Shown here piece after piece: positions 1-64,000 of a stretch of DNA of 64,000 bases; positions within the stretch are counted from its first letter, which is position 1; each line of letters opens with the position of its first letter. The stretch is from NCBI GenBank assembly GCA_951799425.1, contig OX637407.1:27029691-27093690 (forward strand), written 5' to 3'. Source of the DNA: Ilex aquifolium (lineage: Eukaryota > Streptophyta > Magnoliopsida > Aquifoliales > Aquifoliaceae). The position numbers and the translations under genes are program-made. Below the pieces are notes generated by a model. The model did not search any database. It was not told the DNA's origin and saw only the letters and a list, made by a program, of their open reading frames with translations.

Positions 1-37
1 GGAAAAACAAATCATTTTTATGACTACTGATGTGTAC

Positions 38-2901
38 CTGTTGCTATGTACTCGGGAGCGTAGTAGCCTCGAGTGCCAAGGATCCTGGTAGAGATGTGTG
101 TCTCGTCACCTTGGGGGCCAAACTTAGCTATTCCAAGATCTGAAAGCTTGGGAGTGAAGTCCTGCAAATATGACCCTTACTGTGATTTTTTTTTTTCCTT
201 TTTTTTTTCTTCTATCAATGGAACTGCCAAAAACTACAGTTTAGCATTATGGTAGTATGTTAAAGGATATAAAGCTCAATGCACGAGACTCTTTTGTTAT
301 TACAGAGTCTAAAAAGCATTAGATATATCATATATGTTAACTTACCCTACATGTGCATGTTAATAGATTATTTCCATGACACCCAAATTATAATTGACCA
401 ACCTTACCGTGGTGTTAAAGACCACATTGACTACAATTATTTACAAGGATGAATATAAATGAGTGAAAATCTCAAGGGGTAACTTAAGTGGTAACAGGAA
501 CAAGTTGTAAATTCAGACTTCCTAAGTTCGAATCGTGACAACCTCTTGGAGTCAGACCATGAGAGATTTATCTCTAATGAATACCCTAGTCCCGACGTAA
601 ATAACTTACCGTTGATCACGACTTAACATCGCGATGAATGATTGGACTTCCAGAACTATAAATGACCATAGATAAGTGAAATTAACATTGTCAAGAAGAA
701 TACTGGACGACTTAACATCACAATATATGATTGGCGTTCCATATCACTATGAATGACCATAAATAAAATGAAACTAACATTGTCAAGAAGAATATTGGTC
801 GGCTTAACATCGCGATGAATGATTGGCCTTCCAGAACTATGAAGATACTCCAATCCCTTAGCTGATCCAACAGCAATTTTGATTCTCCTTCTCCAATTTA
901 GCTCTCTATCCCTTTCTGCTTATGTCAAACAACAATTCTTCACTATGGTTCCAGTTAGGAAATGTTCATACCCAAATTACACAGCAATTGGAAATTGTTT
1001 CAATGTAAATGTCTAATGCTGCTGGTGCTTATTACCTTTCAAAAGATTGGCTTCCAAGTTTCCTTTAGGCATGTACTCATACACTAAACATTTATGCTTA
1101 ATGTCGGAACAGTATCCTATGAGCTTCACCAGATTTGGATGGTTAAATCTGCTCAAAAAATTTAGTTCATTCTGCAAGAACAATGATATTTCAAAGTTTC
1201 AGGTGAACAAGTGAAGAAGTATATATAACACATCGACCCCCATTATATAATATTGTCCATTTTAAGTTAGGTTGCATAACCATATGATAAGATTTGATTA
1301 TCATAATCTATCCCCTTAAGCCCAAACATAAGGGGAGAGAGAGCCTAGACCTCCCATTCCTCTTGGCCTTGAGGTCCTTCCTTTCTGAGCTTCTTTACTG
1401 CAATTGGGTATCCATCGCCTGGTTTTGCAGCATTCATGGTGCAATAATGGATCCATCCTTTATATACCTCGCCGCAGCCACCTTGGCCTAGTAGATTCTT
1501 ATCACTGAATTTCTGGGTGGCAATCTTCAGAGTATTATAGCAAAAGAAGTTGAGCTTATAGGAGTGAAGCACCTGATCAGCTTTCATGCTCATCTTCAAG
1601 GAATCATAAGTGTCATATCTCTCATCTTTCTTAAGAAAAAAAAAACACAAAATCAACATCACTGAATTGGTAAAAAAAAAAATATTCAAGAAACTTCATA
1701 CCTTTTCGTATATTCAAAGAAGCTGGTCCAGAATGAGAAATTTGAATCTCATTGACTCCTTCAATGAAAGCAAACAAACAATACATTTCATGTCTAAATG
1801 GTTTATCTATATGAAGGTTTTCCACAAAGAAGATTCAGGATTGTAAAGTATGATAAATATGCATACCTTTCTTGGTATTTGAAGGAACCAACGAATTTCT
1901 CTCCTGCAGTACTGGTTTCGAAGTTTCCCCAGGATGAGAGATTTGAATTCCATTGATTCTTTCTGTAAAACCAAATGATTGAAAATGATCACAACAACAA
2001 AATTGGTTTTTTAGCAGCAAACTAACTCGTCGCAAAAGTATAAATTGGGTCGCTAAAAATTTTCAAAAACAAACTTATTTCGATTGAAAAATGATCACTA
2101 CAACAAATATGATTTTTAGCGATAAACTAACTCGTCGCAAAAATATAAATTGGGTCAAACTCAATTCGTTGCCCTTTTGCTTTAGAATTTGAAAAATTAT
2201 AAAAACGAGTTGTAAACGCAAACGTTATGAATTCGAATCTTGATTATCTTTTAGAATTAAATCATGAAGAATTTATCTCTCATAAACAGCTTAGTTCGGC
2301 ATGGATGGCCTACTTTTTACCGGATAAGAGAGGGGATTAGTTGAGGTACGCGTAAACTAGCCCAAACACCCTGACTATTAAACCAAAAAACAGAAAGGTA
2401 AAGTAGGTAACTACGAAAAATTACACACCATCCCGTGTGTTTAAAGAGATTGATGAAGATGTCTTCCCAAGTGGTTTTGAAGATTTCCCTTGATTGGAGA
2501 AGCGGATCTCATAGACTCCACCTGTGAAATCAAACATATAAAATTAATTGTTTAATTTAATATGTAAATAAATTACTCTCCAAAGAACATTTTCACCTTT
2601 CTTTGTATGTAAAGAAGATAAATTCTTGTCTCGCAGAGGTTTAGAAACTTTCTGGGGATGAGAAATTTCGATCCCATTGAGCCCTTCCACGTGAAAAACA
2701 GTTAAAATTTATAATTTCAGTAATGCATCATCAAATTTTCAAGTATTAAATTCTTGCATGAACTGAAACATATATATATATATATATATACATATATATA
2801 TACACACTCTTAAGCCCCCATGATAAACCTGTGGGAGGTTGAGCAATGCCAACTGGTTCGTCGGGTTGTCGCTGAAGACACTTCTGAATACAATTTCCCA
2901 T
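38..2901 (-). CDS. Receptor-like cytoplasmic kinase (RLCK VII / PBL-like), 3' end outside window
   Basis: Predicted membrane-anchored Ser/Thr kinase of the PBS1-like class. Exons in order: 2808-2901, 2597-2683, 2429-2521, 1867-1962, 1702-1758, 1351-1625, 1036-1171, 779-915 and 38-161. All join in frame with GT/AG borders. The protein starts MGNCIQKC, a classical N-myristoylation/palmitoylation signal of this family. Exons 2-5 encode a repeated segment of about 19-32 residues (ISHPG..SKP..TKK). The kinase domain follows: glycine loop [14 protein letters not shown] lysine in [14 protein letters not shown], catalytic loop [12 protein letters not shown], and an activation segment with SDLGIAK (DLG rather than the usual DFG) ending [12 protein letters not shown]. 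The last part of the kinase domain should lie left of position 38. Family placement rests on motifs and N-terminus; the exact orthologue is not recognised. No break is seen in the visible exons. Confidence 0.85.
470..620 (+). repeat. SINE-like repeat, family 1, copy a
   Basis: Dispersed repeat inside the kinase gene intron. It has a tRNA-like head with a B-box-like AGTTCGAATC and a body with gtcagaccatgagagattta and accctagtcccgacgtaaat. Related copies lie near 2195, 3175, 7985 and 40335. Confidence 0.6.
622..843 (-). repeat. About 90-bp tandem duplication of the exon 8 / intron 8 boundary
   Basis: Units at 622-710, 711-802 and a partial one at 803-843 are similar. Each contains the sequence for the catalytic loop (HRDVK..ILLDN) followed by the first bases of the intron. 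The rightmost unit belongs to the genuine exon 779-915; the other two sit in the intron as decayed copies. Confidence 0.8.
1702..2683 (-). repeat. Four tandemly duplicated symmetric exons in the kinase gene
   Basis: Exons 2597-2683 (87 bp), 2429-2521 (93 bp), 1867-1962 (96 bp) and 1702-1758 (57 bp) encode versions of one peptide: [49 protein letters not shown] and [14 protein letters not shown]. All lengths are multiples of three and all junctions share one phase, so any of them could be skipped or added without breaking the frame. Confidence 0.8.
2195..2400 (+). repeat. SINE-like repeat, family 1, copy b
   Basis: It has the same order of blocks as the other copies: gttgtaaacgcaaacgt, gaattcgaatctt, aatcatgaagaatttatc, ggggattagttgaggtacgc and a 3' end near ccctgactatta. 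It lies in the kinase gene intron between exons 3 and 4. Confidence 0.6.
2764..2806. repeat. (TA)n microsatellite
   Basis: TA-dinucleotide run directly next to the donor site of the first kinase exon. Confidence 0.9.
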
Positions 2902-3174
2902 GGTTAAAACTAATAAACTCATGCAAGAAGAAAGCCAGAAGCATTATGAGGAAGGAGAGTTGGTTATATATACAGTGGTAATAACTATGCAACTTTGTTA
3001 AAGTATTTGTGGTGAAGATGACAATGAAAAAACTTAGTAGAGAGTTTTACAGGAGTATATATTTACTAAACAAGCAGCATTTTTGGCGATGTTCATTAGG
3101 CTAAAAGTTTGGCAGTAACCCATGGGGTTAAGTTATAATAGCGATCCCCCCCCCCCCCCCCTTCCAAAAAAAAG

Positions 3175-3372
3175 TTACAATAGCGAAGAATTGTAAACTC
3201 AAACGTCTTGAATTTGAATTTTGACAACCCATTGGGTCAGACAATAAAAGATTTATTCCTCATGAATACCCTAGTTCCGACATAAATAGTCTGCCTTTGA
3301 CCGGATCGAGAGAAGATTAGTTGAAATGCGTGTAAGTTGGCTCGAACATCCCTAATAGAAAAAAAAAAAAAG
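3175..3372 (+). repeat. SINE-like repeat, family 1, copy c, A-tailed
   Basis: Best preserved copy in the window: attgtaaactcaaacgtctt head, ccctagttccgacataaata, ggatcgagagaagattagtt, ggctcgaacatccctaata, then a poly(A) tail at 3360-3371. The A-tail supports spread through an RNA copy. A run of about 18 C's sits just upstream at 3147-3164. Confidence 0.65.
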
Positions 3373-4073
3373 TTTGGCAGTACGTTTATTATGGTTTTTT
3401 TTTTTTTTTTGTTGCATGGGATGGCATAATCAGATAAGCACTGACTCAGGACGGATCAGCTCATCCGATTAAATTATTAGTTGTTTATTGTTATTGCTGG
3501 CCTTTCTGAACATTAATTCTATGGCCAGCTGGGAGATTTTTTAACTATATTTTTGTGTTAACAATCACTAAAGTGAAGATATTCCACGAATCTGTTTTGT
3601 TCATTTTGATGATAATGTTATGATCTGCTAAAAACAAAAGTGGTTAAACTAGGGCTGAACTGGAAATTTGTAGCATCTGAATTCAACTTTGTTGGCTGAG
3701 AGTTTGACCGGAGAACGGGTAGCCAATGAACACATGTAGTCGGGATTTACGTGACAGTAATGAGTCCAAAAGATGCATGGTTGGGACAAATACCCGTAAA
3801 AAAACAACCAAATGTGATTTATCTGGTAATCTTATCCTTCAGCTGCCTCCTCTTTTGTCCAGGATTGTTTGGGTCAATATGATTACTAGTTAAGATTACA
3901 ACATATTTCTTGAATGTTTTGCTAATTCTAATAGTTTTGATAATTCTGTTGGGGCGGACTCTAATCTAATTATGTGTGGGAAACACAACCACCAATGTAT
4001 TTTGGTCTACGTTACACCAACCATGATCATTTAACCATTAACCTGTAAGACATATTACTAGTAACAATAGTAA
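3373..4073. other. Intergenic, nothing recognised
   Basis: No coding exon, hairpin or transposon end recognised between the SINE-like copy and the MITE that follows. Confidence 0.5.
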
Positions 4074-4416
4074 GGGAAAATTATACTTAGATCCCTTGAA
4101 CTCTACCCCCCTTGTTTCACACTGTCCTCTAAACTCTTCGCTTGCTCACATTGCACCTTAAACTACCGGTCATACTTCTCATGGCAAATCATAGCAACAA
4201 TGGAATCCCATGTCGTTAGGAGATCTGGTATTTCCTTACTTAGCTGAGCGGAATTCTATTTTCACCCTGATTTGTCATGAAAAATTGGACAAAAGCCAAC
4301 GATTAGAGCAATATGAAACTCAAAACCAATAATTTAACATGCAATGTATGCAAGATAGTTTAGTGGACAATATGAAATGCTGGTATAGTTTAGGGGGACC
4401 TAAGTATAATTTACTC
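4074..4416. mobile_element. MITE with about 30-bp terminal inverted repeats
   Basis: The left end aaattatacttagatccctt is mirrored by the right end (reverse complement aaattatacttaggtccccc). The matching block continues through ga/aa-ctctacc versus aaactatacc. About 340 bp with no coding potential. The target duplication is not clear, so the superfamily is left open. Confidence 0.65.
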
Positions 4417-4495
4417 TACAATAAAGGACTTACAGTGTGAAGTATGAACAAGAAGAAATTGTAAGATGACCCCCATTTTTTTCACTTGGTAGTAT

Positions 4496-4607
4496 CAAAT
4501 GAGCCCAGGAGTTCCCCCAAACACTTCAGTAGGGAGTAGTATCCTCTAGGCAGAGAAAAGAAAAGCCCCTAGTGAAGTGTTTAAGGGAACTCTAGGGAAC
4601 ACCTGAT
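4496..4607 (-). ncRNA. MIR395: MIR395 precursor hairpin (copy A)
   Basis: The minus-strand transcript folds into a stem. The 3' arm (plus-strand positions 4509-4529) reads CTGAAGTGTTTGGGGG followed by AACTC, identical to canonical plant miR395. The 5' arm, from 4571-4596, carries the partly complementary star strand (AGTTCCCTTAAACACTTCAC). Outer pairing extends to the ends given. A TATA box lies upstream on the same strand at 4663-4671. In plants miR395 is induced by sulfate shortage and targets ATP sulfurylase and SULTR2;1 mRNAs. Confidence 0.93.
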
Positions 4608-4662
4608 CTTCCTTAATGCTTCTACTGTGTTTGCTTTGGTAAGCCCTTGCCTAAAATCCTCA

Positions 4663-4671
4663 CTATTTATA
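4663..4671 (-). promoter_or_regulatory. TATA box of MIR395 copy A
   Basis: TATAAATAG on the minus strand, about 55-65 bases upstream of the hairpin. The same box precedes copies B and C. Confidence 0.6.
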
Positions 4672-5059
4672 ATGTGTTGTTGCCTTCGAAAATAGTCTTA
4701 AGTGTTCAGGCTCAGAATAGAGATATTCAACAAGCCAAACCCTAGGAGAATGTACCTAGTCGCGAATTCGGGGTAGATGAAAGGTATAGAATCATAGGTG
4801 AGTTGAGTGGTCCTGTAAATCCTATCCTTTTTCATTCTGTAGTATCTTTGGCCTCTCATTTTTCAGATTTTCTTGTAAATATAAAGCTCACTGAATCTCA
4901 GAAGTTGGTATTGCAATTTTGTGTTTGTTTCATGCACATGTAATGCAAGGCCCAGAAGCAACTTTATGTCAAGTTGATTGCAATGGCAATATTAATGGGT
5001 GGGCCACCTTGATTTCTTGACCAAAACCTAATTTCATCAATGTTAAATAACTAATCTTT

Positions 5060-5205
5060 ACTTATGCGGTCTTGTTTGCGACATGTGTTTCATGGGATCG
5101 AATTTCGGAAACATTTTGTGCAAGATAAGATTGCATACATTCGACTCTCTCAAGTTCTTGCACTTTATAGTGACAAGAGTCTTAGCTCGTACACAGAACT
5201 ATGAT
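5060..5205 (+). repeat. SINE-like repeat, family 2, copy a
   Basis: Contains the hallmark order of a widespread plant tRNA-derived SINE: gggatcgaatttcggaaaca (B-box region), a gcaagataagattgcataca segment and a decayed 3' part. Related to the copy at 14866. Confidence 0.55.
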
Positions 5206-6024
5206 TATGGACAATAATTATCATTACTTAGATATCATGGAGTAGTGCATAAGCACATGGACTTGGGTAAAATGTACTTGTGTCCATAACCTAATGGCTT
5301 TCAATCTTTGAAAAAAGTTGAAAAGGATAGAACTTAGAGATGAAAGAGTTGAGAGGGAGAGGAACTTTTGGCCACTCCCCAAATTATATTCTCTACCCCT
5401 CATCTGACATACAATTCTGGCCAGGTTCAATCATCGACTTCTGAACATTCGATTACTTTTGTATCTCTTTCCTCTCAAATTGCTATATGCACTTGTAAAG
5501 ATCACACCATTTCTAAACTAAAATAAACATACAGACTAATACAGTACGTATAGCAGAAGACTACATGACAAATCAAGACTGTTGAAAACAGAGCTGATCT
5601 GGTGCCAATTAGAGTTGATTCTAGGTGACAGTGTCAAAAAATTTCAGAAGATCTAATTTTGGAAAGCTCTCGACGATCTAAGCAAAATTAAGTATCCTTC
5701 AACCCGTCATTTTTTCAAGGCACTTTTTAGACACTTTTATATTTTATCCCGTTGTTTGGAGTATATTCGTAATATTGCTTATTTGCTTGATTTTTCTAGT
5801 AATTTAGGATTATTAGGGTTTTATATTTTTATTATCTTGAAAACTAATTCAGCAGTTTTAGTTTTGATTTGAATAAAAACTTAGAAACGAGTTATCTTTT
5901 CTTCCCAATTACTTTGGTATTCTGCGAAATCAACAAGACTCTTGAAAATTCTAATCTAGTATTATTGCAATAATCAACAAGGTATAGCTTTTATTGTTTA
6001 ATCTCATTTCTTCATTCAGGCTAT
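5206..6024. other. Intergenic, nothing recognised
   Basis: AT-rich sequence between the SINE-like copy and MIR395 copy D. Short open frames here are not supported by motifs or splice sites. Confidence 0.5.
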
Positions 6025-6130
6025 CCTGCATCACAGACTCATCCCATAACCACTTCATTAGAAAAGGCACTGAACTAAGGCCGAAATGCACAAGACCTAG
6101 GCTGAAGTATTTGAGGGGAACCCTTCTTGC
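6025..6130 (+). ncRNA. MIR395-like hairpin, divergent (copy D)
   Basis: The 3' arm at 6102-6122 reads CTGAAGTATTTGAGGGGAAC then C, a recognisable miR395 variant that differs at several positions. The 5' arm ACTCATCCCATAACCACTTC at 6037-6056 resembles the star arm of copy C, but pairing is weaker. No TATAAATAG box was seen upstream. Probably a decaying or diverged family member. Confidence 0.55.
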
Positions 6131-7984
6131 CCCATGACACTGGTTGATGTGTTTTGGGTACTTGTTCTGCACTAATCCATGTTTCTATGTTTTAAGTATA
6201 ATATTAACATTATATTACTTTATGAAAAATTTCAGTGGTTAATAACAACTTTTCTTGCTGTTGATATTTATTGGAGGGATAAAAGCTAACTTTGCTGAAG
6301 ATAGTGTGACTTTATGATGTTGACACTCTTGTTTCATTCAGCTCCACCCCTGTAGTGAGGGGATTACTTAGTCCGAACCTACCTCGACTTTGATATTCCG
6401 AATAAGTGACCAACACGACTGGTAGGGTTGTGAAATTTGTAACTCAATCGAATACCATTTGTCACGTTCTTGCAATTCAAAAGCTTAAGTTATTAAGTGA
6501 AAAGCCGACTAAAATCTTAAAACTCCATAAGTCACCCCTTACTCAATTGATGTAGAGTGTGACATTGCATGTTATTCTCTATGTATACATACGTATTAGT
6601 TATTATTGAATTATATATCTATTGATGTGTAAGAAATATTATGAACATATTATCATTTGTGTAAGATATATCACATATTTCATGTGGTTATAGAGTCAAT
6701 TAAGACGAGGTATGATGATTGAGATAGGCAATTTTTATGTCAATTACTAGAATGAGAAATCATGACAAAAAATCAGAAAAACTAGGAAAAAACACACAAA
6801 AAAAAAAAAAGAAACGGAACCAACTAGAAACTAACTCTTGATCACATTCATAAAAGATTATGAAAATGAATGTTTTCACTTATCTGTATCTTAGTTTTTA
6901 GTCCCATGTTTGCTCCAAGTCCCATGTCAAAACTACTCACATTGTACCGTACCTTCAGACACAGGTTACCCCTAGCATTTTATACATGATATCACACATA
7001 ATATATATAATATCAGTGGTGGAACATGAAACTTCAAACTGAGGGCCAAATAAAAATACTAATTTTTTTTTACCAAATAAAAATACTAATTAAAGTTTTC
7101 AAAACTATAAAGGTGGCCCTCCAAGCCCCATAGCCTAGTTCTTTCCTTGCAACATATTTACATGCAATATATATATACACACACATATACATGTACGAAT
7201 ATTCACGAGGTGAACAAATTATCATTGGGCTTAAATGACCTCTAAAATTGAATTCGAACTCAATCCATTTGATTAATGCAAGCAGGCCAGTGATGCGCTT
7301 GATAGACCTAACACAAATGTAAACAGATCCATCTTCTTCAAAATAAGCTGAGTAATGAAGAGATTCTGTGGATTCTGGATTTTTATAAACTTCATAGTTA
7401 TTAGAAGCCCTTATAAGAACAGTCTGCAGTAGTCTAGCCATTTGGTAGATTTTTCTTGTCATGCATGTGTCGGACCCCCCAACTAACCCCCCTTCGCCTC
7501 TTGATGAGTAAGCTCTGTAAGCCGGCTCTTCGTTGGTTGGCCATTAAATTAATAGTCAGTTTTAACATTGAATAAAGTTTACTGTGATCATCGAATTAAG
7601 TTGTCAAGTTTGGTACAATATCACTGTTGGGATTTTCAATTAATAACAAAATATATTCTGCCGAAGATTATTGAACAATATTTATCGAAGAATGTGAATT
7701 TAGATTCCCTCCAAAAATATTTTTCTTAAATTTCTTTCAATAGTAGTTGATAATCGTGATTACCTCATAGATATCCAATAAAATTAGCAAGTTTACTAGA
7801 AATGATCGTACTTGCCCATTGGACAATTGAATATGTTACTTTCCTTCGGAATAGTTCAAGGTCCTCGTCAAAGAAGCAAGCATGACCATTTCAAGTAAAC
7901 CTTTTTTTTTTTGGATAGCATAGCAAGAGTACTACAACACGACATCACACTATGAGGGATTGAACCCGACACATCTAATGCCAC
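6131..7984. other. Intergenic, no supported gene
   Basis: AT-rich. One unbroken minus-strand frame at 7070-7462 (130 codons) looks moderately protein-like but has no recognised motif, neighbouring exon or homologue known to me, so it is not called as a gene. Confidence 0.4.
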
Positions 7985-8185
7985 ACAAAATAGGGACGAA
8001 TTATAAACTTAAACGTAATAAGTTTAAAAGTTGACAACTCTATTAAAGTTAGGCCATGAAGAATTTATTATTTATTAATTTCTTAATCCCGACATAGATA
8101 CTCTACTTTTGACTGAACAGGGGAGAAGATTAGTTGAGATACGCATAAGTTGACTCGAACACCTCTGACCGCGATATCAAAAAAA
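7985..8185 (+). repeat. SINE-like repeat, family 1, copy d, A-tailed
   Basis: Matches copies b and c over aaacttaaacgt, aggccatgaagaattta, gagaagattagttgagatac and gactcgaacacctctgac. It ends in a poly(A) run at 8179-8195. Confidence 0.65.
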
Positions 8186-8526
8186 AAAAAAAAAATCTAA
8201 TGCCACACCGGAGATCTTTAACCAATCTAATGCCACACCCCTGATCGACCTCAGGTCCCATTTAAAGTAAACTTAGCTCAAAGGGAATGTGTTGTCCATT
8301 AGACAAAGAGACAGAGACATCTTTGAATAGAATTTTCTAAAGATTAGACCAACTACTTCAACATTTTCAACTATATATTCGACTGTTCATACTGAATGAT
8401 GAGCAGCATATATCTCAGTCAACATTTAATTATTTGCAACAAAGTGATGGAGTTTTTTTTTTGTTAAAGTAAACTGTATTAATTTTCAAATGTATACAAC
8501 ATTATAAATCTGTACCAATAAGACAA

Positions 8527-8709
8527 GAGTAATGCTACACTAACCAAATTTTGGGACTAAATTTAGAACCCAAATGACATAACAGCATGTCATTTGGAGT
8601 CTTTATTGGGGCCCAAATGACATGACACCAAATAAATAAACCCAAGTCAGTTGTAATGTCATTTGGGCTCCAAATTTGATCCCAAAATTTAATCAGTATA
8701 GCATTACTG
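8527..8709. mobile_element. Mutator-like MITE with 9-bp target duplication
   Basis: 183-bp element with long terminal inverted repeats. The left end gagtaatgctacactaacca mirrors the right end (reverse complement cagtaatgctatactgatta), and similarity continues through the AAATTTTGGGA and CCCAAATGACAT blocks. It is flanked by a perfect 9-bp direct repeat ATAAGACAA at 8518-8526 and 8710-8718, the target-site length typical of Mutator-like elements. No coding capacity. Confidence 0.88.
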
Positions 8710-9203
8710 ATAAGACAAATATGATAGTTGAAATATCCAAACGAATTCTAAAATATAATTCTACAAATCTGTTTAATCTGTGTTATGAATCTTTTTTAAG
8801 TGGTTTAGCTACAATTACCATGTTATGAATACGTTTGATAATTTTCAAAATATCAAACACATTTAATGAAATAAATAAAATTAATATTGACTAATACTTA
8901 ACACAACACAACACGACATTGTCATCCTCCTTGGTGCCGTGTGTGTATGTTGTAGAATAACCGATGGACCTTTGGTCTAATGTTACTCCTTATTTTATAA
9001 AAATTTTGTCTTCTTGAACTTAATGGTTCAAGTCTCCTTCCCCCTCCCCCTCTCCCTCCTCCAAAAAAGAAAAAAAAAAAAAAAGAATGGAAACAACAAA
9101 TCAGCTGGTGTAGCTGAAAAAAATTGGTTAGAAAGTGGGGCCATTTCCCTAAAAAAAGTTTAAAAAAAAAATATTGTAGAATAGATTCTAAACTTACCAA
9201 TCC

Positions 9204-11983
9204 ATGGCTTTTACAGTCATCAGAATCAATCTTGTCTCTCTAGTCATCCTTCTCTGTTGGTTTATAGTTGTGGACAATACAGTAGCAGAAGTACTCAATC
9301 CACTCCTTCTAAAGCTTAGCGTTTGTTGTTTTTTTTAACTATAACTCATCTCTTTATGGCTTAATTCAGTGGTTTAATCATGGCGGCGACATAACTAACA
9401 GGAGGTATGCCGCCGGAGAATTGCTGATCAACCCAAAACGGTTCACAATCTCCGGTTAAAATGGAAATTCTTCGCCGGAAAAGACATATCTGCAACACCA
9501 GCGGTGGCAAATGGGGTAGTGTACTTCCCATCATGGAATGGGTATTTGTATGCAGTGAATGCCTTCACTGGTAGTCTTATATGGAAGCAAAACGTCGGCG
9601 AGTTAACTGGGTTGCCGGGAACCGGGACTGTGGTGAAGGTGTCGGTGTCGAGAGCCACTCCTACGGTGGCCGGGAACCTTTTGATCGTCGGAATTTATGG
9701 ACCTGCGGTGGTGATTGCCGTCTCACGGTGGACTGGAGAGCTTGTTTGGTCGACTCGGATTGACCCGCGTCCTCTAGTGCTGATCACTGCGTCTGGAACA
9801 GTTCACTTAGGGTTTGCTTTCTCTCTCCTATCCTTCTTTCATCCTTCTAAAAGTTTACTGACTATAGTTCTTGGTGGGTTTTCGTTGTTGTATTTACTGT
9901 GGTAGGCATTGGTGAAGTTTCTGGTTTTTAAAAAAAATTAAACAATTTTAATAAAAATAAGGGTAAATATCATAATTCGTCCTTAAATTTTACATCCAAG
10001 TTCAATTTGATTCATAAACTTTTAATTGTTTTAATTTAATCACTCAACTATCAATCTCGTCTCAATTAAATCATTTAATCTATATTCACCGTTAAATCAA
10101 TCAGAGACTAGTCCTATCTGGTCCAAGTGTTAAATTACATATTTACGTATTATCGAATGTTGTGGTAATTATTCTGCATAAATATTCTAAATTAATACAA
10201 AGTAGTATCATAACTCTTGTCCAAGGGTACCATCACTCACTTTCCTAAGTCTTTATCTTCTCTTGATAAAGCTATCTAGGCAAAAATGACTGAGAATTAA
10301 TATGTCCATTTCATTAAGGGCATTCTAAGTTGGAGTATCATCGCTAGAAGAAACCCTAGCAGCCAACCAATGTTGCACTTTCCGGGGCAGCATGGTGAAG
10401 CTAGATGTTAAAACCGGTGCAATTTTGTGGCAAACCTATACACTTCCAGATAATGGTGGCAGACTTGGAGGCTACGCCGGGGCAGCTAAATGGGGAAGCA
10501 GCCCCGCCATCGACATTGCCAGGGGGATTGTTTACGCCGCCACTGGCAACCTCTACACAGCTCCACCAGAGGTGTTGCGGTGTCAGGAAGCTCAGAATAA
10601 TCAAACAAGACCTAGTGGTCCTGATCAGTGCATTGGACCAGATGTTAATTTCAACTCAATTTTAGCATTTGAAATTGGTTCTGGAAAGATTGTGCGGTTT
10701 AGGCAACTGAGGGGCTTTGATATTTTTTTATGTTGCATGTTTGGTTCCTAATAATCCTGATTGTCCACCGGGACCTAATCTGGATGCGGATTTTGGGGAG
10801 GCTCTGATGTTGCTAAGCATATTTGTCAATGGAACGATACGCAATTTGGTGGTAGCAATGCAGAAAAGTGGCTTTGCATGGGCTCTTGATCGTGACAATG
10901 GCGATATAGTTTGGTTTAAGGTAAGTACATATTTGATTGTTGGGTATGGGATCGCGATGCCCTAGTGTTTTCTTTACAAGGGTAGTGTCAGCCGACTCAA
11001 CCCCTAGGACGAATCGTCATAGTGGTAGTGGGTTGTCCTCCACAACCCTTAGGAATATAAAACGTATACGAATTCCACTTTATTACCAGATTTTCTTTAC
11101 AAGGGTAGTTTTATGCAGCTATTACAAAGCTTTGTGGGTGAAATATGAACTAACACATGAGTGAGATTAATAGGTAATCCTAGAGTGACAAAAAAGTGGG
11201 ACTTGATAATATGGTGCTCGTGTGGCGGGGCTAACTAAGCAAAACGTCAATTTGGTGCTTGATTTTTGGATCAAAATTTTGTAGCTCTTTTTAAATTTCT
11301 ATGAAACAAAATTTTGAATCTCGTTTTGAACGTCGATTTGGCGCTAGTCTTACATATTTGTTCAGAATTTTTCGATTGGTTGCTACTGTCACACTAGTAC
11401 CACACCTTTTGGTCACAATTTCTCTTCCTATTTTGTGGTCACTGTAGCATATTATAACCTTACTTGATTTCTCCATACTGAACCGGTTATTAATTCACTA
11501 AGAACTTTACTATCAATTTTGTAGTTGGCTGGACCAGGAGGCAATGAAGGAGGAGGGACATGGGGTGCAGCCACAGATGGAAAGAGAGTATACACAAACA
11601 TAGCCAACAGCAACAGAGAGAGCTTCACACTTGCACCATCAATCCAAACCACAACAGCAGGTGCATGGGTGGCCCTGGATGCAAACACTGGCCAAATCCT
11701 ATGGTCCACTGCAAACCCTAGCAACGACACGATGCAGGGGCCTGTCACGTTGGCCAACGGAGTCCTTTTCACTGGCTATGTGGCTCCTAATGGCCCTCTA
11801 TACGCCATGAATGAGAAAACCGGGACTATTTTGTGGTCATTCAAGACTGGTGCTACTATATATGGGGGAGTCTCAGCAAGCTATGACTGCATTTACCTTG
11901 GTAATTGATATACAATTGGTCCGGGAACTTTCCACCCATCTTGGACTCCAGGAACTTCACTCTATGCCTTCTGCATTGCATGA
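9204..11983 (+). pseudogene. PQQ beta-propeller (polyvinylalcohol-dehydrogenase-like) pseudogene
   Basis: Full-length but damaged gene. Exons: 9204-9290 (signal-peptide-like MAFTVIRINLVSLVILLCWF), 9370-9811, 10319-10920 and 11525-11983, with GT/AG borders. It encodes the repeated PQQ blade motif: AVNAFTGSLIWKQ, KLDVKTGAILWQ, ALDRDNGDIVWF, ALDANTGQILWS and AMNEKTGTILWS, as well as PSWNGYLYA and VPNNPDCPPGPNLDADFG typical of this plant family. Damage: a one-base deletion near 9432-9440, a TAA at 10326-10328 in place of a conserved Tyr, a frame change in the T-run near 10724, and a TGA at 11906-11908 about 25 codons before the normal end. AATAAA signals occur at 12181 and 12228. Several independent lesions argue for a pseudogene rather than one sequencing error. 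Confidence 0.85.
10968..11109. repeat. 19-bp direct repeat flanking a 104-bp segment
   Basis: ttttctttacaagggtagt occurs at 10968-10986 and again at 11091-11109 within the last intron of the PQQ pseudogene. It could be the footprint of a small retro-insertion or a local duplication. Confidence 0.5.
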
Positions 11984-12240
11984 AGAAATATGTTGTGTCC
12001 ACCAATACTTTTATCAAATTTTAGATCCTAAACGACGTGGCACATAGTCAAACGTTTTGCTACGTCTTTTGGTGGATGAAACATTGTTGTTACATGAAAG
12101 ACTTGACCTTGGGACAGGTTTGTTAGCTGACTAGGTGTGCCACTGAGTAGTCGTCTGAAGATTTGCTCAGTATGTCCTTCAATAAATGTTTTGAGCTATT
12201 ATTGTAATGTCTTTGAAATTTTTTGAGAATAAAATACATT

Positions 12241-13380
12241 GACTTATCAAAAAAGAAGACTAGACATTTTGAAAGTAACTGAAGATTGAAAGAGGAATTT
12301 TTTGGATTGTATCATATAGGCCCTGTAAGAAATAATTTTTTTACTTGCGTTGGTTTCTGAGTATTGTTGGGGGAAGCTGAAAACTTCCTTCACTCGAGTG
12401 AATCTTGTCAAAACTGCCTTTGATTTCAGCAACATAGTGATGTTTGGCTTCAAGTAAAGTACCATCCCTAAACATGTATTGAAGTACTAGATCAGCTAAC
12501 GCACCCATGTTGATGCGATGTATTCCACCAGTTATTGCTTTTCTGTTAGCTTGAACATGAATTACAAATTCTCGATTTTAGGGAAGCCAACAAGTGTGAG
12601 CGCCTAGAGTGAACCCCTACCAATATCTTGGTCTTTTGGAGAGAAGATATCTTTGACTTTTCCATGATTGAAGGCAATGTCTAATTTACTTCTACCATGC
12701 AAGAAGGGAAACATAAATAAATCATAAAAGAAACCAAAAAAAGAAAAGAAAGTAAAGATGACTTCATATTCAAAAATTGGCTCATACCGGTACACGTTTG
12801 AGCTTAAACTTTTAGGTCAAGTTTGAGTTCAACTGTACATTAATGCTTTACCATGTGCTCCTTCCTACACTGACAATCAAGAAAAATATCATTCATATGT
12901 GAGTGGGAGTGTTGGAGTTCCAAAAAAAAATCCGTCACGTTGGAAAGAAATAAAAAAGTAGATGACTTCAAATATAAAGATTGCACTAAACAGCTATGAG
13001 TTGTTTTTTTAGTTATAGGGTATTTAGTCTTCTACCGACTACTCCTTCAAGTTCAGCGGTTCGCCTGAACTGGGTTAGAGCATGTCTCTAAAAGAATAAA
13101 GGTGATTAACCCTTAAAAGATGTGGGAATGAATTGAACTGAAAATTTTTGGATTTTCAAAAATTAGACTCAATCACTCAGGGTTAAACCGCGAGTTTGAC
13201 CTTAAAATTTTGGGTCAAAGTTGAGACCAGATTCCTAACAGTGCCACTGATCTTGCATAGTCATCTACCCTATTCAACTAGAAAGAGCAGTAGCTTTAGG
13301 GCTGTGAAACATACAGAACCCTAATGCTATAGAATAGATACACTAAAATGTGAGGAATTTTCAACCTATTATACACTAAA
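12241..13380. other. Intergenic with a dispersed repeat
   Basis: No gene seen. The part around 13010-13140 (ctactccttcaagttcag, acatgtctctaaaag..) resembles 50310-50440 (ctacttcttcaagctcag, acatgtctcttgaga..), so both are copies of one unidentified dispersed repeat. Confidence 0.4.
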
Positions 13381-13384
13381 TAAT

Positions 13385-13505
13385 GTCAGGTGGCACCCAG
13401 AGTTCCCCCAAACACTTCAGTGGGATAGGATTAACCTTTACTCTAAAAAGAGCATCTCAAGATAATCCCAATGAAGTGGTCGGGAGAACTCCAGGGGAGA
13501 CCTGA

Positions 13506-13506
<1 letters not shown>
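13385..13506 (-). ncRNA. MIR395: MIR395 precursor hairpin (copy B)
   Basis: Minus-strand stem-loop. The 3' arm (plus-strand 13400-13420) is the exact canonical miR395 sequence, beginning CTGAAGTGTTTGGGGG. The 5' arm from about 13468-13493 is a divergent star (GAGTTCTCCCGACCACTTCA). The lower stem extends to a gtcaggt/acctgac pair at the two ends. A long (GA)n leader and a TATA box lie upstream on the same strand. Confidence 0.93.
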
Positions 13507-13507
<1 letters not shown>

Positions 13508-13565
<58 letters not shown>

Positions 13566-13582
13566 TCTTCTTCTTCTTCTTC
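13508..13582. repeat. (CT)n/(TTC)n microsatellite
   Basis: An uninterrupted CT run of about 27 units is followed by TTC repeats. It lies between the TATA box and hairpin of MIR395 copy B and would be (GA)n in that primary transcript. Confidence 0.95.
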
Positions 13583-13616
13583 TACTTCCTTGGCAAACTA
13601 ATACACATCAAACCAC

Positions 13617-13626
13617 CTATTTATAG
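13617..13626 (-). promoter_or_regulatory. TATA box of MIR395 copy B
   Basis: CTATAAATAG on the minus strand, about 110 bases upstream of the hairpin and separated from it by the microsatellite. Confidence 0.6.
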
Positions 13627-14647
13627 CAACTTGATAAGTTCATATTGTGGTATACATTTGGACATGGAGGACCTCGTTTGGGAGGAAAGAAACCAGGGTA
13701 AGTACATTTGGAGAGCTTGAACCTGGCCGGGATTTTGGGTCGGATGATAGATAAGGAATAATATGGAGGTGAGTAACCACAAATCTGCCCTCTGCCCATC
13801 TGTGTTATCTCGCTTTCCAACTTTTCCTTTGAAATATGCTCTTTTTTAGAAGCACGAGATCCTGTTATGGGTCTAAAAAGATCATATATATATATATGCA
13901 CTCTTATTCTTATGCTCAAAAGAACTTTAACATTAAAAGCTACATTACTTATGTGAAAGACGTGTTTACAATAACTAAGTGCATGAGGTCAAGCATTCTC
14001 ATATAGGATATGGGTAAATGCAGTAGAAAGATTTTTTTTTTTTTTTGGCTATTTAAAAAGTTGGAAAGGAGCACCAGCGCTGGGCATGACTAAAAGATTC
14101 TTACCCGCTACCAAATATTCGATTTAAATCATAGTTACTAAACTGAAAATGGTCGAACCCGTCACTACATCGCCCACCGAACGGCATCTAGTTCACACAA
14201 CTTGCTACCACAAGCAGATTCAAATAAAATGTGGATTGGTATGAAGTTGACGAGACTGTAGAGGATACAACAGAAAAAAAGGTGGAATGGTGAGGCGCCG
14301 ACTGACTTACTTTCTCTACCATGCATCTACCCTGCGGTCATGTCTAGGTTCAGTATTCACTGCTATAAGATTCAATACCCACAGCTTTATAGACTGAACT
14401 ATCTCCAAATATCCTTTGGTGAAGAATACTTTCCACATTATCAAGTCATACGGCCTTAATTCAAAACGGACAATGTAGTTAAGTCTTTGCACTCACGTCC
14501 AACTAGAGTGGTAGATTGTGGTAACTCGGACCCATCCCATTAATTTATTTAATAAAGTGTCAATTTTATATAATTTTAAACCAAAATAAATAATATTATA
14601 TGCTGCTTGATATTACGTACCTAGAAACCAATGTACGCATTACGACA
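13627..14647. other. Intergenic, nothing firmly recognised
   Basis: Repetitive-looking sequence between two head-to-head MIR395 units (copy B minus, copy C plus). No transposon ends or coding exons could be supported. Confidence 0.4.
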
Positions 14648-14657
14648 CTATAAATAG
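14648..14657 (+). promoter_or_regulatory. TATA box of MIR395 copy C
   Basis: CTATAAATAG about 70 bases upstream of the hairpin, identical to the box upstream of copy B. Confidence 0.65.
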
Positions 14658-14727
14658 TGGCATTGGCACATAGGTCGGCATGGCTTCCCCAATCAATTGA
14701 AGCAAAGGCTAAATGACTTCTCAAGTC

Positions 14728-14832
14728 AGATTTCCCCTAGAGTTCCCTTAACCACTTCACTGGGTACTCATCGTAAGTAAAAAGGCATTGTTACCCACTG
14801 AAGTGTTTGGGGGAACTCCTGGGGTTATTTGA
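14728..14832 (+). ncRNA. MIR395: MIR395 precursor hairpin (copy C)
   Basis: Plus-strand stem-loop. The 5' arm AGAGTTCCCTTAACCACTTC with ACTGGG follows at 14740-14764. The 3' arm at 14798-14818 is the exact canonical miR395 21-mer, beginning CTGAAGTGTTTGGGGG. The base of the stem pairs tttcccctag with ctggggttat. It is the cleanest hairpin of the cluster and is divergently oriented to copy B about 1.2 kb away. Confidence 0.94.
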
Positions 14833-14865
14833 TAAATTATAAAGAGTGTGAAGAGAAGACGAATC

Positions 14866-15022
14866 TTGGCGTAACGGTAAGGTTATTTTATCGTGACTTA
14901 GAGATCACTTGTTTTAATTGTAGAAATAAAATCTTTACTTACAGAGGTAAAGTTACATACATTTAATCCTCCACAGATTACACAATGACGAGAGTCTCGT
15001 GTATTAAATACGTCTTTTTTAT
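14866..15022 (+). repeat. SINE-like repeat, family 2, copy b
   Basis: A tRNA-like head (tggcgtaacggtaaggtt, gtgacttagagatcac), then ggtaaagttacatacattta, as in common tRNA-derived plant SINEs, with a T-rich end. Imperfect flanking repeats agtgtgaag / agtgtgagg may be the target duplication. It starts about 35 bases after MIR395 copy C. Confidence 0.6.
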
Positions 15023-16683
15023 GAACAGTGTGAGGGCTGGTGATATTACTATCAATTCCTCATATGTCAATATTGCAGGCAAAGTTGAACGTATGGATTT
15101 GGGTTCTAGTTGAAAACTTGCAAGTCTTTCTTTTAAAGTTGCTATAATCCGTGACCTGTCCTACTGTCCTACTGTTTGTAGCTGGATTAGTATTTTTTCT
15201 CCACTGTAACACATTGGGAATGCTGCCTGTCAGGATATAGAGCTGTTAAACAATCCAAGGTAACTCGTGATCGGTATGGCCTGAGAGCCGAATCTGAATA
15301 AATTTTTATCCGAGTCGATAGATAAAAAATATTGTATTTCACCTTCCGAGCAAATGCATTATAAAAGACCAATTTTTTTATCAACTCTATCCAATCAAGG
15401 ATTATGTTATAACCGAATTTTGTTCAAAAAAAATCAGTTTTGAATTCGAATAGAATTACAAAATATATCACATATTTGTAATTTTTGAATTATTAATTTT
15501 TAAATCATTTTAACAACTCAATTAAAATAATTTTTGGACTACTTTTACAATTAAGTTGTTAAAATATAATATAATAATATGTAAACCAACACAATAAACC
15601 AATTACATTGAAAAAACATAATAAATCCTATATATATATTCTCTAAAATTCTAAAACACCATACATAAACAACTACAAAACAATGTCATTTTATAACAAA
15701 TATTTTTTTTTCAAAAAGTAAATATATATACGGGTGTCAAGGAGGAATGCAAAATTTTTATGGGTATTCCGCATTCCTACCCAATCATTTGCGGAATACT
15801 GCAATTTGTTTCATAAGCCAGCCAAAAATTTGTAGAATTCGAATAATCAGATTAGGTAGGCGGAAATTTAAACACCCCTAAGTAGAGATGATGAATCGCA
15901 TATTGAATACAGACCAACCATGGCAACACCCCCATGCTTCATCAATAAATTCAGAGATTTCAAAGTTTACATCAATGGCACTAACAAGGTATGCCTGTGA
16001 TGGTAATCCCATTGTGAATCTCATTGCTAGTATGAAAACCCAACCACCCTAATGTCTACATTTATAAGCCCATCAAAAACTAGACAGTGTAACACAGCAG
16101 GCACACCACACTTTTGTTATCCAAGTTCCACAACTATAATCTAGACAGACAGACAAAAAAGAAAATTTTCAAACAATTCTCTAATTTCCTTTAAACCTCC
16201 TCTTGATAACTTTGCGACAACATGTCTGAGTGTAGGCCAAATCACCTCCTCCACTCTGCTTGGATCACCACCTCTGAAATTGAAAGACAGCCTTCAGGGC
16301 AGATCAGAAAAGTGAAATAAGCATCTCATAAAACCTATAATCAACAAAAAAACCAGATGACTATTGTGATCCATGAATTCAAAAATGAGAATATCCACTA
16401 AAACATTCAATTATGTTGTACATACAACCATGTCTAATATGAGGCTGACCATGAATACTAGAAGCACACAGCTGATGTAAGAACTCTAGGTGTCAACAGC
16501 ATTATTAGAGAACAAAATCAAGCTGTTCAGATTACTGAAGATGAACTCAACTATTGAAAGGAAAATCTCAAGATCATAATCAAGCCTTCAAAACCTCCTT
16601 ATTCTTAGGACAGCTTTTGCATTACCCACAAACAATATGCATGCATAAATGCACATACACTTTATCCATCGGATATAATCATC
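15023..16683. other. Intergenic; presumed 3' flank of the IQD gene at right
   Basis: 15,240-15,880 is AT-rich and repeat-like (two tatgcggaat-type blocks near 15,770 and 15,800). The last several hundred bases probably include the IQD 3' UTR on the minus strand. No separate gene seen. Confidence 0.4.
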
Positions 16684-19600
16684 TCATGTTAAGAAGTTCT
16701 CACCAATACCATCTCTAGAAGAAGAGATAGATCTGTCACTTTTTTTTGCATCCTTCTCACTTGCTTGAACCAGCTTCTGCACTTGTGGCGATGAACTCAA
16801 CTTGCCCTTGGTGGAAGAAGGTAAGGAATGCCGCCTGGTTATAACATTCTTCTCAGCCTCCTCCAGGCCAAACCTTGGGGAGACTTGCCCTCTCAGCTTA
16901 GCCTTTGCAGACTCAGTTGTTGCCATGTAGCTGGGAATTCTTGGTGTGTTGTGTGGCCCATTCTCTTGATTATCATGTTTTGCAGGTAATGAAGCTCTTC
17001 TCCTGCTGGTTTTCTGATTCTTCTTGTTGATTCGATCATCCTTAGGATCTACCATAGGAACATCCTCACTTCTACTTTTAATTTGTTTGGATTGCACGTC
17101 AACAGCAGAATGATCATCCAGCTCAGGTACCGGTCCCTGCACTTCTTGCTGTTTTGGACTCATCTGGTCATCAGAGGGCTTTAACACTCTTACTTCTGAA
17201 TTATCCGTCACCTTCTCAGCAAGAACATTTATGTCCTGTTCTATAAAACCAGGGCCAGCAGAGTTCGATGATTGCTTATGTATTTCTGTTGGTTTCTCTG
17301 AATTGACCTCTGGCAGAACAAAAGTGTCTGATGTGGAGTTGGAAATTTTCTTCAGATTATTTTTAACCTCCTCAATCTCATTTTGGGTATGTTCCTGAAC
17401 AGATTTTGTCGGAGGGTTCAAAACTTTCATCAAATTACGTTTTTGTTTTTCAGACTTCGAAGTCGAAAGGTTTGAACCATTTTCAACATTTGCAGTCGAC
17501 GTTCTCTGGGTGCTGCATTTTGGCCTTACTTGCAAATTTCTAACTGCTTGAATACTGCTGCCATCCTTTGGGTCAAGTTTCTTTGGTTCTAAATGGGATC
17601 CCCAAACATGAGAAATTGTCCAGCGTAATAGCCAGTCCCACGCAGAATTTGGTTCTCCTGGACCATACTGAATTTGCAGAGGCATTGTAGTAGGTGACAA
17701 AGAAAGTAGCTGAAATTGATAACAATATAACAAAAAGCTCAGTTTGGAATAACACTAATAATAAAAAAATATCAAATGAAGAACTAAAGATCAGTAAGAA
17801 TATTGTTTAACCGTTTATATTTGCTCAACTCTCGGAACCCAAGTGGTTACAAATTCATTGTGAATTAGTATTTTTATTGACAACCAAAAATTCTGCAAGC
17901 ATGTTCCCAAATTAACCAGGTGAGCTACATGAATCTCATTTCCCGATTGGCCAATCCCTTTGCAATTAATACAACATTTTTATTGTCATTGAGCATGTCC
18001 ATAAGTTTTACACATTTTTGCAGTCACAATTCTTGAAGAAAACTTCCCTTGAAACTGAGCAGCACAAGGTTGAAAAAAGGGTCCCAGGAAAATAAATAGC
18101 CCAATTTACCTGACGAATAAAAACATTATTTAACAGCTTCCCTGCAAGACTAGATGCATTGGATTTACAAGAATCCACACATTGAGCATCCTGGCAAAAG
18201 AAAAGAAAACATTACTCGACTAGAGAAAAGCATTAAATACAAACTATCCATCCCATTTGCCCAAAACAGAAATCACACATTCCAGCTACAAGCTGACATA
18301 GCAATATACACAAAAGACTATTAAGGAAAACATACGTAGCCCAAACTCCAAAGAGATACGACTCTTAAATGGATCAAATATGTGCAATATTCCAACATGC
18401 TTTATATCATGACTATATGACACACTATAACCTTCATATATTTTTGTAGCTTGAGAAACTCTCATGAAACACTTCTCTGGTAAGTCACTAGTTTAGGACA
18501 AATTGTAATTAAGAAAACCATTGCACCACTCATTTGAAAAGTTACCAGTTTTCCCAAACGCTTCTGCTTAAGCACTTCAGCCCCAACATCAGAACGCCTG
18601 ACCTTTTGACCACGAATAAGTGCCTGAAGCTTAACAATCCTCTGCACACAGTATAAAGTGGCAACAGCCTGTCTTCTGACCAAATGACCACGAACAAACG
18701 CTTGCAGCCTTATAATGCCCTTGAGGGATTCAAATGCCCGGCGAGCCTTCAAACATAACATACTATTAGTACAGGTAAAACCTTGACTAAAAAGATGAGT
18801 TTTTTTTTTTCAATTACAAAAACAGTTAAGATCTAGTTGAAATGAAAACAAGTGTGAATTCCGCCAATATCTGTGGTCGATAAATTTAAAAATATAAAAT
18901 GTAGTACTTGCACATACAGAAATGTACGGATAATAATGAGAAGAGTAAATGATTTCATTCAAGAAAAGAAATCAAATTAACATACAAAGATGGGGTATAT
19001 TATTCTGATTTCACTTCTTGATTTCATTTTTTACAGCTATATTCACGTAGTCATCATAATGGGAACATGGAATATGAAATGTCAGAAGAATAAAATAATC
19101 GCATAATTATTTTGCAAACAACATCAAGTAACATTGGCATACATAAGAAATGGAACTGGTTGGGAACATCACTATTTATATTTTTTGACAACTTGAAAGC
19201 CAACATAACAGCATTTTACAAGTTATATCACCTATAAAAATCAAGCACAACAATAAAAATTAGAAAGGGCAAAGCAATTACCTGATAACCCCTAAAAGCA
19301 GCTTGTGCCTTTGTAGCCGCTTGCTCAAGTCTGATTTTCTCAGAATCTTTCGGTAAACTGACATCCGTGGTTGTTTGCGCATATCCACCTTGCTTGGCTG
19401 AAGATAACAGCACCCCATCATTTGGCAAGTTGGAACCCACTCCCATTTCCAAGTCTGATTTCGCTCTTATTCCATCACCAATACTAGCAACTGGCTGTGA
19501 GATCAAAGGAGGGTCCACAACCAAATTAAATGCTAGTTCCTCAGGAGAAGCTACTGCCGAATTTGGGCTTTTATATTTCTTTAAATTAAGAAACAGAGCA

Positions 19601-21373
19601 TAAGTTTATTTCCTTGCATATTTCGGAACTTTATATTACAAGCATAAGTCATAAAAGGGAAAAAAAATACAAGCTTCATCGAGATCCAATTCACAAATAT
19701 AGAACAATTAGCATTCAATATTCTCACAAATGGCTAAACATCAAATTATTTCGAGCATTCTTCTTTTATAAATATGAAGTTTTGAAGTGATATATCAAGA
19801 ATAATAACAAACTCCTTTGGCATTGCAAAAGAAGTCACCAGTCAACTGATCGGATTACATGTTTCAATCAGATTTTGTTTGACCTGAATCTAAATCCAAT
19901 TAAAGAATTCCAATTTGAACATCCGCCAAATTTCCTTTCGCAGTCCATATCCGAACCCATGCAAAATCGAAATCCGGCCCGAAAATCCTATCCTATCCGA
20001 ATAAATCAATTTGATTGAATTTAGCAAACTACATCTTTATTAAAATTCAATTTTATCAACCAATTACTGAATCTAATCATATATTCATATATTTATATGT
20101 CTATAACTCAAATTGGATCATAATCATATTGAAAATTGGCATATGAAAATAAGAATCGTGAATTATGTATAACAAATGCGATTCCGAATTTGGATAATCA
20201 ATCAAAAATACCATATTCACATCTAACTAATGTGGTTCAAATTCAGATCGAGTTCGAATCGAAATCCCATCTATTAACAGGCCTAGTCTCCATTGAGAAC
20301 AACATTAACATTTTCATTTACGGAACCATCAAAAATTTCACTTTTTGAATATGTAAAATGCAAATAATAATCTAAATCATGACGAAACCAAAGTTACGCC
20401 AATGGCATCATGAACGTAAGTTTACAATACAGGGATAAAACAAGCTGTGATAACTACACCACCTTTCGATTGTTTTCAAGCAAGGTTGCAAATGGCACAA
20501 ATCATAAAATTGCTGTCACGTGCAAAGCAACAAAAAAAAATATTTGTTTACACCATCATTTTCTAGCACAGCTGAAGAATTGTTTTCAATAGAACATTGT
20601 GTAGTCCATTCTCCATGTGTTATTGCTTTACATTACAGATCTCAGTCCCAGAGCAGGGGCAGGTGTTCGAAAAGGAAATATCTTGCATGCAGATGCCAGT
20701 GCCACACCACTTCTACACTTACAACTTCAAGACCCCCACCCAAGAGAGAACCCAGAAAATGAAGACATAGTAAAATAAGGCAATGAGAAATAATCGAGGA
20801 AAACTGAAGAATATAAAGGGGTCCCAAAAAAACTGATAGGTGGTTAAAGGGAAAAAAATAAACATGCACAGCAAATAAGATGGTCTTCCACTTTGGAGCA
20901 TTTTTTCCAAGTGTCTCAATTTGTTTATCCTTTATATTTTTTTTATACAAAGCAGAAAACGCATAACCATGCTGAAATGGTTGGAAAAAAAAAAAGAAAA
21001 TGATGAGTTGCAGAACTTTCATCATCCTGATCTTCCCAGCAATGTACGCACAAATCAAAAGATTACATGTTGGGTTCCTTGACTATTTAAAGACCAAAAC
21101 TAGATATAGATGATTTGAAATTTCAAGTGCCCAACGCAAAAACAAGAAAAGAAATCAAAATAACATAAAGCCAAAAACACATGTAAATTGTCCTATTCCT
21201 TTTTAATCATCCAAGCACAAGTACAGGAAATTGATCCTGCCTCAAAAGAAGAATGAGGAATTCAATGGTTATACACATCTTACCGTAATCTCTCTTCCTT
21301 TTGACAGCTTAGATTTGGATGCCTTTTTCCGAAAGAGAACAGATTTGATCCATTTTCCCGGAGATCTGCCCAT
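16684..21373 (-). CDS. IQ67-domain (IQD) calmodulin-binding scaffold protein
   Basis: Complete five-exon gene encoding about 564 residues. Exons: 21284-21373, 19282-19578, 18546-18746, 18110-18190 and 16684-17709; all coding junctions are phase 0. The N-terminus [20 protein letters not shown] is the usual basic start of IQDs. The IQ67 domain spans exons 2-3 ([64 protein letters not shown]) with three IQ motifs, and is split by the conserved intron that defines the family. The C-terminal exon has a DUF4005-like stretch ([33 protein letters not shown]). It most resembles the IQD28-31 clade. IQDs bind calmodulin and associate with microtubules or the plasma membrane. The first intron is about 1.7 kb and AT-rich. 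Confidence 0.9.
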
Positions 21374-22168
21374 AGCAACAAGGCAAACGTCTACAAACTA
21401 TCACTCGCAGATAACCTGCAGGATTGCAAGTAATTGAACCCCAATTCTTAAATACAGGTATAATTGTTAGGATAAAAGCGTAAGGTCAATTTTTTTCCGA
21501 TAAGAAAAAAAGCATAAGGTCAATAATATCGTGATTTTTTTCCGATAAGAACAGCTCCCTCTCCGAAAATCGCAAAAACATCAGTACAATTCATCACGAA
21601 ACGGATACCCTTAAAAAGCGGCAAGTCTAGAAATCACATTGATACTATTATCATGCAAATGTCCATATTTATTCCACAAGTGCAACATACGAGCAAACAA
21701 ACTAGGTACGTAAATAGCCTATTTCCCACTTTCTTAAATTCTCAGGCAAAGTTTATGAACTAACCCATGAAAAGGAAAACAATAAAATGAACACCAATTA
21801 TAGTGGAACCCTCCGGACCCAAAAGAAAGAAAATACCACCACCCTTCCCAAAAAAAAAACTTCTTCCTTTCCCTCTCTTAGTTAGTGAATTTTTTTGTCA
21901 TTTTTGGCCTTCAGAGGGTGGGTCTCATTGGCATTGTACCATCGAAATAAAAACAAAGTAGAACAAAAGCTTTACACCTGCGTCAGGTGGAACAAAAGCT
22001 CTGAGACAAAAGACCGGCACCCACAACTACAATAGAGCAATTGAACACATTGAAAACAGAAACATCCCCTCTAAGAATGGAGCATGAACAGACCAAAATC
22101 AAACAACAAATCAAAATACGGACAACCAAATAAATGTTAGAGGGTAATGTAATTGAAAGTGCATTGAA

Positions 22169-22262
22169 TCTGAAACTCACCTGAGAAATGTAACTACTTC
22201 AAAACCCATAAATCAGCCATTCCTGAAACTCATCTGAGAAATGCAACTACTTCAAAACCCAT
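22169..22262. repeat. Two-copy tandem repeat, about 52-bp unit
   Basis: ctgaaactcacctgagaaat..aactacttcaaaaccca is repeated with few changes (second copy from about 22222). It lies upstream of the IQD start codon, in its promoter or leader region. The rest of 21374-23443 holds no recognised gene. Confidence 0.7.
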
Positions 22263-23443
22263 TATTTAGGTGACCTGAAGAAACTACATTAAGCAGTATG
22301 GGGGTGTGTTTTATTACCATTTGTGAGAAGACAACCTCCATTTTTACTTTCACTATGCAACCACTGCACGACAGAATGCAGAGAGTCACTATGGCTTTTG
22401 TAGACACCTGAAAATTTGTTTCTGTTGTTCTTTATTTATCTCATCTAGACAGCGCCGTTTTCTTTTCCTAGGTTAGAAGATTCGAGGTTTAGCTCCAATG
22501 GGTAGATTTTGCGCTTTTTTTTTTTTTTTTTTAGGTCGGTCAAATGGGTAGAGTTGGGAATAAAAAAAGAGAGAAAAAAAAAGAAAGTTATCAACGACCC
22601 TTGCAAATTTATATGAATGAATCCAATAATCAAAGATACGTTTGAAATTCATAATGCAGAGTTTTATTCTTTGACCACATATATTTCAAGGTGATGTGTT
22701 ATAATTTTTAAAACAATAGAAACAAACCAAAGAGAGTAGAACTCAAAAATCCACTCTTCCCTCACAGAATCTTTCTGTGATCCAATTGCTCTTGTCAAGA
22801 CACTTGAAAACGGAAATATGTCCCAATGAGGTTGAGTTTCGACTTGTTATGGACTGTACGAGTGTCGGGCAATATATATGTCCTTTTCAATTACTTGATC
22901 ACCACTACATTGGCATTACCATGATATGGCAACGCTAAAAAGCCCCATTACTTCATCTGTGGCATGGTGACAGGACTGCTCTAACATCAGTCTGTTAGTA
23001 TCAAAGGATTGGAAGAGGTCTAGCCGATCAGTAGGATGTGCTTCAAACAGGGCACTGTTTTGGTGGTTACGTCCCAGGTAAGGTTGTTACTGTACCGTTC
23101 ACTCGGAAATCAGGAAGTGCAAACATTTATGCCTGTTTAAACACACAAAAACTGGCCAAGCACCATTACGAATGCATGCTTTCCACAGCCAAACATTATA
23201 AATCTGTCATTAAACATAAGTTCAATTGAACTACAGCTAGTGATAACAAGAAATTTCCTATGTACATTTGGAAGGCAAAAAATGTAAAGAGAGATAAGTA
23301 GGCCTAACATCCAGCCATACAAACATAAGCAAACTTGTGATACAATCGTTCAAAGAGTTCACCACACAATTGTTTTCAAGACAATGTTATTCAAACAGGC
23401 CATCCAAGTGTTTCGAAATTCAACATCATCCTACCACGAAAAA

Positions 23444-26400
23444 TCAGTCAGCTGTCCAACTTTGCTCAACGATCTCTCGTACTCTCCTGTTGTACTCGCG
23501 CTTGTTCTCGCTGAACATCCGTGCAGCTTCTGAATTGGCTGGAGAGTTAGGGTTTGGGTCGCAGAGCAGTGACTGACACAAGAAAATCATAGATTAGGGC
23601 ATTAAAAGTGGACCAATAATAACACATAAGGAAAATGGATTTTATACGTCTTCACTGTGTTACATTGTAATTAATGCAAAGACACGCTATCACACACACA
23701 GGAATTCAAGATTTATGCAGCATACAGTACACAAAAAAGGAACTGGAGTTTATGATATTTATTTCTTGTGCTTGGACCAATGAAAGAATCAAACAAATCG
23801 TACATTGCTTTGTGACAACGCGTTCACATTGACCCCATGTCTCATAATTCATCAGATATTGCACCCCCAGTGGGGAAAAAATTGATGCATCAAGTGGATG
23901 GTGGTTGGACCTTGAAATTGGAAATAACTAAGGGTAACTCGTGCCTGGAGACACGGTGAAACGTAAACCTAGATTCTTGAGAGGGATGTTGGTGGCCTTT
24001 GAATGAGTCTATTTGAGACCGTCGGATGAGCTTATTGAAGTCTGTCCTGTTTTATATTATAGAATTGGTCACAAATTCTCTTTTGGTGAAGGAAGGTATT
24101 TTTTAAAGAAATCATGATTTACCTGTTGAAACCAGTACTTGTGAACAGCTGAGGTTTTTTATTTCTATACTAGGGGTTACGCGCACACAATACCCTTGTG
24201 CAAATAGGAAGAATGAAAAAGATATGAAGGTGGGAAGGAATTAGTATAGACAAATCTAGGTGGTTAAATGTGGTAGATGAGAAATTATTGTGGTTAAATG
24301 TGGTAGATGAGAAATTATGTGGGGTTAAATGAAAGAAAACATGGTCTATTAGTAATAGACTTGGACTTAACTATTACTACAAAGTGAGAGGACACCAAAC
24401 CCCATCCTCACACTTTATTAATAGTATAGATTAGAGTGACAATATGACGCAAGAAAAATTAGAGAAAACAAGGACTACCATCAGGGGATCCGCAGGATCA
24501 TATGCTATGATCTGTAATCTAGCATCTTAGTTTGCTTCAATCACAGCACAAATACTGTTTACCCCAAGATAAAAACAATTATCATTACTGCTCTCAAGTT
24601 AGAAATCAAGAAAAGAAGTGAACACAAAAAATTAGTGGTGTATTTCGGGTAATAAGTTAAAAAAAGGTTTGAAGTGTCACAGGGACCTCTCCTGATGCAA
24701 GAGTGGTCACACAAATAAGCCAATAATGCGGCAACATAAAATATCACCCTGAAATTGGGCCAGTGAAATGCAAGAACCTAGAATGTACAGTTCAAGAATT
24801 TTGATATCACAAGATAACAAAGAAGCAGCTTCTCGTTGATTTTAATACATAGCTGAGCTACTAAATAAAGTGGTCTTGCAAGAGGATTGTTATTTTTCCT
24901 CCCCAACAACTCAACACCTACATCCAAACACATAGGCACACAACCATAGAAGGGGACAAAGTAATTTTCAATAAAGTTGCAAATTATCGGTAAACATATA
25001 ACTGCACTTTCCACGAAATTCTAAATAACACAAAATGATGGTTGTGTTGGATGCACCACAGCCTGAATGAATAAATAGGTAGGTCTGCAGATTCAGGTCT
25101 ACTTTTGCCAGTTCTTTTTTTCATATATATATACAAATTAACGCACAATAGGAATCCAAACGGAAGCAACTAGCAATTAGGAATCCAAACGGAAAATGCA
25201 CAATAAAGAGGTCGCTGAGGTTAGCCAAAGACAAATATCTACAAAAAACTATGTGAAGATCAAGGAATGCCACACCATGTCAAGGAGAGACAAAAAATCT
25301 AGCATCCTTTCTTATTAGACACGACCATAGATTGTTTCTTACAACCTAAAGATCTAGGATAGCACAATCAATTGCCAAGAAGAAAAATCTCATTAATATA
25401 TGCGGGTTGACTAGAAAAAAGAATTTTTTTTGAATTCCTGTAAGATGAGCATTTATGACCTACAAGGCAAAAGTAACTAAGGAAAATAAAAGAGAAAGGC
25501 CAAGTCTTAGACGTAAAGGAAAAATATGGAGAGAAATAGAGAGGGGGCTAGCCATTCTGAAATCAACGCATTTAAATTTAATATAAGACAGCTCGGAGTA
25601 ATATCATGCATAAGTTCCAGTCCTAAACCTTTCCAACTCAACACTGACCAGTTGTCATTTGTCAATTTATCATTCCTCAGATTACTACATTCGTGGTCCC
25701 GCAATTTCAGGCACATACAATATAACAATTGGTAGATAATCCCATACCTGAATAGAGGTGAGAATTGCAGCCACGTCGTAGATAGGACTCCACTGATTTT
25801 GCAGAATGTCCAAGCAAATGCTTCCATCAGCATAAACTGGCAAGAGGTCAAAGCAAATGAAGACTTCAGTGCCAGCAAAAGCAGAATGATACATACAACC
25901 ATGAATCACTCAGGCAATAATTTAAGTCCATTCATAAAAGAAGGCCTATTGCAATAAGAAACACAGTAACTACGATTATAACTCCAAAGAGCACATTTAT
26001 TACACTGAGAATAAGAGAGGAGTTTGAACAAGTCATGTTGTCTTGAATGCAAAGTTCTTTCCCTCCAACACATAAGATAATTTGAATTTGAATGAAAAAA
26101 TTCGTTAATCATGCATTAAGTTTCCCCTTACACTTGCACCCTGTAAATCTGAATATACGAATTGTCATTTACTAAGACCAGTTTACTGCACATTACGACT
26201 AATTTTTCAAGGCAAAGCATAAAAGTGCACACAATAATCATAAATACATGGCATTACCAGAAAATAAAAGCAGATATGGATAAACATAAACCTACAGAAA
26301 TTATGTTCAAGTTCTAGATACAGCTATGGACAACAAAATTGATAGAGAAGTTGCAAAAAATTAGGCCCAAGGAAAAGCCAAATGATAGCACTAGAAACAT

Positions 26401-27659
26401 CATATGTATGGTAAATGAGACAAAATATATACACACAACAAATAACAGTATACTGGAAAATGTGAATGGAAACAGTGCAGTTCTTGCTTTCAACTTACTG
26501 TTGGGATGGAACATTCGAGAAACAAAACGCACAGTCGGTGGCTTATTTGGATAATCCTCCGAAAACTGTAGTGTCAATTTGAACGTACCTGGTAAAATCA
26601 AAGTATCACATATAAGCACAAAAAGTACATAGAATACTAACTTTAGAACAATCATTAACTATGAACAATAATAAGAGTTATTAGCAGCCTGAAGGTATGA
26701 TGACCACTACTTCAAATCGAATCTACCACGCTAGCCATGGACTCATATACCATCTCACGCAAGTTTTTTGTTGATACCCTTGGAAGATCAGCAGAGACTA
26801 GACACAAATTTGAGCATACATTGATCACTTAATTGAATACATCGACTTCATGCAAACACACAAGCAACAATACATTCGTTACTTTAATATCTGTCAAAGC
26901 TTTGGACTATAATTAACCTAGCTTCATGATTCATAACAATTGCTAAGAGAGTTTCCTGTTTTCCATGTAATTCCAGGTCACACATTCCACGCGTTACAAG
27001 AAGCTGCCCTCTGAACATTACTATCTAGGTAGTGTGGAAAGCTCTATCATCTTGCACAATGGCATCCACGAAGAGTAGCACAGTCAGCCCACAATAGCTG
27101 AGATATTTAATTAGATGATGCATGCAAAGCTGATCAAGCACCTATTAAATCATGGAACAGGTACAAAATTATCCTCACAGAAGCAAGTGAAAGTGGTAGA
27201 AGCGAATGAGAGTCTGAGAAGAAATATTATTAATTTGTTCAGATGTTTGCATCCTCAGATTATGACAACAACATTGCCCTTTTATATTGCTTAACAGTTA
27301 GACAATCAAATTAAAAGACACATCGAGGACAAGTTACTAAATGCTCTTCAATGTCTTCATAGCAAAATTAGTTAAGAAGATTTGCATACCTCCATCCCAT
27401 GGCGTGTCATCAGGACTGCAATTCAACCATGAAAGTTTATCAGTTATTCCAATTTAGAAAGATGATCAAAGCCATATTGAAAACAAAATGAAAGGAGGAG
27501 CATGTAGACATAAGTTATGTTATTCTTGACCTACCCAAATATAACGGCATTCCAAAGCATTATATTGTTGTCTTGAGGGGCACCACTGATGCCTGCAGGA
27601 GGGTCTTGTTGCAACCTCTTAAAATCCCTCATTAGCCTCTTCCTCGCAGGAGTTGACAT
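23444..27659 (-). CDS. UBC2: Ubiquitin-conjugating enzyme E2, RAD6 type (UBC1/UBC2-like)
   Basis: Complete gene for a 152-residue E2, the standard length of plant UBC1/UBC2. Coding exons: 27535-27659, a 26-base micro-exon 27390-27415, 26499-26588, 25748-25836 and 23444-23572. The lengths sum exactly to 153 codons. It starts [20 protein letters not shown]. The catalytic region has [16 protein letters not shown] with the active Cys in SICLD. It ends [10 protein letters not shown]. The RAD6-type E2 works with HUB1/2-class E3 ligases to monoubiquitinate histone H2B. A CT-rich leader lies near 28,560-28,800, probably with a 5' UTR intron. A 261-bp Helitron sits in the last intron and a 4.8-kb Helitron ends just upstream of the leader. 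The symbol reflects the UBC1/UBC2 group; which paralogue is uncertain. Confidence 0.95.
24170..24430 (-). mobile_element. Small non-autonomous Helitron in UBC intron
   Basis: On the minus strand it begins TCTATACTATTAATAAAG and ends in CTAG. The 3' hairpin CACAAGGGTATTGTG (24186-24200) lies 12 bases before the CTAG. Flanking bases are A at the 5' side and T at the 3' side, the expected AT insertion site. 261 bp, no coding sequence. A 27-bp tandem repeat (tggttaaatgtggtagatga..) lies inside near 24260-24320. Confidence 0.85.
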
Positions 27660-28140
27660 CCTCACCGCCTATACATTTGATCAAGGAAAACAAGAAACTT
27701 CTTAGTAATTTTAAAAACCTGGACAGTACTTAAATAATTTCAAATGCTAAAAACTAGAGCTGTGAGAACTGATCAAAGGATAAACATTAAAATAATACAA
27801 TCCAAACTCAAACCTTCAATCAAATAAAACCATTTTTTTGACAAACGATAAGCTCAAACTTGTAATCCGTCTCTAATCTTTAAGATGCCATATACAATGC
27901 ACCACTGTGCCTTGTAATCAAACCAAGCAAGAAAAAATCATTTCTTGAAACTTCTAACATGCAAGTGCAATTGAATACTTGAGCAAGAACTTCTGAACAA
28001 CGCAGTTAAATATTTTACACAAACTGCCTTCAGCTCACATGAGAGTGAGGCAGTGAATGAAGAATATGTGTACACATACACATATATAAACATATCAACT
28101 ACATGTATCTCCTAGTACAAAACCCTGGAACTTCTTGTGT

Positions 28141-28310
28141 ATAGACTTTTGGTGCAGTGGTAAAATGCTCAAACTAATGACAACAAGCTCGTGGGCTCGA
28201 GGACAGCACTTTATACAAATAACGCCAAAGATCGATCGATATTCTTCCAGCACCTCTGATTAACAGGGACCTGCCTAGGGTAATGGTCTTTTATAAATAA
28301 AACTTATTAT
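28141..28310 (+). repeat. tRNA-derived SINE-like repeat, third type
   Basis: Begins ttttggtgcagtggtaaaat (A-box-like) with a B-box-like gtgggctcgagg about 45 bases on, then an unrelated body. It is different from families 1 and 2. It lies upstream of the first UBC coding exon. Confidence 0.45.
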
Positions 28311-28886
28311 TGTATACTGAAGTTTCTAAATCTACCATAAATAAAAGAACGTAGATCCATATAAAGTTCGTTTCCTCCAATCTACCAGAGACATAAGCCG
28401 AACGCCTCAAAGTTCTCACAAATCTATCAACTTTACCAATTAGGGTTTTTTACTCGATCAGAATTCAAGTAATTCAATCAAAGCAATTAAACAACCCAAA
28501 GAAAAAACCATCAAAGCAAATCAATGAAACACAAAGCAATACAGAAAACGATAAAATTACACATATGTAAAAGATGCACGATGAGGAAGCTCGCTTACTT
28601 GTAAGCAAACGCGGAGAGTACAGCCTTCACAGCAAGACGCGTATATGTATGCGTGTGTTGTCAAGAGAACGAGAGAGAGAGAGAGTCGGCTTGAAGCTAT
28701 CTGATGATCGATTCGATTGCTCAGACGGGGTGAATGGAGAGAGAATATCAGAGAAAGAATTCTATGGCGGCCGATTGAGAGAGAGAGAGAGGGGTCAGCT
28801 GTCCCCAGCACTTTGTCTTGCCAACTGGTGCACTTCGATTTTATGGCTTCTTCTGCCCAACTAGCCGGTCATTGTATATACCATTA

Positions 28887-31800
28887 CTAGTAATAAGCCG
28901 TGCCTAAAGGCACTTTGCAACTTAAAAAAACTCTTTAATTTGAAATAATTTTTCTTTCATTTGTTTAAACTTTTAATTAAAGAAATTGAAATCAATCTAA
29001 CCCGTGTTATTTTTTCAAAAATTTTTGACACAATTTCCTTTAAAAATAAAAATTCAGAGAAATCTCAACCTATCTACATTACTAATATATCTCGTTGTAT
29101 ATATCATTGTCAAACACAAATCATTGCATTGTCCGACACAAACCACTGCACTCCAATCTCAAGAAAAAATTACTCAATCTAACTTAAAAACATCATCATA
29201 TTTTAATCATTACCCAATCCAAACTAAAATAACATTTATATCTTAATAACAAAGGTCACAGTCACATGTTATATACGCAAGTCTAACCAAAGATTGACCC
29301 ATGGCTAAAGATACTGTGTAATACAAAAAAATTTCTATTTTGAAATAAGTTAAAGAAAGCTTATTTTAAGCTTATAAAGCTAAAGGAAATAATGCATATC
29401 AAATAGGAAAAAACTTCAAGTAGTTTCTTTCAATGTTACAATAATCAAATGAATTATAAGGAATCTTACTTCCCATGTCTTAATTTTTCCAAGGAGATTG
29501 ACATTAAAAAAAAAGACTTCTTGGACAATTTAAGTTCCGATCCCATAGCATTTTTCGCACTATCAACACCTGCATGATCAAATTCACAATTAATTAAATA
29601 ATTTTAGCCCAAAATATGAATTCATAATCTTGAGATTTGCCGAATCAAGAGTTATCCAATTTCAGTATTAAGTTATTTTAAATAACAAAATTGCGCAATA
29701 AATATCAAGTCACTTTAACTAAAATCAAACATAAAGATTGCAACAACAAAATCAACAGATTCAATATTCGCATATTAAGTCAAGTTTTTCACAGCATGAT
29801 TCAAGGTTTAATGCGATCAATGACGAAATAAGATGAAATTCATGAAGTTTGATTCATGCTAGAAAACAATACTGAGTCTGAAGGTGATGAAGGTGATTCT
29901 ACCACTAAAGAAAGGGAGAGTTAAAAGGAGGAGTCAAGCAAGAATCCTCTGACCCAACCCTGTACATATAGTCAAGCAACCCCACATCTGCTATGGGGAG
30001 CCACACTTGCATAGTTCTATGAAAGGAGTCTCATCAACAATATATTAAAGAGATTTGTAAACCACAAATTTAAAAGAGACTCACTTCTTATTAAAAAAAA
30101 AAAGCCTCTCAAGTGACCACACCAATCAGTTAAAAAAAAAAGTGACCACACCGATAACCCTATGACCCAAATCCATCACAAACACCCTTTCACAATAATG
30201 GTGGTTTACTCACTTCTTAAACCCCCACTAATTTTAGATTGAAAAACGTATTTTGATCCATTACATCCAAAGCTTAGGTAATTTGAAATGCAACCAACAT
30301 AAAACTATAAATATATGTTCTATAGCACTAAACATGATAATAAAGAGCAAAGAGTTAGAAAACAGAAAGCACAATTAATTTACGATATATTCACATCTAT
30401 TGATTTTGGAACAACACCCAAAAACATGACAACAAAAATTCTAAAAAAAACATTCACCCACGTATCCATATACCCAAATCTATATCAAAATCAATCTATG
30501 AACACACAACCACCGAAAGAATATATGCTAGTCTATATGTTTGAACGCATGAAACAACTATTCATTTCATGGGGAGAAAGATAGAAAAATTTAAAATTTA
30601 CCAACTTGACTTTGGGCTCATATTGAATGTTCCAACTTTTCATCTTCGTAGCCCACACCAACAAAAACAACCACACCACACCCAAATCCTAAATCTCAAA
30701 CATAATGCATACCTTAGTTCAACAAAATTCAAGCCCCCAAACCTATTAGTAAAACAAAACCTGCGGCATTGGTGATTACGTCAATTCATTGTCATGCAAA
30801 CAACCATCAAAGCAAGAAGCAAATGTACAAAGCCACAACAACAAATATTCAGGAAACTGCTCAATATGAACACAGAGCTAGAGAAAGGAAGAGTGATCAA
30901 GTACCTAAAGAGCTCGATGTGGTCCATGAACTTGTGAATTATAAAAAGTTACCATTAACTTGCTCAAGTCGCCTGACATATTTTTTCAACCACAAAATAT
31001 TTATCACAATAAGCCACCCAACAAAATTCCAACATACAATCTCAATCATAATAACTCTACAAATCTTATTTCATGGATATGACACACAACATTCAATCAA
31101 AAAACACTAAAAACTATATTGCAACCCTATGTAATGAAAAACCCCCACTAACACCCAAATTAAACCCTGCTCTTGTCCACATACAATATGTCTTACTCCA
31201 TAACAGTTCAACTCAAGCTTCAGAACATGAAGGAAAATTATGTCATCAGTAACCGGAATCATACATCACCAACACTTCTTTATACAAAGCAATTAAAAAA
31301 TGGATGAATTAAACATTCATTTCCAATTATAGAAACAAAAATGAAAACACACTAATTAATTTGTCATTATATTTTTCATAATGAGCTACTATCACAAAAT
31401 TCTCAAAAACCAAATTTTTTTTTTTCCGCAAATTACATGAATTAAAACCAAAAAGACAAAAACATTTACATTAGAAGTACACCATAGTATTTCTCCGCGG
31501 CAAAGACTTTCAATCAAATTACCGAACTTCGAGCGAATTTGGTGTGATGTAAAAGAGAAAGAGCTTATTGGGTGTGTGAGTGTGATTGTGTGCAGAGGGG
31601 TGTGTGTGTGTGTGTGCGTTGTTTGATGTGTGTGCTGAACAATGGGTAGATGTACTCTGTGGGCTTGTAGTGAGTGTGCTCTGTCTCTCCCTAGCAATGG
31701 ACTCATACTTTCAGGCACTGTGTAACCAACCCAACAAAAGTTCAAAATCATCAAATTGTGCCTAAGTTATTAAAACCAAAAAGAAAGTGCATTTAAACCA

Positions 31801-33709
31801 AGCACATCACCATTTTTCCCAAAAGAGTGCAAACAAAGTTCCAATTCCTGTAAAGATAGCAAAATGAATTCAATTCGCAAATAATCAAATTTTTCTTCAC
31901 ATGATACAAAGAAGGCTACCCTGAAACAATTGCAATATAAATGCTGTGTCCATTCAATGCATACAACATAATCTAACTCAGGTAACAACTAACCCAAATT
32001 CATGACCCCAAAACCAATCCAAATTACTTTTTTTCCGATTACCAAAATAATAAACAATTAAACATAAATTCCCCATACTCACCACTTCGAATCTAATAAC
32101 CAAAATAATTAACAATTAAATTTAAACCCCAACAAATCATATTACCGATATACAAAAGGCAAACTAATTGATCATAGCAATGTATAGTATGGATCAATCG
32201 CAATTGCCAAATGTCATTAGCGTTCACTTTATGCAACAAATTGGGTACCTGTAAACCACTAATTGGAAAATCAAAAAATTCGAAGTAAAACTAAAACACG
32301 TAAGGAGAATGGATCACAAATAAAGGTGGAAAGTAGGACAATCATTGTTATCAACTCCTTGTTTCTCTCGGCTACAGATTTAATGTATTCACCCAGATTT
32401 GTTACAAAAATTGTACTCCAGCTTTATCACCTAAATGGAACAAAATAAGTGTTCTTGGACCAAAGACTCGAGCCCGCACTTACAGAGAATCCAAGCATGA
32501 GACTCGAAATCTAACCCCAAAAAAAAAACACTATTGAAGTAGAAGATCTAATTTTTCGGATCAGAGAGCCTATAACTTATTGATAAACTTCATCAAACAG
32601 GTGGTGGGTGTGGCGTTGGTGGCTCAGTTTTGGGGAAATGGCAAAATTATGAGATCGTGCCAATCTTTAGCCTCCCGTAACAAAATCCTACAATCCTATC
32701 ATTTAATTTCTTACAAAACTTATCAAACCATTTGAAAATATAACACCCAATATGAATAGATTCATAGAAAAATTACAAAACACCCAAATTATCAAACCAA
32801 TTTGCGAGAGAAAGCATGGAATGAATTCCAAAAGTCCTAAACCATTTAGCTGTATTCTTTATGTTCGTTGTGAATGCGCTAAAGGCGAAATGAGTTCAAA
32901 TCAAAACCCTAACATACAATTTCATCCAAACAAATCAAAATAAACAACAAAATTCAAAAACCCAATTAAAAACCCCATCATTTGAAAAGCCAAATTAACA
33001 TCCAAATGATGTGTGTATATGTGTATAAAAACCTAAATTAAACACCCTGTGTGTGTGTGTGTGCGTGTTCTTTATTTGTGTGTGTGCTCTATGTGCGTGT
33101 GTGCGTTGATGTGTGTTGTGGGTTTGTGTGTATTGTGTGCGTGAGATGAAGAGAGGTGAGACAGAGAGAGAACGTTATTGAAGAAAGAGAAAGAGGATAG
33201 ACATGATCTAATCTAGGGTGGGTGATCGTCTCTGGTGGATTCACCAATGGTGGACTGAGCCATGGTGTGTTCTGTGCGTGAGATGAAGATATGTGTGTAT
33301 GTGAGTCGTGAGACAGAATGGTTGTGCATGCTGGTGTGAGTCGTGAGATAGAGATGGTGTGTGTGTGTGTCTGAGAGAGAGAGAGAAAGAGAAGTACCTG
33401 GGCGATCATGGCAGAGGAGCAACTGGGTTGGGCGCTGAAGCCATGGCAGAGTGTGTGAGAGAGAGAGAGACAGTACACCTAAGGAGGCGAGTCGACTGGG
33501 ATGGCGTGTGTGTTGGTAAAGTTGGGCGGGATTTGGGATTTGAGAGGGATGGATTGTGAGCCATTGGATTTAATTAGATGAGTTTAGATAAGATCTGAAC
33601 CGTTTATTTAAATTTCAATCAAATCCTAACCGTTGTTCTGCTTTTCTAAATTGGGAGAATTGATTTCAATTTAGAAAATTTGAAAACTACTCTATCTTAT
33701 TAGTATAGA
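28887..33709 (-). mobile_element. Non-autonomous Helitron, 4.8 kb, upstream of UBC
   Basis: On the minus strand the 5' end is TCTATACTAATAAGATAGAG and the 3' end is CTAG at 28887-28890. A perfect stem-loop GTGCCTTTAGGCAC (28899-28912) lies just before that end. Flanks are A and T as Helitrons require. No Rep/helicase coding sequence was found, so it is non-autonomous. The interior is AT-rich with CA/GT microsatellites (31590-31640, 33045-33150, 33355-33375). Open frames within (for example 30769-31110, 33089-33478) look like by-products of the microsatellites. Its 3' end lies roughly 100 bases from the UBC leader, so it now forms the distal promoter sequence of that gene. Confidence 0.8.
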
Positions 33710-34094
33710 TTATGCATTCCACCGTTTCTGTGTGTATAATTAAACTGCTGTGTGTCCTCGCTTAACCGTAAGATGTACGCACCTTACTGTACTTTCTTTT
33801 GGGTGAATCGCACTTTGCACCCCCCAAAAGATTTTAAAATTATCAATTTGTACCAAATATGAACGGGTTACAAGAGAATGACATGCACACGGGTGGTAAT
33901 CAGGGGCGGAGCCACGTTATGCCCGGGGGACACATGCCCGCCCTCAATATTTTTTGTTTTAAATTATTTATATATATTTTAAGTATTTTTTTAATATATT
34001 AAATTATGTATACCCTATTTTTTAATTAAGACCAAAAAAAACATGATATATCCATAAGTTTACTTATAATTTTAATAATTATTTTAGTAATTAT

Positions 34095-34833
34095 TGATGG
34101 GCCAAGCCCAATGACCCAACTCATGTTACAAGCCCAAGGGCCCAACTTCAAGAGGTCCAGCTAGCCAAGCCCAGAGTGGTCTAACCCGGTCAAGCTCAAG
34201 GAGCTACATTATCAGGAAGCACACAAGGTCATCCAAGGACGCCCAGGCCATCACACCAGGCGCCCAGGCCTGGTGCCCAGACACTCTCAGGCGCCCAGTT
34301 CTCCTCCTCAGGCGCCCAGCCCTCCTCCTCAGGCGCCCAAGTCTCCTCATCAAGCGTCCAGCCCTCCTCCTCACCACCCTGGAATAAGGGACATCCCAAG
34401 AGTCTCATCCAAGCCGCCTTGGAAAGAGTCAACCCCTCACCTCGTCCTTTGACCGAGTCTCATGGAGAGCACCGCAACTGTCTCCCCCGTTGAGAAAAAG
34501 TCGCCAGCTCCACCACAATAGCTATTTAGTTACTATTAAGTCGCCCCAGTCTGTTGGGAAACGACTATAAATTGTAAAGCCCCACCAACACTTGGGGGGC
34601 ATCACATTCTACTGAGCACAAAAACTCTTATCTATCTCTAAACCTGTAACTCTCCGTTCTCTCTACTCACCAAAGTTAATAAAATAATCCGGCAGCTCTA
34701 GCCATTCAAAAGTGGACGTAGGTCGCATTGACCGAACCACTATAATTATTGTATTCTCTCTCCCTCTACTTTAATTATTGCATTTATTGCTGTCACTTGA
34801 CTGCGATGTGCAAACCCAATTTATGCATCATCA
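34095..34833 (+). mobile_element. Solo LTR (LTR-retrotransposon relic)
   Basis: 739-bp sequence starting TGATGGGCCAAGCCC and ending GCATCATCA, flanked by 5-bp direct repeats ATTAT (34090-34094 and 34834-34838). It has a TATA-like ctataaattg and an aataaa signal in the expected order for a plus-strand LTR. No internal region remains, so recombination between two LTRs is the likely origin. It is inserted inside the hAT element. Retroelement superfamily not determined; the intact target repeat suggests a fairly recent insertion. Confidence 0.8.
34229..34380. repeat. GC-rich minisatellite within the solo LTR
   Basis: About 21-bp units of the form caggcgcccagccctcctcc, four to six imperfect copies, stand out in this AT-rich region. 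Confidence 0.75.
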
Positions 34834-35601
34834 ATTATCACCGACATGATAGATAATATATTTTATTGTGTAATCGAATGAATGATAAATAACCAAGTGA
34901 TAATATGATTGTGGATATAAATAATAATAAAGTTAATACAAGACTTTTAACATATAAAAATTCATCGAAGTCAATTCTAAATAGTTTTGATTAGCATTTG
35001 TTTGGTAAAAATATATATATTTTTTTTGTCATTTGTATCTACTATACTTAGCAATTTTAGTTTTTTAAGTTTAATGAACTTTTAAGAATTAAATAGGATA
35101 TAATTAAATATAAATACATTATTTTATTTTTATCAATTACAAGAAAAAATTAAGCTTGTTATAATATACAGTGTCCACCCTGAAACAATTTTTTGGCTCC
35201 GCCCTTGGTGGTAACAAACAACCTCCTCTATCCCCATAGCACTTTTTCAACACGAACTCAAGTTCAAATGACTAATCCCGAGGGTTAGATTCTACTCTGG
35301 TCCACCACCTAGGAGGATTTATAAGGAGAAAAGTAAAATTTAAGATCAGCAGTTCGAAATACAGTTTCAGGATAATTAGTTTTTGGAAAATATTACACAA
35401 TCCAAATGAAATTCAAAAAGTGTAATTCAAATGCATATCATTCATTTGATTAGTGTTGAATGAGTGGATCTCACTAAAAAAATTGTTGGGACTCACTCGT
35501 CTAAAAGATGATATGCATTTAGGTCAGGGGTGACTTAAGACAATTTGGGGCCTAAAGCGATACTTTTAAATGAGGCATTATATGTTTAGTGTTAATATGT
35601 T

Positions 35602-38211
35602 TTATTTAAAATTAATTTTTCTTACTTTTTGAGTTGCAAAAGTATTAATTAAGGTTTTATATTCAAGTTTTGCTACCATATTTTTTTCAATTGATAATAT
35701 CGCTAATCCAGTTAATCTTTCTTGTGACATAGTCGATCTTAAGTAAGATTTTATCAATTTTAATTTTGAAAAGCTTCTTTCCGCAGAAGCAACTGTTACA
35801 GGAATTGTTAATAATATTCTATAAGCAATACATACATTTGGAAAAGAATCTAACTTTTTTATATAATTTAGTATCTCAATTGGAGTATTTTCTTTCGTTT
35901 GTAAAATTTCTTTTAAAACATTTAGTTCTAAAAATAAATCTAAGCCATCAATATCGGAAAAAATTTCGTGTTTTAAGAAACATTCGAGATCCAAACAATA
36001 TTGTTTTAAACTATTATTGGTCAATGATTTTAATTTTTCTAAGTTAAATAAAAAATCAAAAATATTTTCTTACTTTTGTAATTGTTCAAATCTATTTTTT
36101 AGTGAAGAAATAGCTTGATCAATTATATATGTAAAATAATCAATTTTAAAAGATTCTTCAATAGATTGTGTTATATCATCATCAACATTTTCATCAAATT
36201 ATTTTTTTCTACGAACTCTACGTTTTTCACGAAATATAGGTTCTATACCCATTTCAAATGCAATCTCTTTAGATGAAATCATAGCATTTGCAAATCCACT
36301 TTCCCTATATTTTTCAAAAAAAGAAATGAGACCTTTTAATTGATTTATAGCAATATCAATATGCATGTCTTTTGATTGTAAATATTTACTAACTAAGTTG
36401 ACGGAAAATAAAATATCATACCAAATAGTCATGCCCAATAAGAATTCAAAATTCTCAATCTCATATGTTGCTAAACAATTAGCTTCACTCCTTGTTTTAG
36501 GATCTTCACTAGTTTCCGCTAATTGCAATAATGCATCTCTTATTCTTGGAGCTTGAAATTTTATTGCTTTAACACTTTCAACATGACTTTCTCAACGTGT
36601 TTGTGATAATGACTTAAAAGTTAAACCTTGAATATTATCTTGTAAAAATTTTCATCGTTTTGTGGAAGAGGAAAATAATGAATATATACGTTGTACTATT
36701 CCAAAAAATGATATAGCTTTGGGACAAGAGTTAGTCATATCACAAAGTACTAGATTTAAATTATGACAACCACATGGTGTGTAAAATGCTCTAGGATTTA
36801 TATTGAGTAGCCTTTCTTGTACACCTTGATGTTTTCCTTTCATGTTAGACTTATTATCATATCCTTGTCCTCGTACATCATTAATATCTAATTCAAGATT
36901 ACTTATTACATCTATAAGTTTATCAAATAAACATTTTCCACTCGTATCATCTACTTTAATAAACTCTAAAAAATATTCTTCTATTTTTATTGGACTTATT
37001 GTAATATCTACGCATCGTAATATGAGAGACATTTGTTCTTGATGACTTGCATCGGGAGTACAATCAAGTACAATTGAATAATATTTTACTTCTTTAACTT
37101 TTTTAATAATATTGCTTCTTACTTCATTTCCTAACAAACTTATCAATTCATTTTGTATGTTATGTCCAAGATAATAATTATGAATTCTATCTTGTTGAAT
37201 ACGACGAACGTATTCTTGCATTATCGGATCAAATTCCGCAATCATTTCAATTAAACTTAAAAAATTTCCATTATTTTCTTGATATATCTTTTCATTTTTT
37301 CCCCGAAAAACTAAATTATTTTTACCAAGATTCTTTACAACGGCAATAATTCTTACTAATACATTTTGCCAATATTCTTTCTCTCTATTAATTTGTTCTT
37401 GGATATTTTTATCAATTGTTTTATTTAGTTGCAATCTTGTTTCTAATTCAATCAAAGTATTCATATTAGTTATATGCTCATTAGTTATTTCATGATTTTT
37501 AAGCTTAACACCAATATTTCTCCAATCTTTTGTTCCTTCATTAGCTAGTTTACTTGTAGAATAATTCATATTGAATAACTTGCAACAAAAACAAAATATT
37601 TTATCTAAATCTTTTGAATATACTAGCCATCTTCTATCAAGTGTTTCCCTATTTGTTAATTTGCGAATATAATGTGTAGTGGAAAAATGTCTAGAGTGTT
37701 CATCCCGAGGAAAATCTAAATTATTATATCTAATTGGACCATTTTCTACTAATAAATCTCTTAATTTCGTATCAATATTTTTCCATTGACTTGGATCATA
37801 AATATTTATATGACTATAATCACTTGTTTCATTAAGATTTTGATTGTCTTCTATTTCATTATATTTTATTTCACTATTTTCTTTTTCAATATTTTCTATT
37901 TCATTATCCTCTATTTTATTATCTTTTATTTCAATATTTTCTACTTCAATATTTTTTATTTCATTATCTTCTATTTCATTAACTTTTATTTCAATATTTT
38001 CTATTTCAATATTTTTTATTTTATTCTCTTCTATTTCATTATCTACTTGTTCATTTTCAAAATTTTCATCTAAATTTTTTGTTACATTATTTTTGTTACT
38101 AGTAACAAATTTATCAAGAGATCCTTTTTGAGATTCTATTAGTTGATCTATTTTTTTTTTTTTTTTTAATTTTTCGTATCCACTTGGTTGTCTTCTAGTT
38201 CTAGGTGTCAT
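35602..38211 (-). pseudogene. hAT transposase (TTF-type zinc finger / DUF4371 / hAT dimerisation)
   Basis: One reading frame of 870 codons without frameshift but with four in-frame stops: TGA at 36652-36654 and 36592-36594, and TAA at 36199-36201 and 36070-36072. The first two fall where family members have Trp (KRxKFLQDN and TRxESHVES). Domains in order: basic start, an acidic low-complexity repeat of NEIEDNEIKNIE type (about residues 50-125), a TTF-type zinc-finger region with DRRWLVYSKDL and FCFCCKLFN, a DUF4371/RNase-H-like core with YYSIVLDCTPDASHQEQMSL and GQGYDNKSNMKGKHQG, and the C-terminal dimerisation motif VASAERSFSKLKLIKSYLRS. It is an inactive copy unless readthrough occurs. Family placement is secure. 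Confidence 0.9.
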
Positions 38212-38960
38212 ATTATTAATATATTATAACTATATAACAACCAAACAAACACAATATATAGTATAGTTAAAAATATATAACAAAAAAATTTAAAATTATG
38301 AAACAATAGAATCTGGCCTGAATGATCTCAAATGTTGGCTTTTTTGTTCTAAACCATGTCCCTTATGTTGAAATGAAAACTCGAGTTGATGATGGAGGAT
38401 GGAGTGGAGGCCGAGTCGGAGTCAGGTGCCGATGAGTGATCTGTGAGTTCTCCACCCCTGGCTGTAGCACTTGGCAAAAAAAAAAAAAGTGATCTATGAG
38501 TAACGAGTTCACTGATTTGGGACTTGAGAGCACTGTGTGAGAGAGAGAGAGAGGGAAGAAGCAAGAGTTTTTTTTTTGTTTCAGACTAGTTTCAGTATAA
38601 TGAGAGATAGAGAAAGAAAAATAGTTGTTTTTGTGTAGTTGGTGTGGTTGGTTTACCGAGAGATAGAGAGAGAGAGAGAGAGAGATTGTGTGTGAAAAGG
38701 AAGATATGATTTGACTTTTTTATTTTTTTTGGTGGCTTTGATATGATCTTTCAGTTTTTTTTTTTTTTTTAATATTGTTAATTTTTTTTAGATATTTAAT
38801 GTTTGGATTGAATTATGGGCCTAAAATAGTTGATTGGGCTTATATTTTTATAAGGCTTTTTTTTACATAGGTTATTTACAATATTTAAAAATTTGGGGCC
38901 TTCCTTTGAAATAGGGCCTAAAGCCCAGGCTTTTTTACACCTTCTGTTGGGCCGGCCCTG
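38210..38960. other. 5' subterminal region of the hAT element
   Basis: Non-coding sequence between the transposase start and the right terminal repeat. It has (GA)n tracts and T-runs and presumably holds the transposase promoter on the minus strand. Confidence 0.5.
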
Positions 38961-39262
38961 ATTTAGGTTGTAACTTTTATGGTTTTATTTGAGTTATGTA
39001 GTATTACTCTTAATTTTTTCCACATTTTACTATTAATGTTATAAAATGATTGTAATGTAACCTTCAAACTAATTTCTGTTGTTATTTCCGTCAAATCTCA
39101 TTGTATCTAATGTGGGGGTCACATAGTAAATTTGACGAAAATTATTATTGAAGTAGTGAGGGCCACATTATAATTATTTTATGACATTAAAGGTGTAATA
39201 AAAAAAATAATTAATAGTGTAAATTAAAAATTCTGAAATCTTTTGGGGTTCGTCCTCCTTTT

Positions 39263-41120
39263 TTGGAATCTTGTGAGTAAGAAACCCATTTTCAGGAAAA
39301 AAAAATAAAAATAAAAAATTGCTTAAGCCTAATTAAGGGTAAGCCTTGGGAAAAAGGAGATATTTTAAGCTTTCTTCTTATAGACTATGAATACCACACA
39401 ATAACTATCTTTTTAATTTTAATTTCTTATTCGTGGACAATTAGTTATGTATTTTCGTATTTTCTCCTCTTCCACAGTTTTAAACCTCACATTCTTCACT
39501 AAAAATTCAATGCAACGATCTCACCATTTTATTATCGCCACGTTCAGTAAACAAATAAATAAAACAAGTAAATCACACTGCTTGTACATGAAAGTTTTGA
39601 ACATGAAAGTTATTAATGGGTTATACAATCCGAGGGGCCACTTGGCATTCGACCTCATATTTGACGAATGTCACCATCATCATCACTGTTATTGGTCGTT
39701 GATACGTAAATCTAAGATGTAATCCCTTAAAACTTGGAAACGATTGATGCCGAGAATAAGAATAAATAGTCCATGCCAAATATGGTAGTTTGAGCATCTT
39801 TAATAGTACCTTTTGTTTTATAAAATATATTTGACAAAAAATTAAAATAAAGAGTGAATTTTTTTTAACATAACTCTTTATTTTATTAAAAATAGTCTTT
39901 AGTCCACATAATTGCTCTATTTTCTTTTACTTATTTCCAAACCTCCACTAACAAAGTAATATAAGACCTCACATAGACATAAAACTTCATTTGACCATAG
40001 CTCTCAGCAGCTGTTTTCCAAATTTCTTCTATCCAAAACAGAAAATGGAAATAAAAAAATGTTGGATATTTAGGATTTTTTGTTTTGGTTTGGTCAAGAT
40101 TACTATCAGATATGCTTTTAGCTCTATTCCATTGGCAAAAGAACAAACCACCTTTTTTCCATTGTCACTAAATAATTGATAGATTTTTTATTTATTTATT
40201 ATAAAATAGCCTTCTCATAGTCATGGAATGGTTCCTACTGCAGTATCCTCCTGTCTACTACAGAATGTGAAAACACCCATCTCAATTGGAAGACATTCTT
40301 GTAATGATAAGATTATAAATAATTTATTCTTTATAAATATTTTAGTTTTGGTGTGGATAGTCTATTTTTGATTAAATCGGAAAGAAAATTAGTCAAGATA
40401 TATAAATTGGTTCGGACATGTCTGACTATTGACTCCGACACCCTTGATTGTTGAACCAAAAAAAAACTAACTTATTAGAACAAAAATTAAGCTGAAATTT
40501 TGACCCGTTTTAGTACCAGAAAATTATTGATTGAAATGGAGTCGGTTACACATAAATTATGACAAATTATATCCAAGAGTAAGGCGACAGAAAATATGGT
40601 AGATGTTGTTCGGACTTGTACCCTTACCCTTACCAAATCATTCAATCATACCATTACATTATAAGCAAAAAAGTAAAATTCAAAGTCTCAACTCGAATAA
40701 TAAGATTTAAGTAATAAATACAAGTCTTAAATTTGCTTCTCGCCCAACTTAGTTAACCTGCTGCATGTGATTATTGTGCGCATCTCAAATTTATGTCGTA
40801 ATTTCGGGCACAATGAAGACATACTTGATAGTAGGGGGGTGAGGTCTCTAAGGGGCTTGGCTCTTGGAGGCTGTCGCGTGCCTCCCTCGACACACCGCAT
40901 GCACTTGCACGACAACACCAACATGCATTTTCTTCTCTCAAGTCGTGGCACGCTGACGCTGACGCTGACGCTGACGCCGACGTCGACGCCGACGCCGACT
41001 TTTAATTTATTAATTATTAAAAAATAATTATTTAAAAAATTGGAGTTTTAAACTGTGTGTTGTGGATGTCAGGTGTCCTATGCTCCAATTGGAGTTTTCT
41101 AATTTGGGAGAGATCTATAA
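39263..41120. other. Intergenic, with a 3' fragment of SINE family 1
   Basis: 40,335-40,465 matches the 3' half of SINE family 1 (gtggatagtctatttttgat, gaaaattagtcaagatata, then an A-run). The rest is AT-rich with no recognised gene; short frames lack support. Confidence 0.45.
40951..41000. repeat. GACGCT / GACGCC hexanucleotide minisatellite
   Basis: About eight units of gacgct, drifting to gacgcc and gacgtc, a small GC-rich island in AT-rich DNA. Confidence 0.85.
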
Positions 41121-43302
41121 TCTATAATATAAAATAAGGCGGCTTCAACAAGTTGATCCTACGGTCTCAAATTTATTCATCCAACAGTCAAAAAATTATA
41201 ATTTTTTTCCTTAATATTTCCTTTCTCCCAAAAAGTCAACGATTACGGCTGATCTTGGAATACATCCTAAGGTCTCAAATTCATTCATCCAACGGTTAAG
41301 AAATTATAATTTTTTTCCTTTTAAGCTAATGCTTTGTCCTTCATGTTAATGAGTAGATATTTTAAGTTTTTGGCAATTTCAGGTACCTCCCTCTCCCCCC
41401 TCTCTTTCCCGTAAATCCACTACAAAGGTCTCCCCGCCGTTCAATCTTTTGGGGTTTTCTTTATAGATTTTTATGTATGTCTTCCTTTCTTTTTGGTTTT
41501 CCTTTTGTTTTTCGTGCTGGGTATTAATGCCTATGATGTTATGACCTAAAACATTGTTTCCAATCTCTTTTAATTGGGTTGCAATTTGACTAATGTAATC
41601 TGGTCTTTTATGTTGGTTTTGTTAGATTCAGAAAGAAGCTGTTTCGCAGAAGTTTCCTGAAAGATCAAAGGAAAAGGTTGGGCGATCGCAATCAATTGCA
41701 TTTAAATCGTTTAGTGGTCAAAGAAAAGGCTCCAAGGGGTTCCTGTTGGACTCAAAGGAGCAGCAGCAAGTATGAAGGGAATTCAATTTTTTTCTTTTCT
41801 TGGATAGCCCCTGTTCAGTTGTAAGTATCGGAAAAGCCTACATGGCTTTTGTTTATCCTTATTCTTGGAATAATTGGTTTCTAATTTTTTTGTTAAGTTA
41901 AAAAGACTGATAATATAACAAATTCACAACTTGGTGATCTTTACCCGAAACAAATTGGATCTTTGTTTCTTTTATTGATCTTTACCCAATCTGGATTTTC
42001 ATATCTACTTAATTGATTCATATATTAGTTTGATGATCTTATGCTTATTTTATGCTGGCTATTTCAATTATGTTGAGTTGTTTCTGCCTGAGTTCCACCT
42101 GTCTAAGTCTTCTGTTGTATGTTGTCTAAGTTTCCATGACTTTTCCCCAGGTCGAAACAGGTAATCTTCGAGATGCAGCTTTGATTATTGGAAATATTTT
42201 AATTTATAGTTATCAAACCAAACTCTGTGAAGCATTATGGAGCTGAATATCACATGTTTCCCAAACTCTTCTGTACGATTTTCTGGCATGTTATTCTACC
42301 AGCATGGCTTTAAATGCTGAAGAAGAATTTTAAATAATGCTTATTTGTTAAGGTTGGAGCTTATGCTTATGCTAATGCTAATGCTGTGAATGTCTGGTCT
42401 TTATGAACTATTTTTTTTTTCATTTCAATAGAACATGCATTATGTAGCAGTAGACAATTGATGATGATATCCTTCACCAGAGTGCTCCGTGTATTGTTTA
42501 GAAAGTTCTCAGGATACTCAATTGATTTGATTGCCAAGAATAATATTTTGGTTGTCTGATGTTTTTATGAGTTTCTTGACCAAGTTTGGATCAAGTATTT
42601 GTGTGTTTTACCAAAAGGTGATTGAAGAAAGTGTCTGTAACTAATCTAGGATAAGACTTTTGTTTCCATTGATAGTTTGATGTTGTTCTGCTGATATGTA
42701 TGGAGTATAAATGTACACTTACCTTTGAGTTTGACCTTATCCCATTGCCTATGTTTGAGATGCAAAATACCTTAAAAGTAAAGGGTCTTATGTTTTAGAT
42801 TTACAATTGTTTTATTTTGCCTCACATATTTCGATAATTTTTATATTTCAAATATTTTTAGGTATACATTGAAGGATACTTGGTGTAAGCTATAAAGAAG
42901 ATGAAGTTGCTTCTCTATTTGTGCATGTGTGTATTTTTTGTATTCCGTCTTTTGTAAAGTTAATTAATTGTACATGGTTATGATGATTTTGGGTATGAAA
43001 TGATGGTTGTTTTGGTGGTTGGGTATGTATTGATGATTGTAAGTTTTGTAGACATGTTTAGATTTTTCTGGACTTCTATTTTTAATGGAAACTCTGTCGG
43101 AATTTCTTGAAATTAGTAGGGACTAGCTTGATGTTTTGGTGGTTGGATATGTATTAATTATTGTATAGTGAATTATGATGATTGTTATGTCTGATTGTAA
43201 GTTTTATAGACAGGTTGTTTTAGGTTGCAAAGAGTCTTTAGGTAATGTAGTATTTTCGAGTTTTAATTTAATATTTTGTTACGTCGCACGGGCAATTACT
43301 AG
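41121..43302 (+). mobile_element. Helitron-like element, 2.2 kb
   Basis: Starts TCTATAATATAAAATAAGGC after an A, and ends ACGGGCAATTACTAG before a T, as Helitrons do. The 3' hairpin is poor, which lowers confidence. A 57-bp block occurs twice near the 5' end (41156-41212 and 41264-41320). It contains exon-like host sequence at 41626-41769. Confidence 0.65.
41626..41769 (+). pseudogene. Exon-like host gene fragment carried by the Helitron
   Basis: 144 bp (48 codons, open) between a good acceptor (gttttgttag) and donor (gtatgaaggg). The peptide begins IQKEAVSQKFPERSKEKVGR and ends LLDSKEQQQ. Possible following small exons are GTCGAAACAG near 42151 and VYIEGYLV then stop near 42863. I do not recognise the parent gene. 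The splice-site-flanked open frame inside a Helitron suggests capture. Confidence 0.45.
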
Positions 43303-43673
43303 TATATATATATTTTTAAATAATAAAATTATTTTAAAAAAAAGACATACTTGAAATAGTTTGTCATTCTTCGGTAGAGAGTGAAAGTTCCGTCTTTCTT
43401 TAGTAGTCATGGATTCGAACCCACCTGTAGTAGTAGTTCCTCTAAACTTGAATGTTCAGCTTGTTTTCGGTGGTGTTGTGATGACAAGTTCGACCATCTC
43501 AGGTTAATAGTTATAACACAAATCAAATATTTTAGGGTAGATGGAAACTTCAAGTTAATATTTTGGGATTGCTATGTCTAGTCGTCTATGACCACTTTTT
43601 TAGCCAGTAATTAAAAAAATAGCTTTGCCATTTAAGAAAATTCAAAACGATGAGTAGAGGTTTTTTTTTTTGG

Positions 43674-44355
43674 GGAGAATTACACTTAGATCTCCTGAAA
43701 TTTGTCATTTAATTATTTAGATTTTTTGACATTTAAAATATCACATACAGACTTCCTAAAGTTTATACACACGTAACACTTAAACTGATGTCATTAATGT
43801 TTGTTATCCATCTATTAGTAAATTACACTTAAATCCTCTAAAATTTTTAGATATGTAATATTTAGATCCCTCAATTTTAAAATATTATATTTAGACTAAA
43901 AATACTCAAATCAAAGATAAAATATTAAATATTTTAAATTTTACAACTAAAATTCATGTTTTATTATATCATTTATTGAAATAAAAATAAAAATAAAAAT
44001 CTATTTTTTTCTTAAAAAAATCATAATTAGTATACAATTATACTATCTATTGGAATAAAACTAAAAAACCAAAAAAATTGTTAAACTATAATGGACACAA
44101 TATCTTCTATCTTTAATTGGGATAATAAGGAGTCTAAATATAATATTTCAAATTTGAAGGATCTAAATATTATACGTTTATAAACTTTAAGAAATTTAAG
44201 TATAATTTACTAATGGATATACCTACGGATATTGAGTTATAAGTGTTATGTGTATATAAATTTTAAGGATTTATATATAATATTTAAAATATTAAAAAAT
44301 TTAAGTGATCAAGTAACAAGGTTACAAACCTCAAGCGGTTTTGACGTAATTCTCC
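43674..44355. repeat. Nested 680-bp AT-rich palindrome (MITE-like)
   Basis: Outer arms of about 120 bases (ggagaattacacttagatct on the left; reverse complement ggagaattacgtcaaaaccg on the right, both reaching acacgtaacactt / acacataacactt) enclose a second inverted pair (ttagtaaattacacttaaat and ttagtaaattatacttaaat). Both pairs share the attacacttaRatc theme seen in the MITE at 4074. It ends about 100 bases before the PPR start codon. Confidence 0.75.
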
Positions 44356-44453
44356 TTTTTTTTTTTTTAACAGGATGGGCATGAGGATTTAACCATTTCC
44401 CACATCTAATGAAACCGCCATTGTCACCAGAAAGGCCAGAGTGATGTTGTCTC

Positions 44454-46322
44454 TTGCGGGAACAACCCATGAAGAGAGAGATAGCAAATCTAGTTGCAGA
44501 TAGACTGTACAAAGAAGCTCTCTGTTTATACTCCCAACTCCACTCTTCCTCTTTCTGTCCCAACAAATTTACCTTCCCTTCTCTCCTCAAAGCCTGTGCC
44601 AAGCTCAAATTAACTCCCCAAAGTCAAATGCTTCATACCCATCTCGTAAAAACCGGGTTTCAAACAGATATATACACTGCCACAGCACTGACGGATTGTT
44701 ATATGAAGCTCCACCTCTTAAATGATGCTCTCAAAGTGTTCGATGAAATTCCTGAACCGAACATAGCTTCGTTTAATGTTGCAATTTCTGGGTTTTCACG
44801 GTATGGGTTTTACAATGAAGCCTTAAGGGTCGCTAGGCTAGCTGGTATGAAGGGATTCAGACCAGACTCGGTTAGTGTAGCTAGTCTGTTGTCTGCTTGT
44901 GAAAATGTTGAAATTGGCATCCAACTACAGTGCTGGGCAATGAAGATTGGTGTTGAAATGGATATTTATGCAGCAACGTCGCTTGTGACAATGTATATGA
45001 ATTGTGGAGAGTTGGTTTCGGCAACGAAGGTGTTTGAAGGGGTTCAAGATAAGAATGTGGTGTGCTACAATGCTTTTATTTCGGGGTTGTTGCAACTTGG
45101 GTTTCCACGTGCAGCCTTGGATGTGTTCAACGATATGAGGAGATCATCAGGTGAAGAACCCAATTCAGTGACATTGATTTGTATTATTTCTGCTTGTTCA
45201 GATCTCAAGTATGTTGGATTTGGTAGACAGGTTCATGGGTACATCTTCAAGATTGAGATGAGTTTTGATACTATGGTTGGCACTGCACTTGTAGATATGT
45301 ATTCCAAATGTTGTTGTTGGCAAAGGGCCTTTGATGTCTTCAAAGAAATGAATGGCAAAAGGAACTTAATTACATGGAATTCGATGATCACAGGAATGAT
45401 GTCGAACACTCAGAGTGAGAATGCGGTTAAACTATTTGGGCAGCTAGAAACTGAAGGATTGAAACCAGATTCAGCAACGTGGAATTCAATGATTAGTGGG
45501 TTTTCACAGTTAGGGAAAGATCTTGAAGCCTTTATGTTCTTCAGTAGAATGCAATCTGCTGGTGTAATGCCAAGTTTGAAGTCTATCACAAGTCTTTTAC
45601 CAGCTTGTTCAGCTCTATCAGCGCTGCAAAGTGGAAGGGAGATTCATGGACACGTTGTTAGGACATCTATCAGTAATGACGAATTTATCGCTACTGCACT
45701 CATTGACATGTATATGAAGTGTGGGCAATGTTATTGGGCACACAGGGTTTTTGATAGATTTGAGATAGAGTCTGATGATCCTGCAATTTGGAATGCAATG
45801 ATATCTGGTTATGGAAGAAATGGTGAGTATGAAACTGCTTTTGAAATATTTCATCGTATGGTGGAAGAGAAAGTACAACCAAATTTAGCAACGTTCAATT
45901 GCGTTCTTTCCGTGTGCAGTCACACTGGTCAAATTGACAAAGGGTGGCAAGTTTTTAGGATGATGAGTACAGATTATGGCTTAAAACCAGCTTCGGAGCA
46001 TCTTAATTGCATGGTCGACCTCTTGGGTCGCTCTGGTAGGCTGTACGAAGCTCGAGAACTATTAAAAGAAATAACAGAGCCTTCTGCTTCGGTTTATGCT
46101 TCTTTACTTGGTTCTTGTAAGTGCTATTCAGATTCCAAACTGGGAGAAGAAATGGTCGAAATGCTTTCAGAGTTGGAGCCAGAAAACCCAACTCCATTTG
46201 TGATTTTGTCGAACATATATGCTGAGCAGGGAAGGTGGAAGGATGTGGAAAGGGTTAGAAGGGTAATAGATGAAAGGGGATTGAGAAAACACCCTGGCTT
46301 TAGTTTGGCAGGTGTCACTTAA
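44454..46322 (+). CDS. Pentatricopeptide repeat protein, PLS class with E domain
   Basis: Intronless 622-residue protein, as most plant PPR genes are. Tandem PPR motifs run through nearly the whole length: PNKFTFPSLLKACAKL, ATALTDCYMKLHLLNDALKV, NIASFNVAISGFSRYGFYNE, TWNSMISGFSQLGKDLEAF, ATALIDMYMKCGQ and AIWNAMISGYGRNGEYETAF. Spacing is of the P-L-S type, and the C-terminus (ASVYASLLGSCKCYSDSKLG, FVILSNIYAEQGRWKDVERV, KHPGFSLAG) is an E domain with no DYW domain. It resembles Arabidopsis At2g02750. Such proteins usually edit organellar RNA in mitochondria or plastids. The ATG at 44469 (MKREIANLV) is an alternative start. Its stop lies 122 bases from that of the convergent CBS gene. Confidence 0.93.
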   Translation: MREQPMKREIANLVADRLYKEALCLYSQLHSSSFCPNKFTFPSLLKACAKLKLTPQSQMLHTHLVKTGFQTDIYTATALTDCYMKLHLLNDALKVFDEIPEPNIASFNVAISGFSRYGFYNEALRVARLAGMKGFRPDSVSVASLLSACENVEIGIQLQCWAMKIGVEMDIYAATSLVTMYMNCGELVSATKVFEGVQDKNVVCYNAFISGLLQLGFPRAALDVFNDMRRSSGEEPNSVTLICIISACSDLKYVGFGRQVHGYIFKIEMSFDTMVGTALVDMYSKCCCWQRAFDVFKEMNGKRNLITWNSMITGMMSNTQSENAVKLFGQLETEGLKPDSATWNSMISGFSQLGKDLEAFMFFSRMQSAGVMPSLKSITSLLPACSALSALQSGREIHGHVVRTSISNDEFIATALIDMYMKCGQCYWAHRVFDRFEIESDDPAIWNAMISGYGRNGEYETAFEIFHRMVEEKVQPNLATFNCVLSVCSHTGQIDKGWQVFRMMSTDYGLKPASEHLNCMVDLLGRSGRLYEARELLKEITEPSASVYASLLGSCKCYSDSKLGEEMVEMLSELEPENPTPFVILSNIYAEQGRWKDVERVRRVIDERGLRKHPGFSLAGVT

Positions 46323-46444
46323 AAGAACTACATGTTCATAATGCACTGAAATGAAAAACTATTGATCACTCGTTCACAGAACCATATCAAGAGTTGATTA
46401 CATCTCTCTGAACACGAAGTTCATTACTATGAATGACAAAAGCG

Positions 46445-48676
46445 TTAATGATTCAACATTTCTTTTGCTGCAAATCCGATATAGTTATCAAAGAAGTTGG
46501 GAGGTTCAAAGATGAAGCAAGAAATCACATCTCTGAGTGTAATCACGCCACTGACTTCACTGTCCTCGCCAGCTACCACATAAATCCTGTGAACTGACTT
46601 GGAAGCAAGAGTATGTATCACATTACCAAGAGTTGTATCAGGTTTGCATGTTATTGGCGTGACAACCTTCCCGGTATCGTGGGTTGCGGAGGCAATGGTG
46701 TTCATGAAATCCCTCACAGTGAGCTGCCTGAAAGCATAAATGGAACATGATCACAAAATTCTCAATAATGGGAGGGCCTGTATTACTTTAGAAGGCAAAG
46801 AAGATTGTTTCAGGTGATCTATTGAATACAAGTGCAGTTCTTTACTCAACTCTACTAACATAAGTAACTTTGTAATCAGTGATTCATTTGCTAATGAGAT
46901 TGGCAACATAATCATGTTATTTTTCTTTGCTTGATGAGGAGAATCATGTGTATCAGTTTATGTAGTGATCTTCTCCACAATGCAGATCCATGAAAAGGAA
47001 ATAATTGCATGGATTTGCATACACGAGAAGTTGTGTAACTGCACATTAGACCACCTGCGGATTGAGAGTATTCAGTTTTGTTTACCTGAAATTGGAGAAG
47101 AGCTCAGGCCTGAGCAGCAAGAATCTGATATCTCTTATGCTTATGTTGCCGACAATCTTCTTCTTTGACCCCTCAATAACTGGAAGCCCTCCAATTTCAT
47201 TGTCTTTCATTCGTTTAAATGCTTCCAGAATTAGTTCATTGCTTTGGATGTTAATGACCTGACCAACCGGGACAGGCAGAGTACTTAAACTTCATATTCA
47301 ATGCCAACTGAAATAGTAATCATCTGATAGTCACGAATTCTCACCTCATCACAGGACATGAATGGAAGTCCCAACTCAGATATAGGATGTGAAGATATGC
47401 AATCAAACCAATCCCTCCCTTTGCACCCCTCAAGTCCCTGTATAACCGCAGATTGAGTTATGAAGTTCTTGATGGATGGGTTGCCGGTCTCAATGACAGG
47501 TACATTCCTCAGCCTGTATTTTGAAAGCAGCAATAAGACGCTCAACATAGAACTATCTGTTGCAACTGGAATGAAAGGCGCCCAACGGTAGGATTTGAGA
47601 ATAGACCTCACCTGCAACAAGATTAATATAATATCACATTTGCTTCAACAATGGCTAAAAAATGGACAAGGCTGTCTTATTCTAGATTATACATCTTGTC
47701 TAGTTAAAATCTCAGCAATGCACTACAGAGAATCTAGGGGTGAGTTTTCTGGGGAACAACAATTACATGAAACACAAAAAGGCACTTATTTTTCAGGGAA
47801 ATGACATGCAAGCACCCCCAACTCTCAGCCCCTCTTCCCACAGGGACCCTGGGGGCACCGCCTGCCTGGGGATTCTGTATAGATGAGTATACTCTTCAAT
47901 GAGGAACCAAAATTGTGAAAAAAAAATAGTCCTCTTTGCAAGTTCACTTACTTCAGTGGACTTAAAAGGTTCTTCTTGAAGGATAACTTTGTAGAAATCC
48001 TCTCCCAACATATCTGCTGCAGTGGGAGCATCTTTTCCCATCCCTCTATCTGCAGCCACACCACCTGCCACAGCTGCGCCAACAGCAGCAATGGCTAGCC
48101 CAGCAACCGCCACAGGACCTGTTGCACCCAGTGCTAATGCTCCCATAGCACCAGCAGCCCCTGCACCTACTCCAGCAGCCGTTGCAGAGCTGGCCAATAA
48201 GGCTGCCGCCGCAAGCTCTGCACTCTCCAACACCCACAGAACGATGGCCGAGTAATCTATGATACCCAAGTACCTATCTCTCCAATCCACACTATTTGTA
48301 GCATCAGGGTTTCTCACAGGAGCCGACAGAATGTTGCACTCAGACAGAATCTTAACTGCATCACCAATGGATGTGTCTGCTAGAATTTCAATCACTACAA
48401 AAAAACGTTGCAACATGTTTTTAGTAGTTATGTCACAACCACGAAAATAAAATGAAAATGAAATAGTTAGTAAATACATTGTGATAATAATGAATTTTGT
48501 CTATTACCCTTCCCTCCAGGAACTTCTGGGAATGATGAAACTGGAATCTTTGCAAAAGCAGCTGTCAAAGTCTCCTGCAATGAATGTGGCAATCTCTTTC
48601 TGCTCTGGACATTGTCAAAGTAAGCATCATGGCTTGCAATATTGGTACTTTCCTTTACCGCTTGTGCTTGTGCCAT
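46445..48676 (-). CDS. KING1: CBS-domain protein, SnRK1 gamma-1 (KING1)-like
   Basis: Complete five-exon gene, about 444 residues. Exons: 48508-48676, 47952-48394, 47345-47611, 47086-47258 and 46445-46727, all joining in frame. It begins MAQAQAVKESTNIASHDAYF. Four CBS motifs are present: VIEILADTSIGDAVKILSEC, SYRWAPFIPVATDSSMLSV, LILEAFKRMKDNEIGGLPVI and PITCKPDTTLGNVIHTLASK (with VYVV-type HRIYVVAGED). A long Ala/Gly-rich insert (AAALLASSATAAGVGAGAAG and on) sits inside the first CBS pair, a feature of plant SNF1-related kinase regulatory subunit gamma-1. The role inferred from the family is energy-sensing SnRK1-associated regulation. A further in-frame ATG at 48700 would add eight residues; the start at 48676 fits the family. 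Confidence 0.92.
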
Positions 48677-48812
48677 TTCTATACCTAACAACAATGTCAT
48701 AAAAATAGCGTCTCACAAATCGCAAAAGCCATCTCATTATCCACAACAAATCTAAATGAACTAGTAAATTTTGTTCTCCAACAGTCTGGCAAGACCCAAT
48801 TCGGAAAATTTA

Positions 48813-48925
48813 TTATTGAGCAATGCTATGTGCACCAAAACTTGCAGCAAATTACGTGCAGCCGTTGGATCAGTGGTTCCCATAATTGATCCAACAGCTA
48901 CAGTTGATTTGGTGCATAAAGAAAT
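48813..48925. mobile_element. Short MITE-like inverted repeat
   Basis: Ends tatgtgcaccaaaac and (reverse complement) tttatgcaccaaatc surround an inner inverted pair cagccgttggatcagtgg / attgatccaacagctac. It lies upstream of the CBS gene. Confidence 0.5.
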
Positions 48926-49618
48926 ACCCTTATTATTTATACGTTTTGGATCATTTTAATTAATACCACTAAGTAATTGCTGGGTGAGGATTTGTATTCC
49001 TGCAATATTTGTGTGGGTGCATGTGTATTGATCATAATGTAAAGTCTGTAATCATCTCTAATCTTCAGGTGTTGTCTCTCAGCAATCATCAGTCTAAGAT
49101 GCAGATCAATGCTTGTGCAAACTCTGGCAATTTCTCTAAATCTGATGGGGTTAGTATTCTTTAACATTTGAATGAAGTCTTCTTCTTAAGTTATGAATCA
49201 TCAGTAGAAGATTAATATCAATATCAGTTTGATGATCAGAGAATTACAATGCAAAGATGATCATAATGGATGAAATAATAACAATGATATATAATTCCAG
49301 GCAAATTTTGTCTGAAATTTATTCAACAAGTATCCAACAAAATGAATTTAACTGATAATTACAAAAGAAAAAAATGGAAAAGATATAAAAAGAGTACCTC
49401 TATGCTGGTGATTGGAAAAGGATCTGAAGAGTTTCTGGCTTCCCTGTTCATTTCATTCCTCTACTGGGATATTAGTTAGTTATTGCTGGTTGTGTGTATG
49501 AGCTATTATTCTGCCACGTGTAAGCATCAGCCACTTGTTGGATTATTGGCTCAACATGTGTAAAGTATAGATAGTATGGGCTCTAGGTTCTAATATCCAT
49601 TTTTTTTTTAACAATTCC

Positions 49619-49757
49619 ATGTAACCCAAATTTGAGATCTCAGATAGCATCCCAAATCAATAAGGATCATTGGATCAGCGGTTCCCATTTAAAAAAGTTG
49701 ATGGGACCCACTCATCCAATAGTTCCCGTTCATTTGGGATGTAAATTTGGGTTACAT
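49619..49757. mobile_element. MITE-like element, about 140 bp
   Basis: atgtaacccaaatttgagat on the left mirrors the right end (reverse complement atgtaacccaaatttacatc). The inside shares ggatcagcggttcccat with the element at 48813. No clear target duplication. Confidence 0.6.
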
Positions 49758-50527
49758 AATATTTTCCTTTTTTTTTCTCATTTTAATTCTGAATTGGTTT
49801 GACCAAGTAATCTGTGCATGCATTTTGCAAACTTAGGAAAGTGTATCGTTCTTTAAAAATAATATATCATAATTATCGTGTATTGTAAGATACAACTAAT
49901 TTAAATATATATATATGCACACATTTATACCTAAAAATATATAAATATATAGTGTTCCGAGTGATATAAATATTAGGTTAGTTCACTTATAATTTTTTGT
50001 GATGCATTTTTCTGATGGAGATCAAAAGAGAGACAATACAATCAATTATCTTCAAGTCACAGATCGAAATTTAGCTATAGTTTTGTCTGTTTGAAGGAGA
50101 AGAAAAAGAATAGGATTTAGGAGAAACAAAAGAGGGTAACTGGTGAAGATGGCCGAGAGTTTAGTTTGTTTGAGATAAAATTAATATATAAGAATTTTAA
50201 AACAAAAAAATTAAATGAAAATTACAATACTAATTTTTTTTTTTTAAATTTCTGCTCTTCTTCCCCTCCATCAATCTTTTGCTGTTTTTTTTTTCTTCTA
50301 CAAGATATCTGAGTTTGTGCCTACTACTTCTTCAAGCTCAGAGCCGATTACTGTAATTTGAGCTAGTTTAATGACATGTCTCTTGAGAAACAAGGGTCAG
50401 CGTCTTTAAGAGACGTGAGAAGTATCGAACTTGAGACCTCTTACTTGCAATCTTCTGCTGTTTGGCTTCATGTCTATAGCCCAAAAAGGAAAATGAAAAG
50501 AGAAAAGAAAGAAAAAGGATTGATTGT
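49758..50527. other. Intergenic, repeat-derived
   Basis: AT-rich. 50310-50440 is related to 13010-13140. No gene recognised. Confidence 0.4.
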
Positions 50528-53500
50528 TTAACAAGGTTGGCCTACAGTGCACTTGAGTCTACCGGCATAGCGAGTGAGTCTACCGGCATATGAACCAGGC
50601 TTATATTTGATCATTTTCTGCCCTGAGGCTGGACTTTGTTTCAATGGTGGCCCGGACTCCACGAAGAAGGCTCCATTCATGAACTTGTCTCCCTCCGATC
50701 TCCACTGCCAGTCCTTCCACTCGCTCTCCATCGCATAATCCCTCTTCGTCACCTTCACCAAACACCAAGAAGAACGATTTACCACAAATTTTCAGTCAGA
50801 TGATTCTACAAAAGTGTATATAGACATGCACGTAAACATATTTGTACACGTTGAGTTGTGTAGGATTGCAAGTGAACTGAATTGTTCGTGAACAGCTTCT
50901 ATTAGAGTTTGTTTAACCGAGCTTGAACAATGTTTTATTCAGTTTGTCAGACTTGTGAAGACGAGCTCATTTATGAAAGTTATTAGATATTTCATGTATA
51001 TATAATATTGTTGTTCATAATTATTTGATAAATATATTCACCTATATATGATATATATGATGAATATTATATATTTTTGTATGTATATATACATAAATGA
51101 GTCGAGTCAAATCCTTAACACAAGTTTGGACTCAAGTTTAAGCTCTAACACAAACTTGAGCTCAATTCATTTAATTAAATTAGTTAAGTCCAAGCTGAGT
51201 TCATTTATTCAAACGTTTGAGCTAAAGCAAGTTGAGCCCAAATTTGAATATTATATTTGATGGTCATGGCAAACCTGACCTAAGCCCAAACAATTTTCCC
51301 AAACTAAGGAGTTGAGCTTGAACAGTTTGGTGTTCGACTGGTGATTTGAGACGGGACACGAAACAACGCTCGTATTAGAAAGTGACATGTGGCTATGATC
51401 AATGGTCTGCCGAGTGAAAGACTGATATCGAAAATGACATCTGATGGAATGCATAGAATATGGTTCCAGGCCTAAATATTGAATAAGCAGTGAGTCCCAT
51501 TTGACACGTTATACTGAAAGGACGGTGGCCCATGTGGGACCCTCGGGTGCCCCATTTTTAATGATCTGCACCCCTATAATGAGTCTTCGGCACGACGTAA
51601 TGAATGCTCGACACAACACAATGAATGACCATCACAAGCCATTAAATGTTGAAGAGATGTGTAATTAAAGTGAGGTCCCCCGAGACAAGTAATCATTGCG
51701 AGCCTAGGTCTCGAGGAGCCATCATCCGTTTGGGTCTCAGATACGCAACCAAAACCCAAGAAGCACAGTAAAAAAACCTTATCCTTCCTTTTGAATTCTT
51801 ACTGACTTAGACATCGGAGGGGATAAACCAGACACCCCTCCGTCCCCCTTCTAACCTTGTTTTTTGCTGTAAGTTGCTCGATTTACTTCACTATGGTGCT
51901 ACTATCTCAAATCATTACATGAATTCATCCATGCAATTTGCATTTGCAAAAAAAAAATAAAACACATACATGTTTATCTAAACGCTTACCTCCTTGAGCT
52001 GAACGTCATCTGAGGCGATGAAACGGTTACCCTGGCTGATGATGGTAGGATGAGAGCTACCACCAATGGCATACATTTGCCAGTGAGTGTAGTCATTGTT
52101 GACGACATGGAAGAAACCCCATCGGCACCTTGGCATCCTCTGGACCAACCCCTTTCCAAAGCGGTTGAATGCAACTGTAACTTGCATTATTGCATCTTCA
52201 CCATAGCCATCGGTTGCACCCAACAACATTACCTGCATCATCCCATCAAATTAGTATTATTACTAACAAGTCGTGTTGTTTATTGTCAGTTCTAATTAAA
52301 AGTTCGTTGGAATGATTAATAAGAATCACATTACGGTGTTATGATGGTTAAACTTGCAATTGGAGATGGTAATAGCTGTTGAGGCCATGATAGCATCAAT
52401 GAGTCCATCAGAGCATTTCGACAAGGTGACATGGTCAATCCAGATATGATTCGAACCAAAGATCGAAATCCCATCACCGTCGCTTTGTGTTCTCAGTCCG
52501 AGGTGGAGAACGGAATCCCTGACGATACCCCCGGTGGCCGGAAAAATGTGATGAATGCGCAAGCCGTGAATGATGACGTTTTCGACGAATTGGAGGGTAA
52601 TGCCAGCCCCATAGGCAATATGGACATTGGCTCCCCTACCATCAATAGTTTTGTCACTAGTCAGCAAGAGCTCTTGTTGGAGCCTAATTACCATAGCCCT
52701 ATCAAAAATGATCCATAGGGGCTCCTCTTGTATCACTGCATGACGAAGGGTTCCGGGTTTTGGGTTTATCACGTCATCATCTGAGGGATCAGTAACCACG
52801 TAAAACTCTCCGTCCTTCCCACCAGTCGTGTTGTGGCCGAAGCCGCGGGCGCAGTCTGCTAGACTCTTCCTGTTACTAGCCCAGTCAGCACGACACCTCC
52901 AGCATCTGTCGATAGGGTTTGTGGCCATGCATGGACCACTGTCTTTAAGGTGCCTCCTTGTGCCATTGGAAAACTCCAAAGCACTGCATGAAGAAAAATA
53001 ATCAGAAAACGAAAAAGGTTTTTTTGGTGTTGGACCATCAACATAGTTTGGGTGCAACCAAAGATGAAAACATTTTGGTTTCAATGGAACCAAAACGAAT
53101 GAGTAATAAAATGTCGAAATTCTTAAATTTTGGAGTCTTTCAGAACATTTCGACATGTTTTAAAATGTCTTGGTTATGATCTGAAAGATTCTTGAACCAA
53201 ATTCAAAATTTTGACTGCTTCGGAAACTTTTTCAAAATATTTATGTTTCAGAGCTAACCGAAAAACAATAGAATGCATTATATAGGTATGAAATTTTGAT
53301 CTTTGAATCCAACCCTATGCTTTAAAAAAGAAATGGAAGTAACATTATTATTCATGAAAACTAAGGGTGCATTTGGTAATTTTTTTATTTTTGTGTTTTT
53401 AAAAAAATAAAAATTTATTTTTTCGGTGATAAAAATTGAAAAACATAAAACTTGTTTGGTAGTCATTTATATTTAAAAAATTATAAAAACAAAAATAAAA

Positions 53501-54247
53501 AAATATATTTAGTATTATACCGAAAACCCACCATCCAACACCACGACACCCACCATCCAACCCCCCAAACCCACCACTCAACCCCCTGCAAAACCCACCA
53601 ACCACCCCAAACCCACCACCCAACACCACCGAAACCCACCACCACCAACCACCCAACCACAAAAAAAAAAATCAAATAGAGGAGAAAGAAAGAGAGCCGA
53701 AACAGAGAGAGAGGGGCGAGAGAAACAGAGAGAGGCACAGAGAGGGAGACGGGAAAAAGAGGAAGTGGAAGGGTGTGGAGGGTTTTTGAACTCGAGCAAG
53801 AAAACTCATTTTTTTCCTTGTTAAGGACGATTGAGACCAGAATCTCATAAATCCCACTAAAGCCCCGTGTGTTTTTTATTTTTGGGTGTTTATGAAAACG
53901 TCTTTTTTATGTTTTTATTTTTTGGCCTTGTTTTTAAAATAGAGTTCCTAAAAAAAAAAAAAAACACATTACAAACACATTTTTATTTTTATTTTAGTAG
54001 AAATTGAAAACAAAAACAATAGGTTACCAAACGCAAAATAAGAAACTCACTCCCCAACTTGTTCGTTGAAATTCTCAGTGACTTCCTCAGGGTTTGGATT
54101 ATATGACCTGAGGGAGGCCTCTAGAGCTAGCTCAGCCTTCTTTTTCAAAAACTCATCAAACTCTGCAATGTCGGCATGCAAATTTGTCACCATTGTAGTA
54201 AAGGTCAAGAACAAGAAGAGAACAGAACCGCCATTAATGGACGCCAT
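50528..54247 (-). CDS. Pectate lyase (polysaccharide lyase family 1)
   Basis: Complete four-exon gene, 437 residues. Exons: 54051-54247, 52335-52983, 51990-52232 and 50528-50752. A signal peptide is visible ([20 protein letters not shown]), so the product is likely secreted to the wall, where it cleaves de-esterified homogalacturonan by beta-elimination. Family motifs: [65 protein letters not shown] (calcium-binding region), [20 protein letters not shown] (catalytic Arg), [16 protein letters not shown] and GAFFVESG, ending CTVGQPC. Intron 1 holds a MITE-like insertion. No damage seen. Confidence 0.94.
53365..54035. mobile_element. MITE-like insertion in pectate lyase intron 1
   Basis: The left end gggtgcatttggtaa mirrors the right end (reverse complement ttgcgtttggtaacc), a common plant MITE terminus. 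It contains an unusual C-rich CCACC-type repeat block (53520-53652) and a GA-rich block (53680-53770). Confidence 0.6.
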
Positions 54248-55527
54248 TGAACTAAATTCTCTTGTTTTTTTCTATTTTCTTTTCTTCTCTTTCTTTGTGA
54301 TCATAAAGAAGATATTTTTGCAACCCCACAAGCGAAATCACTTGACTCGTATGGGTTGCTTGGCTTCTTATTCCAATGGATGGGTTTACTATCCTATATT
54401 TAAATAAATAAGTCCATTCAGCTTTAAGCGAAAGCATGTGAACGATTGCAAAAGGAAGACCGATCGCTCTTACCAACAACTTCTATTTTTGAAATAGCCA
54501 TTCTGTAACTACCGTGATTTGCTGACTTGGGGGCAGACCCAATTGTTAGGGGAGATTAATTAATTAATTTTATATATACAAAAAATAGAAAGACAGTAAG
54601 TTTAGAGAGAGATACACCAGAAGGGTAATGTGAGAAACTTATGGCTGGAAGAGTGCTGGACCTCAGCTATTTAAAGATCTGACAGATATTAATTTAACAG
54701 AATTATAAATAAATTAGCCAGGGTATAATTATTATTTAGGAATATTTTTCTTTTTAGGAATGAAAAGTTTTGAAAACAGAAAAAAATAAAGAGTGATACG
54801 ACCAATGGATCTTAAGTTTTTTGTGCCCTCGTCTCAGATTTTAAAATCAATAAAACTGTTTATACTTAATTTAGAGACTTAATTTGAAAAACTGATTCAT
54901 TAAAATCTTTGGATTAAATATCGGGCGCATCCAACATTGTAAACTTATTGTTAATTTAATAATAACAATGAATTAAGTTCTCAAATTAAATCTCAATAAC
55001 ATTAATATTATATATAGTCTTACGTTAAGCGTCAAGAAATATGAAGTGGGAATAGTATACAATTGTAGTATATATTAGAGTGAGAAAAAGATATTTAACT
55101 AATTAATGGAGCGATTTATAATATGGGTCTGAGGTGGCTAAGTCAAGAAGTTCGACGGAATTGGTTGGATTTGAGAATCGGATGACACATTATTAGATCA
55201 GACTATTAGGTCGTGTTATAAGGTCTCAATACAATTACTCTTCCCTTGTTGAAATACTGAATCAAAGGGTACTAAACAAGAACATTGAGTAATCTTATTT
55301 CTTACATAGAAAAATGTTACATTGTTTATGACAACTATTATAGTACGCCCTCAGTCATGTTTATTGCATTGCAATTCAAGTAAGCAATTTAATGCAAGTA
55401 CAATTACAATGTGTGCAAGAATGGACAATTATTTTCAATTTCTTCACATCCCACTTCTTCACTGAACATGATGGCTTTCAACTAACCTTTTTTCATAGGC
55501 ATCTTGTTCTCAATCCTCTGTATATTG

Positions 55528-55585
<58 letters not shown>

Positions 55586-55854
55586 GAGGGAAGGGAAGAG
55601 AGAGAAGAACTTGAATTCTTGATTTCAAGAAAACAAAGTCTTTACAAGACAAGGAGTATTATTGGACTAAAGACTCATTAATATATGTATTATTGTATAT
55701 AGATCCGGTAGCTGCAAGTTGACGCTAACTCCAACATCAATGTTGAATAAGTGTAGTGCTCTGTCCTCCTTAGTTCCGATTCAGTATGTAGATCGAATGG
55801 AGACATTCTTTAATTATCTTACAGCTTTAGATACAGAGAAAGTTGCTGCGATTC
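54248..55854. other. Pectate lyase upstream region and amylase 3' flank
   Basis: No separate gene recognised. It includes the composite homopolymer tract at 55529-55586. The 55,590-55,854 part is probably the 3' UTR of the alpha-amylase gene on the minus strand. Confidence 0.45.
55529..55586. repeat. (TA)n-(T)n-(G)n composite tract
   Basis: A TA run is followed by about a dozen T's and then about 22 consecutive G's before gagaggg. The G-run could form a quadruplex on the plus strand. Confidence 0.9.
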
Positions 55855-58276
55855 TTATGATGCTTCCCAGACCTTGTAATCATTTCCTTCAAGGACTAAA
55901 GACCATTTTTGGGGGTCATTCGGGGGCTCATAATACCCTGGTCCAATCTTCATTGCCACTTTTTCATCAATCATTGCCGCGTAAACATCCTTTTCTGCCT
56001 TGGTTATTTGAACCTGAATTGAACATCAAAGTCGGATGAGAGAGAGAGAGAGAGAGAGAGAGCACACTATGCAGAAGTTCATAAAGCCAACAATAGTAGT
56101 ATAGGAAAATTTGATCACCATGGGATTTGAGTATTACAAAATCTTCTTGTTCTGTCTTCTTGCTCATTTTTGTAGGTACTCATTGTTCATATTGGATTAG
56201 AGTAAGAGACCCTTATCCTAATAATGAAAAAGTTTGTGCAGAGCAGACAGTAGGCGGTTATCTATGTCGGATGCAAAAATGTACATCAAAGCCAGGAGAG
56301 ACATCCATTTGATGTATTTTTATCAAGGCCTTCTAGATTTTAATGGCATAAAACCTCATTAATCCAATATTCTATTCAGGCAGACAAGAAACATCTGTTA
56401 GATGATGATGATGTATTTGCTATCCTGGATGTTCAGTAAATTACTCTCCGTAATATGTTCAAATTTATGAGAAGTGAAAGTGGGCCCCTTCCTATTTAAT
56501 TCTGAAATGTCCCTAGAAAAAAGAGCCAAGACTTGCTATGGATAAAATTTTCAGAAATTAACTCAGAAAGTGTCCTTTCCTTCTCAATCAATGCCCGAGC
56601 ATTTCATACATCACCATTGAACTGATGTTCTGTGCACTGTATATGCTAGACCCCTCCTCTAGTTCAAGAGCTCCGGAAACTCAAATCCAAGATTGCAAAT
56701 GAAGGTAAAATATAAGATGTCACATAAACAGCCTTTAAGTGCATGATGACAAGTGATATGCAGACGAGACGACTGATTTCAGTGTGCACTGTGCAACTTA
56801 TTTTTGATGGTATTCCTTTGTCGTAAGCATGAGATGCTATATCTAATAAAAGGACTATTTTATGTGCGTGTGAGAACTATATTAAACATTGGATAACTCA
56901 ATAAAGTTTCTATTAATACTTACTGTACTCCGACACTGGATTTTGTTCCGGTTTCTGAGAGAGATTAGTTGTGAAATTTCAGATTCGTAGTGAGAGAAAA
57001 TGTGATCATAGAAAACGGCTGGTGTCCCTGGATGAGTCAGGATGTACGCATACCCTTGCATCTCCTTTCCGCCTGGAAATCTCCAATGACCCTTTGGGGA
57101 GGAAGAGAATAAGAAGGTAGAGGACTTAAGAATTGTAAACAAGTAAAATCATACTTCACAATATCAATTAACAAGAACAGCATTCTAATATTATCTGCAT
57201 CCAAAGTTTAAATTTTGAAAAAGATGGATGCTTTTGTCCTTGGAGAGTAACATTTTCAACCTTTGCCCATCTGATGCCTATGTCATTGTTGACTATGTAT
57301 CCTAAGAAGCTTCTACTAAAAACCATCTGGAAGTGAAGAAATTCTGGAATAAGCTACAAAGAATACCCCAGCCCAAAAGTAGTTTTACGTGGGCACAAAC
57401 ACACAAGGAAATGGAAAAAGAAAAAGTTAATACTAAGATGGAGGGGTTTCACACTTCCACTACAATTCTAGGGGATGTCAATCTCAGATAATTGAATACC
57501 TTTTTCATGTGCCCAAATGGCTTAACTTCTAAACCATTCCTAAAAATCAAAGGGTTGTTAGTTCATGACTGGGCACCTTTTCAATGTAGCAAGGCAATAA
57601 TGACCTTACAGGACAGCTTCCTATTGGAGAGATGTTCCAAGTCCACAAAGCAATTACAAACTAATGGGGCTGGAGCATCCCCATGTTTAGCAAAACACAA
57701 GAAGAAAAACGAAAAGAAGAATAAGAAGTGAATAGAATAAAAAGCTACGCATGCAGGTCAGGCCCAATGAACAGTGAGACACAGAAAGAGAACAATAGGT
57801 GAATAACAATTCAGGTTGACCAATAGTTTAGTTAGGAAATCAAACAACTGCATTTACCTCTACTAAAGTAAGTGAGAATAAAAACTAGAAGAGACAAATA
57901 GTGATGCCTCTAGAAATTCAGAGGAGAAAGTAAAGTTAGAACAAATAACAAAAGAAACTCGTATGATTAACTCTCTTGATACCATAAGAACCTGATTTTA
58001 ATTGCTGGGCCCAAATCACACAATAGCAGAAGTTATTGTTACGTGTGCTCTCTCCAATTGTCTTCTGGGCAAGAAATCTCAGCTTCTTTTAATTACGTGC
58101 ATTTAAAACCAGAAAATGACAGGAAGAATGAATGTACGAAACAGAAGTCAAACCTGAGTAGAACCAGTATCATGATTCTCTATAAAGGTAACAGCACGAG
58201 AAGGCCACCACCCAACAACCCCTGGAGGTTTCCCTTTCTGATCTGATAACCTCCAATATTCACATCTTTCAAGTGC
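55855..58276 (-). CDS. AMY3: Alpha-amylase (plastid AMY3-like), last three exons
   Basis: Three consecutive phase-0 exons with GT/AG borders. 58154-58276 reads [20 protein letters not shown] and on to [11 protein letters not shown], which contains the GH13 NHD motif with the transition-state-stabilising Asp. 56924-57091 reads [32 protein letters not shown] and [13 protein letters not shown]. 55855-56013 reads [29 protein letters not shown] and ends DYKVWEAS before a TAA. These match the C-terminal third of plant AMY3, an endo-acting starch-degrading enzyme of the chloroplast. Upstream exons are not found before 59,262, where a Copia element begins; they probably lie beyond the right edge, with the Copia element in an intron. 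No lesion in the visible exons. Confidence 0.9.
56039..56062. repeat. (GA)n microsatellite
   Basis: GA run of about 12 units in the last amylase intron, 25 bases from the acceptor of the final exon. Confidence 0.9.
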
Positions 58277-59261
58277 CTACATAAAGGACGCACTTTAGAA
58301 GCATACCATCACATCCTCCAACACATTAAAGAAGTAAGTAAATAACAAAGACATGACTGCAGTCCCAAAGACAAAAGGTGTGAGAGATGTGACTAAAAAA
58401 TATGCAATGAGTTCCTGGACATTAAACAGCCAGAAAGAGTGACTTATATAAATGATCATATTAAAGAAGGAGCTGCACACAGATATAAAGGTGGAATAGA
58501 CATCGATTGGTTGGGAAACTGCCATCCGGCTCTCAAGCTGAAGGACCAAAGGATGGGTCACATCAGGTGACTAGGAAAGCAGAAATCCAGCCATGTTTTA
58601 CAGGAAAAAAGGCACACTCTGAGGACAAGTTCATGAATTGAGCAGGGCTAGATGCAAAAAAATAGTATTAGAAATAGATGTATTCAGAAACATGTTGGAG
58701 ACAACACCCTGGCAAATATGTGATTTCTTAAAACAGCATGACATGACAATGACAATAGATGATAAAAGTGAAAATGTATATGTAAGTTAAAAGTTGGAGA
58801 TCACACCTAGTAATACAACATGAGAGAACGGGAGAACATATGTTGGTATACATCTGAAAAAGAAAGGAAAAAAACACATATGGAAAGCAGTAACATGATC
58901 CAGTTTTTATGGAAGGATGAGGGGAAGAATAAAACAGTTCTGAGTTGGGATGGTATAGACTATAGAATGACATGATGGCATGGGACTCGTTAAGCAGAAA
59001 TGAAACAGGTTTCCACTAAGAGTTGATATTATCAGATTCTTAGAAATTGAAAAAAGTGAAATTTTAATGTCAGGTAAAGCAGACCAAAAAAACATTTACT
59101 CGATATCCATAATGTTACAAATGTCGATTAGGTTCCATCAAGTCTACATATAGTTCCTGGATCCCAAATCAAATTTTTGTTCTTATTGCAGCGTTAATAT
59201 TCTATAATTATCAAACAATATAGAAATAAGGTCATTCAACGTAATCACAAAATATTATTAT
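58277..59261. other. Probable amylase intron, nothing else seen
   Basis: Non-coding on both strands as far as can be read. It lies between an amylase exon and the Copia left LTR. Confidence 0.5.
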
Positions 59262-59326
59262 TGGAGATATTTCCTAATTTATTAGGGTTTTCCTTTCCTA
59301 GTTTATTAGGGTTTTCCTTTTCCTAG

Positions 59327-59797
<471 letters not shown>

Positions 59798-62700
59798 TAA
59801 GAATTCCACGTTGTGGCCGTGGACACCTGGGCTCGAACCCAGCAAAATCAATGACTGACCCAACTGCCCAACATCGACTGACCCAACCCAGCAACAAAAT
59901 TAGCCAACCATCGCAACAACCTACTGCTCTTCAGGAAACCAGCCCACTGTTGGGTCGTGCTTTTCGTCACAGCTTCGTGTTTTGTCTTTGTGCTCCTAAT
60001 TATTAGGGACCGTAGGAACTTTTAAGAGGGGTTGAATCCTCTTCTCCGGTGATCTGCTTTTGATGCAGTAGATCATTTATTTATCTTTATTGGATTTCTT
60101 TATTGGACTTCTGGGCACCGTGACCTTGATTATTTGGGAGCTTTTTGGACCTTCTTTATCTGTCGCTACTGTTCGACTGGAAATATATTATTCTCCCTTA
60201 TTTTTTCCCTCTATTTATCTTAGAGTTATTTTTCTGTCACGAGTGCCCTAGTATTATTGATGATATGACTACTACTGAGGGAGTTGAGACCCCTACCGTT
60301 TAGACATCTGCTAGTACTTCCACCGGATATAGGGATCGACAACGCCCGGCCCAGCGCCGTCAAGGTACCCCACATTAGCGTAGACATGAGAATTCTCGTC
60401 AGTGTGATTATTGTGGCCGACTAGGACATCTCAGGGCTACCTGTTGGAAGCTCCATCCGGAGCTTAAGCCGCCTCCTCGCAGCCATACTACTGCCATTGT
60501 TAAGGCACCACCACCTATAGTCATTGCTCCTGCTACTACTGCTCCTCCTTGGCAGAGTGATATGGATGTTATCACTTCTCGCTTGGATATACTTATGTCA
60601 GCCTTGACTTCTCAAGGTTCGACTACTACTGCTGCGACTACTACAGGTATACCTCGTGCATTTCATACTTGCGCCAGTCCGTCTTCCCTTTGGATGCTGG
60701 ACTCGGGTGCTAATGGTCATATGACAGGTGAAGCCCATCATTTCACCTCTTTTGACGAGCAGTTACATACTCAAATTCAGTTAGCAGATGGTACACATGC
60801 CCCTATTGTTAGTAGGGGTACAGTCCGCCTTCCAGATGGCTTTACATTACGTTCGGTGTTTCATGCGCCAAAGCTGGCCATGAATCTATTATATGTACAT
60901 CAGTTAGCCAGAGATTTTCACTGTGCGGTTGTGTTCTTATCTGATTCGTGTTATTTGCAGGACCTGAGAACGAAGAGGATTATTATCAGGGGACATGAGA
61001 GAGATGAATTGTATTATCTAGGCGATCCACCTCCGGTTTCACCAGTTTCTCCACCTCCACCTCCATCACCTGCTTTGTCTTTATCTGTTCCTAGCTTGCA
61101 TGCTAGTATTTTACCTAGTACTTGTCACTATGATTTTTCATCACAAACTGTTCAGTTATGGCATGACCGTTTTGGGCATACAAATTTTAAATATTTATGT
61201 ATGTTATTTCCTGCTTTGAGCAAAGCTTGTGTTAGTGGTAAACTTAACTGTGTTATATGTTCCCTATCAAAACATGTTCGGACCAGTTATATTCCTCGCA
61301 TGCACCAGTCACCCAAACCATTTGACCTAATACACTCTGATATTTGGGGACCCTCTCCTGTTACTACTCTGTCAGGTGCTCGATACTATGTGACATTTAT
61401 AGATGACCATACCCGTTGTACTTGGGTCTACCTTTTGCATAGGAAGTCTGATGTACTCCCTGTCATCACTCAATTTCTCCAGATGATTAAGACACAATTC
61501 GATGTCATTGTTCGTGCTATTCATTCGGATAATGCCAAAGAATATGTGTCTGATGCCTTAGTGTCTCACCTTTCTTCTCAGGGTATCCTTCAGCAACTCA
61601 CTTGTCCATATACTCCTGAGCAAAATGGAGTTGCTGAAAGGAAAAATAGGAGTCTGATAGGGATGGTTCGTTGTATGCTTAGAGGTATGGGGGTACCAAA
61701 ATCTTATTGGCATTTTGCTGTTTTGACTTCTACCTTTTTGTGTAATCGTACACCGAGTCGTGTTCTTCAGCATAGGGCTCCCTTACAGGTCTTATTCCCT
61801 GAGCGGACACTTTTTTCGGTTCCCCCACGTGTTTTTGGCTGCACATGTTTTGTTCAGGATCGGTCTCCTACTAGCCATAAACTTGATGATAAAGCGATTC
61901 GTTGTGTCTTTATGGGCTATTGTCATCAGTCTAAGGGGTATCGGTGTTATGATCCTATCAGGCGTCATATGTATCATAGTCTAGATGTTACCTTTCTTGA
62001 GCATATTCCTTATTTTTCTTCCAGTCCTGTGTCTTCCCCTCCAATTGATGATACTCCATTTGATTTTTCATTACCACAGGAGTCAGAGCCATTGGTCACT
62101 ATCACTACAGAGTCATCAGTCTCTCCTCCTCCAGCGCCACTTATCCCTGTTAGTACAGAATCACCAGTCTCTCTTCCTTTGCAGGTTTATGTTCATCGCC
62201 CTCGCTCTCATCCCCCTGTTGATGTCCCCTCTACCTCAGGCGATGCAGGTAATACTTCTCAGTTCGTTGAGCTTATTGATACACCTGTTGTTAGTACTTA
62301 TGAGATTGCAGGTACTGAGCCAGTTACTTTACCTGATGAGACATTGTCAGTGGAGGATGATGATTTAGAGCGTCGTTATCCGCGACGTGATCGCCGTCCA
62401 GTTGTTCGTTATGGTTGGACCGCCAGTATTTTATATCCGATCTCTGCTTATGTTTCTTATGGTGATCTGTCTCCTACATTTCGAGCTTATAGCATGGCCT
62501 TATCAGATACGCCGATTCCTCGCTCTGTTTTAGAGGCTATGCGGGAGCCTCAGTGGGTTCTTGCCATGCAGACGGAGATGGACGTTCTTCAGCGTAATCA
62601 TACATAGGATCTTGTCTTCTTACCTTCAGGGATGAAGCCTGTTAGCTGTCGCTGGGTTTACACCCTGAAGTTTCTTGCGGATGGTACTATTGATCGTCAC

Positions 62701-64000
62701 AAGGCTAGTCTTGTGGCGAAGGGCTTTACTCAGGTACCAAGTCGTGATTTTGATGCTACATTTGCCCCTATGGCAAAATTGACTACTGTTCGGTTGCTTA
62801 TTTCTCTGGCTGCGGAGTACTCTTGACCTCTTCATCAGTTAGATGTGAAGAATGCATTTTTTCACAGTGATCTGGACGAGATTATATATATGGATGCACC
62901 ACCGAGCTTTCGTGGTGAGGGGGAGTATGTTGGAAAGGTATGTCGACTGCGTAAGTCTCTTTATGGACTGAAACAGTCACCACGAGCCTGGTTCTCTTGC
63001 TTTAGTGATGTAGTCGTACGTTTGGGGTTCACCAGATGTCATTTTGATCATACCTGCTTCATTCGACGGAATACTTCTGGACAGTATATCATCCTGTTGG
63101 TATATGTTGATGATATTATTATTACTGGAGATGATATTTCTGGAACTGCGCAGGTCAAGGTAGACCTTGGGAAGGCCTTCGATGTGAAGGACCTTGGATT
63201 TCCGCGATATTTTCTTGGGATTGAGGTTGTCCGTAGTAGTAGGGGTATTGTTCTTTCTCAAAGAAAGTATGTCCTGGATCTTCTCCCAGACACTGGGATG
63301 CTGGGGTGCAAACCGGCATCATCACCTATGATTCCAAACCTGAAGCTTACTGCTGAAGGTGAGGAGTTGAGAGATCCGACTGTTTATCAGAGGTTGGTAG
63401 GTAGACTTATCTACCTAGCCAACACTAGGCCAGACATTTCATTCGCTGTCAGTCGAGTTAGTCAGTTCATGCACAGGCCGTGTCAGCCTCAAGACACGGC
63501 CTCATCTTGATGCAGTTTATCATATTCTTCGGTACCTCAAGTCTTGTCCTGGACTTGGGTTGTTCTATGCATCAGGATCTCAGACTGGTTCTCTAGCCTG
63601 TTATTCAGATTCAGATTATGGGGGAGCGTGTGACGGTCGATCTACTACGGGCTTCTGTGCTTTTCGAGGGACTCATCTTATCTCTTGGAAGAGCAAGAAG
63701 CAGGCGGTTGTCTCCCGCTCTTCAGCAGAGGCAGAGTATCGGGCACTGGCACTTGGCACGTGTGAGATTATCTGGTTACGATCGATTCTTGGCGAGTTGG
63801 AATTTCCAGTGACTTCTCCATCCACATTATATTGTGATAATCGATCTGCTATTCAGCTCGTTTCTGACTCTGTACTACACGAGAGGACGAAGCATATAGA
63901 GATCGATGTTCATTTTCTTCGGGAGAAGGTTAGCTGTGGTATTGTCACTCCATTGTTTGTGGGGACCAGTGATCAGGTTGCGGATGTTTTCACAAAACCT

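Follow-up and report, generated by a model that had tools for sequence, protein, structure and literature searches.

Three MIR395 genes and a possibly UPE-like promoter element in a 64-kb stretch of the Ilex aquifolium genome

miR395 is a small RNA for sulfate management in plants. In a stretch of 64,000 nucleotides of Ilex aquifolium (C17:27029691-27093690, hereafter the window) its mature sequence is found three times, on both strands. We wanted to establish whether these copies are ordinary MIR395 genes and what may drive their expression. The 21-mer, CTGAAGTGTTTGGGGGAACTC, has three exact copies in the window against 0 expected, and we observed no match with up to 3 mismatches in 100 dinucleotide shuffles. 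The copies lie at 4509-4529 in hairpin a (4493-4610, minus strand), at 13400-13420 in hairpin b (13385-13506, minus strand) and at 14798-14818 in hairpin c (14722-14836, plus strand). All three matched the Rfam model RF00451 (MIR395) over its full length, with 77.4, 68.5 and 73.4 bits, respectively, the gathering score being 56 bits. The original prediction of three stem-loops with canonical miR395 on the 3' arm was exact as to the positions and strands of the 21-mers, and both Rfam and folding agree with it. Each segment folded into a stable hairpin (MFE -61.6, -64.7 and -55.9 kcal/mol; z = -8.5, -7.5 and -8.0 for a, b and c), and 0 of 200 shuffles folded as well as the sense strand in each case. 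The sense strand folded better than the antisense strand by 10.5 to 12.3 kcal/mol. For a and c the antisense strand exceeded the gathering score as well, because the hairpins are nearly palindromic. The mature strand lies on the 3' arm; of its 21 bases 1, 2 and 2 are unpaired in a, b and c, respectively, and our comparison bore out that the star arms of the three copies are unlike each other.

The same exact 21-mer, 3' arm and hairpin model characterize MIR395 of Arabidopsis, rice, soybean and maize (RF00451). The likeness to the family extends to its clustered copies and to target sites in ATP-sulfurylase and sulfate-transporter genes. Clustering, which had been expected of the family, is in print; the available text of PMC3481472 describes soybean MIR395 clusters that include tail-to-tail copies. 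A literature search for diverging MIR395 genes returned no paper with 'miR395' among the matches listed. Sequence, fold, arm and Rfam model, together with target sites in the same genome, support the assignment of a, b and c as MIR395 genes.

We searched the 800-Mb genome with RF00451 and obtained 14 strand matches at seven places, namely a, b, c and four places on C9. Two of these, C9b and C9c (C9:25.359 Mb), duplicate the diverging b/c pair. The other two, C9d and C9e (C9:8.07 and 8.08 Mb), are a tandem pair on one strand, 9.4 kb apart, and scored 55.9 and 55.1 bits, slightly below the gathering score. The mature 21-mer is exact at six of the seven places and has one mismatch in C9d. With up to 3 mismatches it was found at 106 places in the genome; among the matches listed (100 of 106), most are one word, CTGAAGTTGTTGGTGGAACTC. 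This word was on the plus strand in the three loci inspected and within a gag-like ORF of the same strand in two of the three. We considered these loci as miR395 targets and rejected them, as a transcript there would carry the miR395-like strand and not a target.

Upstream of each intact gene, in sense orientation, there is a TATA word. The boxes of b (13617-13626, minus strand) and c (14648-14657, plus strand) are exact copies of CTATAAATAG, with TATAAA at -124 and -81, respectively, and are the sole exact copies in the 64 kb. The TATA-like box of a (4663-4672, minus strand; TATAAA at -69) has one mismatch to this word; with up to one mismatch there are 9 occurrences in the window against 6.9 expected, that is, the frequency of chance. 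Genes b and c diverge from a common intergenic region, with approximately 1 kb between their TATA boxes. The presence of a TATA box of its own 69-124 nt upstream of each gene suggests that a, b and c most likely are three separate transcription units. Maize MIR395 clusters are compact and lie on the same strand, according to the available text of PMC2773440, whereas the genes described here have separate TATA boxes, occupy opposite strands and are spread over 10 kb.

Farther upstream, the word CYAGGTWCA occurs in the same orientation in all seven MIR395 promoters of the genome (a -157, b -225, c -386, C9c -122, C9b -195, C9d -184, C9e -184), in a, b and c above the TATA words. Outside these promoters it occurred twice when both strands of 137 kb were counted, and 7 times in the 145,728 strand-bases of 24 further loci, many of them from one repeat. 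This word was picked after inspection of the promoters, and hence we used an independent matrix. For this purpose, we searched the genome for a 20-nt sequence that we take to be the UPE consensus and found five exact matches, while approximately 0.02 would be expected by our own arithmetic with equal base use. Three of them lie just upstream of genes, one for LSU (PF24980) and two for APS reductase (PF01507); the remaining two had no nameable gene adjoining. A short APS-reductase exon had no match in the PDB. The matrix was built from these five sites alone, with the MIR395 promoters excluded. According to the available text of PMC4206189 and PMC4212615, the UPE-box is the site for SLIM1/EIL2 in the promoters of LSU and APS-reductase genes; in the literature surveyed, as far as its available text goes, we found no UPE-box named in a MIR395 promoter.

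The best same-strand match of the matrix fell on the shared core in seven of the seven promoters, and in each it exceeded the best match on the opposite strand. The scores were 19.6 bits for C9d, 16.5 for C9e and 14.3 for both C9b and b (13710-13729, minus strand, core CCAGGTTCA; reached by 0 of 438 background segments, the highest of which scored 13.2). The element of c (14341-14360, plus strand, core CTAGGTTCA) and that of C9c scored 10.3 each, which 2.3% of the background segments reached. In a (4743-4762, minus strand, core CTAGGTACA) the resemblance was weak (5.2 bits, reached by 28% of the background segments). On this sequence comparison the matrix scores are strong for four promoters, moderate for two and not significant for a. 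Other sulfur-related words did not qualify as the shared element: exact tebs (AYGWAYCT) was present in 2 of the 7 regions of 600 nt upstream and the SURE core (GAGAC) in 4 of the 7, with an inconsistent pattern in both cases.

We tentatively propose that all MIR395 genes of this genome keep one equally oriented UPE-like element, that SLIM1 may control miR395 directly, through the same kind of box as in LSU and APS-reductase genes, and that the element may outlast its hairpin, as in the probable dead copy described below. All five exact UPE matches of the genome likewise contain the core CYAGGTTCA. A possible, if somewhat more doubtful, explanation is that the core is shared by descent alone and does not serve as a SLIM1/UPE site. 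All copies are paralogous, and the pairs C9b/C9c and C9d/C9e are recent, so that by descent the seven promoters amount to approximately four independent cases (a, b, c and C9d/C9e). Copy a fits the matrix poorly and retains a variant core alone. The full 20-nt consensus is at none of the seven promoters, the five exact genomic sites all being elsewhere; C9d, the closest, departs from it at three positions, and b and c depart at five. Moreover, with up to 2 mismatches the consensus was rarer in the genome than its reversed control (48 against 194 matches), that is, it was not enriched. On the other side, the promoters of the unlike copies overall align barely above shuffles, yet the core and its orientation are retained, and with a matrix made from LSU and APS-reductase sites every one of the 438 background segments scored below b, C9b, C9d and C9e.

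A fourth hairpin, f, probably is a dead MIR395 copy (approximately 6043-6117, plus strand), with modest support from sequence comparison. Both arms seem to remain in decayed form, and both retain long near-exact stretches at roughly the right spacing. Among 4227 Rfam families RF00451 was the best in this region (15.6 bits, E = 0.96, match on the minus strand), and with R1 the score was 9.9 bits (E = 0.83). When f was aligned locally to a, b, c, C9d and C9e, its scores were reached by 2, 2, 0, 0 and 0 of 1888 background segments, respectively. A UPE-like element lies in the right orientation approximately 600 nt upstream (5418-5437, plus strand; 13.0 bits, reached by 0.5% of background segments, at a place chosen post hoc). 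We consider it unlikely that f is a chance resemblance. Its E-values near 1, the minus-strand Rfam match and the higher R1 scores at four unrelated places in 22 kb (8549, 7789, 20902 and 4186) would fit such a resemblance, as would the absence of f from the results of filtered scans and of a UPE-like element from the 600 nt immediately 5' of it; the stretches on both arms at about the right spacing, the first rank of RF00451 and the correctly oriented element speak against it. The R1 match at 8549-8686 (24.2 bits) was itself rejected as MIR395, being a 187-bp palindromic repeat that is also present on C9. We also considered whether a/f and b/c originated by inverted duplication of one pair, and the evidence was mixed: a and c are 93% identical over 41 nt, f is roughly equidistant from a, b and c, and the element of f is no closer to that of b than to that of c (0.57 in both cases).

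Part of the locus has a copy on C9. The comparison set 60 kb of C9 against the window's first 32 kb together with the preceding 10 kb. Positions 10130-15639 matched in collinear pieces of 88-94% identity with insertions between them. To the left of 10130 the matches were a hairpin and the 187-bp palindromic repeat and no others; to the right of 15639 we observed no match to the compared 60 kb. The copied segment includes the diverging b/c pair and the 3' half of a PQQ pseudogene (BamB-like, PF13360; 9399-11980, plus strand). This gene, with PF13360 on two of the three ORFs scanned, lies between a and the b/c pair and is degenerate, just as the original prediction had it, with copies on both strands flanking it. 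One of its stops recurs in the C9 copy, and its frame is broken near 10.7 kb. A relative on C12 is open across the exons inspected; compared with it, the copies in the window and on C9 have one common stop, and each has further breaks of its own. The common stop suggests that the gene probably was already broken before the segment was copied.

The C9 copy is also a better test of selection than the differing star arms, which by themselves are weak proof. In the flanks, 137 of 1769 positions were substituted (7.7%). Against this reference, there were 0 substitutions in 122 positions of hairpin b (one-sided Fisher test, here and below; p = 7.5e-5), 2 in 113 of hairpin c (p = 0.007) and 6 in 218 of the b promoter (p = 0.003), while conservation of the c promoter module was not significant (3 in 86, p = 0.098). 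Hairpin a lacked a counterpart in the part of C9 that was searched, and the test covers b and c. The idea that selection acts on the mature strand therefore holds as far as constraint is concerned, but the entire hairpin was kept and not just the mature strand. By sequence, a, b and c appear to be ordinary MIR395 genes, with constraint seen for hairpins b and c and the b promoter. Approximately 270 bp 5' of hairpin c, with the TATA box, are absent from C9c. We searched the genome with 276 bp of this stretch and the sole match was the window; at the C9 junction there is a short repeat that resembles filler. We infer from this a deletion on C9.

It is very unlikely that a local expansion of an inverted repeat or transposon left the hairpins behind as relics without function, as the 122 unchanged bases of hairpin b against 7.7% flank divergence, the exact mature sequence at six of seven genomic places and the occurrence of just seven places in 800 Mb outweigh the probable dead copy f and the TATA stretch lost in C9c. 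A single primary transcript for all copies, as in the compact rice clusters reported as polycistronic units in the available text of PMC2773440, is equally improbable, since b and c run in opposite directions, 8.8 kb and a pseudogene separate a from b, and each gene has its own TATA word.

Target sites were found in the same genome. We identified three ATP-sulfurylase genes with PF01747 (on C7, C11 and C12). In the C7 and C11 genes a miR395 site falls within an open exon that bears a PUA_2 domain (penalties of 2.5 and 3.5 in our own scoring), while for the C12 gene there was no site with up to 3 mismatches among the matches listed (100 of 106). On C20, a gene whose exons match Sulfate_transp (PF00916), and which is presumably SULTR2-like given the established miR395 targets, has two sites 72 nt apart (penalties of 2.5 and 3.5 in our own scoring). 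One is just upstream and the other downstream of the likely start codon; if the next ATG were the start, both would be within the 5' leader.

Taken as a whole, the locus very probably comprises three intact MIR395 genes and a probable dead fourth in one cluster; the TATA-bearing units most likely are separate, are probably driven by a SLIM1-type factor and would act on sulfur genes. On the model of established miR395 biology, a shortage of sulfate would probably lead a SLIM1-type (EIL) factor to bind the UPE-like element upstream of each gene, thereby activating its transcription. DCL1 would excise the 21-mer from the 3' arm, the 21-mer would be loaded into AGO1, and AGO1-miR395 would cleave the mRNAs of ATP sulfurylase and SULTR2-type transporters. 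The weak element of a, the chance frequency of one-mismatch TATA words, the non-significant module of c and the loss of the TATA box in C9c are points against this explanation of the locus.

The clustering of MIR395 genes, their tail-to-tail arrangement, their targets and their dependence on SLIM1 have already been published, as the available texts jointly indicate (PMC4206189, PMC9240705, PMC4212615, PMC9730805, PMC2773440, PMC12428225, PMC8539900, PMC10243980, PMC2822795, PMC3481472). The three genes are textbook MIR395, and the part of use is the promoter element. A UPE-like site common to seven MIR395 promoters of one genome would make direct control of miR395 easily testable.

In the sulfate-transporter gene on C20 we found two miR395 sites (C20:24466773-24466865 of the whole genome; positions 2174-2266 of locus L066). 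They are spaced 72 nt apart and flank a likely start codon, one lying immediately 5' and the other immediately 3' of it. A word three mismatches from miR395 was also contained in a repeat that is present in many copies and includes a gag-like ORF (loci L019, L021 and L027); at two of the three loci examined the word is on the sense strand of this ORF.

An uninterrupted (CT)27.5 run (window 13508-13562) lies directly 5' of hairpin b, one of the intact MIR395 hairpins, and is far shorter in the segmental copy on C9. At window 8525-8711 there is a 187-bp palindromic repeat, MITE-like in appearance, with a second copy at C9:25339475-25339661. Further, a 523-aa ORF matching DUF4371 (window 36652-38223, minus strand) probably represents a gene of the transposase-like type, and a repeat array with a 15-nt period underlies the N-terminal portion of this ORF. 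Two ORFs of 742 and 227 aa (window 60379-63510) read like a putative Ty1-copia polyprotein, as judged by eye.

A cluster of eight UPE-like sites, each with 1-2 mismatches, was observed at C6:3.99-4.55 Mb (L069), where a DIOX_N dioxygenase ORF adjoins one site in the single stretch examined. Exact UPE-boxes were located immediately upstream of one LSU gene and of each of two APS-reductase genes (loci L061, L062/L067 and L063/L068). Reviews describe the same arrangement in Arabidopsis.
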